A DNA stretch of 64,000 nt from Melampsora larici-populina 98AG31 (taxonomy: Eukaryota > Basidiomycota > Pucciniomycetes > Pucciniales > Melampsoraceae), in assembly GCF_000204055.1 (NCBI RefSeq), contig NW_006768821.1:83528-147527 (forward strand), read 5' to 3'. Shown here piece by piece: positions 1-64,000 of the stretch. The notes under the pieces are model-generated. The model was not told the DNA's origin. It did no database searches and saw only the letters and a list, made by a program, of their open reading frames with translations. The position numbers and the translations under genes are program-made. The stretch's first letter is position 1. Each line of letters begins with the position of its first letter.

Positions 1-413
1 TCCATGCATTGATTCTTGGTAAGGCAATGACTGGCCTCCAAGCTTTTTCGTGATTTTGTTTGTCATTTTTTCATTTCATCCTTTATATTGATATGCGAAT
101 GACATGTATAATAACGTTCAGGCAGGTTTTAGCTGTATTTTTTCTTGTGATTCCATTTACAATCTCTTCTCTCTCCATGAAGCAGTACCCGATTCTTAGT
201 TAATGATCTTGCTTAATTGGAAACATGTGCAATACGGTTGCTGTGTCCAGAAATCAACGCAATCAATTCCTGTTCTGACTATCAGCCTTGATGCCCCCTG
301 CTACAAGCATGTGAGGTGACGACGATCCCAGCTTGATCACATTTCCACAGCTTCTTTGCATAAAATTCCTCGAAAATATTTACAAACGTGGTGTGGAAGC
401 AACAAAAACAACT
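1..413. other. intergenic, nothing recognised
   Basis: AT-rich sequence with no coding frame I can support. The run of A at 404-408 is the Pol III terminator (T-run) of the minus-strand tRNA that follows. Confidence 0.6.
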
Positions 414-520
414 TGCTGGCGGTGGGATTCGAACCCACGCAGTTTGCACTACCAGGAATCCACGCGATCGACACGCTGAAGACTTAAATCTGGCTCCTTA
501 GACCGCTCGGACACGCCAGC
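414..520 (-). tRNA. tRNA-Leu(UAA) with intron
   Basis: On the minus strand the acceptor arm GCTGGCG (514-520) pairs with CGCCAGC (415-421) and position 414 gives discriminator A, usual for Leu. The D arm reads TCCGAGCGGTCTAAGGA. The anticodon arm CCAGA-TTTAAG carries anticodon TAA. The T arm GTGGGTTCGAATCCCAC is canonical, and a long variable arm as in class II tRNAs precedes it. The 3' anticodon strand CCTGG comes only after about 25 extra bases placed just 3' of position 37, the usual tRNA intron site. One mismatch remains at the base of the anticodon stem. A T-run terminator lies immediately downstream on the minus strand. Confidence 0.93.
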
Positions 521-1480
521 TTGACGGGTCGGGGCCAATGTATGGTAAGAATGACATGTGTTGACGATCTCTGTTTGGCTCTTGACAGGACACCTTGGTA
601 TTTGCTTGCATTGGCCAATTGATTGTATCACAAGGAAGTTTTGAAGATTTTACTTTTTGTCCATATCATGACAAGACATGATATAGCAATTGATGTTTAC
701 CTGAAATTCATAAGCATTCAGGGGCTTTCCATATGTACAATATTTGCTTGGATTATGACTTGCTCATTGGAGCACCTATTACTTTTAGAGTGAAGAAAAA
801 TCAACCTGATCTGGTATGTGATTGTTTAAAGTGTTCTGGGAGTTGGACTTATAAGGCTCTTGAAGTGTGCTAAGAGAAGTCTTGTGTTTTATTACACACC
901 AGATGTTTGAGAGGCCCAACCCAACCCATCCTTCTTGAATGATCCTCCTCAAAGATACCAAGATTCTTGGGCCGCAGGCAGTTCTGATCATCCCTTAACA
1001 CCATTATTGTATCTCATATAACGCTTCTGACCACAAACATCACTTCACCCCTAACCACATCTTTCCTTCCAAACTTAGTTGCCTGCTTAATACTTGTGTC
1101 ATTCACAATTTTAGACAATGGCACCAATCATCTTGAACATCAAGAACAGATATTAATATTTATTTATATGTTCATGATGATATCTGCCATGAAACAGAGT
1201 ACCTTTGTAAATCATTGGAATCAAAAATTTGGCCAAGATGAAGCAACCCTTGCAACTCTGTTGATGATACAAGCCCAAGCCCACAGGCAAAGATGCACTC
1301 TGCCTAGATATTTCTGGCCTTGTTTTATTTCCAGGCCCAGACTTTTAAAGATGGATCCGTTTGCACTTGGCTAACAATTGTAAGCTCAATTTGCTCTCCA
1401 AATTGGCTTAGGCAGGAGACTGTTTTTACACAACCACTTGCAAAATAGGATCAATTTGTGTATTTTAAAACGACTTGTTT
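521..1480. other. intergenic, nothing recognised
   Basis: Only short frames without recognisable domains. I see no RNA gene or clear repeat in this stretch. Confidence 0.5.
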
Positions 1481-1605
1481 TGTCATCAGGTGCGACCCCA
1501 GTGGCAGCTACTGGTTACATTGGCAGATTTAGGATCATAAGTAAATGGAGGCCTGTGTCCTATCTATGTCAAGTTGTTATTTTTGGCAGGTGAGTCAAAA
1601 ATATT

Positions 1606-2222
1606 GAGTGTTGCTGTGATCCTTGGACTGGCTATTTGAGTTATAAAAAAGGGTAGTGTTGCCACTTATACAAACAAGTGCATCTGTGAAATCCTTGAGT
1701 TGGAGTTGGAATATGTACAATGACCAAGCACAGATGAACAGATCAATTAAGAAACATATTGGCCTTTCTTTGTGGTGTCAATATTGTATTGGTTTCATAG
1801 ATGGCACTTTGGTCCCTTTATCCCCAGCTCCTCTGTAAACAAGAAAGATTGTCATGCATGGAAGTCAATCTATGTGTTGAATTCTCTTGTCATATGCAAT
1901 GATCAGCAAAGAGTACTGTATGCTCATCACAGTTGGTGTGAAAGTGCAAACAATCAAAGGGTGTTGAATTCCAATTGTATGCATTTTTTTCTCCTTCTCT
2001 CCCTCTTAGTACATTCAAACTGATCAGAAGAGCTTTGGGTCTACCAGGAAATGCTCTCTTACTTTTCAGAAGGAGATTTCATCCCGGCGGACTCTGGCTA
2101 TGCTTTGGATGAACATCTTGTGCCAGTGTTTAAACAACCACAATCTGGTGGCCTTTCATCAGCTGAAACTCACTTCAACCACTCCCTATCCAAAAAAACA
2201 AATCACATCCATATAGTGATGT
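1606..2222 (+). repeat. 617-bp tandem repeat, copy 1
   Basis: Begins GAGTGTTGCTGTGATCC and is followed head-to-tail by a nearly identical copy offset by exactly 617 bases. Only scattered differences were seen, such as CTATTTGAG versus CTATCTGAG and CCATATAG versus CCAAATAG. It carries the Harbinger transposase fragment. Confidence 0.9.
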
Positions 2223-2839
2223 GAGTGTTGCTGTGATCCTTGGACTGGCTATCTGAGTTATAAAAAAGGGTAGTGTTGCCACTTATACAAACAAGTGCAT
2301 CTGTGAAATCCTTGAGTTGGAGTTGGAATATGTACAATGACCAAGCACAGATGAACAGATCAATTAAGAAACATATTGGCCTTTCTTTGTGGTGTCAATA
2401 TTGTATTGGTTTCATAGATGGCACTTTGGTCCCTTTATCCCCAGCTCCTCTGTAAACAAGAAAGATTGTCATGCATGGAAGTCAATCTATGTGTTGAATT
2501 CTCTTGTCATATGCAATGATCAGCAAAGAGTACTGTATGCTCATCACAGTTGGTGTGAAAGTGCAAACAATCAAAGGGTGTTGAATTCCAATTGTATGCA
2601 TTTTTTTCTCCTTCTCTCCCTCTTAGTACATTCAAACTGATCAGAAGAGCTTTGGGTCTACCAGGAAATGCTCTCTTACTTTTCAGAAGGAGATTTCATC
2701 CCGGCGGACTCTGGCTATGCTTTGGATGAACATCTTGTGCCAGTGTTTAAACAACCACAATCTGGTGGCCTTTCATCAGCTGAAACTCACTTCAACCACT
2801 CCCTATCCAAAAAAACAAATCACATCCAAATAGTGATGT
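2223..2839 (+). repeat. 617-bp tandem repeat, copy 2
   Basis: Second head-to-tail copy of the 617-bp unit. Near-identity to copy 1 points to a recent duplication or an assembly artefact near the gap. Confidence 0.9.
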
Positions 2840-2843
2840 TTCT

Positions 2844-3131
2844 TGGTGTGAAAGTGCAAACAATCAAAGGGTGTTGAATTCCAATTGTATGCATTTTTTT
2901 CTCCTTCTCTCCCTCTTAGTACATTCAAACTGATCAGAAGAGCTTTGGGTCTACCAGGAAATGCTCTCTTACTTTTCAGAAGGAGATTTCATCCCGGCGG
3001 ACTCTGGCTATGCTTTGGATGAACATCTTGTGCCAGTGTTTAAACAACCACAATCTGGTGGCCTTTCATCAGCTGAAACTCACTTCAACCACTCCCTATC
3101 CAAAAAAACAAATCACATCCAAATAGTGATG
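2844..3131 (+). repeat. partial third copy of the tandem unit
   Basis: Repeats the last ~290 bases of the unit (offset 293 from copy 2), starting TGGTGTGAAAGTGCAAACA and ending at AAATAGTGATGTTT. After it the sequence continues into a unique 3' part of the transposase relic. Confidence 0.88.
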
Positions 3132-3395
3132 TTTCAGATGCAATTTGTCTTGCTTTACAAGCTACAACTAGAAATGGGCAACTCAAAGGGGGCTAGGTTT
3201 GCATGTAATTGAATATCAGCTTGTGTAGTAGTCCACAACTTTATCATAGTGGATGGATCACCTATGGTAGGCTTTGGAAGGAGCAGCACCTCAAAAGCTA
3301 TAGATGAAACTAATGACAAATTTCAGGTGGTCCAATATTGATTCTGTTGGCATCCAACAGTGTGATGTGTGATGATCTACTCATTGATTTTTTAT

Positions 3396-3495
3396 NNNNN
3401 NNNNNNNNNNNNNNNNNNNNNNNNNNNNNNNNNNNNNNNNNNNNNNNNNNNNNNNNNNNNNNNNNNNNNNNNNNNNNNNNNNNNNNNNNNNNNNN
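3396..3495. other. assembly gap (100 N)
   Basis: Exactly 100 N, a conventional placeholder for a gap of unknown size. It lies about 260 bases after a tandem array, a typical place for assembly collapse. Confidence 0.99.
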
Positions 3496-6022
3496 TGGCC
3501 TTTTTTCCTTTCCTCTTGCATGTCATATCATTTATACACATATTTGTAATGCGCAAAATAACCCCATAAAGGATAGCTTTTTGGTATTATTGATGTGATT
3601 TGAAAAGAGCACAGACATCTTTTGGCATATTGGTTATCATTCAAGGGACCGCCTAAGATGAAAATAGCTTCCAATGACTAAAGATGGAAGTCATACTTGA
3701 TTTACAAGAGGAAAAAGAGCTTGAACTCATGATGGTAATCGGATCAAACTCCTATGTTGTGTATGTATCCCTAACTCAATCTTGAGTCTCTTAAGTCTTT
3801 GTCTTTACCAGAATAATCATACTCATCAATCTTCACCCTTTCAGATTTCCCTTAGATATGAGACACATTTGCTTCTGTCCTTTCCTACTGCAGAATCACT
3901 TGACAACCCCCAAAATGAGCCGCACAGCCCAGAGGGATTTTGTTCGGCCGCTTCAGTGGATTCTCTTGTGCAACCTGATTGGCTGTGTGTTTCTGTAACA
4001 CTTTGTGGATCTTCAGATCCTTAAGCCTCAGTCTGTGAATGCCAGGCAATAAATGCTTGTGTACCTACACCGTTTGTGTGTAGTTTGAGATTACCTGGCG
4101 TTGGGCACATTTCTTGTGGACACAGTGTGATTAACATGGTACATGCAAGCCACAAGTTCACAATCATTTCTTCAGTTTCAATTTTTTCCTTAGCAGCTAG
4201 GTTGGTTGCTCAATTAGTGGTGATAATATTGGTCATTGCTGTGGTGATAGAAGAGGTGATCTTTTCTTGGGTTTGGGCAGAGCTTGGGTCACTCTCCCCT
4301 AGTTCTTTGGTGGAAAGACAAGAAGCTATACAATGAGGCCCAAGTAGGCTTAAGTTATAGAGCCAGGGATCTCTTTACCACTGGTTTCACAACACTTCTT
4401 GGAGATATCAACAGAGGCAGAGAGGGGTGGTATAGAATGTATGTTAGTGAAATTACTAAACACCGGGGTATAGTTATTTTGAGTAGAAGTTGGATCATCT
4501 TGTAAATTGGTATCAATTGTTTCTTCCCAAGTATGAGTTATAGCACTGTCTTTTGAGGTCTGAGAGGGCTGATTGTTGTTCAACTTGGTGAAAGAGGCCA
4601 AGCCCTGGACTTGATGACCTCCTAGCAATTCCTTCATGGCCAATGGTTCAGCTGACAATTGGTCTTGAACAATGGCCTCAAGCTCCTCATAAAACAGACA
4701 TTCTAATAGTATTTTCATTGAAGCAGATCATAAACAATCAGTGAGTTGAAACTTACATAGCTGCCTAATTCAACATACCTTGAAGAGGTCCATACACTTT
4801 CTTATGACCTTGTCTCTTTGCAAATTTTAAAGCTAAGATCTCATTTTTTGATAAGTTTAACACAATGTTTTCACCGCCAATATCTTCTGCTAGATCACCC
4901 TCCCCAGTAGCAAATTGGATCTGGTTAGTCTCTCAAAACCACCCTTCAAGCTTTGAGATCTATGTATAACAAAAAAATTAAATAATCATTATGTCATACA
5001 ATTATTACAAACAAAAACCCACTGACTTTTGTAAAGGACACTTTGTCCTCACTTAAAGGAAAGGACTCGATGAGGGGATTGGGTTCACTTTGCCACGTAG
5101 TGGACTTGAGGATTCTAGAACCCAAGTAACTGATATATTTATTGCCTGACTCCAAAGGTAATAGAGAATGAATCAGTTCTAAATTCCCTAAGGAGCCAGT
5201 ACAGATGGAGCGTCAAGTGAAAGTAAAAAGAACAATTGCTAAGTCTATCTGTTAAGTATCTAAGTTGAATATGTTTATATTAAATGTAGTATGTTTGTAG
5301 TGAGGTATGCATCATTACAACTTTCTTTTTATATCATCAATCTGATTTCATTACATGCCCCTTGCTTACAAGAAACTCTGCCACCCATTCACAGATCACA
5401 TTTTTTGTTTTGGTGCACAGATCATTGTAATTTCCATATACACTACACCATTCCACAACAAGATCTAAATTGGTCTTGCCATCACTGTCTGGTGTGAAGC
5501 AGCTTTTTCTAGCCTTGTTGATGGGTGCCTCATTTTGTCATCATTGTGAGTGTCCTGACTAGCATCTTGAGTTTGAGTTTCACATTGAGTTTCATTTTGT
5601 TTATGACCTTAAGACCCATTTTGAGACACATGAATAGATGTAGTTGTTTCAGTATACTTTTGGAAAGAAGTGTTTCAAGATTTTTGAGAAGGCAGATGAG
5701 AGGCTGCTGGATTTAGAGGTTGTCCTTGTGGCTTCTTGGGTGCGCCAGGACTGGCCATTGAGGCTGTAGGATGGTCGGCTGATTTGTGAGGTGAAAAGGT
5801 TGTGGTTTTTGGGTGATGATGTGGGGTTAGAACCATTTTTTGAATGGGTTTTTGTATCTACGGTTGGGTAGCCAATATCCGCCCAATTGGAAAAACCTGT
5901 CCAAAAAAAACATAAATCATACAGGTAGTCATGGGTGTTTTGCATAGGTTCTCAGGTTGTGTTTTGATGTTTTTGTAGCCCTTATACAACTGTTTCATCA
6001 TATGCTGGATGTTGAGAGATAA
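3496..6022. other. intergenic, nothing recognised
   Basis: No gene I can support. The longest open frame (4350-4718, minus, 122 codons) has no family resemblance and no start context worth trusting. The sequence looks like decayed repeat DNA. Confidence 0.45.
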
Positions 6023-6065
6023 TTAGGGGATACAAAGTAGAATCCGGGCACGTGCCCGGATTTTT

Positions 6066-6129
6066 TTTGGCAGTAAATTCCGATTTTCTGGGCACAAGTC
6101 CGGGCCCAGAATTCAAATTTACTGCCAAA
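6066..6129. repeat. 64-bp palindromic insert inside the left TIR
   Basis: TTTGGCAGTAAATT at 6066-6079 is mirrored by AATTTACTGCCAAA at 6116-6129. The right TIR of the element lacks this segment, so it interrupts the left arm between CCGGAT and TCTGGCAACACCCGAC. It may be a tiny MITE or a local foldback duplication. Confidence 0.65.
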
Positions 6130-6758
6130 AATAATCTGGCAACACCCGACTCGCAGCGCAGACTGTGAGGCACAGTCTGTGCCTGCGCTGTAGCTCAGCG
6201 CTGGGATTTTTCAGATTTTGGCCACTGCGCGTTTTTGCAGCGCAGGGGCTTTTTGAATTTTGGGCACTGCGCGTTTTCGCAGCGCAGTGGCCTCACTTGA
6301 TGGTGAAACTGTGCCAACTGCGCTCATTCTTACATACATACAGTGAGATGTTGAGGAAGGGGTGGGGAGGTTTTTAATCGCTCCTCTATGATTTTGTACA
6401 AATGCTCTTAGTACTTAGGTACTTATCTAGACTTTTTTGTTCTTGACTTGAGAATGGATCGATTCATGGATCAAGGTGAAGGGAGAGGAGTTATTGAAAT
6501 AAAATAAAGGTGACATTTTGTCATCCTTCCATTCTTACGGGCATCTTGATCAAGGAAGAGATTTGAATAACCTCTTGGCCATGATATCACTTGTATGTCA
6601 TAGATAGGTATGAGTCGTGAATCGTGATTGATAAAGACCCGCTCCCTGCTGATAAACTTGGTCATCACACAATTCCAGCTCGTTTTTTACAAACATATGT
6701 CCCCTTGATTACCCCTTTTAATATACTATTGTAGTAAAACTCATTATCACTTTCCAAA

Positions 6759-9700
6759 ATGTCCTCTAAATCCAAGAAATCAAAAGCATCCTTTTCTTCT
6801 AAGAAACAAGCTAATTCAAATTCTAAGGTTACAAAGCCTTCTAATCCTAGAGTTACTACTTCTTCTCAAAAGCCAGATGGAGATACTACCACAATTGTTT
6901 TAGATGTAGACTCTGATGATGAGAATTATGTAACAGAAAAGGAACTCAAAGATGAAGAAGAAGAAGCCGAAAATTCATTTGAAAGCACTCCGTCTAAAAC
7001 AGATGGCAAACGAACTTGTCAATCTCCAAAAGCGTCAAAGTCTAAGGCAGTCAAAAAAGGAAAGGCAAAAAGAGTTCGAAAGTCACAAGTATGTAACTTT
7101 TTTCATCTAAACTCAATCCTTATCCAAAACCCGCTGACTGAAAAACCCCAATCAGAATTACAAAATGCCTGACAACGTAGATGCCGATCAAGACTCTGAT
7201 GTTGATGTTCAAAGTTTGAAGTCTGAAACTCACTTTGATCCTATCAAAAGTTACTACGGCAAAGAACTTGTGCTTGGACCAAGGCAAGTAAGTCAAGTAT
7301 TGCACAATCTTCAATGAGATTGTTTGGTTCCGTTGTTTGCTTACTTAGTGCTTGGTTTCATCAGAAAGAAGGTGAAGAACCCAGGTGCCGTACATGCTTG
7401 TGGTGTGGTGAAATATTCACGGATGGCGACAAGAGTCGTTGGAATCTTACGGAGCATTGAGACGGTGGAAGTAACCGCAAGCCCTGTAAAAAAAGAGAGC
7501 GGGCCATTGAAGCAGGTGCCAAACTCCCTCCTACCTGGCAGGAGAAGAAGGCAGAGTTGGCACGAGCAGAGGTGCAGAAAGAAGTAGGAAGTCACACTCT
7601 TGATGCTTTTCTTGAGTTGCCTAAATTTTCTGTTGGGTTACTCAACACAATCTTAGTTTTATGGCTCCTACGTAACTGCATTCCATGGCTACGCATGGAG
7701 GATACATACCTTCAGGCTGCTTTTGTGCTTTGCAATCCAGCAGCAAAGTTATGGTCAGCTTCATGGTCAGCTCGACAGGCAATGACCTACTTTGAAGAAT
7801 TCCACAACAAGTTAATTGGTACTCTGCAAGTGAGTGTTTGCACGTTCTGATATGTTTATCTTTACTGTAATTGAAAAGAATACATATATGTTTGGTATAG
7901 GATTTGTCTTCGAAAATTTGTGTCATTCATGATGTTTGGACAACAAAGGGGGGAAAGCGAGCGTTTATTGGGGTTGCTGTGTCATATATTGACAAAGACT
8001 TCAAGTTTCACGTGCTGCATTTGACATTGAAGCTTGTTGCATGGAATCACTATGGTGTCCTACTGGCTTGACCAGTTGGACGATTCCTGATACGACATGG
8101 GTTGCATAAAAAGATAAGTGATCTAATTTTGTTTTTTTTATTTGTACATCATGCGGATCAACTTTTGGGCTTATCAATGTTTCAATATAACACATGGTTG
8201 CCCAAACAACCGATTCAGGATCAAGCAATCCAGTCTTGGCTCAAGAACTTGAGAAGATGTTCTTGGATGCTGAAGATCCACATTATTGGAACTCGAAGCG
8301 CAACCAAATTAGATGTTACTGTCATAAACTTGCTCTAACGGTCAAAGCTGGCTTGGATACGATTGGATTTCAAGCTGGTCCAACAAAACCAACAGCACCG
8401 ACTGGCAAAAGACTCCGACTTTTGTTACCAGATGATTCCTTGCCACCACCCAAAATCGTTCTTGCAGATGGCACAACTGTTCAAGATGAAAAGGATGTTA
8501 ATGAAGAGGAAGAATCACCAGATGACATTACAGGTGATCCTACTCATGTCACCGATGACAACTCCGAAGGCGAAGATGATCACAACGGTCCAGATTACAA
8601 AGACCAACGGCCTGATGCTGATCTAGTACCCCGAGCTCTGACCAAGGTCAGTCTGTTTCATAATCATTTTCCGAATCCATTCCGTACTTTGAGCTTGGTC
8701 ATGTTGATTTAAAATAATACATGTGTTATCACAGGTTCGAAGGATCAATAAGTTGATCACGTCAAGTGCTCCTCGAATCAACCATTTTCAGGCTACAGCT
8801 CAACAACTATCTTATAAAGGACCCGGATTGATTGGAGCTCATGGCCAAAGATGGAACATCTGGTATGATGCTCAATCCCGCTGCTGCCAAGCAAAACAGG
8901 TAAGTGACGACTTAATTGTATAATGAGCATTGTAATAGATGAATTGTGTATTTTTCAGGTAATCAATTTTATGATCAGTTCGGATCAAGAAGGCTATTAT
9001 GAAGGTATTACCATCATCCCTGACGAATGGAAAGGGGTTGAGGCGCTCAATAAGGTTCTTGAGGTATGTTATTGATTTGTTCTTTTAGGTCGCAACTTAC
9101 ATACATACTGATATTTGTTTAATCAGTCATAGGTCTTTCTACTCTCCACTAAGAAGATGGAAGTTGACGGACCAACAGCTGGGTCCATCCTATTTCAATA
9201 CTTGACATTGATCAGCATATTAACAACGATGAAGAACGAAACACCTCACCTGGCGATTTCAACAATGATTGGTGCGATGACCAACCAGCTTCGACTGTAC
9301 CAAACTGAGTCGTTACATTGTGATCCTGTCATCTTAGCCACACTTCTCAACCCACGTTATCGTCTCATTTTCTTCCCCCAGAAGTATCCAACATACGCCA
9401 CCCAACGCCGAACACCTTTTTCGACAGGCTCTTTCCTCCCTCGGAGGAGAAGATCACAACGAGCAAGATAAGGAGACTCAGGATGTTGAACCTGAATCAT
9501 TCAAATCATGTGATCCTTTTGAAGAAAACGGGGCCTTTGAAGCCAGTTCAACTGTACAACTGAGCAGTGACGACGAGATCGATCAGTATCTTTCAGGAAA
9601 ATATCCATGTAATGGTGACATCTTGGAATGGTGGCGAGTAAGTTCTTTGCTTACTCTCAATCAATTAAACAATTTCATATTGTACTTACTCATTGATCTT

Positions 9701-9990
9701 TTCAGTTCAATCAAAAGTCTTTCCCAAGACTTGCTCGGCTAGCTCGCAATTATCTATGCTGTATGGGTACCTCGTGTACAGTAGAGAGGACGTTTTCCAC
9801 AGCTGCTCACATCTGTACTAGCAGCAGGGGTGGCCTTATCTCAAGAACAATAGAACGGGCAGTAGGTGTGTGTCAATGGCTTAAACAGGGTTTCTTTCCA
9901 GGTGGTGAAATTGGAAAGGCTGTCACGGCTGTCGAAAAGCTTGCCAAGAATTTGACCAAGAAAAAGAAAGCCGACAATTCAAGCAAGTGA
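6759..9990 (+). pseudogene. hAT transposase with two TGA stops
   Basis: Early exons read as 6759-7088, 7156-7287, 7365-7829 and 7901 onward, all phase 0. Domains in order: a highly charged Ser/Lys N-terminus; a BED-like zinc finger (CRTCLWCGEIF..H, ~7386-7457); the hAT catalytic start VIHDVWTTKGGKRAF (~7922); the DSGSSN block (~8209); an acidic linker; and a C-terminal hAT dimerisation segment with CTVERTFSTAAHI (~9776). Two in-frame TGA codons, at 7458-7460 (after the zinc-finger His) and 8069-8071 (after WNHYGVLLA), interrupt exons that otherwise align well. Cut-and-paste transposition in the nucleus would be its ancestral role. Confidence 0.82.
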
Positions 9991-10392
9991 AGGTTTGGCT
10001 TGCTTTTCTGCGATCTAATCTTTTATCTAATCTTTTTCTCTAAAAGTTCGATTCCTTTTGCTTCTTTGTATGCCAACGTCCTTTTTGATTTGTATGCCCT
10101 CTTATTTCATTATACATATGCCAGCTTTTTATACTTTCTTTTACAATGAAACAAGTCTTGTTCACCGCTCCTGATATCGCAGTTTTTTGCCCACTGCGCT
10201 GCGCTGGACTGCTCTGTAGAGCAGCGCAGGGGCCTACCAGAATTTGGATAACTGCGGCTCAGCGCAGCGCAGTGGGTTTGCCAAAATCCGCTTTTTCTGG
10301 CGCAGCCCAGTTTAGCACATTCTGCGCTGTACTGCGCTGAGGTCGGGTGTTGAATCTGGGCATGCGCCCGGATTCTACTTTGTATCCCCTTA

Positions 10393-11138
10393 ACCAAGTT
10401 TTACTACCTTGAAGAAAATTGAACTTCCAAGTTTACCAATGAAGAGCTAAAATGCAGTCTTTGCTGGAGTCAACAAATGTTGAATGAGAAAATGAATACC
10501 TTCTTAAGGGCTTCTCTTTGTGAGTAGGTATGACTCGAATACTGAAGAGAAATCAGATGATTGTATCACAATTGAGATACATCCATGCTGGTCTCAAGGG
10601 AAATGAGAAAGGAAGTGGATGATTTGAGATTTGAGAGAATATTCAAACTCACTCAACAATTGGAATGATCAATCACGTAGAAATTTACTCCCAATGTGGC
10701 CAGAGAAGTAGCGCTCAGCACATAGAAGGGAAGCCAAAGTGATACGTCGGTTGAATCCTTGCTAGAATTTGCAAGATATAGCATACTAATCAAAATCATT
10801 CAGCTGCACTAAAAGAAAATGATGTAAGGTGCATCTTTTGTTGAAATCTATGATCAAACAAGATTCCCAAACATGTGATCAAAATTGTCCTTGTAAATCA
10901 CTCATTTTTCCATATTTGAAGGATACACAGTCCGAAATCATTACGTACATCCAGCCCAACATAAAAGATGTTTCATTTTGAAAATTAAAGATATCGGCAC
11001 ATAAGGTTGAGTACAAAATGAGCGCAATGATAAGAAAAAAAAGAAAAAAAGGACAGACATGATCATTGCATCATATGACATCATACAGATAATTGCTGAG
11101 GATCACCCACAAGATGAAGGGCTGTAGGGTACAAAATC
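10393..11138. other. intergenic, nothing recognised
   Basis: AT-rich. It probably contains the 3' untranslated region of the minus-strand F-box gene. No other signal was identified. Confidence 0.45.
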
Positions 11139-12773
11139 TCAAAAACCACTTAATTTGATACCCTTAGACCTGCAAAATTCTTCCAATGGAAAGAGTGCAG
11201 AAGCTGAAACCGAGTCAATTGGATTCTGGTCTGTTTTTATCAAAACTATCTTCTGGAGCCTATGGAATTCATTTGTGGTAATGAAGTCTGAGACTGCTGA
11301 CAGTTCATCTGCCTGTCCATCTGGCATTTCTTCTGTGGTGCTGGTACAGAGAACGAATGTGAGTTGAACAAGGTTTTTACAAGATGAAAAACACTGGATA
11401 TAGTGGGATTTGGAATGAGACTGTATAGTGAGATGTGTCAACCCCAGAAGATAAAATTGATTGCGCCTAGGGTCGAAGTCCAAAATGTCTTCACGTAGGG
11501 AGGGATCCTCATATTCATATAATTTCAGTGTGAAATGTGTTAGGTGAGGTGCCCAAGAACTGATCAATTGAGGTATATGTGGTAATTTCAGGCCGGGACA
11601 ATTTCTAATCACGAGATCGACTAAATTCGGAGGTCCTGTACAACTTCCCTGCAAGATTTCTATTCCACGCACGTAACTTAGAACAAGCCTCTTGAGGTTC
11701 TTGCAATTTGAAAAACAGGCAGCAAGGTTTCGATCAACCTGTTCCAGATTATCAAGTGAAATAAGCGAGAGATGGAGTGATTCGAGGAGTTTTATATTTG
11801 TGATGGATTGAATAAAGAATCTTGGGAGCCTTGCCGAGCTACAACCCATTACCTTGAGATGTTGAAGACTTGCAAGATTTGAAAATAATGAAGTAAAGTA
11901 AGAAGTCGAGCTATGAATCTCTTCTGATGTAGGATACCTGAAGTCATGAACACAACAGAGATTGAGGGTTGTGATTTTTTTACAATGAGAAAGTAACTTG
12001 ACAAGATCTTCGGCATTGACAGCTTTTGTTCCAAATAGCACCATGTCGTGTTCGACTTCAAGGATAGCTTTCTGAACGGGGGTTGCAAGTTTGCTAAAAG
12101 ATAACTCAGAGCCATACATAGGTTTATGATGCTCTGATATATCGACTGTGCCTATATCGGATGATTTCATTGTATGTGGATGTAGACTTTCGTCTCGGGT
12201 ACCTAGCTGAACGGAAAGGAGGTTTGGTATTTTAAGCCAGTTCCTATCTACTTGTACATCCAATTTTCTAACATAAGATCCATGTTTCGGTAAGAGTTCT
12301 TGATTCCAGAAGCTAATTACACTAGTAAGGTCAGCCCAAAACTGAAGGGACTAGAACAACCAAGCAAAGAAAGGATGATCGTCAGTATATACTCGTGATC
12401 CGTCTAGATGCTCAGTATGTCCAATGAGTCAAATTGAGCTCACCTGCCATATGATAGGACGACAGAGAGAATAAATCCTACGATTAACAACAGAAAAAGA
12501 TTGCAAGCTATTGAAGATCGGAGATTCTGGGTTGTATCGATATATTGCGGCTATCGCGGTGTCATATGTGCTCCCAGTATAATCTGAATATACCACACTG
12601 ATTGACTGGTTAATCTTCCGTTGATAATGAACAGAATAGCTACGTTCATTGCGAAGACATTCTATAATTTCAAGAAGTATCTCATCTGGTAGGTTAGAAA
12701 TCAAATCTTTGTGGGTCTCAATAGTTCCTCTTGTTCTGATAGATCGTCTCTTTGATTTTCGTGGGTTGTTCAT
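11139..12773 (-). CDS. F-box protein with leucine-rich-repeat-like C-terminus, 513 aa
   Basis: Two exons, complement(11139-12350, 12444-12773), joined in phase 0 across a 93-base GT-AG intron (GTGAGC...TTCTAG). Exon 1 starts with a basic stretch and an F-box (ISNLPDEILLEIIECL, residues ~26-41), followed by helices ending in CRPIIWQ. Exon 2 holds irregular leucine-rich segments of the type found in fungal F-box/LRR proteins, such as NLKRLVLSY, NLVDLVIRNCPGL and HLTHFTLKLYEYE. F-box proteins act as substrate adaptors of SCF ubiquitin ligases through Skp1. The target here is unknown. The gene is open throughout and reads as intact; it belongs to the large, variable F-box families of basidiomycetes. 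Confidence 0.85.
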
Positions 12774-13810
12774 CTTGATCAGTTGTTTTGGACTATATTC
12801 GGCTCAAGCCTGAAAGGTGATGATGAACATGAAGTGTAATAGCGAAATGGTGACCGACCCTGATGGCGCATCAAATCGATCGATCTGATTCCCTTCTTAT
12901 GTCTATTTATTTACCTTAACCTAGGGCTATGTAGTATGACCCCTGACCCGTCACCCTGCACCTCCAAGGCTGGCAGCAAGTCCGGGTCAGACCTGGAAGC
13001 CACCCGGAGGGGCTCCGGATCCATATCAATCTTTTGGGTACAAACTCCCACCGGAGTCCCAGTTCTCGATTAGGTGGCCGATCCTTTATGGTATTCTAGT
13101 CCTACCTATCATTTGTAGTAGTTTAAATAATTAGTGTCGTATGCAAATAAGCCCCAAATCACTTAGAAAAAAACTTCTGGGTCTCCCCTCCCATTCTATT
13201 GCAAAACAAAAATGGTTTTGAATCAACATCAAAACGTGCTTTGTTGCACTTTGTTTGACTTCAAAGCCTGAATATGAAATTCACTATCAAAATTATTCAA
13301 GTAAAGAGCATTGGATATTCTTTGAGAATGGTGAGAGTATATCAACGCAGCACACTGGAGATAAAAGACTTTTGAAAAGTGAAATAAATGGACTCTGAGG
13401 AGAATGAATGAAAGAAGTAAATGTGGCACGCGTCAAAAGGACCATGAGGGATGCTGACAAAATAGTGGAAAAGGAAACATATAAACTAATATTGAATTTA
13501 GTCCAGCAAAAGTGAGAGGTATCGGGTCCCCGCCAAGTTCCACCCTCAGAAGCACTGCAACCTAAGCTGCAATGCTTGAATCAGGGCTGCCAGGGAGTGT
13601 GTTTGCGTATTTAAGATAACTTAAGAGACGATATAATTCAAAATAATCACAATAAGTCCTCCTTAGAACTCACAATAAGTGAATATATACAAACAGGGAA
13701 ATTGAAAAATGTTTACAATAAATCTCAAGAAGAAACAATCACTGATTATTTGTGAAACAACACTTTGAAATTATACTAACAAAAACTAATCCCAAAGGTA
13801 TAAAATAATT
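12774..13810. other. intergenic, nothing recognised
   Basis: Should hold the F-box promoter (next to 12773) and the 3' region of the following minus-strand gene. A GC-richer patch at ~12940-13060 and a second at ~13520-13600 look like old repeats, but I could not pair them. Confidence 0.4.
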
Positions 13811-14560
13811 CTAATGTTTTGGTTTGTGCTCTCCTTCTTGCTTCTCACATGGTTCTTCTGGTCCTTTCTTTTCTGGTTTCTCCGATCCTTCTTTCTTCTC
13901 TTCATGCTCGGGTTTTCCTTCACCTTCTTTGCAATCAGGTTTTTTCTCCGGACTTTGTTCCTGATGGATGTAAAAGAGATAAGAAAAAAGGATCAATGTG
14001 ATTGATGAGATTATTGGCCTTATGAACGCTACTCACGGATCCTCCCTCTGCGCCTTCTTTCTTTTCGGGGCATGGTTTTTCTTGCTCTCCTTTGGGTTTT
14101 TTATCCGGGCTATGTTCCTGCTGGATGTGAAAGAGTCAGAGATTGTGTTGATACAACTATGATCTTATAAACGCTACTCACAGAGCCTGCCTCTGCGCCT
14201 TCCTTCTTTTCGGGGCATGGTTTTTCTTTTTCTCCTTCCGGTGTTTTCTCTGGACCGTGTTCCTGATAGATGAGAGAGGGATAAGAAATTGATTACATTC
14301 AATTCGATTTCAGTACAACTTACTTCTTTGCTTTCAGGTTTTCCTTGGCCTTCTTTCTGTTCTTCCTTCTCGGGGCAATCTGATTTTTCATGGCCCTTTG
14401 CGCCCTCTTCTTCGCCTCTTCTTGACATTCTCATGTTTGATAGAGTAGCACTGCTTGAATCGTAACGGTTGAATCCAATACCAGTTGGACGCGCCAAAGT
14501 TTGATGAAGAATGAAAGGTGAAATAAAGAGCAAAAGAACGACGAAGTGTAATTTCAACAT
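13811..14560 (-). CDS. secreted Glu/Lys/Pro-rich repeat protein, 182 aa
   Basis: Four exons, complement(13811-13960, 14037-14117, 14182-14262, 14324-14560), all introns phase 0 and 61-76 nt. Residues 1-23 form a clear signal peptide (MLKLHFVVLLLFISPFILHQ then TLA). The mature chain is almost only E, K, G, P, S and is probably disordered. Exons 2 and 3 are each exactly 81 bases and encode the same 27-residue unit: EHGPEKTPEGEKEKPCPEKK plus EGAEAGS, then EHSPDKKPKGEQEKPCPEKK plus EGAEGGS. Exon 4 starts with a related EQSPEKKPD and ends GEHKPKH. The repeat unit therefore coincides with an exon. Each unit has one Cys. No known function; a small secreted protein of a plant-associated fungus is an effector candidate by context only. 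Confidence 0.85.
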
Positions 14561-16327
14561 GTTGATTGGTTTAGGACTTCAAAAAAAGTAAAGGATTAAG
14601 TAAATTCTTGAGAAAAGCGATAAAGAAAATTTTGATATGTGATTTGTTTTGTTTTTGAAGCCTGCTTCAATGTGTATGAGTGCGAGTGATGAACAATAAG
14701 AGCTTTCAATTCCAGGATTGAGGTCACTCTTTATAGGCGATAGCGAGCAGGTGACGGTTGATGCCACCATCATTTCATATTCAATTCCTCTGGTAAACCG
14801 ATCGTGTTCAGGATTGATCAGTTCAAAGGTGATCGGAACAAGTCACTAACCTCTTAAGCCATCACGTCCTCGTGAGGAGTATCATCTCGTCCTTTCAATT
14901 GGTGAGCCTCTGCGAGCCTTCGATGCTCTTTGCTCTCTGTGTAACTAATGCAATATACCATTCCATCGGAGATGCATGTATCACAGACCATACCGATCAA
15001 AATACTACTGTATTCTAGGCTACTTGCAAATATCAGTGATGATGTTGTACAAGGTGGCAAAGTGGAATAATGTCCGGATGAAGAACTGTGTTGAAAGTCT
15101 CGGTCTGTTTTTCGGTCTTTTTCTTCTAATCCCCGATTTTGTAAATGATGATGTCATGTTCCAATATACCAATTTATTGAATACGCGCAGATCAAACCCA
15201 TCAAAACCGTAGCTCCTTGGCAAGCATCTTCATCATGAGCAAGAATGGTCTATGACTGATAGCGTCGTTGAAGGATGCATAATTGAATGGACTGATCGCC
15301 ATTTCTAGTAAATTATACTGATGATTTGTCCTGGTAGAGCACACAAATCAAAACAACATGTGATCGGACGGACGGAAACTCAACAAAGGCCCTCACTCTC
15401 GCTCACAAGTGCATAATTGAGTCGAGCGAGGGGGAGGGATATCTTCGACTTTGTACCACACGCGTGGGGTACCAACTCATAGAGGATAGAGGTGAAGTCA
15501 ACATCTGAGGATATAGCCAAAGAGGTTGAAGCAGAAGGAAACTTTATGCTCCAAGACGAAAAGACTTTATTCAACGTTCAAAAGCTTTATAATTCGACTT
15601 GAAACTGACAAGATGGTTCTTGAATTGTTGGCACGCGAGGTGACTGAAAACCCCACAAGTTGAGATTGTAAGGAATGTACCGGTGATGGATGGTTTGCCA
15701 GACATAGTTTCATGTTGCATGGTTCCCATCTTGTGCGGAAGGAGGCAGACCTATCGTGCAAGTGACATGCCGATGGTTTGCAAGGGTCGGTTCAAGGTTT
15801 GAGTTGGTCTTTCTGATATCACCGTCCCCATCTGTAAGCGTGCTCAGGGAGCCTCAAGGGTGCTCGGCTTGAAGTGAACACAATCTTGCATTGTATCAAG
15901 GTTGGCAAGCAGATGAGAACAATCACAAGACTGATGACTTCAATGAAAATAATCCAGAGCAATTACGAGCGGCGTCTGGAAACCTTGTCAGTTTAGCCTG
16001 CTGGGGAGGTAAGATATGCACCTATGAAGAACAACAGATTATCTGGATAATTTGTTGGACGCGCTCAAGATATGGAATCGGGCTGAGGACCCTCATGGCA
16101 ATGCACGGTGGCAAAATTGGCTGCAAAGAAGCAGACGGGAAAGGAGACTGAGCACGCCAGTCGTAACTTTTGTATAGGTCGTTGAGAATTTGCATTGCAT
16201 CAGGTGGTAAAATGTCCAGCTCCCAATCCAAGCCCTGCGAGCTGGGGTGGTTGGTATAAGCGTGCGAAGGCTATTTGATACGACAGGCATTTAGATAGGA
16301 TGCGAAGAGGCAAGGATGACAACGAGC
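14561..16327. other. intergenic, nothing recognised
   Basis: Promoter side of the secreted repeat protein (14561 upward), then sequence with only short uninformative frames on both strands. No domain, RNA gene or TIR pair was found. Confidence 0.4.
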
Positions 16328-17352
16328 CTAGAAGAGTCGGGCAGGTTTTCCCATGGTGGCTTTCAAGTGAAGGGACTTCACGTTTTGCCAATCTAAGGTA
16401 AACAGCAAGATATATCAGTCGAATCGTCAAGCAAAACAAGAATGTGAACTGTAGCGTACTTTTCTTCAAGAGGGATACCAAGAAGTTGATGGCCAACATG
16501 GTGTTACCGAGGAGTTGGTCTTCGGTCATTTCAACGTGACCAACAGCGACACCAAGACAGAGTACCTTCTTCAATTGGAACTTGATGGTCGACTTGATGT
16601 CGGTAACCTTGTTGGTTAGGTCATCAGCTGACGAGACTGGGGTAGGAAATTTTCCTGCCTTGGACAAACCAGGACCGAGCAGACGGGGGATCTGGGTGGA
16701 TCAGAAACATGGCTTTAGTCTCGACAGCCTAGGGTCCACGGTGAGGAAGAGAAATCAGGGCGCACCTGCTTGATCAAGGCATCAGAGGCTAAAAAGGCGT
16801 CGTATTTCTTGGCAAGCTTCTTGACCAACTTCTTGTTCTTGTTGAGCTTCTTCAAATCATCGACACTCATATATTCTAGAAAAATGAAACATTGGCATCA
16901 GAAGATCGGCGATATCGGGCCAATGAAGCAAAAAACGTACCAAGCTCGATTTGTTTAGCTCTGTCAATATCGGCGGCATCAGCCAAGATACATACGGTCA
17001 TTCGGGGACGAGGAACATGGGAGAGTTTGATAGTTCCACTGAAACGCTTGTCCCGTTGAGGATCGTAGTTCTTCAAACCGATTTGAAGTTCACTAAAGGC
17101 AAATACGACGTTTGTTAATGAAAAAGCTAAATCATATGGTATTTTATTGGGAGGCAACTGACACAGTTTCGGTGAACTTTCGCTTCTTCTCTCCATTGCT
17201 AGCCTCGAGCAATCCACGGACCGATGTTCGCACGCTTGACACTGAAAGTTTACTGTGACCGACATAGAGAGCAAGAAGGTCAATTTAGTCGTGAGCTGAT
17301 TGCTTCAGACGGCATATTGTTTCAATGGATAAGTTCCTCGAGCATACCTCAT
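16328..17352 (-). CDS. RPL10A: 60S ribosomal protein L10a (uL1), 217 aa
   Basis: Six exons, complement(16328-16392, 16460-16691, 16766-16875, 16941-17092, 17163-17252, 17348-17352). They splice to 654 bases, i.e. 217 residues, the exact length usual for eukaryotic L10a. Recognisable blocks are [94 protein letters not shown] and the C-terminus [10 protein letters not shown]. The protein sits in the L1 stalk of the large subunit and binds 28S rRNA near the E site. The start exon is only five bases (ATGAG), followed by a 95-base intron, an arrangement common for fungal ribosomal protein genes. It is the surest host gene in the window. Confidence 0.97.
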
Positions 17353-17948
17353 CTTGTTTGCTCTTGAGGCGGTCGTTGAGAGTGGTTGGGCCCCCGTGCC
17401 CCAACAAGGATTGTACGATTATTGTGAGGCATCCGGGACGACTGCGGTGCGTAGCATTTATCATTACTAGGTTTAGCGTGACGGCCCCGCCCCCCGAACA
17501 GATGCGCAGTCCGCCAAGATTCCGAAATTGGGGCTGGTCGGGCTGGCCTAACTCTTCCCTTTTTTCACATCATCTTCCTGGCATCTTTTGCCTATTGGAC
17601 GCCCCCGAAATGTGAGATGTGGGCAATTGTTGGCGTGTTTCGCGTGGAAGCTAGGAGTATTGGGAGGCGGGCACGTCAAGAGAAGTCGTGAGGTGCAAAA
17701 AGATGCGAGTAAGCTCAGAGGCAGATCTGGAGACTATATACGCGTGCAACCGCTGCCACTCGTCCACAATTTCAACAAAGATATAGCATCATGATCTATG
17801 ACAAATGCCCATTTTGGGACAAGGGTAGCATTGGTTATCTGTGCCCTCTTTACGGATGTTCAATCAATTGAGTGCAGGCTGTAGGAAGGAAATTGAGTAA
17901 GTACCAGCCTTCTTGACAGCTATGATGCATTTTCCAATGCCAGAAAGG
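17353..17948. other. RPL10A upstream region
   Basis: Promoter side of RPL10A, no coding frame supported. No TATA box or known ribosomal-protein promoter motif could be assigned with confidence. Confidence 0.4.
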
Positions 17949-18048
17949 CAAGGGTCCGTTCGGCTGCACATCTGGAGACCATCTGACCGTCATCTGTCAC
18001 CAAAAATCAGGATGACAATCTCTTTGCCCGACCCCGACTGGGCAGAAG

Positions 18049-18252
18049 GCTAAGCTTAACTAAGCCCCTCTCCCGCGGCTGCGTCCGCGACCTCGGAGAG
18101 GGGCTTACCGCAGACTCGGGTTTTTTGGCGGAGGACTTCCAAGAATTAAGTACTGTTAAGTACTTTCTTCAACTTTCCCTCAACACCTCTCCACAAAAAG
18201 TCCCAGATATCTCGTATGTTGTTCTTCAAAGAGTTCTACATATTTTGGTACT
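18049..18252 (+). repeat. left terminal inverted repeat (204 bp)
   Basis: Pairs with 24350-24554. It contains the 45-base hairpin at 18062-18106, then AATTAAGTACTGTTAAGTAC (itself with GTACTNTTAAGTAC symmetry) and ends at TTTTGGTACTA. Confidence 0.92.
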
Positions 18253-18571
18253 ACACACTTGTGGTTTACTCTGAAGCAAGGATTGCAGAATGTGTGGTAA
18301 GCTTTATTGTATGTGTAGCTGTATTTGTCAGTCAAAAATCCCGGAAATGATTATTGGGGTCAAAACTCCAAAATTCCGGGCAAAACCTATTTGGGTTTTG
18401 TCTTATTTTTGCCTTGTTAGTAGGCTGAGCACGGTGGGGTTATGTATGGGCTCTTGTGGTTGCGCGCCCTTGTGTGGACCACAAAAAATTGGTAAAAAAA
18501 TTGTGAGAGGTTGTTGCTTGACAACTGAGGGGGGCGGGAGGCTGCCCTTCAGAACGTAACGTTGTGAAAAG

Positions 18572-21514
18572 ATGCAACATCAAGAAAACAGCCTGCGTCC
18601 TCCCATCGAGCAAGAAAGAAACATTCGACAGCGTCCCTTCATCGAGTCAATTGCCGTGCAGCTATGTACTACTGCAAAACAACATCAGACCTACGCTAAA
18701 GAGGTCTTCTACTCTTTTTTATGTTCGGATAATCCAGTTCTGAAAGAAAGTCGTCAATACTGGGGTATTGAAAGGGGTCTAAATTCCACTTTTCAGATTG
18801 TGCGTGCAATCAAGACTCTCACTCACCAAAGTGAGGAAGGCCGGGCTGCGTGGTGCAAATTCATTTTGACTGAGGTGAGCATTCTTCGCGTTCTTTTGTC
18901 TTTACTCATATATATTTATTATTGATGGTGGTTGTGATAGGCGCAGGAACAGATTCAACACGAAATCGAGTCCAAACCTCGAAGTTTTTACAGTTCAAAG
19001 AAGATCACAACCGAGTTCTTTGAGCTTGGTCAATTATACGCGCGCGATAAAAAAATCAGGGAATCAATGCCCTTTTTGTGGAACCTTATGTATCATCAAA
19101 TGTCTCTTCAAGCAAATAATCGTGTAGCTCTAATGGCCGGCGCGTCGCGCAGCAACGTTTGGGACACGTTGGAAGAGGAAATTCCAGAAACAGAACCGAT
19201 TGATGATTCAGGTCTTACTGTTGAAACCGTTGGTGAGAGGGAAGCCCGTCATGATGAGGAAATGTTGTATGTACCAGAAGACAAACACATTGCCGAAAGA
19301 GACCGAGCAAATCTAGCAAGTACTTTTTCTAATTCACTATTTATCATCAGTCCTCAAACTTATGTTTGAAATATCTTCAGGTTGCGACCACAATATGCGG
19401 CATGATCTCGTACATGTCTAATTACCGGGATAACGCGCTCCAGCTGCACAACGCTTTGACTTTCATCGCGACGGGAGTGTCTGATAGAGTATTTCAATAC
19501 TTGAATACTCTAGGTCTGTCCAGTTCTCGCGATACAGCATTAAGGGCTCTAAATCATCTCAGAACCGTGCGAGAGGCCTCTCTACGAGCTATTATGTCCC
19601 AGTCTTATAGCATAAGCCCGATCATATGCATTGACAACTTCGATATATTACAAAGGGTTCACAATACCCGTGTAGAGACTGTGTCCCATCTATTCCATGG
19701 GACATGGGGCTATATTCAGTTTTTACCGAAATGCTTAGATAAAGACATCTCGAAAGATAATGCCAGCAATCACCTTAAAAACTACCATGAAACTCTAGCC
19801 GAAGCTCAGAATACTCCGATTCGGTTGGATACATTACGAGATCAAGCCAGCGATATGACCCAGTGGGAGTCAACTTTGAAATGTCAGCTAGCCACGGTCA
19901 TGTACAAATATATACTTAAACCTGGAACAACTCCATCGCCCAAACTAGCAACAAGGCCACCTCCAGTTGACCCGATTCCAGTGGACGATCGTCATTTGTT
20001 CCTGATGAGCCTCATGGACGCGGCCGACAACTCGGCAGACGGGGTTGCGCAGGTATTCGACGAAATCGCATCTCAATGCGGCCTCACTCTTGAAGCGATG
20101 TCAAAATGGGTTCGAATTGTCCAAGGCGACCTTGGAACGTGTCAAAATATCGAGAGTCTTCGAAAAAAAAGGTGTCCTGCCGGTACTGATGTAGGGGCCC
20201 TCAGCAGTGTTTTGACTATACCCGGTGTATCCCATATCATGTGGAACCTCGCTCAAGGGATACTATCTCACCATTGGGGTAATCCCCATGATTCTAAGGA
20301 CACCGGGGCGTGGAAAGCATGGCAGGCTTTGGGGGGATTGCAAGGTGCTCAATCTAAACTACCTTGTAACATGGATTTTGGGACAGTTATGAAAGCTCTC
20401 CACTCCGTTCACTTTGCAACTTTGGTATCTTGTTTAACGTGAGCAAAATTTGTTTAATTATGTCAGATCGAGATTTGGACTATTTGTTAATATTTATTTG
20501 TAACTATTACATATAGCTCGACCATGTCAAAATATGAAAGTCCTCCTGACCTTTCAAAAGAAGGTGTTGCCCAGGAAGTGATCAATAAATGTTACAACAA
20601 TTTTTGCAGCCCTGGTTCTTTGAAGTCGTGTAAAACTAAAGGTGACAGTTTGGGGTATAATTTGAGGCTACGGATTCGTGATTTTGCCACGGTGGTTGAA
20701 GCAGATAGTGCCACACATGCAGGTGATATTGGTAGGTTGAAGCTCATGTGGAAACGGTGGGCTTTGATGGCACATGGTTTGAAGGGCCTGCCGCGTTATG
20801 CTTTACATCTTACAAGATTCCTTGTCCTTGTGGAACAAGACCTACCTCCGCTTTTAGCAAAAGTAATATTGCACAGTATGCTTATTCCATCTGGACAGCG
20901 CCCAGGACACTTTGTAGGAAATGATCTTTGGCTTGAGTACCAAAATTTTTGGCTCAAACATTATTTCAACCAAACTGTGAGTGACCAGTGTTCAGTATTT
21001 TTCCAGTTACTCTTTGGATGAATACTGATGGGATTCTAACCCAGAGTAATGGAACAGAGATTGAAAAATTGATTGCTATGTCAATCAACATTACATTTGT
21101 ATGTCATTTTCCAGTGAATCATTGCTCGGATTTTACATTTTCACACTAATGAATCAATTTATTCCATTACCACGCTGAACACCCAATGTTCAGCTAAGAC
21201 AGCTGATACAACAATTGAAAATTCGCAGCGGACTTAAGCCGGTTTTTCAGAATCACTCCCACCAAATATCAGAACAGACACTCGCCAACTTTATCCGCTC
21301 TTGGAATCATCAATACATAACTTCGAAAATTTCCACCGTCAAATGTCAGTTTACCGATACCGTTTTAACGGGTACCAACACATTACAAGAGCACATTCTA
21401 CAAGACCGCAAAAACAAGGAGGTTTCTCGTTACCGATGGGGGTCTTTAGGAGATCAGGTGGTGGATGTAGAAGGGAGTTGTGAAGAATCGCCAGGTGAGC
21501 CTGAGGATACCTAA
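18572..21514 (+). CDS. DUF6589-type protein, candidate transposase, 856 aa
   Basis: Six exons: 18572-18874, 18941-19315, 19381-20438, 20517-20976, 21045-21098, 21194-21514. All junctions keep frame; the second intron needs a GC donor (GCAAGT). The central half resembles the uncharacterised fungal DUF6589 domain. It has ALQLHNALTFIATGVSDRVF (a helix before the core), PIICIDNFDIL with D311 and D314, VQGDLGTCQNI with D476, PGVSHIMWN with H511, then DSATHAGDIGRLKLMW and NDLWLEYQNFWLK with E719. The spacing of conserved acidic residues in D-D-E order suggests an RNase H-fold (DDE) nuclease, but that is my inference. Its sole long-gene partner inside the TIRs is the helicase. The start ATG was chosen as the first in the open frame; an upstream exon cannot be excluded. 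Confidence 0.85.
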
Positions 21515-24069
21515 GAGGCCGTTTTGTTACGTTTCGGCGATTTCCCCTTTTTACCTTGGTACGGAGGTGGTTTTCGCTTGTTGCTCTTTGTACCTTTTGA
21601 TGTCAAGGGGTCGCCTGATGCAGTCAAAGCCTGCATAGCCATTATTAAAAGTGAATAGAAAATCAAACATTAGCAATATGATATATATATATATATGATC
21701 AGATCTGCCAAGCGAGTACCTGAGCTACCATCTCAGTGTCATTTTGTGGAGCAACTATGACACTTCCGTTCTTTTTGGATTGGTTCTTTTTTGCATCGTT
21801 CTTCTTTGATTCATTCTCCTTCGCGAGAGCCTTGGCTGCGTTATACATTCTCATCTCTGCTTCTGAAGGGTGCAATACGGCAATTGAGTCAGTACTTGCC
21901 TTCCACGCGCGAATGTCTTGAAGTATTGAACCATATGTGTTTGGCAGTGGTTCGCTACCAAACACATCATCCAAATGTAGTCCTTGAAAAACAAAATCGT
22001 AGTTGATGCACACAGTCCAAAGTTTGATTGGCGAGAATAGGTCGTCAAGAGTATAGAAAGAATCTTTAGGATATTCAGTGTCAAATATCGCCTGCAGGTT
22101 TGATTGAATGCGCAAGTACAATCGAATCCACCGTATGTCTTGGTATAGAGGATGATCCTCACGAATCGGACGCATTTGGGTTTCGAGTGATGAATCATGA
22201 GGACTCAAATCCTCCGCGGCGAGTTTGAAATCGGGTTGATTGGCTGGAACGTCCTTCTTGAGTACCAACTCAGTAAAATTCGTAGAGGTCAAATTTTTTT
22301 GCTGAGCAAGGAAAAAATTTGCCGCATTCAGATCACAGTTCGAGCAGAGGCATGGTGCCATGCCTGCATCTGCCTGCCTTTGAGTTTCGGCAATAACGGC
22401 TTGATCGCTTTTGGACACAGGGATGTAGTTACATCTAGTTCAACGTCGAGTCAGATTTATAATGAAATTCAATATAAGACATTTATAATGTAAGAAATTA
22501 TGAGTCAAAGTGCGAACTACTCACCGTAGAAGAACCTCAAACGCGACTCGTAAACATACGTCAGTGATGCTCATCGCATGCATATGCTGGTCATTATCTT
22601 GCTGAGACTGATGCGGTAAAGCCATCAGTCTATCCTTGTCCGCCTGAGCGAGTTGATTGACTATTAGAAAAGCCACTGATGGTTGTCTGTCTCGACCCCC
22701 TCGCCCAGCCATTTGCAATAACTCCATCGGGTCTAGCTGACCCATAATGATGACCCTTCTCACACGAGTCCAATTTTGTCCTAAACCTAAGGCGTTTGTA
22801 CAGGTCATTATCGAGAACTTGCCGTTTCCAAAGTCGAGAGCACGACGAGCCTTGTCAATCGGGCAGGTTGAAGCGTGATATCGCCGGACCGATGAACTCA
22901 AGCCATTGCGAGATTCACTTGGGATGTTACGAGCTGAGTTGATTGCTTTTAGAGCTAGATACGTGTCGTTTTGAGTATGACAGTAGACAAGGCTAGGTAC
23001 TAGCTCTGAGTCACCTATTACAGAAGATGGTGCGAAAAATTTCTTGAGCAAGTCCATTGATGAAGTACCGTGTCTGTTAGAGACCCGGATGAAACGTATT
23101 TCGGGGCGAACAAGCTCGCCTCGATGGATGTCTATGTCATCTCTGGATATTTTGAGACTTGCCAGGATCTTTTCGAAATGGCGAGGTGGACACGTTGCTG
23201 ACATTAGCAGAGTCGGGACTGATTCGGTGGCTAGGAATCGCTCGATCAGATTACCGTAAGATGGCCGAAAAGCGGTGTGATCTTGCGAAATTTGAAAGCA
23301 TCGAAGATTCTTGATGCGGCCACTCAAGGCAAGGCCCCAACAGTAGATGAGGTGAGCCTCGTCGACTACCTTGAGGACCAGGCGGGTCTGAAACGCTTTC
23401 GAAAAGTAGAGACGCTCGAAATGAGTGTTATTCAAAAAAATCTCAGGTGACTATCAAACAAAAAACAGAATATGTTAGCTATACCTTCACCACATCACAA
23501 TCGGCTAAATGTTGAAGGCTTACAACATAAATAAATTGGTATTTTCCTGCGAGAATTTCTTTGTACACGATTTTAGTGAAGGATGCCCGGGTCAAATTGA
23601 TTGCCGATAGTCCATGTCTAGCCTTTTCTTCAACCTGTGCAATGAGGACAGTTTGTCAAATCGCAAACAGAGACATATTAGGAGTATAACTTACTTGATT
23701 GTCCCCAAGGGCGTCCAAAGGATTCAAAGTCAAGATGATCGGAGCGCAGGCTTTGGTAAACATCAAAAAGAACAATTCCGGTATACGAGACTTCCCGTAG
23801 CCGGTACTTGCAAGGAGAAATACGTCCCGATTTCGAACTAGACTGATTGTCGCGTCCACTTGGAGCATTCGAGCAATAACGTTATATTTGTCGTAAAATA
23901 ATTCAAGTATGACTTCACGCAGCTCTTCATCGTTGTCCTTCAGTAATAACTTTGAGATTGATGGTCGGATTCCTTTAAGAGTTGCTTTGGTGGTAGCTGG
24001 AGAGGAATCTGAGGTCTTTCCAACATGAGGCGAAGGTGGCAATATGGCTCCTTGAGAGCGAGTGATCAT
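21511..24069 (-). CDS. RecQ-like ATP-dependent DNA helicase, at least 748 aa
   Basis: Five exons, complement(21511-21630, 21720-22434, 22525-23450, 23524-23634, 23695-24069). Helicase motifs are all present: Walker A LLASTGYGKS (residues ~85-94), SPEIFLN (163-169), DEAH at 192-195, LLMSATCPP (~244-250), TNALGLGQNW (~380-389) and the arginine-finger motif QMAGRGGRDR (408-417). A CLCSNC motif lies in the C-terminal part and the tail is Lys/Pro-rich. The frame stays open upstream to 24240 and perhaps into another exon with acceptor near 24271, so the true start may be earlier; 24069 is the first ATG seen. RecQ enzymes unwind 3'-5'. Here it is probably an accessory factor of the element. Its TAG stop overlaps the TAA of the facing DUF6589 gene. 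Confidence 0.88.
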
Positions 24070-24349
24070 GACGTAGTTGGGTGAAATCAAAGTGTTGCGC
24101 GAGGATGACGGGTCTTTGGAAAGGTCGCCCACCCTAACACTTACTGCTCTAGGATATCTAAGGCCTACAGCCCCTAGGTCATAACCCTTTTGACCCAGGT
24201 TTTGGATTAGTCTCGAATTGTCCAAGAACAAATCGACCAAATCTGATTGGCCGCCTGTACACCCAATCTTAGGCTGTTACAGGAATACATAACGACCACA
24301 ATTGGTCATGGCTCCATCAATGGCAAACCAAGTCTGTTTGTGTTGAAAA

Positions 24350-24554
24350 TAGTACCAAAATATGTAGAACTCTTTGAAGAACAACATACGAGGTATCTGG
24401 GACTTTTTGTGGAGAGGTGTTGAGGGCAAGTTGAAGAAAGTACTTAACAGTACTTAATTCTTGGAAGTCCTCCGCCGAAAATCGCGTCTCTGCGATAAGC
24501 CCCTCTCCGAGGTCGCGGACGCAGCCGCGGGAGAGGGGCTTAGTTAAGCTTAGC
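24350..24554 (-). repeat. right terminal inverted repeat (205 bp)
   Basis: Reverse complement of the left end with few differences. The clearest is ATCGCAGAGACGCGATTTTC in place of ACCGCAGACTCGGGTTTTTT just inside the hairpin. Confidence 0.92.
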
Positions 24555-24778
24555 AGAAGGCCCAGTTGGATGTCAGATGAGATGGCGCAGCCGAACGGAC
24601 CCCAAGTCTCTCAAAAACCTAGATCAATATTCCAAGCTCTTTCCTATGGCAAGGGGGCATAGAAGGATAAAAAAAGTGCAAAATTTACAAGACTTTTTAC
24701 ACCTGATAGACTATCCCATGAGCTGGGAGGCAAACTCACATGAAGAATCAAAAATTGTTCATTCTGTTTGGATTAGAC

Positions 24779-27187
24779 TCATTTGTTTAACCATAGCAAG
24801 CTCTCTGCTCTGGGGTCAGGTAGATCACCAAATGTGATGACTGGATGAGTGCAGGTTGCAAGTTCAAGCTCTTTGGCCCACATAGTGACATTTTCTGCTG
24901 GTTTGTTGACTTCCCCCCATCCCCAAATTGGTCCAGTGTCCTGAAGCACCAATTCATGTCATGTTTATCAATATATATTTGATAGGGAAGCAGAGTTATG
25001 AATGAATTCAAGACTATTGGAGAACTCACTATGATCATTTTGAGTAAAGTCAGAAATGGTTCAAGTTCAAAAACCAAAACACATTCATCTATCTGTGCTA
25101 TGTTATCAACAAATATATTTGATTGAAGCACATGATCAACACTCAGATATATCTTTTGCCTAAACTTTATGTCCTGGTCCAATTTTTTCAAGAGAATCTC
25201 TGTTGCGCCTTCAGAATATTTGACCATATGATGTATGACTTGAAGGGCCAACAAGTATACCTTGGGAATTTCATTATGTTCAACATGGGTATTCAGAATA
25301 TTTTCCACTTGAGAAAGTAAGTTGTTCACCAAGCTTGGTTGGAACTTGGAAACATTTAGTGGAGCTTTCACAAAGGCCTTTGAGAGTGATTTTGTTGCAG
25401 TGAATTGAGACATCTTTCTTGATAATAATAACCTATGGGCACCGGAAAAATAGGTTGGACCTAAATTTAGGTGTCAGCTGATTAAAGATCTTTTCAAGTG
25501 TAATTCAGATGGAATACTTTCACTCACGTTTACGAAATGGAGCATACTGGTATTCAAAAAAGTTATGGAATCCCTCTGCCAACCCTGGGTACATTTCTAA
25601 CCAAACTGGTGCTAGTCTTTGTAGAATGCCGGGGTTTTGGTCAATCCCTTGGGTAACCAAGTTCTTCAAGGATGGATGAATGAGAGATACAATAACTGTC
25701 AGCTTGTACATGTCACTCTGTGTGCTGGCTGAAAAGGTGTCCCTCCCTTGGCATGTCAAAAAATCTTGAAATAATTTTTCTCGAAGTGGTTTGGAAATAT
25801 CAATTAACTCATTATAATTTATACCCTTTGAAATTATCCCTGGGTTCCCAAGAATTGATCTGATATCAATCTTCATAAACGGAAGATGAAGATCTCTGTA
25901 GAGATTAAAATCATTCTGAATCCATTCCAAAAGTGTGTTGCTACGTCGTGCATCTCTATTCTGCCAATGGTTCATGAGATAGATAAAGATTGCCTTAGCA
26001 TATGTTCCTTCCCAGCTACGAATTTCTAGCTTCTTGAAATGATTCGCAAAGCCACGGATCATGGACTTGATTATTGTTTCTTCTTCAGGAATGTTGACAT
26101 CTAGTAAATGATCGGCCACAAACTCATCAATGCCATCCTCTTTTGCTGGAAAGTATCTTGCCCTGATTTCATCATGTGATTTGAACAATTGGGCTCTGGA
26201 AAAACATTCTTCCAAACCTGATAGAATGATGTAAGTGTCAGAACTTGAGCAATTATCTGAAACTTATCTTTCCAAAGCAGGAGAGGGCATCATAACATAC
26301 CTTGGTTGGTCATGTGATGCTGGGAATTCATCAAAAGTGCACTGAATCTCTGTGTTAGTGGTTCCTCAAATTCTGGTTTCATGAAAGACATATCATGTCA
26401 CTAATCAGCGCTGTGGAACAGATTTACCACATGGACAAAGATATCACAAACCGATAGCTGCTTGGATCTCCAAGTAGACATGGTGCTTCCAAAGCGAATT
26501 CTTTAGTCTTTGGACCATTTCTGTTGGTACCGAAGGTAAATGTTTGACCAGCGCGGCAACAATTCCTAAAGTCCAGGCTCTTTCACATTCTCCCAAGCCA
26601 TCTTTATGCAAAGCAGTGTGTGCATTTATGAAGCACTCCAGTGTCAGTAATTCATTCTGGTATATCCACCACTCCCAAACCTGAGAAGTTGCACCTAGTT
26701 TCTCAATCAATATTTGAATATTACTGGCTAAACTCATGATGTTGTGATCGAGATCAATCGTTGCCGCGATTTTTTTGGCTGACTGAAAGAAGAACGAATA
26801 AGGCACAACATCCTGTGCAGGGGCATATGTGGGAAGATCAGTACTGATATGTGCTTCTTTGTTTCCAAAGTTGAGGTCTTGACTTTCTTCGGTCGGTTCA
26901 GTCTTTATCTTTTTTGCTGGATTATCCGAATCGTCTTCTCCATGATGAGCTCTAGAGTAAGTACCTGTTTCTTCTGAAGGTCGTATACCGATTTTGTTCT
27001 TCACATCAGCAATTTCTTCGGGGGCGGTGAACGTGAACCTATCCACCATGATAACGTCAGGTCCAACATTGGCAGCCGATGAAGTAGCTTTACCGGGCAG
27101 GTTTTTGAGCAGAGGAACCGTGCCCTGTGCTGACAGCCGTTCACAGAAGAGCGATGCAAGCCAAATCAAGTGTGTGAGTGATTTCAT
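24779..27187 (-). CDS. large secreted protein of a rust-type paralogous family, 696 aa (copy 1)
   Basis: Five exons, complement(24779-24940, 25030-25460, 25528-26217, 26301-26372, 26452-27187), giving 697 codons with stop. The start MKSLTHLIWLASLFCERLSA is a signal peptide with cleavage expected near residue 20-21. A low-complexity acidic region follows, with a basic AKKIKTEP patch (residues 91-98), then a long mainly helical region rich in aromatic residues (for example YSFFFQSAKKI, WEGTYAKAIFIYLMNHW). No known domain recognised. Copy 2 (31504-33899) has the same exon plan; exons 2, 3 and 4 have identical lengths (72, 690, 431). Secretion plus lineage-restricted duplication makes an effector role possible, unproven. 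The basic patch could be a host nuclear signal or simply charged linker. Confidence 0.85.
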
Positions 27188-28426
27188 TTCGTCTGTTCTT
27201 CGAGGCCAAGTTTTGATTTTTTTATCTGGGTACTCGGGCTGCAGAGTTTGTATATGGCTTCGACTGATATCGTGAATGTGACAACGTTTCACTGCGATGC
27301 TCACGTCGCAGCGCATGCTGGGACGCGCATTCTGGCCACCATTGACTTAAGGTGATTTCTGCTTACATTTCTTGAGCTCAATCTTGACTTGATCAGTCCC
27401 TGCGCCCCCCTGGCCGATGAAGCAGGTCGAGGAAGTTCCTTCATAGTGTTCAGGAGAAATCACTGGAGCAGCCGTGAAGCTTTTCAAGGGTCGAAAGGAG
27501 AAGAACAAGGAGAGGCAATTTTGTGCAAGTCCGATCATGTGTCCATTCCAAAAACCAAATTGTAGCCCGCCATTAAGTAGCACAAAGTGCACCACTGTCG
27601 TTGTTCGATCTTCCATCACTGCAATCCGACGCAACGCACTGAAGCAGACAATTTCGACGCAGCACATACAGGCTGCGCTGTTTTGTGCTGAGGCCGGCCA
27701 TCGAGAAGCTTCATCGAAGACTTGAAGAATTTATAGATCTTTCGATCGGAAAATGTCATCCGTGTTTGGTCAGCACCAGTGACTATCAGCGGTCGGACAC
27801 ACCAAATGTAAAATCATGATGTAATGGCCGCGTGAAGTTCGGTATACCAGGCTTGGAAGAGGGCCAGCGTAGACGGCCTTGCCGAACAATCAATCTCCAC
27901 GTGATCCCATCTGACCCTGTCTTTTACTCTCCATCACTCGAGGAATAGTATAAATAAGCTACGGAATCGTGTATATAAATATCATCTTTCCCTCATAACT
28001 TGCGTTCAGGACATCGCGCTAGGCGGGAATGAAGTATCCGAGTTCTTCCTTTGCGAAACTGGAGTCAAACGAGTCTCCTCATCGATACTGCTTGATGTGG
28101 GGAATAAAATTGTGCGTGTCTCGCCTGTTGTTTTATTCCTGCTCACGCTACTCTCGCCTTGATTCGGATGTAGCGAGCTGCGACACACAATCTGTTTTTG
28201 AGACCTTGTTCCAGTCTGCCAGAAGAGTCATATTGGTACTGAGTGTCACATAGATTACAGGTCAAGGTATTTGAAATTTGGTGCATATATAGTCAGTGAA
28301 AGGTCAGTCAACAAAATAATTTTGCCATTCTTGATTTGCTTTGAAAGGTTTTCCGCAATTGCCTTCATCTTCCTTCTCTTTGGAATTCTTCATCTTACAT
28401 ACATACTCGTTCAACATCCCTTCGTC
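27188..28426. other. shared upstream region of copy 1 and the VIT gene
   Basis: Divergent intergenic space with no gene supported. Short stretches around 27740-27830 (ATCTTTCGATCGG..ATGTCATCCGTGTTTGG) resemble 34225-34320 and 34430-34500 upstream of copy 2, consistent with block duplication. Confidence 0.55.
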
Positions 28427-29854
28427 ATGTCAAAGGCGCCATTATCGAACAGTCGCTCATGTGACTTGAGCTCCCAAGCAAACTCTAGCACGCAAGCCAC
28501 AGCACCACCACTCTCTATGCCTATCAAACGAAAACCATCATCTAATCGAGTCAATCCAGATGATCCTCAGCCTCCATCCGTATGGGCATATACTAACGAG
28601 GAATCGAACCAGAATGATGAGCGACCCTCCTCCGCACTCTCTGTTACCCCTACATTGGACAAATGTGACAAACATAAAAGACCACAAGCAATCTGTTGTC
28701 GAGATCTCAAGGGTGATGACGATCGTCATCTTATCGATCCTGATATCGTTCGTGATATGTAAGACTACCCGTGCTTGTCATTTTAGCAATACAATTTCAT
28801 TTCTTGACCAATACCTTCGTCTCGCTACAGCATCATCGGTCTTAGTGATGGCCTTACTGTGCCGTTTGGATTGACCGCTGGATTGTCATCTCTCGGATCG
28901 TCTCGTTTGGTCGTAGTAGGAGGTATTGCCGAGGTGTGTATCAAAATGCTATCCTCCGTGTAACACCTGATTTACTCATTCATCTTGGGCATCTCCTACA
29001 GCTCATCTCAGGTGCAATTTCGATGGGAGTAGGTGGATACCTTGCGAGCGAGGCAGAACGTGACCATTTTCGTTATCTTCAACGCACTACCCGTGAACGA
29101 GTGGCACGATCTTGCTCTGGTGAAATGGAACGAGAAGTACACGAAGTGTTAGGACCTATTGGATTAGATGAATCTATTTCTCGAACTGTGACTGGTGCAC
29201 TTTTAAGAGTTGAAGCTGAGATGAATGAAGTTAATGAACCTATCCAATCGGAAAGTTGGCTTCGTCAATTGATGAAGATTGTGGCTCGTAAACCTAAGAG
29301 TAACGCTTCGAGTGAACCAGGTCCTAGTCAACTAAGATGGGCTAACGATGTAGGAGTGACAGCCTTTTTGCTTAAATTTGGGGAAGGATTGGAAGAAGTA
29401 CCAGAGAGTCGATTGTACATCTCTGCACTTACTATTGGAACTGCGTATTTCATTGGTGGCCTTGTACCTATGGTAAGCTTTGATTGCTTTTCTCAATGAG
29501 TATGATCTGTCTGATTGTAGTCTTTTTGTCATCTTTTTCAACAGGCACCATACTTCTTCATTGATTCTGCACAGATTGCACTTTACTGGAGTATTGGAAT
29601 CATGTTTATCACCTTACTGATATTTGGTATCTTTAAGGTCAGTAACGTCGTTGACTTCCTTGGCTGTTGCCACCGCTTTATCACCTAATGGGAGTATTAA
29701 TTGTTTTCATCTTGATTGGTATGATCAGGCATATTTTACTGGTGCGAAGATTGGTTTCTTTGGATACTTGAAAGCTAGTTCAGCTACAATTGTAGTAGGA
29801 GGATCAGCTGCAGCAGCCAGTTGGTTAATTGTTAAAGCTTTAGAGAAGCCATAG
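28427..29854 (+). CDS. VIT/CCC1-family vacuolar iron/manganese transporter, 374 aa
   Basis: Five exons: 28427-28758, 28831-28933, 29002-29472, 29545-29637, 29729-29854. The N-terminal ~105 residues are Ser/Pro-rich and presumably cytosolic. The VIT fold begins at DIIIGLSDGLTVPFGLTAGL, the family's first helix. It continues LISGAISMGVGGYLASEAER (second helix and start of the metal-binding loop) and a Glu-rich cytosolic segment (EMEREVHEVLGPIGLDESI). The C-terminal helices include GTAYFIGGLVPM and GGSAAAASWLIVKAL. The family moves Fe2+/Mn2+ from cytosol into the vacuole in exchange for protons. All expected parts are present. It lies between two secreted-protein paralogs, and a fragment of a second copy persists at 34842-34940. 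Confidence 0.93.
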
Positions 29855-31503
29855 TAAAAATGTTCCATACTGAGGAGTGTGACAATGAAGTCCGGCCCGA
29901 TGTAGCTCTTTTTTGATCCTTACTTTTTCTTATAGCTGTAACTCTCCTTATGGTTTTGCTTGGATCTGTGACTTATCGACTATCTATTGTATTACAATCT
30001 TCTTTTACTTTTTATATCTAATGCTACCTGATTTCTGTTTTGGTTGTTCTTGCATGTTTCTTTCTCCGTCCTCCGCAGTTATACCTTTTTTGCTGATTTT
30101 CTGATATCTGACTATTGAACTTCCTGAGGCCTGATCTGTTCAACTGATGCAAAAACACGCAAAAATGTTGTTGATTGTTCTTGCACTTTAGAGTCAATAT
30201 TGGTCAAATATGTTGAGATTATCATAAGGTGATATGGAGACTGCTATCTAGTCTTGAAGAATAAAATTGCAGATGAAATCCATTGCAGTCATGACCATCA
30301 GGCATGTACAATCTCTGTCGAAATTGTGGATGGATTGTATCACTACTTGTGTAAAATCAATGACATACCTCACCCTTGTGAGACCTCACAATTGAGAGAC
30401 TGTTTGATCAACTGAAATCAGGCAATATTTGAATTCACAAAAAAGTCACTCACTACTTATCAAACCCGTTGAGCCAAAAACTACTGATGTGTTTCTGCAC
30501 TGTAAAGCCTATTGCTATCTTTGCCTTGAGCTCGTGGCTGAATATAAAGTTTTTATTGGAATCCAAACCTCAATGAGAATCAATCAGCCTCATGAGCGCT
30601 TTTATTCCAAGACCCTGGAAGACCAAGGTCTGTCGCTGTTGGGAAATAAAGTTAGTTGTATAAGCTTCCATGACAGCCATTACATGTTTTACAGTACAAT
30701 AATGGTAACTAAAAGTCTTCTCAAGGCCCATAGTGAATATTCCAAGTATAAACCTACTTCAAGGGGCAGGGTCTGGATCAAGAAGGCTGAGAGAATGGTT
30801 TGTTACAAGAACTCTATCCAGGAAATATTGAAGTGTGATATATATTTAGCAAGTACCCTGGAATTGCTGCCTCAAATAAGGACATATTCTTCCAAAATAT
30901 GGATTACCCTATGATCATCTGGAGGTGCTAGCATAAGGGGCATAATTGGTAACACATTGTGACCTGGGCCTAGAACATATTACCCAAACAAATCAAAGTG
31001 AGGAACACAAGTGAGAAACTGAGTGACACAAGAAAACAACCAAGGAAGAGGGTAGATGATGGTGACAATGCCTCTTTTCTTTCTCATTACACAGTCTGTG
31101 TGTGACTGTAATACCAATAGAGACAAATAAAGTAATAAAATCCAAGCCTTGGACACTTCAAGACATATTAATTTAAAAAGTGAAATGCATTCAAAAACTT
31201 TCTAATCAAAGTAAGTTCTTAAATTGATTGATAATGAGATACATGTTTTTTTTGAATTTCTCTGGCCAATGATTCTGAAGAGAGACAGAGAACCCCAACA
31301 CAAAAACAAAAACAAAAACATAGCAAAAATAGTGACTGATATGTGTAGAGTGGTCATTCCACAAAAGATATCTTTTCCAGCTCCTTATCTGCATACTGAG
31401 AGAGTACTAGCCAATCTGACTGCTCTGTATTAATGCTTCTCAACACTTCACCAATTCCCTCATCTCAATACACAGCATGTACCAACATCAGTTTTTGGTT
31501 TCC
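29855..31503. other. intergenic; one unrecognised open frame
   Basis: A 161-codon plus-strand frame at 30429-30914 has no recognised family and no splice partners, so I do not call it a gene. A CAAAAACAAAAACAAAAAC microrepeat lies near 31300. Confidence 0.4.
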
Positions 31504-33899
31504 CTAAGGTTTCACTTGCTCTTGTATCCATTGCAAGCTCTCTACTTTGGGGTCAGGCATATCACCAAGTGTGACCACTGAAGTCACAAGTTCAGGCTTT
31601 TTGGCCCACAAAGAGATGAAGTCCTTGGGGTTTTTTAATTCCCCAAGAGCCCAAATTGATTGAGGAGCCTGAAATCACAGTTTCATGTAAGAGGCTCATC
31701 AGTATTCATTGGATACAGAGATGGACATGTAAGTGAAATCAAAACTTGGGGACAACTCACTATCATTGTATTAAGTGATGTCAAAAAAGGATCAAGCTCA
31801 GAGATCAGAACATATTCATTCACTGGTGGAAATCTTTTGATAAACCTTGTTGACTCAAACACATGTCCTATACTGTGATATATCTGTCCCCTAAATCTGA
31901 TATCCTTATTCAATCTCTCCAAAACAATATCTGTTGCATCTTCAAAAAATTTAATCATATGCTGTACAACTTGAAGTGCCATCAGGTTTATGTATAGACG
32001 GTCAAAGTGATCCATAGGAGAATGCAGCACATTTTCCACTTGACAAAGTAATTTGCTTACCAAGCTTGGATCAAGCTTGGAGCCATTTAGTGGAATTAGC
32101 TGAAGAAACTTTCCTAGTGATTTAGTTTTGGAGTATCTAGACATTTTTTCTAATAGCAATTGCCTATGGGCACTGGCAAGATATTGTGGCCCTAATAGAT
32201 AGGTATTAGTTGATCAAAGTCCTTTTCAAGCATGGTTCAGTGGTTTCAGTTTGACTCACTTTTTTGAAATGTAATATAGTGGTAGTCAAAAAGGTGATAG
32301 GATTTCACTGACAAGTCTGGATACATTTTCAACCAAACTGGTGCTAGTCTTTGGATAATACTGGGGTTTTGGTCAATTGCTTGGGTAACTAATTCTTTTA
32401 AGGATGGATGAATAAGAGATGCAATAACTGTCAATTTGTACATGTCACCCTGAGTGCTATCTGAGAATTCTTCTTTTCCTCTGGAGCTCAAGAATGTCTT
32501 GAATATTGGTGCTCTAAATGGTTTAGAAGTATCAATCAATTCATCATATGTTATACCCCTTGAGAGAATTTCTGGGTTACTGAGAATTGCTTTGACATCA
32601 GCCTTGAAATAAGGCAGATGAAGATCTCTGTAGAGATCAAAATCTGCTTCAATCCATTCCATAAGTCTGCTGAGACAGCTTGCATCTGTATCCTGCCAAT
32701 GATTCATGAGATAAATGAATATTGCCTTGGCATATGTTCCTTCCCAGCTGGGGATTTCAATATTCCTGAAATAACTGGCAAACTTATGGATCATGTACTT
32801 GATGCTCATGTCTTCTTGAGGAATTTTAACATTCAGTAGATAGCCAGAGACAAAGTTATCAATTCCATCCCATTTATCTGGGAAGTGTCTTGCCCTAATT
32901 TCATCATGTGATCTAAACAGTCTGGCTCTTGAAAAACATTCTTCTAAAGCTGATGAAATGGTACAGGTATCAGAGTTTCAATAATTTGCAACTGATTGCT
33001 CAGAACGCTGTGGAAGATTACATACCTTTGTTGGTGGGGTGACGCTGGGAAGTCATCAAAAGCGACTTGAATCTCTCTGTCAGTGAGACCTCAAATTCTG
33101 GTTTCAGAAAAGCCGTATCAACGCATCAATCAGACCATGCACCAAGTTTATGACAGAAGTGTAGGTATGTCATACTAAGGGCGGCTTGTATCTCCAAATA
33201 GACATGATACTTCCAAGTGACCTCCTTCAGTCTTTGAACAATGTCCGTTGTTATTGGACGTAGATATTTGACTAGCGCGGCAACAATACCTAAAGCCCAG
33301 GTTCTTTCACATTCACTCAAGGTACCTTTATGCAACGCAGTATGCGCGGTCATAAACCACTTTACTACCAGTCGCTGATCTTTGTGAATCCACAAATCCC
33401 AAGGCTGGGACTTTGATATCAATCTTCGAATACCACCAGCTAGCTTGATGATATGTGGGTCAAATCGAGGAGTTGCAAAGAGTTTCTTTGCTGATTGAAA
33501 GAAGAATGAATACAGCACAGCCTGTAGTGAAGGTACAGATATGGGAGCACCAGTACTGATACCTGCTTCCCGGCTTCTGGATGCTGGGTCTTGACTTGCT
33601 TCGTTTGCTTCGATCTTTATTCTTTTTGTTGGAATATGTAAAGTGTCTTCTCTATCTCGAACTCTGGAGTTTATGTGCGCTTCCTCTGAAGGAAGGAACC
33701 CCATTTTATTCATAGCAATAGGAATATCTCTGGAGGCGGTGGAAGTGAACCTATCGAACCCAATAGCTTCTGGCTCCATCTTGGCAGCAGATGAACTAGC
33801 TTCACTGGGTAGTTTGCTGTGCAGAGGAAACTTTACCTGTCCAGATATTCGTTCACAGAAGAGAGATGCCATTAAGATCAAGCGTAGAAATGACTTCAT
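31504..33899 (-). CDS. large secreted protein, paralog of 24779-27187, 693 aa (copy 2)
   Basis: Five exons, complement(31504-31668, 31761-32191, 32260-32949, 33026-33097, 33176-33899). The signal peptide MKSFLRLILMASLFCERISG matches copy 1 closely. The basic TKRIKIE patch (residues 91-97) sits at the same place as in copy 1, and long shared blocks follow (YSFFFQSAKK, WEGTYAKAIFIYLMNHW, RLAPVWL.MYP). Splice phases are the same as in copy 1. Identity looks moderate in exon 1 and high in exons 3-4, so the mature N-terminal region may evolve faster. No known domain. Frame and splice sites are intact, so both copies are probably expressed. Confidence 0.85.
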
Positions 33900-34841
33900 C
33901 TTGCCTATTATTCGAAGTGAGTTTTTGACGAGTTGATAGTTGGGCGCTCGGGCTGGATGGCAACAGAGCTTTATATGTTACTGGCTCTGCAACACGGAAA
34001 ATGTGTACACTGTGAACGTGTCTCAATGTATGATTTCTGACAGCGGTGGACATCGGCACTTAGCGCTACGCTTCTTAGAGCGTGTTTGGGCCACTGCGCA
34101 CCGCTGGGTGTTTTCAGGTTTTCCAAAGCAGTCAAACAAAAGTCTTTCTCACTCTACGCTGTTCTATATACTATAGTCACGCCGGTTAATGATATCAAAG
34201 CGTGCTCGAGATCGTCAAAGCACCGGTGGTCTGAGGTCAAAAGTTCAATCTTTTGATCGGGCTATGTCATACATGTTTGGGATTGGCCACCAGACAGTCC
34301 GAATGTAAAAATGTGGTGTATCTTTACAAAAAAATACTACCACTCCAGTGCGTAGAGCTCTGCTGTCTTAGTTAGCCATCAGCTTCGGATCCTGATGGCA
34401 GGAGGCAAAAATCTCAGTTTTGTGATTGGGTAATGTCACATATATTTAGGATCAGCGTTTGGACACTTCAAATCCAAAATCGTGAGATCATGATGTGATG
34501 CTAATTCAAATCAAATCACATCTTTTCCCAAGCCATTCCCGCCAGAGGATACTTGTAAGTTGAATTTTGTGGTAGTGTGCAGATTATATACCAGCTTGTG
34601 GACTACAGCGTGTGCGGCCTCATTCTCATTCTCAACCTGACCCAACTTAATGCTGCTCTTTACTCTTCAGCGCATGATGAAAGTTCACCAAGCTTTGAGA
34701 TTGGACAAAAATGATCCTGCTCCGAGTTGCAAAAGCGGCATTGCGTTGGGCGCGAGAGCAATTAAAGAAGTTCATTCACTGAGATAGTCCACAATCTACA
34801 ATTGTAGTGACATGAACTGATAAAGAAGGATTGAATGGGAT
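33900..34841. other. upstream region of copy 2
   Basis: No gene supported. Contains segments resembling the 27.3-28.0 kb intergenic region (see the duplicated block finding). Confidence 0.45.
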
Positions 34842-34940
34842 TATACCAGAGAGTCTATTATACATCTTTGCACTTCTTCTTGGAACTGCATGTTTCATTG
34901 GTGGACTTGTGCCTATGGTGCGCTTTGAAAGTTTTCTTGT
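34842..34940 (+). pseudogene. fragment of a second VIT/CCC1 gene
   Basis: ACCAGAGAGTCTATTATACA to GTGCCTATGGTGCGCTTTG closely follows VIT gene bases ~29399-29480: the end of exon 3 plus its donor site, with GTAAGC changed to GTGCGC. Encoded remnant: PESLLYIFALLLGTACFIGG. The rest of the gene is missing. Confidence 0.82.
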
Positions 34941-35463
34941 CTTATGGTTGTTGTTTTATAATATTTTCTTATATGTACACATAGACACAGTTATATTTTA
35001 GGTTTTTCAACTTGAACCCCCTGATAAGATCAGACCTATATGAAGGAAAATCCAGTTATTTGATTTCAGTGTAAAAAATTGAAGATACATACATGAACTT
35101 AGGCCGCGTTCACTTAAGCGAATTATTGCGAAAATTCACATTCTTGAATGTCAAGAATTCGCATTCTGTGAAATGCGTTTGATATGTTAATTACAAGCAT
35201 TCTGTAATGTGCAGAATGCTTGTAAAATGTGACTCGTGAGTCAATTTCACAGAATTCACTTTTATCGAATTTTTCTTTTCATAAATCACATTTCGACTTT
35301 TTCGTAAACCTTTCTTGAAATCTACAAGTCCCCTTCCACCGTACGGAACCTCTACAAATCCATCATTCACCATCTTCATCAAAACCCATCACCGTTCTCA
35401 CTTCAAAACCATCGTCTTCCTTCGTATTCCTTCATCTTCTGTCGACTCCACTCTCAATACATC

Positions 35464-37198
35464 ATGGCTCCATCCGATTCTGAATCCGAAGAAATTCAAA
35501 TTACAAACTCAAAATCAAAAAGTAAATCAAAAAGTAAACCAAAAGCGAAACCAAAAGCGAAACCAAACAAGTCGACTAAAGTTAAAGATAACAAAAAAGA
35601 TCAAGTCAAAGATAAGAAGGACGATAAGAAGGACGATAAGAAGGAAGAAGAAGTAGAAGATAAAGACACATCTGGTGACTCATGGAATCATAAGGAAACA
35701 CTTTACCTCATCGACGAAATTAAACATCAAATGGATATTGGTAGAGGTAATGATGGTGGCCTCAAGACCGAGGGTTGGAAAGCTGTTTTAGAAAGCTTCA
35801 ACCTCAAATTCAAAAATAACGCATCTTTGAGACGATTAAAGAATCATTTTCAAAGGGTCAGTTTCATTTCATTTCATTTCTTTCAATCGTTTCATTTCTT
35901 TCTTTCAATTGTTTCATTTCTTTCTTTCTGTCTTTATGGTTTATTTCATTTGTACACAGTTAAAGAAAACTCTCAAGGCTTTCGACAAGATTATCGAGTC
36001 TTCCGGCGCTCCTGGAACCGATACAGTAACCGGCAAGGTCAGTGCTGATAAGGATTGGTGGTTTAACTGGATTGAAAAGGTAAGTGACTTTCAATCAACT
36101 ATAATATATGTAGATGGTTGATTCAGGTGAAGAAATACAATCTTTACGTAATAGGAAGGCAATGGTGATGCCAAACCGATTCGACACAGCGGTTTTCCAG
36201 CCTATAAAGCTGTAGAAACAATCATGCCTCCAAAGAAACTTCGAGCTAATGGTAACGACGGGTATGGAACTCAAAGTAAAAAGAAGAAGGTAGTCGAGTT
36301 ACCTGATGATGAAGATGAGGAAAACGAAGAGGAGGAAGATGAAGATGAGAACAAAGACGAGAACAAAGATGGTAAGTTTGATGATCTTCTCTTCTTTGTT
36401 GGCTACAGTAGTTGATACTGACAGATACATCTTCACCTATTGTATTTTGATGAAGGTTCAAATGAAGGACATGATCAATCTCAATCTCAATCTCACATAT
36501 CTGAATCAAATAAGGACAAGGAATCCGATTTTGGTGATATTGAAGGTACAGGTCCTCCACCTCCTTCACAAAAGAAGAAGAGGACCACTAGAATTGTAAG
36601 ATACATATTCTTTTTGATCTATTTGTTTGTTTCTTTCTTTGTATGTTTCTAATCTTTCTTTTTATATTATTTTCTTCTTTCCATTTCTTGTTCTATTCCT
36701 TTCAACAAGTCTTGATCTCGAAACGATGGTCTCACAGCGGCTGAAGCTTCCCTCGACGACAGTGAAAGTGACGAGGACGACAGCCCAGAAAGACGATTTG
36801 TCCGAAGTAAAAGAAGCCCAATTGGACCCTCCGCTCCAAATTCCAAGCGTTCTCGAACTTCCGGACCTAAGATAGTAGCAGAATCGATCGGCAAAGCGGC
36901 TGCGATGGTTTTGGAACATGAGGAGAAAAACGAAAGTGATAAGGTGGCTGTTGCCAAAATAAAAAGTGAACAACACCCGATGCGAAAAGAAGCCATGGCG
37001 ATCTTCAACAAGGAATTCCTCAAAAACCTCAAGCCTGAACACATTATTACAGCAGCGAATGAATTGAAAAAGGATGATACAGCATCCTTTTTCTACCATA
37101 TGGATAAGAAGTATTGCTGGGAATGGTTGAAGAGTGAAGCACATATATTAGATCAGTATCAAGATAAAGATGGAGATAAAGATGCAGATAAAGAATGA
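35464..37198 (+). CDS. Myb/SANT-like DNA-binding protein of the Harbinger element
   Basis: Exons 35464-35856, 35960-36079, 36155-36371, 36456-36595 and a last exon from ~36750 to 37198. The N-terminus is Ser/Lys/Asp-rich and basic, then comes a Myb_DNA-bind_3-like domain. It starts WNHKETLYLIDEIKHQMDIG (~residues 80-99) and runs through LKTEGWKAVLESFN, LKNHFQ and LKKTLKAFDKIIESSGA. Acidic and Gln/Ser-rich linkers and a C-terminal helical region follow. In Harbinger elements this protein brings the transposase to the TIRs and into the nucleus. The junction into the last exon is unresolved: the best acceptor (after CAACAAG, ~36708) runs into TGA, while acceptor CACAG near 36738 needs another donor phase. 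The copy may be slightly damaged here. Confidence 0.78.
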
Positions 37199-37437
37199 AT
37201 ATCAACCACTTCATTGTCTTATTTTTTTATTTTATATGTTTTATTTTTTCATTTATCAATCTCACTTTTTCATTTCATCCTTTGTATCTTACAAAATAAA
37301 AATTACAGTATCCATATGTATCTTACAAAGTAAAGCATATATAGTATAAAGTAATACATATACAAAGATGATTTGATTGTACTTTTGCTAACTAAAATAA
37401 CAAGCCACAACTAGTTTCCATATGAGTGTTCAAAGGA

Positions 37438-38834
37438 TTAAGCTTGCCTACGCGCCACTGGTGCATTAATAAAATCATGGAACATCTGCTCGGCGAGGTT
37501 GTCCCTTTGTTCGGATGCTTGAGTGCGTTGGTTTGGATTGGGCTCAACCCAATCTGGTTCACCATTATCATCCGCCATCCTCCTTTCCAAGCGCTCCTTC
37601 AACATGTATTCTTCGTAGAACTCGTCTTCGCCTGATTCAATCCAGATGAGGTTGTTTAGGACACAGCAAGCCATCACGATCATGACTTGGGTCTTGTACG
37701 GGTAAGGAGGCATGGTTGCCAGTATCGGAAATCTCATTTTTGAGATGCCAAAGATACGTTCGATCACAATTCGAAGTGCAGAGTGGCGGTGGTTATAAAG
37801 CTCTTTGGGATTTCGAGGTGTCAAGTGGGAATCCCTCCATTCCTTGAGGTGATACCGCACCGATCGATAGGGTGTGAGAAACCCTGGTACGTTGGCGTAG
37901 CCAGCGTCGGCAACATAGAACCGATCTGGAAAGATACAGGTCAATACAAATCAATGTGAATTGGAAGGAATCAAAACGTACCTTCTGGAACTACAAATCG
38001 TCGTTCTTCAAGTGCTCGGTGAAGAACACGAGCATCGGCGTGTGAACCCTCTAAACCGGCATAAACGAAAGTAAACATCATATTGAAAGAGCATCCCGCT
38101 AGGACGTTCTGACTCAGATTTCCTTTTCGATTTCGATGGGCTGCACGTCGATCCGCAGGAACAATACAAGGAATGTGGGTGCCATCGATGGCACCCACAC
38201 ATTTGTCAAAGTAAGGTGTGAAGCGAGGATTATTCCTGATCTCCTTCGGACATATCTCCCCTCCGGTAGGTTGAACGATGTAAATGGATTCAAGGGAGGC
38301 GATGGCATGGCAGACAGTATTAAAATATTTGCTAATGGTATGACCAGACCTTTGAAAGCATTCTCCAGCGACCCGATTAGAGCCGGAGTTGCCAACAATA
38401 AATAGAAATATCATGAGTTGTTCTTCAATAGTAACACTGCGCTTTCGTTGAATGACAAGCTTGCCTTCAAGGGCTTTGATTAATCCCTTGAAGGCACGCT
38501 TGTCCATTCGACACAGTTCCCGAAATCGAACATCACTGCCTTCGAGGATCTCTTTTGTATATTGATTTCCTCGAAGCTTTGATGTTCGACATGGCTTTCT
38601 CTCGGTGGTTATCGAAGCGAGATAATCTATACCGGCCTTGATGATGATCTTGAGAACCGCGATAGCCGGTCGAATAGATATGGAAGACGTGTCAGAGTCT
38701 GAATCCGATGAACTTGACATTATGAGAGCTTGGAAAGGATGGTTTGGGAGGGAGGAAGGCTCAAAGCCTTTGTTCATTGCAACTCTCAAGACTTTTATGG
38801 ATTTCAAAGATTCAAAACCGCCCTTAATGATCAT
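37438..38834 (-). CDS. Harbinger (DDE_Tnp_4) transposase, 446 aa
   Basis: Two exons, complement(37438-37925, 37982-38834), phase 1 junction, 56-base intron. The catalytic triad is complete: D217 in CVGAIDGTHIPC, D291 in FYVADAGYANVPGF and E340 in ALRIVIERIFG. An N-terminal helix-turn-helix-like part (EEQLMIFLFIVGNSGSNRVA, residues 137-156) matches HARBI1-family proteins. An alternative start at 38720 (MSSSSDSDSD) would remove 38 residues without touching the domain. It would cut at the TIRs and integrate at TTA. The gene ends 239 bases from the convergent Myb-like gene. Confidence 0.93.
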
Positions 38835-38985
38835 CTAAAGCAAACGCTTCATGACCTATTTTTTCACAAATTCTCACAAAACGCGAATTTCGGGTTTTTT
38901 TTACGAAAATCACATTTCTACATGTAGAAATGAGGTCGCTCAGAATTCGACTTCACGAAATCCGGCTTAAGTGAACGCGGCCTTA

Positions 38986-39130
38986 GGGTGCATTAACTTA
39001 AGCAAATTCTGAACAGAAATTGCATTCTGTAAAGTTTAAAATGCAAAAAACAACCACACTCCACCAAACCAGCACTTTCAAATTTGCAGAATGCAATTTC
39101 TGACCAAAAATTGTTTGAGTGAACATACCC
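38986..39130. mobile_element. Harbinger-like MITE (145 bp) next to the autonomous element
   Basis: Starts GGGTGCATTAACTTAAGCAA and ends as a partial inverse ATTGTTTGAGTGAACATACCC. TTA flanks on both sides (38983-38985 and 39131-39133); the left one is shared with the larger element. The inner arms TTGCATTCTG and CAGAATGCAATTTCTG also pair. Confidence 0.82.
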
Positions 39131-39216
39131 TTAGATGATCTTGGGTAAGACAAGTATAAATTTATTCTTCTGTGCTGAGCCATATGGAAAGACCAATGAT
39201 TTTAAAGTGTTGTACA

Positions 39217-39291
39217 AGTCTATTCGGAAAAGATACGACACATTTACTGCGCCAGCCCCGACTAATGTGTCGTATCTTTTCCAAATAGACT
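39217..39291. repeat. 75-bp foldback sequence plus half copy
   Basis: AGTCTATTCGGAAAAGATAC and the inverse GTATCTTTTCCAAATAGACT frame a GC-rich loop containing GCCAGCCCCGACT. A related single arm, GGAAAAGATACGACACC with GCCGGCCCCGACTGG, follows at ~39304-39350. Confidence 0.8.
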
Positions 39292-39350
39292 AGTACAAGT
39301 GAGGCCGGAAAAGATACGACACCAGTTTACTCCGCCGGCCCCGACTGGTG

Positions 39351-40487
39351 GAAATTTCTTGCCATCCAAATATGTTAAACTTCAGAATCTTATGCTCATC
39401 CATGTGCTTTTGGGTGCCCTTATTGCAATCTGAGCAAAAACTTTCACCATAGCTCAGAAATCAAGTTTTTGAGATTTTGGAAAGCAACTGCGGCTAAAAG
39501 TGTTACAAAACATTACAGTCAATCTGTCTTACTAAATCTCAGAAGTTCAATTTCAGTGTCATTGTAAATTTTTTTCCTGAGATGGAAATGGGAGAATTTG
39601 AAAGGATGGTGGACAGTGCATAATGCTGAAGTTTCACTTACAACACAAAAAAAGTTATAAGGGGACAAGATTCTCCCACCAAAAGCCCAATGTCCTCCTG
39701 ACTAGTAAAGCAGACATTAGGTGTAAGTCCCTTGTTTCCTGGGTCTACAAACTTCAAATGTATGAGGAACAAGATTGGACTTAGTCAAGTTAAGGCATGG
39801 GGACATGTACAGCCAATTTGAGAATGATTGACCACTGTTTTTTTGGGGGGGGAAGTTGTTGCCGCAGTGGTCAAAACCAACCAAAAAAACATTCACAGGG
39901 TATGTATTCTCTGTACATATTCTCAAAATTAGCAGAGAAACAAGACTTGGTAAAAAACAGAACCAGGTTTTGCACCATGATGCACTTTCTTTTTGAAAAA
40001 ACAATCATTCTCAAATTGGTCTGCTTTTCAAAACTTTGAGTTCTGCAGAAAAAGTTGGGTTGAGTTTGTTGGAATTGCAATGAGATCAAATTCTACAACA
40101 AAGATAGAGTGAGATATTCAAATGAAGATAAAGTGATAATACATAGGATAAACAATTGTTCAATTTTTGTGAATTCTTGTTGATGAAATGGTTTTATTGT
40201 GGTATTGAAACGGATAGTATGAGCAAAAAAGTGCCGAACAAGGTATTGTGATTCTACATTTTTTTCCAATACTACATTTTCCCGTGTTGAAAGAAACAAA
40301 CGCTACCGAACGGGGCCCAAAAGTATGTTAAGATGACATAATCGATCGATTTAAATACAGACCCCTTTTTACGATGATTGCCCCTTTGTAGTGCTCGATA
40401 ACAGAGAGCTTCTTTACCTTCCATCTCAACTTGACCATCATCATCATCATCATCCCAGTTTGTAAGACTCTTGAACCAATCCACAAC
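39351..40487. other. intergenic, nothing recognised
   Basis: AT-rich sequence without supported genes. TCATCATCATCATCATC-type microsatellite just before the next gene (~40437-40455). Confidence 0.45.
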
Positions 40488-41486
40488 ATGGATCATCAAA
40501 CTCCATCATCATCACATCCATCAATCTCAACAACAACAACAACAACTGCAACAACAACAAACGAATCAAAGCCTTCTTCAGTCTCACCAATCTCTCAAAA
40601 TGAAAACATCGATCATCATTCATTACAACAACTCACCAACGCACCTAAACGATCGATCTCTAATCGTCCGAGGCCTGTGGGTCGTAGACGACGTCATACT
40701 ATCTCCAATAATCACATTGAGGTTAGATAGCTTTGACCTCTTCATTTGTCTTACCCTTCACTCCTTAACCCTTCCCCATCAACCTACGACCAATCCTTTG
40801 CTTCCGTGTATGAATGCAACCGTCTTCGTTGGTTCTCCAATCCAATCCCTTCTTGTTCCTCTTGACCCTCGATCATCACTCTAAATCATCATCCTAGTAA
40901 GATTAAATGGTAGCTTAAACCTTCTCTGTCAACTCCTCTTTCCAACCATCACCGTTGGCTAGTTCATGTTTTACCATTGCCTAAGGGGCGAACATGAGGA
41001 GAGAGACGACGACGAAGATGATGATGAAGATGATCGCGAGGAAGGAGAATATCTTGGACGCTCAAACTATCGAGAATCGGTTCAAGATATCAATCATTGC
41101 GATGTGATTGTCTTAAAGACTGATAATGGTTGGTGTTTCGATCAGGTATGTTGATCGATGACTAGCTTTCAGCTTTTGTTTACTTTTCTTCCACCCTATT
41201 TGGTCCATTGGATGATTTCTATCCTATTGGTGATTCGTATGAATCGCCAGCTTGCCAACGGTTTTTGACAATCAAGACCAATAGTATATAAAGATGTATG
41301 TTGCATATCGCTTACTGACTGATGTCTTGTTATGCGCCATTCATCTGGTACTTGGTTATCACCTCCTAGGACATCTTCCTTCCTGCTTGGAAACGAGATG
41401 CATACGAAGCCGCAGGTCAAGTGGATGAACCAAACGGCTTCGGACTACCTGAACTTGTCAGAGTTGAAGAGATCCGCGTGGACTGA
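40488..41486 (+). CDS. uncharacterised protein, 177 aa
   Basis: Three exons (40488-40721, 40963-41145, 41370-41486), all joined in phase 0. The N-terminus is Ser/Thr/Gln-rich with a basic PVGRRRRH patch. The middle has an acidic stretch (ERDDDEDDDEDDREEGEYLG). The C-terminal part looks folded and likely conserved: NYRESVQDINHCDVIVLKTD, then WCFDQDIFLPAWKRDAYEAA and GLPELVRVEEIRV. I do not recognise the family. The first intron (241 nt) is longer than others in the window and its donor GTTAGA is only moderate, so the exon 1 join is less certain than the exon 2-3 join. Confidence 0.65.
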
Positions 41487-42197
41487 AGCAAATCTTGTGG
41501 AACCAAAGCTTTAGAATCGATAGCTCACTTCCTTCAGGCTACAAAGCTCATCCTTTGATATTTCTCGATCGAAGCGAAAGTGAAGATCTTTTTCGGCCAT
41601 TTATGAATGATCATCAATTCAACTTCACTACTCTAAACCAATAATATGCACATCTTCATGTTTTCCATTTTTCAATTCGATTTGCTCGCAGCGCATACGG
41701 CCCTTTTTTTCCCTACCTATTTCATCCCCAATCAATTGTCTCAACTCACATACACCCTGCTTCCATTACCAATATCTTTTTTTTATTTTGACTGTTTTCT
41801 TTCTTTCTCATCTATTATATGATCATGTATGTGTTTTATTCTCTTGTTGATTTTTCTTTTTTTGTAATTGTGATGCTCAAGAATTGACTGAAAAAAGATG
41901 AAAGAAACCATTTATATACGATCCTGATTTCTGGTATAGACACTTCCCATTTTGGTCCACGCACTGGCATCTTTTTTTGGATTTCTACTGTCGTTCTCGA
42001 AAAGCTTGTCCAAGTTTTCCCGCCAAATTGCTCGAGTTTTGCAGGAAAACTAGGACAAGATTTCCGAGAACAACAGTACAATCCTGTAATCTTCTATCCA
42101 TAGCTGTCATCATTTATCAATCAAAGTTCATTTTGCTTTTTTCAATTAATTCAACTGAGGGTAGTAAATGTCTCAATGAGATTCTAACATGCTCTTC
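41487..42197. other. intergenic with one hairpin
   Basis: Probably contains the 3' region of the preceding gene. Apart from the foldback at 41986-42078 nothing recognised. Confidence 0.45.
41986..42078. repeat. 93-bp imperfect hairpin
   Basis: TACTGTCGTTCTCGAAAAGC...TTTTCC is mirrored by GGAAAAC...CCGAGAACAACAGTA around a short loop with CTCGAGTTTTGC. Arm length is about 35 bases with few mismatches. Function unknown; a foldback repeat. Confidence 0.75.
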
Positions 42198-42201
42198 TTA
42201 A

Positions 42202-42618
42202 GGGCACATTCACTTAAGCAATTTCTGGTGAGAAATCACATTCTGCAAAATTTAAAGTGTTTATTTGGTGGTATGGTTGGTAGTGTCGAGAAGCGTCAAA
42301 TCTCGGACCGGATATTTATCAAAAACTACACTTCAAGACAAGATTTAGTTATGTTGTAGAAACCAACTAAAACAAGAAGTTCGAATATTGAATTTCCAAT
42401 GGCATATCTGGATTGCCATCAATGCCAGGAGTCCAACAGTATCTTTGGCTCAGAAATTCAGTGAGTTTTCTTGCTCAGCCTCAAGTTGGCAGAGTAATAC
42501 CCGCTGGTCCGACCTTTGACGCTTCTCGGCACTACCAACCATATATGTTTCATTTTTGCATTAAAAATTTTACACAGAATGTGATTTCTGGTCAGAAATT
42601 GCTTAACCAAACATGCCC
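42202..42618. mobile_element. Harbinger-like MITE carrying a nested MITE
   Basis: GGGCACATTCACTTAAGCAA at the left and the inverse TTGCTTAACCAAACATGCCC at the right, with paired inner arms (AGAAATCACATTCTG and CAGAATGTGATTTCTG). The left flank reads TTA plus one extra A; the right flank is TTA. The TIR core TTCACTTAAGC is shared with the autonomous Harbinger element at 35102-38982. Confidence 0.78.
42274..42541 (-). mobile_element. 268-bp MITE with TA flanks (copy 1)
   Basis: Terminal inverted repeats TGGTTGGTAGTG(T/C)CGAGAA continue through GCGTCAAA. TA dinucleotides flank both ends (42272-42273, 42542-42543), as for Tc1/mariner-type MITEs. An apparently identical inverted copy lies at 52111-52378. 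It is inserted inside the Harbinger-like MITE. Confidence 0.88.
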
Positions 42619-42737
42619 TTATCAGACAATTTTGATATTCCTCAAGCTGCTGAATTTCCATGACAAACTTTGAATATGAATCTGGATCTGAATGGTTATG
42701 CTACCAACAACTCCATGGAAAGTACACTTCATGATTA

Positions 42738-43574
42738 GGATTTTACTAAAGGCAGCCCCCCCTTGTGAGGCTTGACCGCCCCCGTTTAGCCAGGGAAAAG
42801 AAAAATATACTGTATGATGCAAACATGGGATGGGAAGGGGGCGGTCTGGAACAGGACCCAGGAATGCGCCTATAGAGGTATCTGACAAAACCCGTTTTTC
42901 AGTTTTTGGGCTCTACACAACACACCCCTCTTTGCCTCAAGTTCAAGAGCAATTCAAAAGATGCACATAGAGTAGGGCTATCAAACAAGCCTACTCTGAG
43001 GCTCTAAACTTTGCTCACTTGGGCGCAAAATCGATTGGCGCAAAATTTTTCTGTGCCTCCAAGGCCCGGTTCTAACGTTCAATTTTAAGGCTGTTTTTGA
43101 CCGTTACATCCAAATAAATCAGGAATTATAGGTGCTATGATGTTGAAAGCTAGCTTAAACAAAAGCCTTCAATCTCACATACATTTTGCACTACTGTAGG
43201 TCTTGTAAATATAACATTCAGTGCCCGAAAACCTTGTCAACAAAACATCAGAACTTACAACCAGTTGGATATTTTTGAGTCTACATTGTAGTCAGAATGT
43301 CCGCCGGCTTGGAGCTTGGAAAGGCCGCAATTCACCGTTACGGATGACATTCTCATTGCGGTGGAGGTTTCTTAATCTCTCACTCAAATCTCTATTTCCT
43401 GGATTGTTTTGGAGAATACAGGCGCTGTCTTCAAGACCGCCTGCTTTATTCACTAAAAACTTGCAATCAGCTCTCTGGACCGCCCCCTATGTGCAGTAGG
43501 CAATATTTTGAATTGAAATACAGCATAAAGGGGGCGGTCAATCCTCACATGGGGGGCTGCTTTTAGTAAAATCC
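42738..43574. mobile_element. 837-bp TIR element, unclassified
   Basis: The ends form ~50-base inverted repeats: GGATTTTACTAAAGGCAGCC then CCC..TGTGAGG.TTGACCGCCCCC at the left, and the inverse at the right. The interior has no recognisable coding sequence, so it is probably non-autonomous. A clear target duplication is not visible. Confidence 0.75.
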
Positions 43575-44253
43575 CATTATTATTGGTTTAGGAGATTCTT
43601 GATGTGAACAATTCAATTGAAATTGGTGTATTTTCAGTCTCAGTAGCTAGAAAAAGACAAGGAAGCCTGTGTATGTAGCTTTATACCCAGATTTTCTGAT
43701 AATACTTGGTAAGAAATTAAAGATGAGAAGATTTATGAAAATGGGATTCAAGTTGACAGATGTGATATTTTGTGCACACGGTACAGCTGCTGTAAGATGT
43801 ACTGACAGATTTTTGAAAAGTTTTGTTGTCACCAGATTTAACTTTTGAAGTCAAAAACTCAAAACTAACTTTCAGACCAAAGTCTATGGTCCTGGTGCAG
43901 ATTGGACTGATGGGCAGTAGAGTTATCAATCTCAAAAGGGAGTTTTTGAGTTTTTGAACTTTACATTAAATCTAGCAACAACAAAATGCTCTCAAAATCT
44001 GCCAATAGATCTTACAACAGCTGTAATTGTCATTTGATCAAAAGTTAATTTGAAGAGGATGAACAGGTAAAAAGATAAAGAGTTAGTCAAGTCTTCATGA
44101 ATTTTTGCTCTTGCTCAACATACTGCACCCTCATTCAAATCTCTTCTACATCTGGCTCATCCTCACTCAAAAACTTCCAATGCCTAGAATAAATTTGATC
44201 AACTGGAAAGAAATTCATGAAGATATAACAAAACAATTGATGATAATGGATTC
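43575..44253. other. intergenic, nothing recognised
   Basis: AT-rich; no supported feature. Confidence 0.45.
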
Positions 44254-44823
44254 TCAAACTTAACTAAGTCCCTTGCCAAATGCCCAAGGCTTGAGCAAGG
44301 GACTTACCACTACAAACAGAATGCTGGCTTGAGCATTGAGCTGTATTGGCTCAAAAACCACCACAATGGATTCTCTGTTTTGTTTCCAAATAAGCTTTAT
44401 GCAAGATAAGATGAGGATAAAAAAGATCCATTACATATGATAGAATTACAAGCTCCTGCTTCAGAACTTGTCTGGAACTTCTGACATTAGGTGATAAACT
44501 ATAAATCTATTTAAATTTTTTCTGAGCAGTTGGCTCACTTACAGCCTGTATTTCTCAGAAACAGGTGAAGATGTCCATTCTTCAATCACTTTGAATGAGC
44601 CCTTCTCAGAGGAGTATGAAGGAGCTGGAAGCTTGAGCATGTGTAATGGTTGTTCCCCATTCCTCTTTTGTTTTATATCGAGATTGTTTTATTCAAACAC
44701 AAAAACAACCAATGTAACAGCATTTGAGCCAATACAGCCTACTTTGAAGGCAAGAAATCTGTTTTAGCAGTAAATCCCTTGCTCAGGCCTTGAGCCTTTG
44801 GCAAGGGACTTGGTTAAGTTTGA
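44254..44823. mobile_element. 570-bp non-autonomous element with DUF6589/RecQ-type ends
   Basis: Left end TCAAACTTAACTAAGTCCCT and inverted right end. Right after CTTAACT comes a hairpin (AAGTCCCTTGC 44266-44276 with GCAAGGGACTT 44295-44305) followed by ACC. This is the same arrangement as CTTAACT, hairpin, ACC in the 18049-24554 element. The interior is non-coding. No target duplication could be read. Confidence 0.74.
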
Positions 44824-47800
44824 TAAAACTTGACTGGATGACTTTTGAATAAAGATAGGATTTAAGGTTGATGAGTCAATTGACTTGATCCTTTATTTGA
44901 CTCACTGAGCAGCCGTTTGGCTGCTTGTTTTCCTGATGTTGAAAAAGCTCATAAAGGTTTGAGCCTCTGTTGGACATTTGCAACACAAAAGCACACAACT
45001 TGGAATTGGATACAGTTTCAAATGGTGAATGTAGGGGGCTCTACACAGGCACTGTGAACTAAACCACCTGGCATTAGATTGACCATCTGGCTTGGTTGGG
45101 GTTACAACAGCTGTGTATGTAGCAAGGAAGTCACAAGCTGAGCCGCAGTTGAGACAAAGATCAATGTTTCCTAAGTAAGAGGACGATGGCAGTAAGGCCT
45201 GGTTGGCTTAGATTGCAAGTGAGCTGTATTGACATCACCCCACATCTTTTATTAGTTGATGGTAAATACAAAGAAAAATACAATATTGATATTTGAAAGA
45301 ATTGTATATTGGCCCAGAAATCATGACATCATAACAATAAGACACAAATGGATGGTGTAAGCAATAGAAAGGATATGTTTATAATACACAAAGAGACATT
45401 GATAGATTTACAATCTGAATTAATCATACTTTAGCCTCCACAATATACTTGTCTTAGACATGTATGTAACAAGAATAACTAACTCCCACAGCTCAGCTGC
45501 TGAATCTTGGATTCTTCTTTGAAGTTGATAATTGCCAAGCAGATGACTTTGCAGAAAATCTTGAAGCAGTGATCTCAGGTGCATCTCTTTTGTTTGAGGC
45601 AACTTGATATTGGTGCACATTGAAATATTGGAGTTCATGAAGCTCACAAAAAGGCTACTTATAATTTGGGTAATGCTTTTGATTGTTCCTTGATTCTTCT
45701 GTTGCATAGTTTCTTGAATCATCTAGCTCTTTAAACTTTTCATATACATCACGTTTCAAGTCTTTTTCACCAAGTTTTCTCAATGATTAATGGTATGTAT
45801 CAACAGAACTTTTGATGAATGTTTCACAATCAATGATATCTTGCTCATTGTTTCTGGCTTGGTATCATCAAGAGTTATTGCAGAATGTGTGCTTGGCTCA
45901 GTAAAATTGAGAATTTTGTGTCAGGTGTGCTTGTAGATTTGGCAGTCTGCATCTGTGTTTCCATGCAGAAGTTCTTTTGTTCAAGTACTTTGGCCTTATT
46001 TGCCTTATAGTTACTGCAAGTGGCCTTGGTAAGAGGTCAGGGGACAAGTTCTTTGCTCTTTGGGATCTTTGTGTGGGTGATAGGTTGCTTGTATTGACTC
46101 TCAGGATGAAACCTGAAGCATACTTGCATCTTCCAGTGGATAATTCAGAGGTGCTCTGGTGAAAAAAGTCTGGCCAGAGCAGTTTGATGAGATCTTATTT
46201 GCAAACCTTCCCATCTGGGAATTCAGTGATGTTATTTTCAAGGCATTGCATTGGTTCACAACTTCAATTTTGAGTTTCAAGTTTGGTGTCAGTGTTGCTG
46301 TTGCTCACTGGACCAACCATCTGATATGGCCACAAATTCATTTCCCTTGTCCAAAGTTGTGCTTCCACAGCAAGTTGATTCAGTAAGGTGCCACTATTGT
46401 TGAGATTTTTGAGCTTTGCTGAAAGCCATGAAATGTGTCAAGGTGGATTTTTGAAAATCTAGAAGGTGAAGTTTTCTTTGGTGATCAGCTGAAACAAAAT
46501 TGAGGGCTCAGAAGTTTGCATTAAAAATTCAGTATGAGATAGTCATGTTTCCAGTCCCACCAAGACACTCATTTGACAAAAATATTATACAACACGTGGG
46601 TCAAACCATGGACTAATGTTATGACAGCATCACATGGCATTCAACCTGACCATTTTCCACTCAGGTTACCCTTTCTGGGAGCAAACCTCTCACCAAGGAC
46701 TTTGGTCATCCCAAGCCAAACTTTTGATCCCCCCTACAGGGGGTATTTGGGCTTGGATGAGACCCACTGTAGTCAGAGATGGGATTGAAGGTTTGCAGCA
46801 TTCTCAGAGTAAAATTTATCATGAAAATAAAAATATAGCTGAAGCTTATATTGTGTACAATTCTGTATTGTCAAGATACTTGAAGGATATTGAGGATGCA
46901 TTAATGAAAGACACACATCTGAATGATCTGAATGATCTCAATGACTATCTTGAATTGAATTCAGATCTGTTTTGGAGCCACATTTCTACAGTGTCAGGAC
47001 TGGCTGAAATCTTTTTGACAAGGCATTTGGAAAATTTATTGCTGGGGCCAAATTCTTAAAGAAGGAGATTGGTATTCACAGATTATGCACAGCTCAACAA
47101 TTTGATTTCCACTCTCAGACCAAGTTGCAGTGACTCAACCACCAAAATAAATCTAGCAGAAGATCCTTCAAATTCTTTGGGATCATGTTCTGGTATCAAT
47201 CTTATGAAAATTTCTCACCACACACAAAGCCCTAAACATCACATAAAACATAATGACAAAGTCACTGGTATCCAATCTGGTGAATGCACACCAATCACAC
47301 TGTCATCTTCAGAACCCCAGTTTCAAGTTCAAGATCCAGAAAACTGCCCAAAGACCAAAACGTTCAACACAGGAAAACTATCCTATTCAAATTGCCAGGC
47401 TTCAACTGTGGTATCCTACTTAAATTGAAAGTAGCAATATTGATGAGGTATGTATAATCCCAAGATAATGGTTGAAATAGAACATCTCTTTGATATATGA
47501 TGCTGAGCTCTCAGGACATTCATTTCTCTCTGTAATTGAGTCTGAAGGAAGAATCCAAGGGAAGAAAGCCTTGGTGTTGAAGAATGGAAAAATCAAAGAT
47601 AGGAAATTAACACCAATCATGAGCTTCTCAGGCTCAGTGACATCAGAGAGTCTATCAACAGATATTGAAAAAGTCAGAGAATTGAATCAAATATGTAAAA
47701 TGACTGTTCAAAAACTTGTAGACATTGGCATATATGCCTCGGAAGAGAATTAAAATATTCTGAAGATGTTGAGGCTAGAAGTATTGAAAAAGATAAGAAA

Positions 47801-50406
47801 AAGGTCTGAAAAGAGCAAAAATTTCAAAATCATAAAATCATCAATCTTACCATGATTAAAAAGAAAATATTGTTGATTAAGTTTGGCACCATCCCAGTGT
47901 TCATAGGTACTCTAGTTCTTTTACACCATACACAAGAGGCCACTCAAATTGAAAAGGTTTTAAGGACTAGCATGGATACCCATGAATCTTGTTTTTCTCA
48001 TTGAAGGAGTCAATTCCTTGAAGACCCAATATCATTTGCTGTGATCAAAAAGCCAAAGATCACAAATGAGGTCAAATGTTGTAGTTCTAAAAAGTCAATA
48101 CATTATTTCTGTGTATCCTGTTGAGCTTGTTTGGTTCCTTCATGAACTTTGGCACAGTAGAACATTTCAGGAAAGGATTAATTGGGGTCTTCAACTTGAG
48201 TTTGAACCATCACCATTACTTCTGCTCTTCAGATGCTTTGATATAGCAAGATCATCAAGTGTAATGGTACACAAGGTCATAGAATCAAAGAAAAAGACCA
48301 CAACAAAAGATTAATTAAAGCATACCAAAAGACTTTGAAGAACAACCTTTATCAGATATCTTGGTTGTTGATCCAAATTGGTATGGGAATATGATGTTGC
48401 ATACAATCAGCAGAATTCAAAAGCAAACCTTGTCAACACAGATACCAAATGCATGCCCATATGAGAGGTATTTGCATTATGCCAAGAGGAATAAGAAAAA
48501 GCTGAATTCAGAAATGTAAACAAGAGAACAACAATCCTTGGATGTGTGAAGAATCACATGAAAAAATCTTGTAAAAGTATATAAAATCCTTGCATTTCAA
48601 GAACCTCTACCAAGTAACTCTGGAACACTGCTTTCCTAGGGTTTCAACATGTTTAGGACATGTGCAGACCATCTCTTGTCTGCATGAGTGTATTTTTCAA
48701 TCAAATGATGGATGATCAGATTGATCAGATTGTGACCTGATTGCTTGCCACAGATGATGTGTTCTCCATTGATTAACACAACCCTGAGATGGGAATTGAT
48801 GGACATCTGTGGAACTCCTAAAGAGGATTCCAGAGGCATCCAGTTTGTGTGCTGCCCGGAGGGGTTGCTGGATCTGAAATACACCCAGGTGTATGTGACA
48901 TGCTGAAATGTGTCCTGCTATGTATGAGGTTTACGGATTGTGGTGCGGTGGTCATGCTCTAACAGCCAAATGGGACAAATTCCAAACAGATGTCAACAAA
49001 TGTTGCCAGAGTGTCTGATTCTCCAACTCAACTAAGTCCTTCCTCATTGGCTCTGGGGGATGTACATGGCAGGTGGGGCTCCTGTTAAGCTACATAGTCT
49101 GATTCTGGGTACTGATAGGGAGCATGTTTTGACATTTGTTGGATGCCGAGATTTGCCTGAGGTTCCTGTCCTGTGGGCTTATGCAGTTCCGTGTGCTATT
49201 TGTCGGTTGCTGAGAGGCTGCCCAGAGTCTTCTTGCCTTGGTGGAGGTTGCCGCTCGTATATGTGAAGTAATGTGAAGTAAAAACATATCATAACTAACT
49301 TAACTGATGAAGTTAAGGTCAAAACTGTGTGAGTGTCTGAGTTGAGCAACGCAGGCCTGGAGCTGGACTTGTACGTTGCGCATCAACACACAACAACTTC
49401 CTCTATGGATATGTCTGTCTTGGCCTACACATGTGAGACCTTGTGAATAATAACTCCCCTTTAACAAAGGAATAAATATTGATATGCATGTCTATCTCCG
49501 CTTGCCCGTTGAGCAGCAACCTCAGGGCTATGTAGCAGCAGGTGATGAAAGAGAGCTTGATGATGACACTTGGACCCCGAAAAAGGCAAACCATTGGACA
49601 ACATGTAAAGCGAGGAAATATGAGCGGATCACCGGTAGCCCTGTGTGATTTAGGCAGGCGGACGACCTGAACCAAGCATCTGCTGAGTTAGACCGGGTCA
49701 ACTATGTATGGGGGTGAGTCCAACCTAACTCCATCGTAAGTCCTCCATCAAGTTATGACAGCGACTTGGCCTGGTTGAGACTGATGACCTTCTTCCGGCT
49801 GGTTCGCTCGGATCGGTAAATTGAAAGAATCATGGAAGCGTGAGCGCGGGCCAAAGACGCCGCTTTTTGGAATCATCTGCGCTGGTTTTCCTCTCGGTGG
49901 GAGCGGTGAGAGGAGCGGTGGGAGGCGAGGACCACAAAAGGAATTCGAGAGCAGTTAAACTGTGATCTTTGACTCATATATACAAATTGACTACGTATAC
50001 ACGCAGTATGTACAAGATTAATTGAGGTGGCTTTGAACTTTTTGTCATCTCGTCCTCTGACATCTTCCTAAAGCCTTGTGTGAGTTCCGTGAGACTTCCC
50101 ATACAATTTTGTACTCGCACAAACATCACCAACACGAAGTTCCTTTACCACCCACCTTCTTTTCCTCTCAGAACATCCGCTGTCCTCCTCTACTGCCTCC
50201 TATCATAGGCTTTTTGTTCTTTATTATCAATCTCTTCTGTAAGCCTTAATCATCTTATCCAAACGATTCATTGCTAATTCAGTATCGTAACAGCTTCTTC
50301 AACCCAATCAATCTTGCTTATTATTCGACTCCTGACCTTAACCCGACACCGGTAGTACGAACACTTGACCTACGAATCCACAATTCATTCATTCATTCCA
50401 TTCGCC
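44824..50406. other. gene-poor repeat-like region
   Basis: Many short frames, none with a recognised domain. Three consecutive plus-strand frames at 46634-47059, 47069-47428 and 47490-47753 (141, 119 and 87 codons) may be remnants of one gene or retroelement. They are Ser/Asn-rich and show no family signature. A minus-strand frame at 48636-48884 is similarly unassigned. The stretch next to 50406 should contain the promoter of the first Egh16-like gene. Confidence 0.4.
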
Positions 50407-51705
50407 ATGAGTCCTCGACCAATGAAGAACGCCGTTTTTGCCGGGCTCTCAGCTGCTATGCTCTGGTCCGTTCAAATCCTACCATATACCGAATCGCGAT
50501 ATTGCTCCATCCTAAATGTCAACGGGGGTAATGGTGTCACTGGACACGGCTTCGGTATTGTACGCTTGAATTTCTTCTCTAGTCGATGAAAGTAGCTGGC
50601 ACTGATATCAACGATTGATCCTACACAGGATGCTTCTGGTCGCGTTCCACGAACTGGTACTTCAGGAGACGTGAGGCCAATGAATATTCTTTCCTCAGGT
50701 GCTTTTGCGTGTCTGACATGTTTCACTAATAGGCGGGTGCCGACGCTACCGCTTTCACTCCTGGCGACAATCCTAATCCCGTTTGCGGATCAGTAGCCAA
50801 GCTTCATGGCGCTGTGAACATTGCCGACCAGACTGCAAAATGTTTGCTATCTCCACCTATGCTCACCGCCCGTACTCATGAAGTTACTAACAGCTCACTT
50901 GATTAGCGATCGCCGCCGGCGTGCCAACCGTGCTTTCCAACGGCTCCATTCCCTTGGACTTTTTCCAAGTTGACCGTAACGGAGGTGGGCCAGCGGCTTG
51001 CGAATACAGCGCTGTAAGTTGATCTTCGTCACAATCCTGCTACATCACTACTAACTAATGCCTTACTTTGATGTGTTGAAGGATGGCACCGGCCATTCTT
51101 TCGAACCGATGGATGTGACTCTCAACTTACCTGGAAACTTTGGTGCCTTCCCTGCAGACCGAAAAACCTGGAGGGTGGTGGCCACTTTCAAGGAGTCAGC
51201 TCATAACTTTCATGAAGCGTTTCTGCTTACGATATCCTCTGAATGTTGACTTCATGGACTTTGCTTGACCAGGGGCTCACGATGCTCAGGCGGTCCGGAC
51301 AAAAACATATGTCTTGTTCGATGTCGGGCCGGTCAAACCTCCGAAAGTTTGTGTTTTATCACTGGATCAAAATTTTTACGAGCCCTCACTCTAACAATGA
51401 ATGTCAATTGTCCACTTCTGAATCATAGCGGCACAGAAAATCTGTGGAGGTTGTTTCATTGTCAAACTAGACGGTACCGTAGCCAAGAAAGGCTCCAGCG
51501 GGAGCTCCAGCGGATCAGACTCATCTGGATACAGTAAGTTGATCAAAAATCTCATTCAACTAAACGATAATCATATTCATCCGTGTAAATTGTACTAGCT
51601 TTGACTTCTCAGCAGATGGATTCCTTGATTTCGGTGTCGGTTAAGCTTGCCAAGAAGAATAATCTTGTTGCTCCTAAGCACACCAAGCGTGCTCATCATC
51701 AATAG
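50407..51705 (+). CDS. Egh16-like (GAS1/gEgh family) secreted protein, 269 aa
   Basis: Eight exons: 50407-50559, 50629-50670, 50733-50841, 50907-51013, 51082-51194, 51273-51346, 51429-51533, 51599-51705. The N-terminus MSPRPMKNAVFAGLSAAMLW resembles a signal sequence; MKNAV at residue 6 is an alternative start. Family hallmarks are present in order: QVDRNGGGPAACEYS, MDVTLNLPGNFGAFP, RCSGGPDKNICLVRCRAG (paired Cys) and ICGGCFIVKL, followed by a Ser/Gly linker and a basic tail. Egh16-like proteins were first known from appressoria and early infection structures of plant pathogens and are extracellular. Their biochemical function is not settled. Frame continuity through seven introns supports the model; the donor of intron 5 (GTCAGC) is the weakest. 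Confidence 0.88.
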
Positions 51706-52108
51706 GGCTCTCTTTCGATTCCCTAGTTTTACCTTGAATCAACATTCAGCGCATGATAGAAACACAATACAAACCAGTCTTATCTTGTTTTTATGCTTTT
51801 CCTATCATGTCCCTTCTTCGCAATTTGTCTACGTGCCTCCACACATCGTTCCAATTCACCTCTTATTTCCATTTGCCTATCATGGTGGTCCGTGGCCAAT
51901 CATAATTTCTACAATTTTACTATCACGAACTTGCTCTCTTTTATGTTCTACTTGATAGCTATAATTGCATTTGTTGAACCTGTTTTACAAATCAATATAG
52001 CTAGGCCGAAAGTTAACCCAACGGTCGCCTTTGCAGCATGTAAGACCATTGCGCTATCGAGACTTGAACTGATGTACTGCGAGCAGAGCCCGTCAGCCTT
52101 TCACAACG
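51706..52108. other. 3' region of the first Egh16-like gene
   Basis: Pyrimidine-rich 3' sequence; no other gene supported. Confidence 0.5.
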
Positions 52109-52110
52109 TA

Positions 52111-52378
52111 TGGTTGGTAGTGCCGAGAAGCGTCAAAGGTCGGACCAGCGGGTATTACTCTGCCAACTTGAGGCTGAGCAAGAAAACTCACTGAATTTCT
52201 GAGCCAAAGATACTGTTGGACTCCTGGCATTGATGGCAATCCAGATATGCCATTGGAAATTCAATATTCGAACTTCTTGTTTTAGTTGGTTTCTACAACA
52301 TAACTAAATCTTGTCTTGAAGTGTAGTTTTTGATAAATATCCGGTCCGAGATTTGACGCTTCTCGACACTACCAACCA
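52111..52378 (+). mobile_element. 268-bp MITE with TA flanks (copy 2)
   Basis: Same length as, and apparently identical to, the reverse complement of 42274-42541. TA flanks at 52109-52110 and 52379-52380. It lies about 400 bases downstream of the first Egh16-like stop codon. Confidence 0.9.
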
Positions 52379-52380
52379 TA

Positions 52381-53811
52381 TTGATATTCAAAGATTTTAA
52401 GGGTTGGGAAGGTGAGATTCCATCAGGGAAGTTCGATGTTAGTTGGACCTCAAAGATGCAAGAATGGATTACGTCAAAAGTGACGCAAATCACGTGAGAA
52501 GCGGCCTTGCATATTTCTTATGGATTGCCTCACGTAACATACTAAAAATGAAAAATGCACCCTGCGTGAGTAAAAACGTCGATTTTCATCAAATTGATGA
52601 CGTTTCACCAGGCATTGGTGGCGATGCTCTTGCAATTCTTTGTGCACGGTGCGGTTGCAGACTCTTCTAGTCTCCACAGAGCTCCACACATCATGTTATT
52701 TCTGCTCTGGAATTCAAGTCAACTTGTCAATCGACGCCCCGAGAGCGTTCCCTGCGTTCCTTGCTTTTATTGATTTTACATATCCCTCCGCCAATTTGGT
52801 GTCGAGTTACTCGGGGAACTTGACAAGCTTATGAAAGCTTTCAACCTTTGTCGATAGCAAGGCTCTGTGTGCAATCGAGGCGATTTGGGATCCGTATATG
52901 CAAAGGCTGTTACGATCTGTACGTAGCTGAGCGTGGACTCAAAAGATCAAGGGCAATTGTAAATGATGTTTGTCCTTAACTATTCTCCAAATGGGTCCAA
53001 AAAATTGCCCAGCTCTACCGGCAAAGCCCACCACTTGAGCAAAAATGGCGGGCCTTGAAGTCTTGGGGCAAGCTTCGTGACTTGCCGACCCTCCTGAATC
53101 AGACTGATACGAGCTGAAGACTGACACTGTGTTTAAACTTTATCTGCAGCGAAATCTGCTCAGCTCCCGAGTATACCCACGTCGCGTTCGGTTTGTTCGG
53201 AAGAATGCTTGTTGCAATTTTCACTCGTTGCGTGACACTGACAGCCTCAGTTCTGTATATGTAGAGAACATTCTTCCCTGTATGTACGGTCTAAACCACC
53301 ACCCGGTTCGCCCTTCAACGCACAATCACGCCGTCATTCCACTCCCGTTCACCTTTTCTCCGCTTCTCTGTGAGTTCATAAATCTCGCCAAGTTCACCTG
53401 CGCCCGTGGCTGCTCATCAATTGCTCATTCATCCACAAACATCCAGCTGCGCTTCAGGTGCGCGTTTAACCTTCGAAATCAGAGCTCTTTTAATCAATAC
53501 AGTACATACGTTCGTCTTTTCGTAAGTAACGTCGAGCTTAACTGCGTACATACACCTTTGCAATCGTGCGAGCCCATACGACACCTCTATATTAGCATCT
53601 CGTTTTGACAATTTCAATTTACTACCCTTCAACCCAAACCTCTCATCCCACTCGTTCGCCCATCTAGTTCACATTTGAACTACTATACTCCAGGAAGCTA
53701 TCCACTTCCCACTTATTCTCTTAAACTCCCTTTACTCAGAAGACAACTGCCTTTTGTCACTCTTTCATTTTCATTCTCTCGATTTTCAACAACGAAACCC
53801 TTTCATAAAGA
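52381..53811. other. region upstream of the second Egh16-like gene
   Basis: No gene supported. The pyrimidine-rich stretch at ~53260-53800 (CCTTC, CTTTT and similar blocks) looks like a fungal promoter and 5' leader. Confidence 0.45.
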
Positions 53812-55322
53812 ATGCCTTCACTCGCACTCGCCGCCGGTATCGTGGCTTCGGCTCTTGTAGCCATTCGACCTGTTGCAGGTCATTGTAAACTTGTTCGAAC
53901 TGCTGCTAAACTTTCGCCCGATGGAGTCTTTGACCAAACACAGAGCTGGGGTTTCGGAGTGGTAGGTCTCTATACTTTTGTTTCGACAAATGTATCTCTG
54001 TGCCAGCGCTAACTGATCCCATTTCATCATCATTTAGGCAAAGGACAATGAATTCCCCTGGTTCAAGTCTCAAGGTCTTGATGTGCGTCTCCGAACACTA
54101 TACAATTGTCATCAAACGATCTCAGATCTTTCTGGTAGCTTATTCACTCACTATCTTTGGATGCTCGCGTATCAAACAAATAGGCCGGAGCCGATGCCCC
54201 CTATTTCTCTAAAAAGATCGAATGGGTCGAAAACCCCGAATATCCTTGTGGTATGAATGAACAATGGGGTCCTCTTAACATTCCAGCATGGCTAACTCAG
54301 TGTCAGTACTCAAACCTGCTATTCTTCATTAACTATATGAATATGACTCTGAAACTTTTGGATCTTGATAGCGGAAGCCTCTGGTGTTGCAACTATTGGT
54401 GAGGATGGCAAATTTGAGACGGAGATCTTTCAAGTGAACCGTGATGGTGGTGGAGAATGTACATGTGAATATGACACAGTAAGTACACTTTGATTATCTT
54501 TTGTAAAGCGTGCGCTCAAAAGTCTTTGTCTCTTAAGGATGCCAAAGCTACAAACTGGCAGAAGTGTAAGACGCTCAAGAACCCACCTGGTATCGATGGC
54601 ATGTGGCCGGTAGATCGTGTTAATCACACTGCAATTTTCCAACTCCCACCGTCAGTCTACTTTTGAGGTCAACTGTGTAGCTTTTTCATTAGATCTGTGT
54701 ATTGATTTCCTTCATCGCACATTATGGCCACAGCGGTACCAGCTGTGGGGGAGGATTGTTTGAAGACAAGTGCATCGTCCGTATCAGATGTGGTAAGCCG
54801 CCCTCATTGGGATAATAAGATGTCATAGCTAGGCATCTTATTGAATGTACTTTTTGCTGATCGTCTTTGAATCACCAGGTTGGAAACTTCGTTTTGGAGG
54901 CTGTCTCGCGCTCAAGACAGCTTCAAGTCCGGCACCCTTGGCCCTCCAAGTGGTCTCACACGGTGGACAAGCAATTGCCAATCCTTCCAATGGCAGTAAG
55001 TGCTCATCATCCAAACTATCCTTATGAGTTTATTCAATCGGATCTTTGTCTCTTCTGGTTTTTAGTACTCGCCGATTCTGATTTCAAGGCTATGGCTCAA
55101 CAAGTCTTTGATGCAATGAAGGCCAAGGGTATGCTTATGAACAAGTCCGCCGGATACACAAAAACACACAAACGCAAATGCAACGAAGGATTAGACGAGC
55201 ATGAAACCCCGTCGTTGATGAAACGAGCAGACAGCATGTCTGCACAAGTCGACAGTCACAAATCAACCATTGCTGCCAACGTCGTCCTCTTGATGAAGAG
55301 TAACAATATGGTCCTTGCTTAG
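53812..55322 (+). CDS. Egh16-like (GAS1/gEgh family) secreted protein, 321 aa
   Basis: Eight exons: 53812-53961, 54038-54082, 54184-54301, 54372-54478, 54538-54650, 54734-54792, 54879-54995, 55066-55322. Intron phases equal those of the first Egh16-like gene throughout, and exons 4 and 5 have the same lengths (107, 113). The signal peptide MPSLALAAGIVASALVAIRP ends at AG, so the mature protein would start with His (HCKLV). Hallmarks: FQVNRDGGGECTCEYD, a NPPGIDGMW segment, TSCGGGLFEDKCIVRIRC and LRFGGCLAL. The C-terminal tail is longer than in copy 1, Lys-rich then Ser/Met-rich. Extracellular, infection-related by family; activity unknown. Confidence 0.88.
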
Positions 55323-56480
55323 TGAACCATGATTGGTCAAGCTATGTCACTGCTATGACATTTGGCAAGATCTGACAAATTTCAACGTGTTCTCTATTGG
55401 AAATACTGCTATAGTCTTTTCTTGGATAGAGACTGAGACCCTTGTAACCAATTTAGTTAGAACGATATTTCCTCCTCCCAACTCTCTTATTTAGTCCAGG
55501 TCTCTTTTCAATTTTCCCCCTTCACATTTCATCATCAGCTGTTCCTAGGTGCATCAGATTATATCCGAAGATGTGCTTTCTGTGTTCTAGTTATCTTGTC
55601 CTTTTCATCATTTATCAGTGACTCTACGCAATCTCAGTACTTTAACTTTAAATTTTACTTGTTTTCTTTTCGAAACACTTCACTTCCCAATTTTTTTTGA
55701 ATTAATTTTTTTGTTCTTTCAATTATCTTTGATTTGATGCATTAGTCATCCTATGCGCTGGATCGGAAGCAATTAAAGAAGGTGTTTTAAATTTGATGTA
55801 TGCAGCCTGGAAGCATAACCTCAAAGTTGAACTAGCTAAGGTTTGCTAGGAAGACAGACTGTCTGAGCCCATACTTGAACATACCCTTTGTTTGTATACC
55901 TTGAGCATTCAAAAAAGTCATCAATTTATGGTGAGTTTTGTTGAATATGACCGATCACTCTGAGTCTGACTTTGACCCTATACCACAGATATGAACTGCC
56001 TTGAGCCGACTCCAGCCCAACATATGAGCTGTACCCTCTCTATCCTCCTCCATGTTGGGCTTCTCAGAAGCATTCAACGGTGTATCTTCAGAATCTACCA
56101 TCCCAAAAGCTTGATCCCAACCAGCACACAGCGAAAGCGAGAGTGAACGAAGCTCCGACCAGCTCGGTAGTCTCGCGAGTCTCGAGACTACCCACTGTCT
56201 CATCACCTGTACCGCAGTCGGATGAGTGCTTCCACTTTTGTAGAGAGTCTCCCACCTACCCAAAAGGTCAATTGAAATACATATCCATAACGCTTTAGGA
56301 TCACTAAGGAAAGTTAAAAAAAAAGTCCTGCACAGACGCACAAGCCATGAAAGGGTGGGCAGCCTTATGCAGCATGACCTTGAAGGTCATTCCATTTGTT
56401 GTATTTCCTGCGTATATTGCAACACGACCGCATAAGCAAACTCAACAAAGTAATATCACTAAGACCTCTGAATAAACCCG
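55323..56480. other. intergenic, nothing recognised
   Basis: 3' region of the second Egh16-like gene, then sequence with a GTCTCGCGAGTCTCGAGAC palindrome near 56170-56190. No gene supported. Confidence 0.45.
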
Positions 56481-58549
56481 ATGAAAAGACCTTTGACATT
56501 CACACCTATTGATCCATCAAAACCACTGCCATATCCAGCTGTCGCCAAAACACGTAGTGGTCTCATCTGTGATTCCAACCTTTGCATCAACCAAAGACCT
56601 CACTCCACCATCTACTATCAACCCAAGAAGCAACCTCAAAACATTGGATTGAGGGTAATAATTCAATAGTTATTCATGTCCGTAACACGACATTTACCAT
56701 ATTCTTTGAACACGCCGTCACAGTGCAACCACGACGATAAATACTACCGTACACATAATACTCAGTGGTACAATAACGAGGTACTAGCATACAACACAGA
56801 AAAACATTTGCGAGGGTTTTTACCTATAGGATACAATTCTCCTATTCAACGAACGAGACCTTCAAGCAGGTTGCTCAACAACCAAATTCAGGCCAATCAC
56901 GAATTTGCTATGAATCTTAACAACATGCTGAATGGGGAAGGAGGGCCTCCCACACCTACTTGTAGTCAAAAAACCAACGGTGCAGGTTCCTTTTTGACTG
57001 TGTCGCAGACGTGCCGCGGGATCGATGGTAAACTAGCTGTTGGTCACAATCCGAAAAACAACAGTCAATGCCCTAAAAATGCATGTTTCGAAGTGAGAGT
57101 TTCTTAATCTGTTACAATGTGTTTCATGTAGTTTGCATCAATACTGACCCGTATGACCCCGACAGTGCTGCTACCAGCTGAACGCAGCCAGGGGATGCAC
57201 CAAGCACGCCAGCATTGAAGACGCAAATATCCAAGTGGACCGAGTGGATCAGGACCCCAAGCCCCATCTCATGTACAAGAAGAAATGATCAATCCTTTGC
57301 CTGAACCACATATGAATCCTCTGGAAAGGCGACCTGCTCAAACGGAACGACGACCTGCTCAGCCAGAACGTATGTTTTCACAGGGTGTGGAAGGCACCAG
57401 TTTAGAACGATTTCGAAGTGTTACCATCCAGGATCAGGCCAACCAGCGCATGTCGAAAGAAGGCAACGATAAGGTCAACAAGACCATTACGTTGGTACTT
57501 TGGCCGGGAACTGAGGTCTGTACACACATTCAAAATTGTTACAAGAGTTACACTAACCCCGAAACCATATATGCATAGCCTGACCCATTAGAATGCAAGG
57601 TTTGGTGTGTCCTTGCACCTCAATGGCCGAAATTCGCATTAGAACACTCCGCCCAGCTCACCAAAGAAGTTACCAACGTGCTAGGATCAGATTTCAGCGG
57701 GTGTTTACAAGTATGGAATGTTGATGAAAACCTCTGGGTAAGATCTATTCACTGCAGTATATGTATTCATATTTATTAACGTCAATTGACCTAATTGTTT
57801 GTAACAATTAGGTGCTATTGGAAATGGACACTCTTGAACAATACCACATAGACACGCGCAAAATATTAGTCGCATTCCCTGGTATCGAACCTATGGAATG
57901 CAAAACCGTTGACACTCACTTGGCTTCAATTTCAGCAAAGTTATCTACGGACTCTTGCCACCTGCTACATCCGGCACATCAAACGCCTACCTCTTCATTG
58001 AGAGCTAGACAGCCCACCTCTTCATGCGAAAAAGCTACACCACCGTCTAATCTAGGGCCACCTCCTGACGATGAAGAAGATATAACGACACCACGGCCAA
58101 GCCCATCTGTTACGCAGCTTTCCAAAACTGACGAGCTTGATACACCCCAACCACAGCCTGCCCAGTCCAATTGCAAGCGCGCACACGCTTCATCCAAAAT
58201 TGAATCCGAGGACGAGCATGGCAACACCCCCAGTTGGCCGTTGAGTGTGACAATGAACGAGATGTCCAACTTTTACCATTTGACCATTGGGCCAAGAAAG
58301 ATGGTGTACGAGCAGGCATTCAAAATGTTGTTCAGCAAAACGCATAAGTACAAGGCATCTACCGTTTTGTGTTATCGACGGTGGCTCCACTTCATCACTT
58401 CTAAAACACTATTAGCATATGTGGCCTCCAATGGAGGGAAGTCAGTACGCAAGGGTCAAACCAAATTTCTGTCACAATGGGATAGAGCTTGCAACCAAGC
58501 TGACCAAGAAAGAGCAACAAATTGCCAACAATTTGACCTATCAGATTAG
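56481..58549 (+). CDS. Cys/His-cluster protein, uncharacterised, 577 aa
   Basis: Six exons: 56481-56654, 56724-57092, 57166-57272, 57329-57515, 57579-57737, 57812-58549; phases agree at every junction. The exon 2-3 join creates a probable zinc-binding cluster: GHNPKNNSQCPKNACFECC then GCTKH. Two other Cys lie near the start (LICDSNLC). The middle includes a folded-looking segment (LECKVWCVLAPQWPKFALEH), then a long Pro/Ser/Thr linker and a C-terminal globular part (YHLTIGPRKMVYEQAFKMLF). I do not know the family. The 57273-57328 intron is inferred because the direct frame hits TGA. It precedes an alpha-kinase-like gene by 434 bases on the same strand; the two may once have formed one protein, but that is a guess. 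Confidence 0.7.
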
Positions 58550-58983
58550 TACTTTGGAATATTATAATTCCTTGTTTTTGCTTATTTTTAACTTTCTTGT
58601 GATCTGTGACATGTATTATAGGTACAAGCCTCCGTTTTCCATAAATATGTGATCTCATCAATTTCCTTTTCTAACATGTATCATAGTCAAACCTCTGTCT
58701 CTCTATCATTACTCATATGTAACATAGTCAAACATGCATTTATCACCGCTTTGATTAGTTTGTTCATAAGAAAGTCACGTAACCAATTTTTGTTAAGTTA
58801 CGCGGGATGACTTTTATTGAGTGAGCTGTGAGTGAGGATGATTGATCAATCAACTGTAAACACACGCGGTGATGCACATAGGATGTTCAAAGTATAACCG
58901 TGGCCTTGTCCATAATATAGAGGTGTTATCACAGCAAAAACTATGATCACACCTCAATCACCTAACTACTACCTCCCGAAGCC
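58550..58983. other. intergenic between the two plus-strand genes
   Basis: AT-rich. It should hold the terminator of the Cys/His-cluster gene and the promoter of the next gene. Nothing more seen. Confidence 0.45.
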
Positions 58984-60401
58984 ATGCCCTCTCGCAATAA
59001 CATTTCTATGACTTCTGCTTTGCTACCATATGTCAATGATGGAATTTCATCTTTAACTAACTCGGATCCTGTCAGTGAGTCACAAGAAGCGACGACTGCA
59101 GAATCAACCCCCCCGGCGGCCACATCTTTAACTACTCCTGCGGAAAACGACTACTGCAAAGATGGTGGACAAGGTATGGTCAACCATAAAAGTCACCAAA
59201 CTCAGAACAATGACTCGCCAAAAGATATGAAAACTACATACAATATCATTCCGACCATCAACAAAATTTCCCGTAAGGCTGCTCGTGCGCCACAAGCGAT
59301 ACAAACCCCTGCGCTGCCATCTGGCCTAGTTCAAGTTCAACAAAAACCACCTGCCGAAACAAAGGTTGTTGTTAAGAAAGAAACCAATCACACACCGTTT
59401 AGACCTTTTGATTAAATCCTATGCCGTTTAATATGACCCGCACGGAGCTCTCCAACATGCGAAGTGGTTATTTTTATCACATCAGCCCAATCAACTTTGA
59501 GAATTGGGGGCCAGTATACAAACCCTCTGAAAAGTACGAATTAACCACATCATATGTTGGGTTTGAGGCTGTTGGTACCGATCTTGTGGGACATCTGAGA
59601 GAGTTCAACAACTGGATATTCCGGAAAATAGAATTTCACGCCAGTACTGTAGAAAATACAATGATTGGTAAACATCATAGAAGATGGCCCGATAACTCTA
59701 TTAGCGTAGCACGGGAAGAGGCCATGGAATTAGCCCAGGCTAATGTGTACGTGGCAATGATGTTGGAGCAATTTCAACATGCTTTACGTGACTGCAAAAC
59801 GGCAAAGGCAATTTCAATGAAATCTCGTAATTTTCAAACTGAGAGTCAATTACTCAAGGTCAGATCAAGATAATCTCATGAGCTGTAGTAGTTCCATTGC
59901 TAACTCTCGCATCCTTCCAGGTCTCACCGACTTACATATTGCAGCCAATTGGTGCTTTGAGTGCCAAAGAAAGTTCGTGGGTGGTATGTCAAGCTCCATG
60001 GGACTCCTCGCATGTCAGCTATGTTCATCAATACAAGTTTAGATCAAATGATTCTCAACACAAACGTTGGAAGAATTTAGTGCACGTGTTTCTTCATTTC
60101 ATCAATCATCGCAGTGGTGGTAAAACATTGGTAGTTAAGTTGGACTGCAATCGCAACGGTCATATTAGTGGCTTACATTGTTTTGATAAAGAGTAAGTCA
60201 ATTACCCATTTTGATAATTGAATTATGTCGCTAATTGTTTGATATGTATTCAGCAACTCACAACATTTAGTTGAAGATTCAGACGAGATTCAAAGGGCAT
60301 TCAAACATTTTGTGGAAGACCATCAGTGCAATCAAGTGTGTGTTATGCTGAAAATGGCGCCCATCATTTCCACTCATGCGAAATCAGCAGACCTGGTTTG
60401 A
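58984..60401 (+). CDS. alpha-kinase (MHCK/EF2K)-like protein, possibly inactive
   Basis: Model: exons 58984-59364, 59448-59858, 59921-60192, 60254-60401 (403 aa). If the first join is wrong, the kinase part alone starts at ATG 59421 (285 aa). The C-lobe resembles alpha-kinases: LVHVFLHFINHRSGGKTLVV, then FKHFVEDHQCNQVCVMLKM, matching the family's zinc-binding H-x-C-N-x-x-C end. Where the family has its catalytic Asp-containing DLQG/DIQG the sequence reads KLDC, so the key Asp appears missing. The N-lobe (VAREEAMELAQANVYVAMML) lacks an obvious Gly-rich signature. N-terminal ~120 residues are Ser/Thr/Pro-rich. Alpha-kinases phosphorylate Ser/Thr in helices; this copy may be a pseudokinase. The exon 1-2 join is inferred. 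Confidence 0.72.
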
Positions 60402-60688
60402 TGATATTTCTTTCTTGCGTAAATTTTGAATATCTTTTTGTGGACTCCTTTTAAATTGTTTCTATGTCAGTTTGTATTTTGCATTATGATAATTATGTCA
60501 ACTGTACAATTGCCATTGATACACATACAATTACAGCTCAGCTAAATACTGATAGTCAGTCCAAAAAGAGCAAACCTTGGAAATATATCAACTGATGAAG
60601 AAGTTGGGAAAAACTTAAAGTGAATTTCATGATGAAGATTGACTAAGATCAATAATTGCAAAATAATTCTTAAGTAGATACAAGATTG

Positions 60689-62035
60689 TCATTTTTGGCT
60701 TGAATTTATTTTTCTGAGTAATTGACATTTACGTTTAATGTCGATTATATAATTTTCTACCTTTGTTTCACGAAAGCTTTTCCACTCCTCTTCATCCATC
60801 TTACCTCTTAACTTTGTACTTCCATTGATTTGTGAAACAATTGACTTTGAAACTTGACATGATGATCCAAATCAAGTGATTACGGCATCTTTTGGGTTGA
60901 TACGTTGGCCTGTGGAATCATGAGTGGTGGATTCTGTGGTTTGGCGTCTGACATCGGCGGCCTAGACCATCTCCACAACACCATCACATGCTTCAAAACA
61001 TACTCAAACATTTTGATCAGGGAACCAAAAGAAACCATCCTTCACATATCCATGTCGTGATTTCTTACCACGTCGATAAAGCTTTCCTGTCAAGCGTTTA
61101 ATGAAGCCAAATATTCCAAAAGAATACCCAGTTGCATTGCGATCATTGTGAACCGTGTTGTGCCATTCATCGCGAGTCATGACAAAGTTGGCTCCAAATG
61201 CATTTCCATTGGGTGAGTTGAAAAACGATTTAGAAGCCCATGAGAGATTACCGTATCTAGCACAGAGCTGAACATTAGACTGGAAGGCACCAAGAGCAAG
61301 AGAGAGAATTGTCCAGCTAGAAAGTGCTGGATATACGGCAGATTTTTTTGACATCTGAGATCTTTGTCCATAAGTAGCACTGAACGAGCTGTCACTCGAT
61401 TGATGTGATACAGTCCTGAGATCGCACAGAATCAGAAATGAAATAATTGATAAGCAGTAGTACAAATGACTTACCTCCAGCCAGTCCTTTAAGATACCCA
61501 GGTCTCATTCCAATTTCAAACATATCACCTCTTCTATTTTTCCGGACTCTGATGGTTGGTCCATTAGTTCTAATTTTATTTTGTGCGGTTCCATGTTGAT
61601 ACATAGTTGACATTGATTGCTCAAATTGCTTGAAGAGTCTCTCACTAGCCTCAGTCTGAACACGCTTTCATTATCTGCAATGTATTGTTGTTCATTAAAA
61701 CGGATCACAGCAATCAACTTCATTCCTGACGTATCAAGTATGACGACAGTTCCATATTTCAACTCAAGTAAATTGTTTTTGCCATGATCTCCTCAGTCAA
61801 AAAAGGCTGTATCAGAAGGCAGGCCAAACTTCTCTTTAATTTTCTCTTTGTACTCTGCTTGGGCTTTGGCTTGCTTAGATATTATTGATTCATCCGGAGT
61901 CTTGATAATTTTTGGAGCGTGGAGAATTATGTTGGCTTTCTTCTCAGTACTCTTCAGTAACAAACGATCTCAATGATCCTGTTTTCGTTTGATCTCAGTT
62001 GATTTGGAACAATGTTTTGGTTGTTTATTAGCCAT
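60689..62035 (-). pseudogene. TET/JBP-like 2OG-Fe(II) dioxygenase, inactivated
   Basis: Read along the minus strand from ATG at 62033-62035. Recognisable blocks are IIKTPDESIISKQAKAQAEY, YGTVVILDTSGMKLIAVIRF, RRGDMFEIGMRPGYLKG, FQSNVQLCARYGNLSWAS, GNAFGANFVMTRDEWHNTVH (His-x-Asp iron site as HND), GYSFGIFGFIKRLTGKLY, CDGVVEMV and FGSSCQVSKSIV. It is broken by at least two frameshifts (~61665 and ~61370) and five in-frame stops: TGA after RKQDH, TGA after AFFD, TGA after PDQNV, TAG after GVVEMV, TGA before FGSSC. The place for the second iron-binding His seems to read Arg (VRRQTTES). The family oxidises 5-methylcytosine or thymine-derived bases and is often tied to transposons in basidiomycetes. 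Confidence 0.82.
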
Positions 62036-62175
62036 CTCAAACGTTTCTGAAATTGTTAATAAGAAAGTTGTCAGTTTGAGTGTCCCAAAATACTTGAGAT
62101 AAACAAACAAAAGCCCAAAATTTCCAGATGGTTCAGTTCCTCATACAATACCAGGTATCCGTCAATATCTGATAT

Positions 62176-62410
62176 ATCATAACTGCTGCGTGCAGCCAAC
62201 ACTTGAGGTGATCCGCTGCGCCCCACTTTTTCACCAAAAAGTTGTAGCGCAGCGTTATGCCGCTCTAAGTCAAAACCGCTCTCGCCCCGCTTTGAAGACG
62301 AAACCGCTACATGATCCATGAAGCGTGGCGGGCATGTGGATTTATGTGCTCCGCTCGCGCCCCGCTTAAGTGAATTTGGAGGGCAGGAAGCGGCCCGGGG
62401 CGATCAGTTC
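62176..62410. repeat. GC-rich block with CCGCT / CGCCCCGCTT repeats
   Basis: Several copies of CCGCT(C/G)GCGCCCC and CGCCCCGCTT in both orientations within AT-rich DNA. Such sub-terminal repeats are typical of transposase-binding ends of hAT elements, and the adjacent gene is hAT. No complete TIR pair was found in the window. Confidence 0.55.
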
Positions 62411-62744
62411 TATTCACAATTTTTTTTTTGCAATATACACAATTAAAAAAACTTTTTACAAAGATAATGAGGTAAAAAAAACTCATACCCATAAAAGAAA
62501 CAACGAGTGACTTGAAGGTTGTAAAGATAAACGCACAAAGGGACAGACAAGAGATCGATCAAGCTACAAAGTACTTAAATAAAGGATATAAAGCGCGACA
62601 TGAAAGTAGATCAAAATAATGATCAAGACAAACATTGAACAATCATGTATGAGATATACTCGAAAGATTAAAAAGAGAAATTGAAAACTGAGGAAACGAA
62701 AATAAGGCCAACAACATTCATATATTCAGTAGGTCAATTCAAAA

Positions 62745-63655
62745 CTAAGATGAGCGCGTTTTCTTCTTGCCGTATTTCCCAAACGAAGCGAGATAAGCAA
62801 GCCCTTCAGAGAATCTACCAACAACTTGAATTCCAGCGCGCAACCATTCTCTGCATCCAACACTGCGTGAGATGGTTTTAGGTGATAACGATCCCCGCGC
62901 TGGAACAGCAATATCTGCAGCTGAAGAGAAAGTGCGCTCCACCGCACATGACGTGGCTGAGATGGTGAGGTAGTCCTGGGCAACAGAAGCAAGAACCGGA
63001 TAATGACAAGCATTCTCCTTTTACCAGAGCAAGTTTCAGCGGTCGAACTCCACATATTAGAGAGGAAGATTTGACTTACTCTCCACCACGATAGTTCAGT
63101 TTGGCCGGGGACAATAGGATGGTTTCCTTGGAGATACGAGTCAAGCTCGCCTGCCCGAATAGATGATGAAGTTTGAAAAGTTGCCGATGAGGTAGATATG
63201 TCAAAGTGATCGTGTGCTTCACGTGGGACAGGTGATGGAGTTGGAGCTGGGCTACAAGGTGGAGTAACAGGCCAGGCTTGTAAAGTCGAGTGAAAAAGTG
63301 CATCAATGGACTCCTTCGCTTGTGAAGCTTTGTCAGAGTAATGTAAGTCAAAGAACTTGAGGCGGTATTTGGGGTTGAGGATGGTGGCCAAGACAATCAC
63401 GTTGGCGTTGACAGCTTCGGCCTGATACTTCTCAAGCTGAGTCAACATAGTCTTGATCATACTTTGAAGACTGGGGAAAGGGGTGGCTTCGAGCATAGTA
63501 GAAAGAGTCTCATGAACTCGGAGATACTCGGCGAGGAGGAATGAGCCGGAAGGGGTATTACCCTCCATTCGTTTTGTTGAGAGACGAAAGACCTGCAATG
63601 AAGAAGTCATCAATGAATGACAGAATGAAAGTTGAAAATGTCTGACTCGATTCAA
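62745..63655 (-). pseudogene. hAT transposase, C-terminal part
   Basis: Two exons, complement(62745-63017, about 63081-63593), with a 63-base GTAAGT...AAAAG intron (63018-63080 excluding the edge bases). VFRLSTKRMEG aligns with VFLLSTKKMEV of the hAT gene at 6759-9990. Then come VIVLATILNPKYRLKFFDLH, a Pro-rich linker, ELDSYLQGNHP, LSWWR and the dimerisation motif SCAVERTFSSAADI. The catalytic N-terminal half is not found between 63594 and the window end, so it is either truncated or continues outside with long introns. The frame itself is clean, unlike the first hAT copy. Confidence 0.75.
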
Positions 63656-63672
63656 ACACCCCTATGTGAAAA

Positions 63673-63808
63673 CTGATAGATGATAATGTTAGATAAGATA
63701 ATAGCTGATCTGGCTTCTGCTCTTAGGAAAGACCGCTGACCTGATAGATGATAATGTTAGATAAGATAATAGCTGATCTGGCTTCTGCTCTTAGGAAAGA
63801 CCGCTGAC
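63673..63808. repeat. perfect 68-bp tandem duplication
   Basis: CTGATAGATGATAATGTTAG...GACCGCTGAC occurs twice head-to-tail (63673-63740 and 63741-63808) with no difference seen. Confidence 0.95.
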
Positions 63809-64000
63809 CTGTGATGAGGTTTAGCGTAACAAGTAAAGAGCAAGAAGATTAAAGTCAAACTCGTAAGTTTAACTGATCTTGGAACTGGCTATGAGAACAA
63901 CAACACTTCACATTGAAACATCAGATTAATTCAATAAAGAAAAGAAATTAGAGTAATTGAAAAATGATACATACGTACATTCTCTTTCCGAAGATGAGAA

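What the first reader, a model, noticed from the sequence alone, without database searches (positions are those of the whole stretch)
18049..24554. Two-gene TIR transposon: DUF6589-type protein plus RecQ helicase
A 6,506-bp unit with ~204-bp near-identical inverted repeats, direct repeats at the borders and only two genes, both open: a DUF6589-like protein and a RecQ-like helicase. I know of no classical DNA transposon superfamily built from this pair. RecQ helicases are not normal partners of DDE transposases, so a replication- or repair-coupled mechanism is conceivable. The element would explain why DUF6589 proteins are so numerous in basidiomycetes. Structure is seen; mobility and roles are inferred.
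Basis: partly seen in the sequence, partly recalled or inferred. Interest (0 to 1): 0.92.

Follow-up and report, generated by a model that had tools for sequence, protein, structure and literature searches.

The report
Helicase-carrying DNA transposon
This stretch is a complete DNA transposon that carries a probable transposase and a RecQ-type DNA helicase; it is real and recently mobile, but it fits a helicase-carrying transposon lineage (AcademH) described in 2020, so it looks like a good new example rather than a new kind.

Summary
A 6,502-bp element (18051-24552) has ~205-bp inverted repeats (96%) and a perfect 9-bp target duplication, GCAGAAGGC. It carries two intron-containing, convergent open genes: a DUF6589 protein (856 aa) and a RecQ-like helicase (748 aa). 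Mobility is shown: it interrupts a ~140-bp MITE-like repeat of which 10 other copies run through the insertion point, and two 99.6% copies lie elsewhere with other duplications. Eleven of 12 elements with both ends located have exact 9-bp duplications. In capped searches, 67 of 114 DUF6589 loci have a convergent helicase within 5 kb, one a same-strand one, none an upstream one. Both genes are under purifying selection and co-diverge (Mantel r 0.96, 12 families). The claim that no known superfamily is built this way is wrong: AcademH (Kojima 2020) is reported to carry a helicase and make 9-10-bp duplications. The useful new point is that DUF6589 is probably the transposase. It has conserved D/D/E candidates, but its fold is unconfirmed. 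The helicase's step in transposition is inferred.

The parts
18042..18050 (.). Left 9-bp target-site duplication GCAGAAGGC
   Evidence: Exact match to 24553-24561; a query with one copy of it matches uninterrupted repeat copies
18051..24552 (.). Whole element, 6,502 bp, TAAGC...GCTTA
   Evidence: 99.6% and 99.55% identical copies at C50 and C23
18051..18261 (+). Left terminal inverted repeat (ungapped to 211 bp, 196 of 211 identical)
   Evidence: at least 41 matches to its first 204 bp in the genome
18061..18107 (+). Subterminal inverted motif TAAGCCCC...GGGGCTTA, able to form a hairpin
   Evidence: z -5.05 as single-stranded DNA; pairing kept in 89.9% of cells over 13 distinct ends, weak covariation
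18572..21514 (+). DUF6589 gene, probable DDE transposase, 856 aa; exons 18572-18874, 18941-19315, 19381-20438, 20517-20976, 21045-21098, 21194-21514
   Evidence: Pfam PF20231 3e-64
19316..19380 (+). GC-AG intron of the DUF6589 gene, inferred from reading frame
   Evidence: GCAAGT donor, AG acceptor and frames kept in the 5 sequences aligned
21511..24069 (-). RecQ-like SF2 helicase gene, 748 aa; exons 24069-23695, 23634-23524, 23450-22525, 22434-21720, 21630-21511
   Evidence: Pfam DEAD and Helicase_C; TIGR00614 1.2e-26, below its curated cut-off; PDB RecQ helicases
24342..24552 (-). Right terminal inverted repeat
24496..24542 (-). Subterminal inverted motif, right end
24553..24561 (.). Right 9-bp target-site duplication GCAGAAGGC
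17952..18050 (+). Left part of the ~140-bp MITE-like repeat into which the element inserted
   Evidence: 10 copies that cross the insertion point
24562..24602 (+). Right part of the same repeat

Best explanation
It is an autonomous DNA transposon of the AcademH type. SHOWN by sequence: it inserts as a unit, makes 9-bp target duplications, has multiplied recently, and both its genes are kept by selection and inherited together. INFERRED: the DUF6589 protein is the DDD/E transposase. It would bind the TIRs (perhaps through the paired TAAGCCCC/GGGGCTTA motifs), cut the element out and join it to target DNA with a 9-bp stagger. ALSO INFERRED: the RecQ-like helicase is a second transposition protein, most likely opening the element ends with their hairpin-forming repeats and/or driving the repair synthesis that fills the target gaps or restores the donor copy. 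Whether copy number rises by gap repair after cut-and-paste or by a replicative step is open. (Confidence lowered from 0.82 to 0.80 on re-check, because the host group, which I had counted as agreeing with AcademH, was never tested.)
For: Exact 9-bp TSDs in 11 of 12 elements with both ends located, including the divergent families L053 and L056+L051. Ten copies of the host repeat match across the insertion point when the flanks are joined with one 9-mer, 8 of the 10 with no length difference. Copies at 99.6% and 99.55% at C50 and C23 with different TSDs. 67 of 114 DUF6589 loci have a convergent helicase within 5 kb, against 1 same-strand and 0 upstream, in capped lists; for the first count, 44 of 94, uniform chance gives 0.36. 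dN/dS is 0.093-0.102 for DUF6589 and 0.140-0.149 for RecQ in the four comparisons of intermediate divergence. Mantel r is 0.96 over 12 non-redundant families, 0 of 2000 permutations, and 0.97 over the 9 that are not window-like, 0 of 2000. Conserved acidic residues include D311 29/29, D314 28/29, D476 29/30 and E719 30/30. AcademH is described as having a helicase and 9-10-bp TSDs; Academ is listed among DDD/E superfamilies.
Against: No Academ transposase sequence could be compared. The AcademH paper is not held and the large protein search was off. DUF6589 hit no known transposase family in Pfam and no PDB chain at a credible E-value (best 0.54). The only structure model is unusable (mean pLDDT 36.6). 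Eleven acidic columns are conserved at 85% or more, so picking the triad among them is a guess from motif order. 47 of 114 DUF6589 loci and 13 of 55 RecQ loci had no convergent partner within 5 kb in the lists, though 3 of the 13 have one at 5-8 kb. Of the 5 other families read at length (L051-L055), 2 gave no TIR in the fetched stretch (L054, L055). AcademH was called low-copy in fungi, whereas this genome has over 100 DUF6589 loci. The two near-identical copies give dN/dS of 0.30-0.75, on few changes. One match (L032) lacks the second aspartate. The host taxon was not tested.
Confidence: 0.8

Rival explanations
1. The DUF6589-RecQ elements are a separate transposon superfamily whose transposase is unrelated to Academ; helicase and 9-bp duplication were acquired convergently.
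For: No homology to Academ could be shown here. Pfam lists DUF6589 as of unknown function, and the protein has only two other, sub-cut-off Pfam matches at E<=1. Helicases have joined other DNA transposons, e.g. KolobokH.
Against: Helicase and TSD length coincide with the published description of AcademH.
Confidence: 0.13
2. It is a divergent MuDR/MULE element: long TIRs and 9-bp TSDs are typical of MULEs (recalled), and the helicase is an add-on.
For: TIR length and TSD length fit.
Against: No MULE or other transposase domain in the Pfam scan. [quoted passage not shown]
Confidence: 0.03
3. It is KolobokH, the fungal Kolobok lineage with a RecQ helicase.
For: RecQ-like helicase; KolobokH is reported only from fungi.
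Against: Kolobok makes TTAA 4-bp TSDs; the 11 exact TSDs here are 9 bp and none contains TTAA. The C/DxxH signature is absent.
Confidence: 0.01
4. DUF6589 and RecQ are captured cargo, and an unrelated transposase elsewhere moves the TIRs.
For: No catalytic proof for DUF6589. Short derivatives without genes have duplicated targets too (L018 exact, L020 7 of 9).
Against: The pair recurs in convergent orientation in divergent families whose TIRs share little beyond a short terminal motif, under purifying selection and co-diverging. Cargo would not be expected to behave so.
Confidence: 0.03

Closest known systems
AcademH lineage of the Academ superfamily (Kojima 2020, Mob DNA 11:15; paper itself not seen, known from passages in PMC10045372 and PMC10799480)
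   Same: TIR DNA transposon, encodes a helicase, 9-10-bp target-site duplications.
   Different: Transposase homology untested. Here the helicase is a separate convergent gene (how it is arranged in published AcademH I could not see), and DUF6589 loci are numerous (114 in capped lists), whereas AcademH is called low-copy.
AcademX lineage of Academ
   Same: Same superfamily, if DUF6589 is an Academ transposase.
   Different: AcademX makes 3-4-bp TSDs and is linked with a nuclease (passage in PMC10045372).
KolobokH (Kolobok with RecQ helicase, fungi; passages in PMC9587614)
   Same: DNA transposon with a RecQ helicase.
   Different: TTAA 4-bp TSD and C/DxxH signature, neither found here.
MuDR/MULE
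   Same: Long TIRs and 9-bp TSDs (recalled as typical of MULEs).
   Different: No MULE domain, no C/DxxH signature, helicase present.
Subtelomeric RecQ helicase families of fungi (passages in PMC4522978)
   Same: Multicopy RecQ-like helicase genes in one genome.
   Different: Those are tied to telomeres; these lie inside TIRs, tens of kilobases or more from contig ends in the seven full copies, paired with DUF6589.

Membership tests
AcademH | Target-site duplication of 9 or 10 bp | tested here: met
   Exact 9 bp in 11 of 12 elements, 7 of 9 in the twelfth; definition from PMC10045372
AcademH | Encodes a helicase in addition to the transposase | tested here: met
   RecQ-like SF2 helicase in an open gene model; Walker A and DEAH motifs seen by eye in the translation, motif names recalled
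AcademH | DDD/E transposase homologous to Academ transposases | not testable with these tools
   No Academ sequences available; paper not held, protein search off
AcademH | DDD/E catalytic residues in an RNase H-like fold | tested here: inconclusive
   Candidates D311/D314, D476, E719 among 11 conserved acidic columns; structure model unusable
AcademH | Terminal inverted repeats | tested here: met
   205 bp at 96.1%; 289 bp at 99.7% in L053 and 296 bp at 100% in L056+L051; none found in L054 and L055
AcademH | Host among the reported groups (Basidiomycota, Ascomycota, Mucoromycota; animals) | not tested
Groups from PMC10799480 and the paper's title
KolobokH | RecQ helicase | tested here: met
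[quoted passage not shown]
   9-bp, no TTAA
KolobokH | C/DxxH between second D and E | tested here: not met
   No such column pair at over 30% among 36 rows
MuDR/MULE | MULE-type transposase domain | tested here: not met
   Pfam scan at E<=1 finds DUF6589 and two sub-cut-off matches only
MuDR/MULE | C/DxxH between second D and E | tested here: not met
Helitron | No TIR and no target-site duplication | tested here: not met
   TIRs and 9-bp TSDs present; definition from PMC4522978 passage
Telomere-linked RecQ helicases | Location at chromosome ends | tested here: not met
   Seven full copies lie 62 kb or more from contig ends; contig ends need not be telomeres, and other RecQ loci were not checked

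The most novel reading that the evidence does not exclude
DUF6589 is a previously unrecognised transposase superfamily of its own, not Academ, whose elements depend on a dedicated RecQ helicase that acts directly on hairpin-forming ends during excision or copying: a numerous, helicase-dependent class of cut-and-paste or copying DNA transposon.
Probability: 0.11. Interest if true: 0.75.

Novelty: new member of a known kind. Interest (0 to 1): 0.42.

Why it matters
It gives a probable function, transposase, to DUF6589, a Pfam family of unknown function that no paper in the held library mentions by name; its accession occurs there only in a physics paper. Genes with DUF6589 next to a RecQ-like neighbour could then be masked as transposon genes instead of being counted as host genes. 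The near-identical copies and the interrupted repeat also make the element a tractable case for asking what a RecQ helicase does in DNA transposition.

Tried and rejected
Structure: AlphaFold2 on the window's own reading (one sequence; rows from genome-search loci are not on that tool's list) gave mean pLDDT 36.6 and supports no claim. Homologues outside this genome: the protein search was off; none confirmed among viral contigs (0 of 34 pattern hits) or prokaryote genome contigs (0 of 46); the DUF6589 family rings in 0 of 14 control prokaryotes. Empty site of the divergent C35 element: no second locus. A genome-wide pattern scan for the subterminal motif did not complete and was dropped. Hairpin as a conserved structure: pairing is kept (89.9% of cells) but covariation is weak (3 pairs with changes on both sides, reached by 39 of 500 shuffles), so paired binding sites explain it as well as a cruciform. 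KolobokH, MULE, Helitron and telomere-linked helicases were considered and rejected (see membership test). Of 16 element loci read, 4 gave no TSD test: only one end was found in L017 and L019, and no TIR in L054 and L055; L016 holds a further single end that I did not pursue.
Full report
WHAT IS THERE. Its ends are TAAGCTTAAC and GTTAAGCTTA, its inverted repeats match at 96.1% over 205 bp, and it is flanked by GCAGAAGGC on both sides. It holds two convergent genes. On the + strand is a six-exon gene for an 856-aa protein with Pfam DUF6589 (3e-64). On the - strand is a five-exon gene for a 748-aa protein with DEAD and Helicase_C domains. The helicase matches the NCBI RecQ-family model at 1.2e-26, under that model's curated cut-off. 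The 37 distinct PDB sequences it hits at E<=0.001 are RecQ-family helicases or plain 'ATP-dependent DNA helicase'. The two stop codons overlap. The second intron of the DUF6589 gene appears to be GC-AG, inferred from the reading frame and kept in the five sequences aligned, three of which are nearly alike. No RNA evidence was available.

IT MOVES. The first 204 bp of the left repeat have 41 matches in the genome, a lower bound. Copies at C50 and C23 are 99.6% and 99.55% identical over the full length and have different duplications. Of 16 element loci read, 12 had both ends located. Eleven of the 12 have exact 9-bp duplications, and the twelfth, a decayed 585-bp derivative, has 7 of 9. None of 132 deliberately mismatched flank pairs reaches 8 of 9. 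I set the ends, within 1-2 bp of the BLAST ends, where the direct repeat was longest. The 12 are the window, two near-identical copies, four copies at about 75% DNA identity (one enlarged to 12 kb), a family at 60% protein identity (L052), two more divergent families whose TIRs share little beyond a short terminal motif (L053, 7,409 bp; L056+L051, 8,239 bp), and two short gene-less derivatives of 168 and 585 bp. The window element sits inside a ~140-bp MITE-like repeat. When its flanks are joined with one 9-mer and searched, ten other copies of the repeat match across the junction at 88-99% identity, 8 of the 10 with no length difference and 2 with differences of 1 and 3 bases (I saw coordinates, not letters). 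This is a paralogous empty site. The same test for the C35 element found no second locus.

THE PAIR IS COMMON AND ORIENTED. The Pfam DUF6589 search gave 104 matches, merged to 94 loci; with the 150 Helicase_C matches listed, 44 of 94 have a convergent helicase within 5 kb, where about 0.36 would be expected for random placement. With the protein searches added, 67 of 114 DUF6589 loci have a convergent helicase within 5 kb, 1 has a same-strand one and 0 have one upstream; 47 have no convergent one. From the other side, 42 of 55 RecQ-like loci have a convergent DUF6589 within 5 kb and 3 more within 5-8 kb; 10 have none in the lists. All four lists score only the best candidates, so missing partners may be list limits, insertions, decay or real solo genes. 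TIRs were checked in only ten gene-bearing elements; in two other families (L054, L055) none was found in the stretch read.

BOTH GENES MATTER AND TRAVEL TOGETHER. Against four copies of intermediate divergence (three of them close to each other), dN/dS is 0.093-0.102 for DUF6589 and 0.140-0.149 for RecQ, with dS near 1 or above. Two near-identical copies give 0.30-0.75 on few changes, and three comparisons are saturated. Of 22 loci with both proteins readable, 12 remain after removing near-duplicates. DUF6589 identity and the identity of a 190-residue stretch of RecQ correlate at r=0.96, reached by 0 of 2000 permutations, and at r=0.97 over the 9 families that are not window-like, 0 of 2000. 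The helicase is therefore a long-term partner, not a passenger.

IS DUF6589 THE TRANSPOSASE? Probably. In 30 aligned loci, some of them near-copies, eleven acidic columns are conserved at 85% or more. [quoted passage not shown] That reading, and the choice of residues, is inference. [quoted passage not shown]

HOW IT MOST LIKELY WORKS. Shown: staggered insertion with a 9-bp gap, recent multiplication, maintenance by selection of two proteins. Inferred: transposase binding at the TIRs, excision, 9-bp staggered joining. The ends of the window-type families carry an inverted pair TAAGCCCC...GGGGCTTA that could fold as a hairpin (z -5.05 for the window, -4.89 for L013, -3.13 for L052, -1.62 for L053). 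Pairing is kept in 89.9% of cells but covariation is weak, so two binding sites are as good an account as a cruciform. The RecQ protein could open these ends or act in the repair synthesis that follows excision or insertion. Recalled, not from a call: the RecQ helicase BLM acts in repair after P-element excision in Drosophila. PMC10045372 suggests that helicase versus nuclease content goes with the 9-10-bp versus 3-4-bp duplications in Academ.

WHAT IT IS CLOSEST TO. I saw passages only: PMC10045372 says that AcademH makes 9 or 10-bp duplications and links this with its helicase; PMC10799480 says that AcademH was found as low-copy elements in Basidiomycota, Ascomycota and Mucoromycota; PMC9587614 describes KolobokH with RecQ, and Kolobok with TTAA duplications. 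The AcademH paper itself (Kojima 2020) is not held. Helicase, duplication length and TIRs fit AcademH; transposase homology and host group could not be tested. KolobokH and MULE each fail a tested feature. In the held library, DUF6589 occurs in no paper and PF20231 only in an unrelated physics paper. The other searches listed no title that names a DUF6589-RecQ pair; one search showed 15 of 22 papers and 21 of 22, and I read passages of nine papers in all.

VERDICT. What seems new is the probable link between DUF6589 and that lineage and the large number of such loci in one genome.

Noticed in passing
window 17952-24602: The element interrupts a ~140-bp MITE-like repeat (ends GGGTCCGTTCGGCTGC) with 10 other copies at 88-99% that cross the insertion point.
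   Followed up: yes
L018:868-1035: A 168-bp derivative made of the two element ends only, with an exact 9-bp duplication.
   Followed up: partly
G000 C16:1318113-1321901, C29:485135-488923, C82:289478-293266: Three copies of another DUF6589-RecQ family with identical scores and 44% identity to the window proteins: possibly a second recent burst.
   Followed up: partly
L015 and L016 (C23:274783-286776): A family member enlarged to 11,993 bp by about 4.9 kb of extra DNA between element positions 839 and 871 and about 0.6 kb between 6046 and 6181.
   Followed up: no
G000 C19:641477-642547: A DUF6589 match whose open frame is reported as 3,557 aa, far longer than the others listed; possibly a neighbouring long gene, a host gene that took up the domain, or an artefact.
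   Followed up: no
G000 C3:2551673-2556690: The only DUF6589 locus with a same-strand helicase downstream; L017 suggests that the helicase belongs to a neighbouring window-like element.
   Followed up: partly
L032:1501-2658: A DUF6589 match in an open frame in which the conserved second aspartate is asparagine, so possibly an inactive copy.
   Followed up: no
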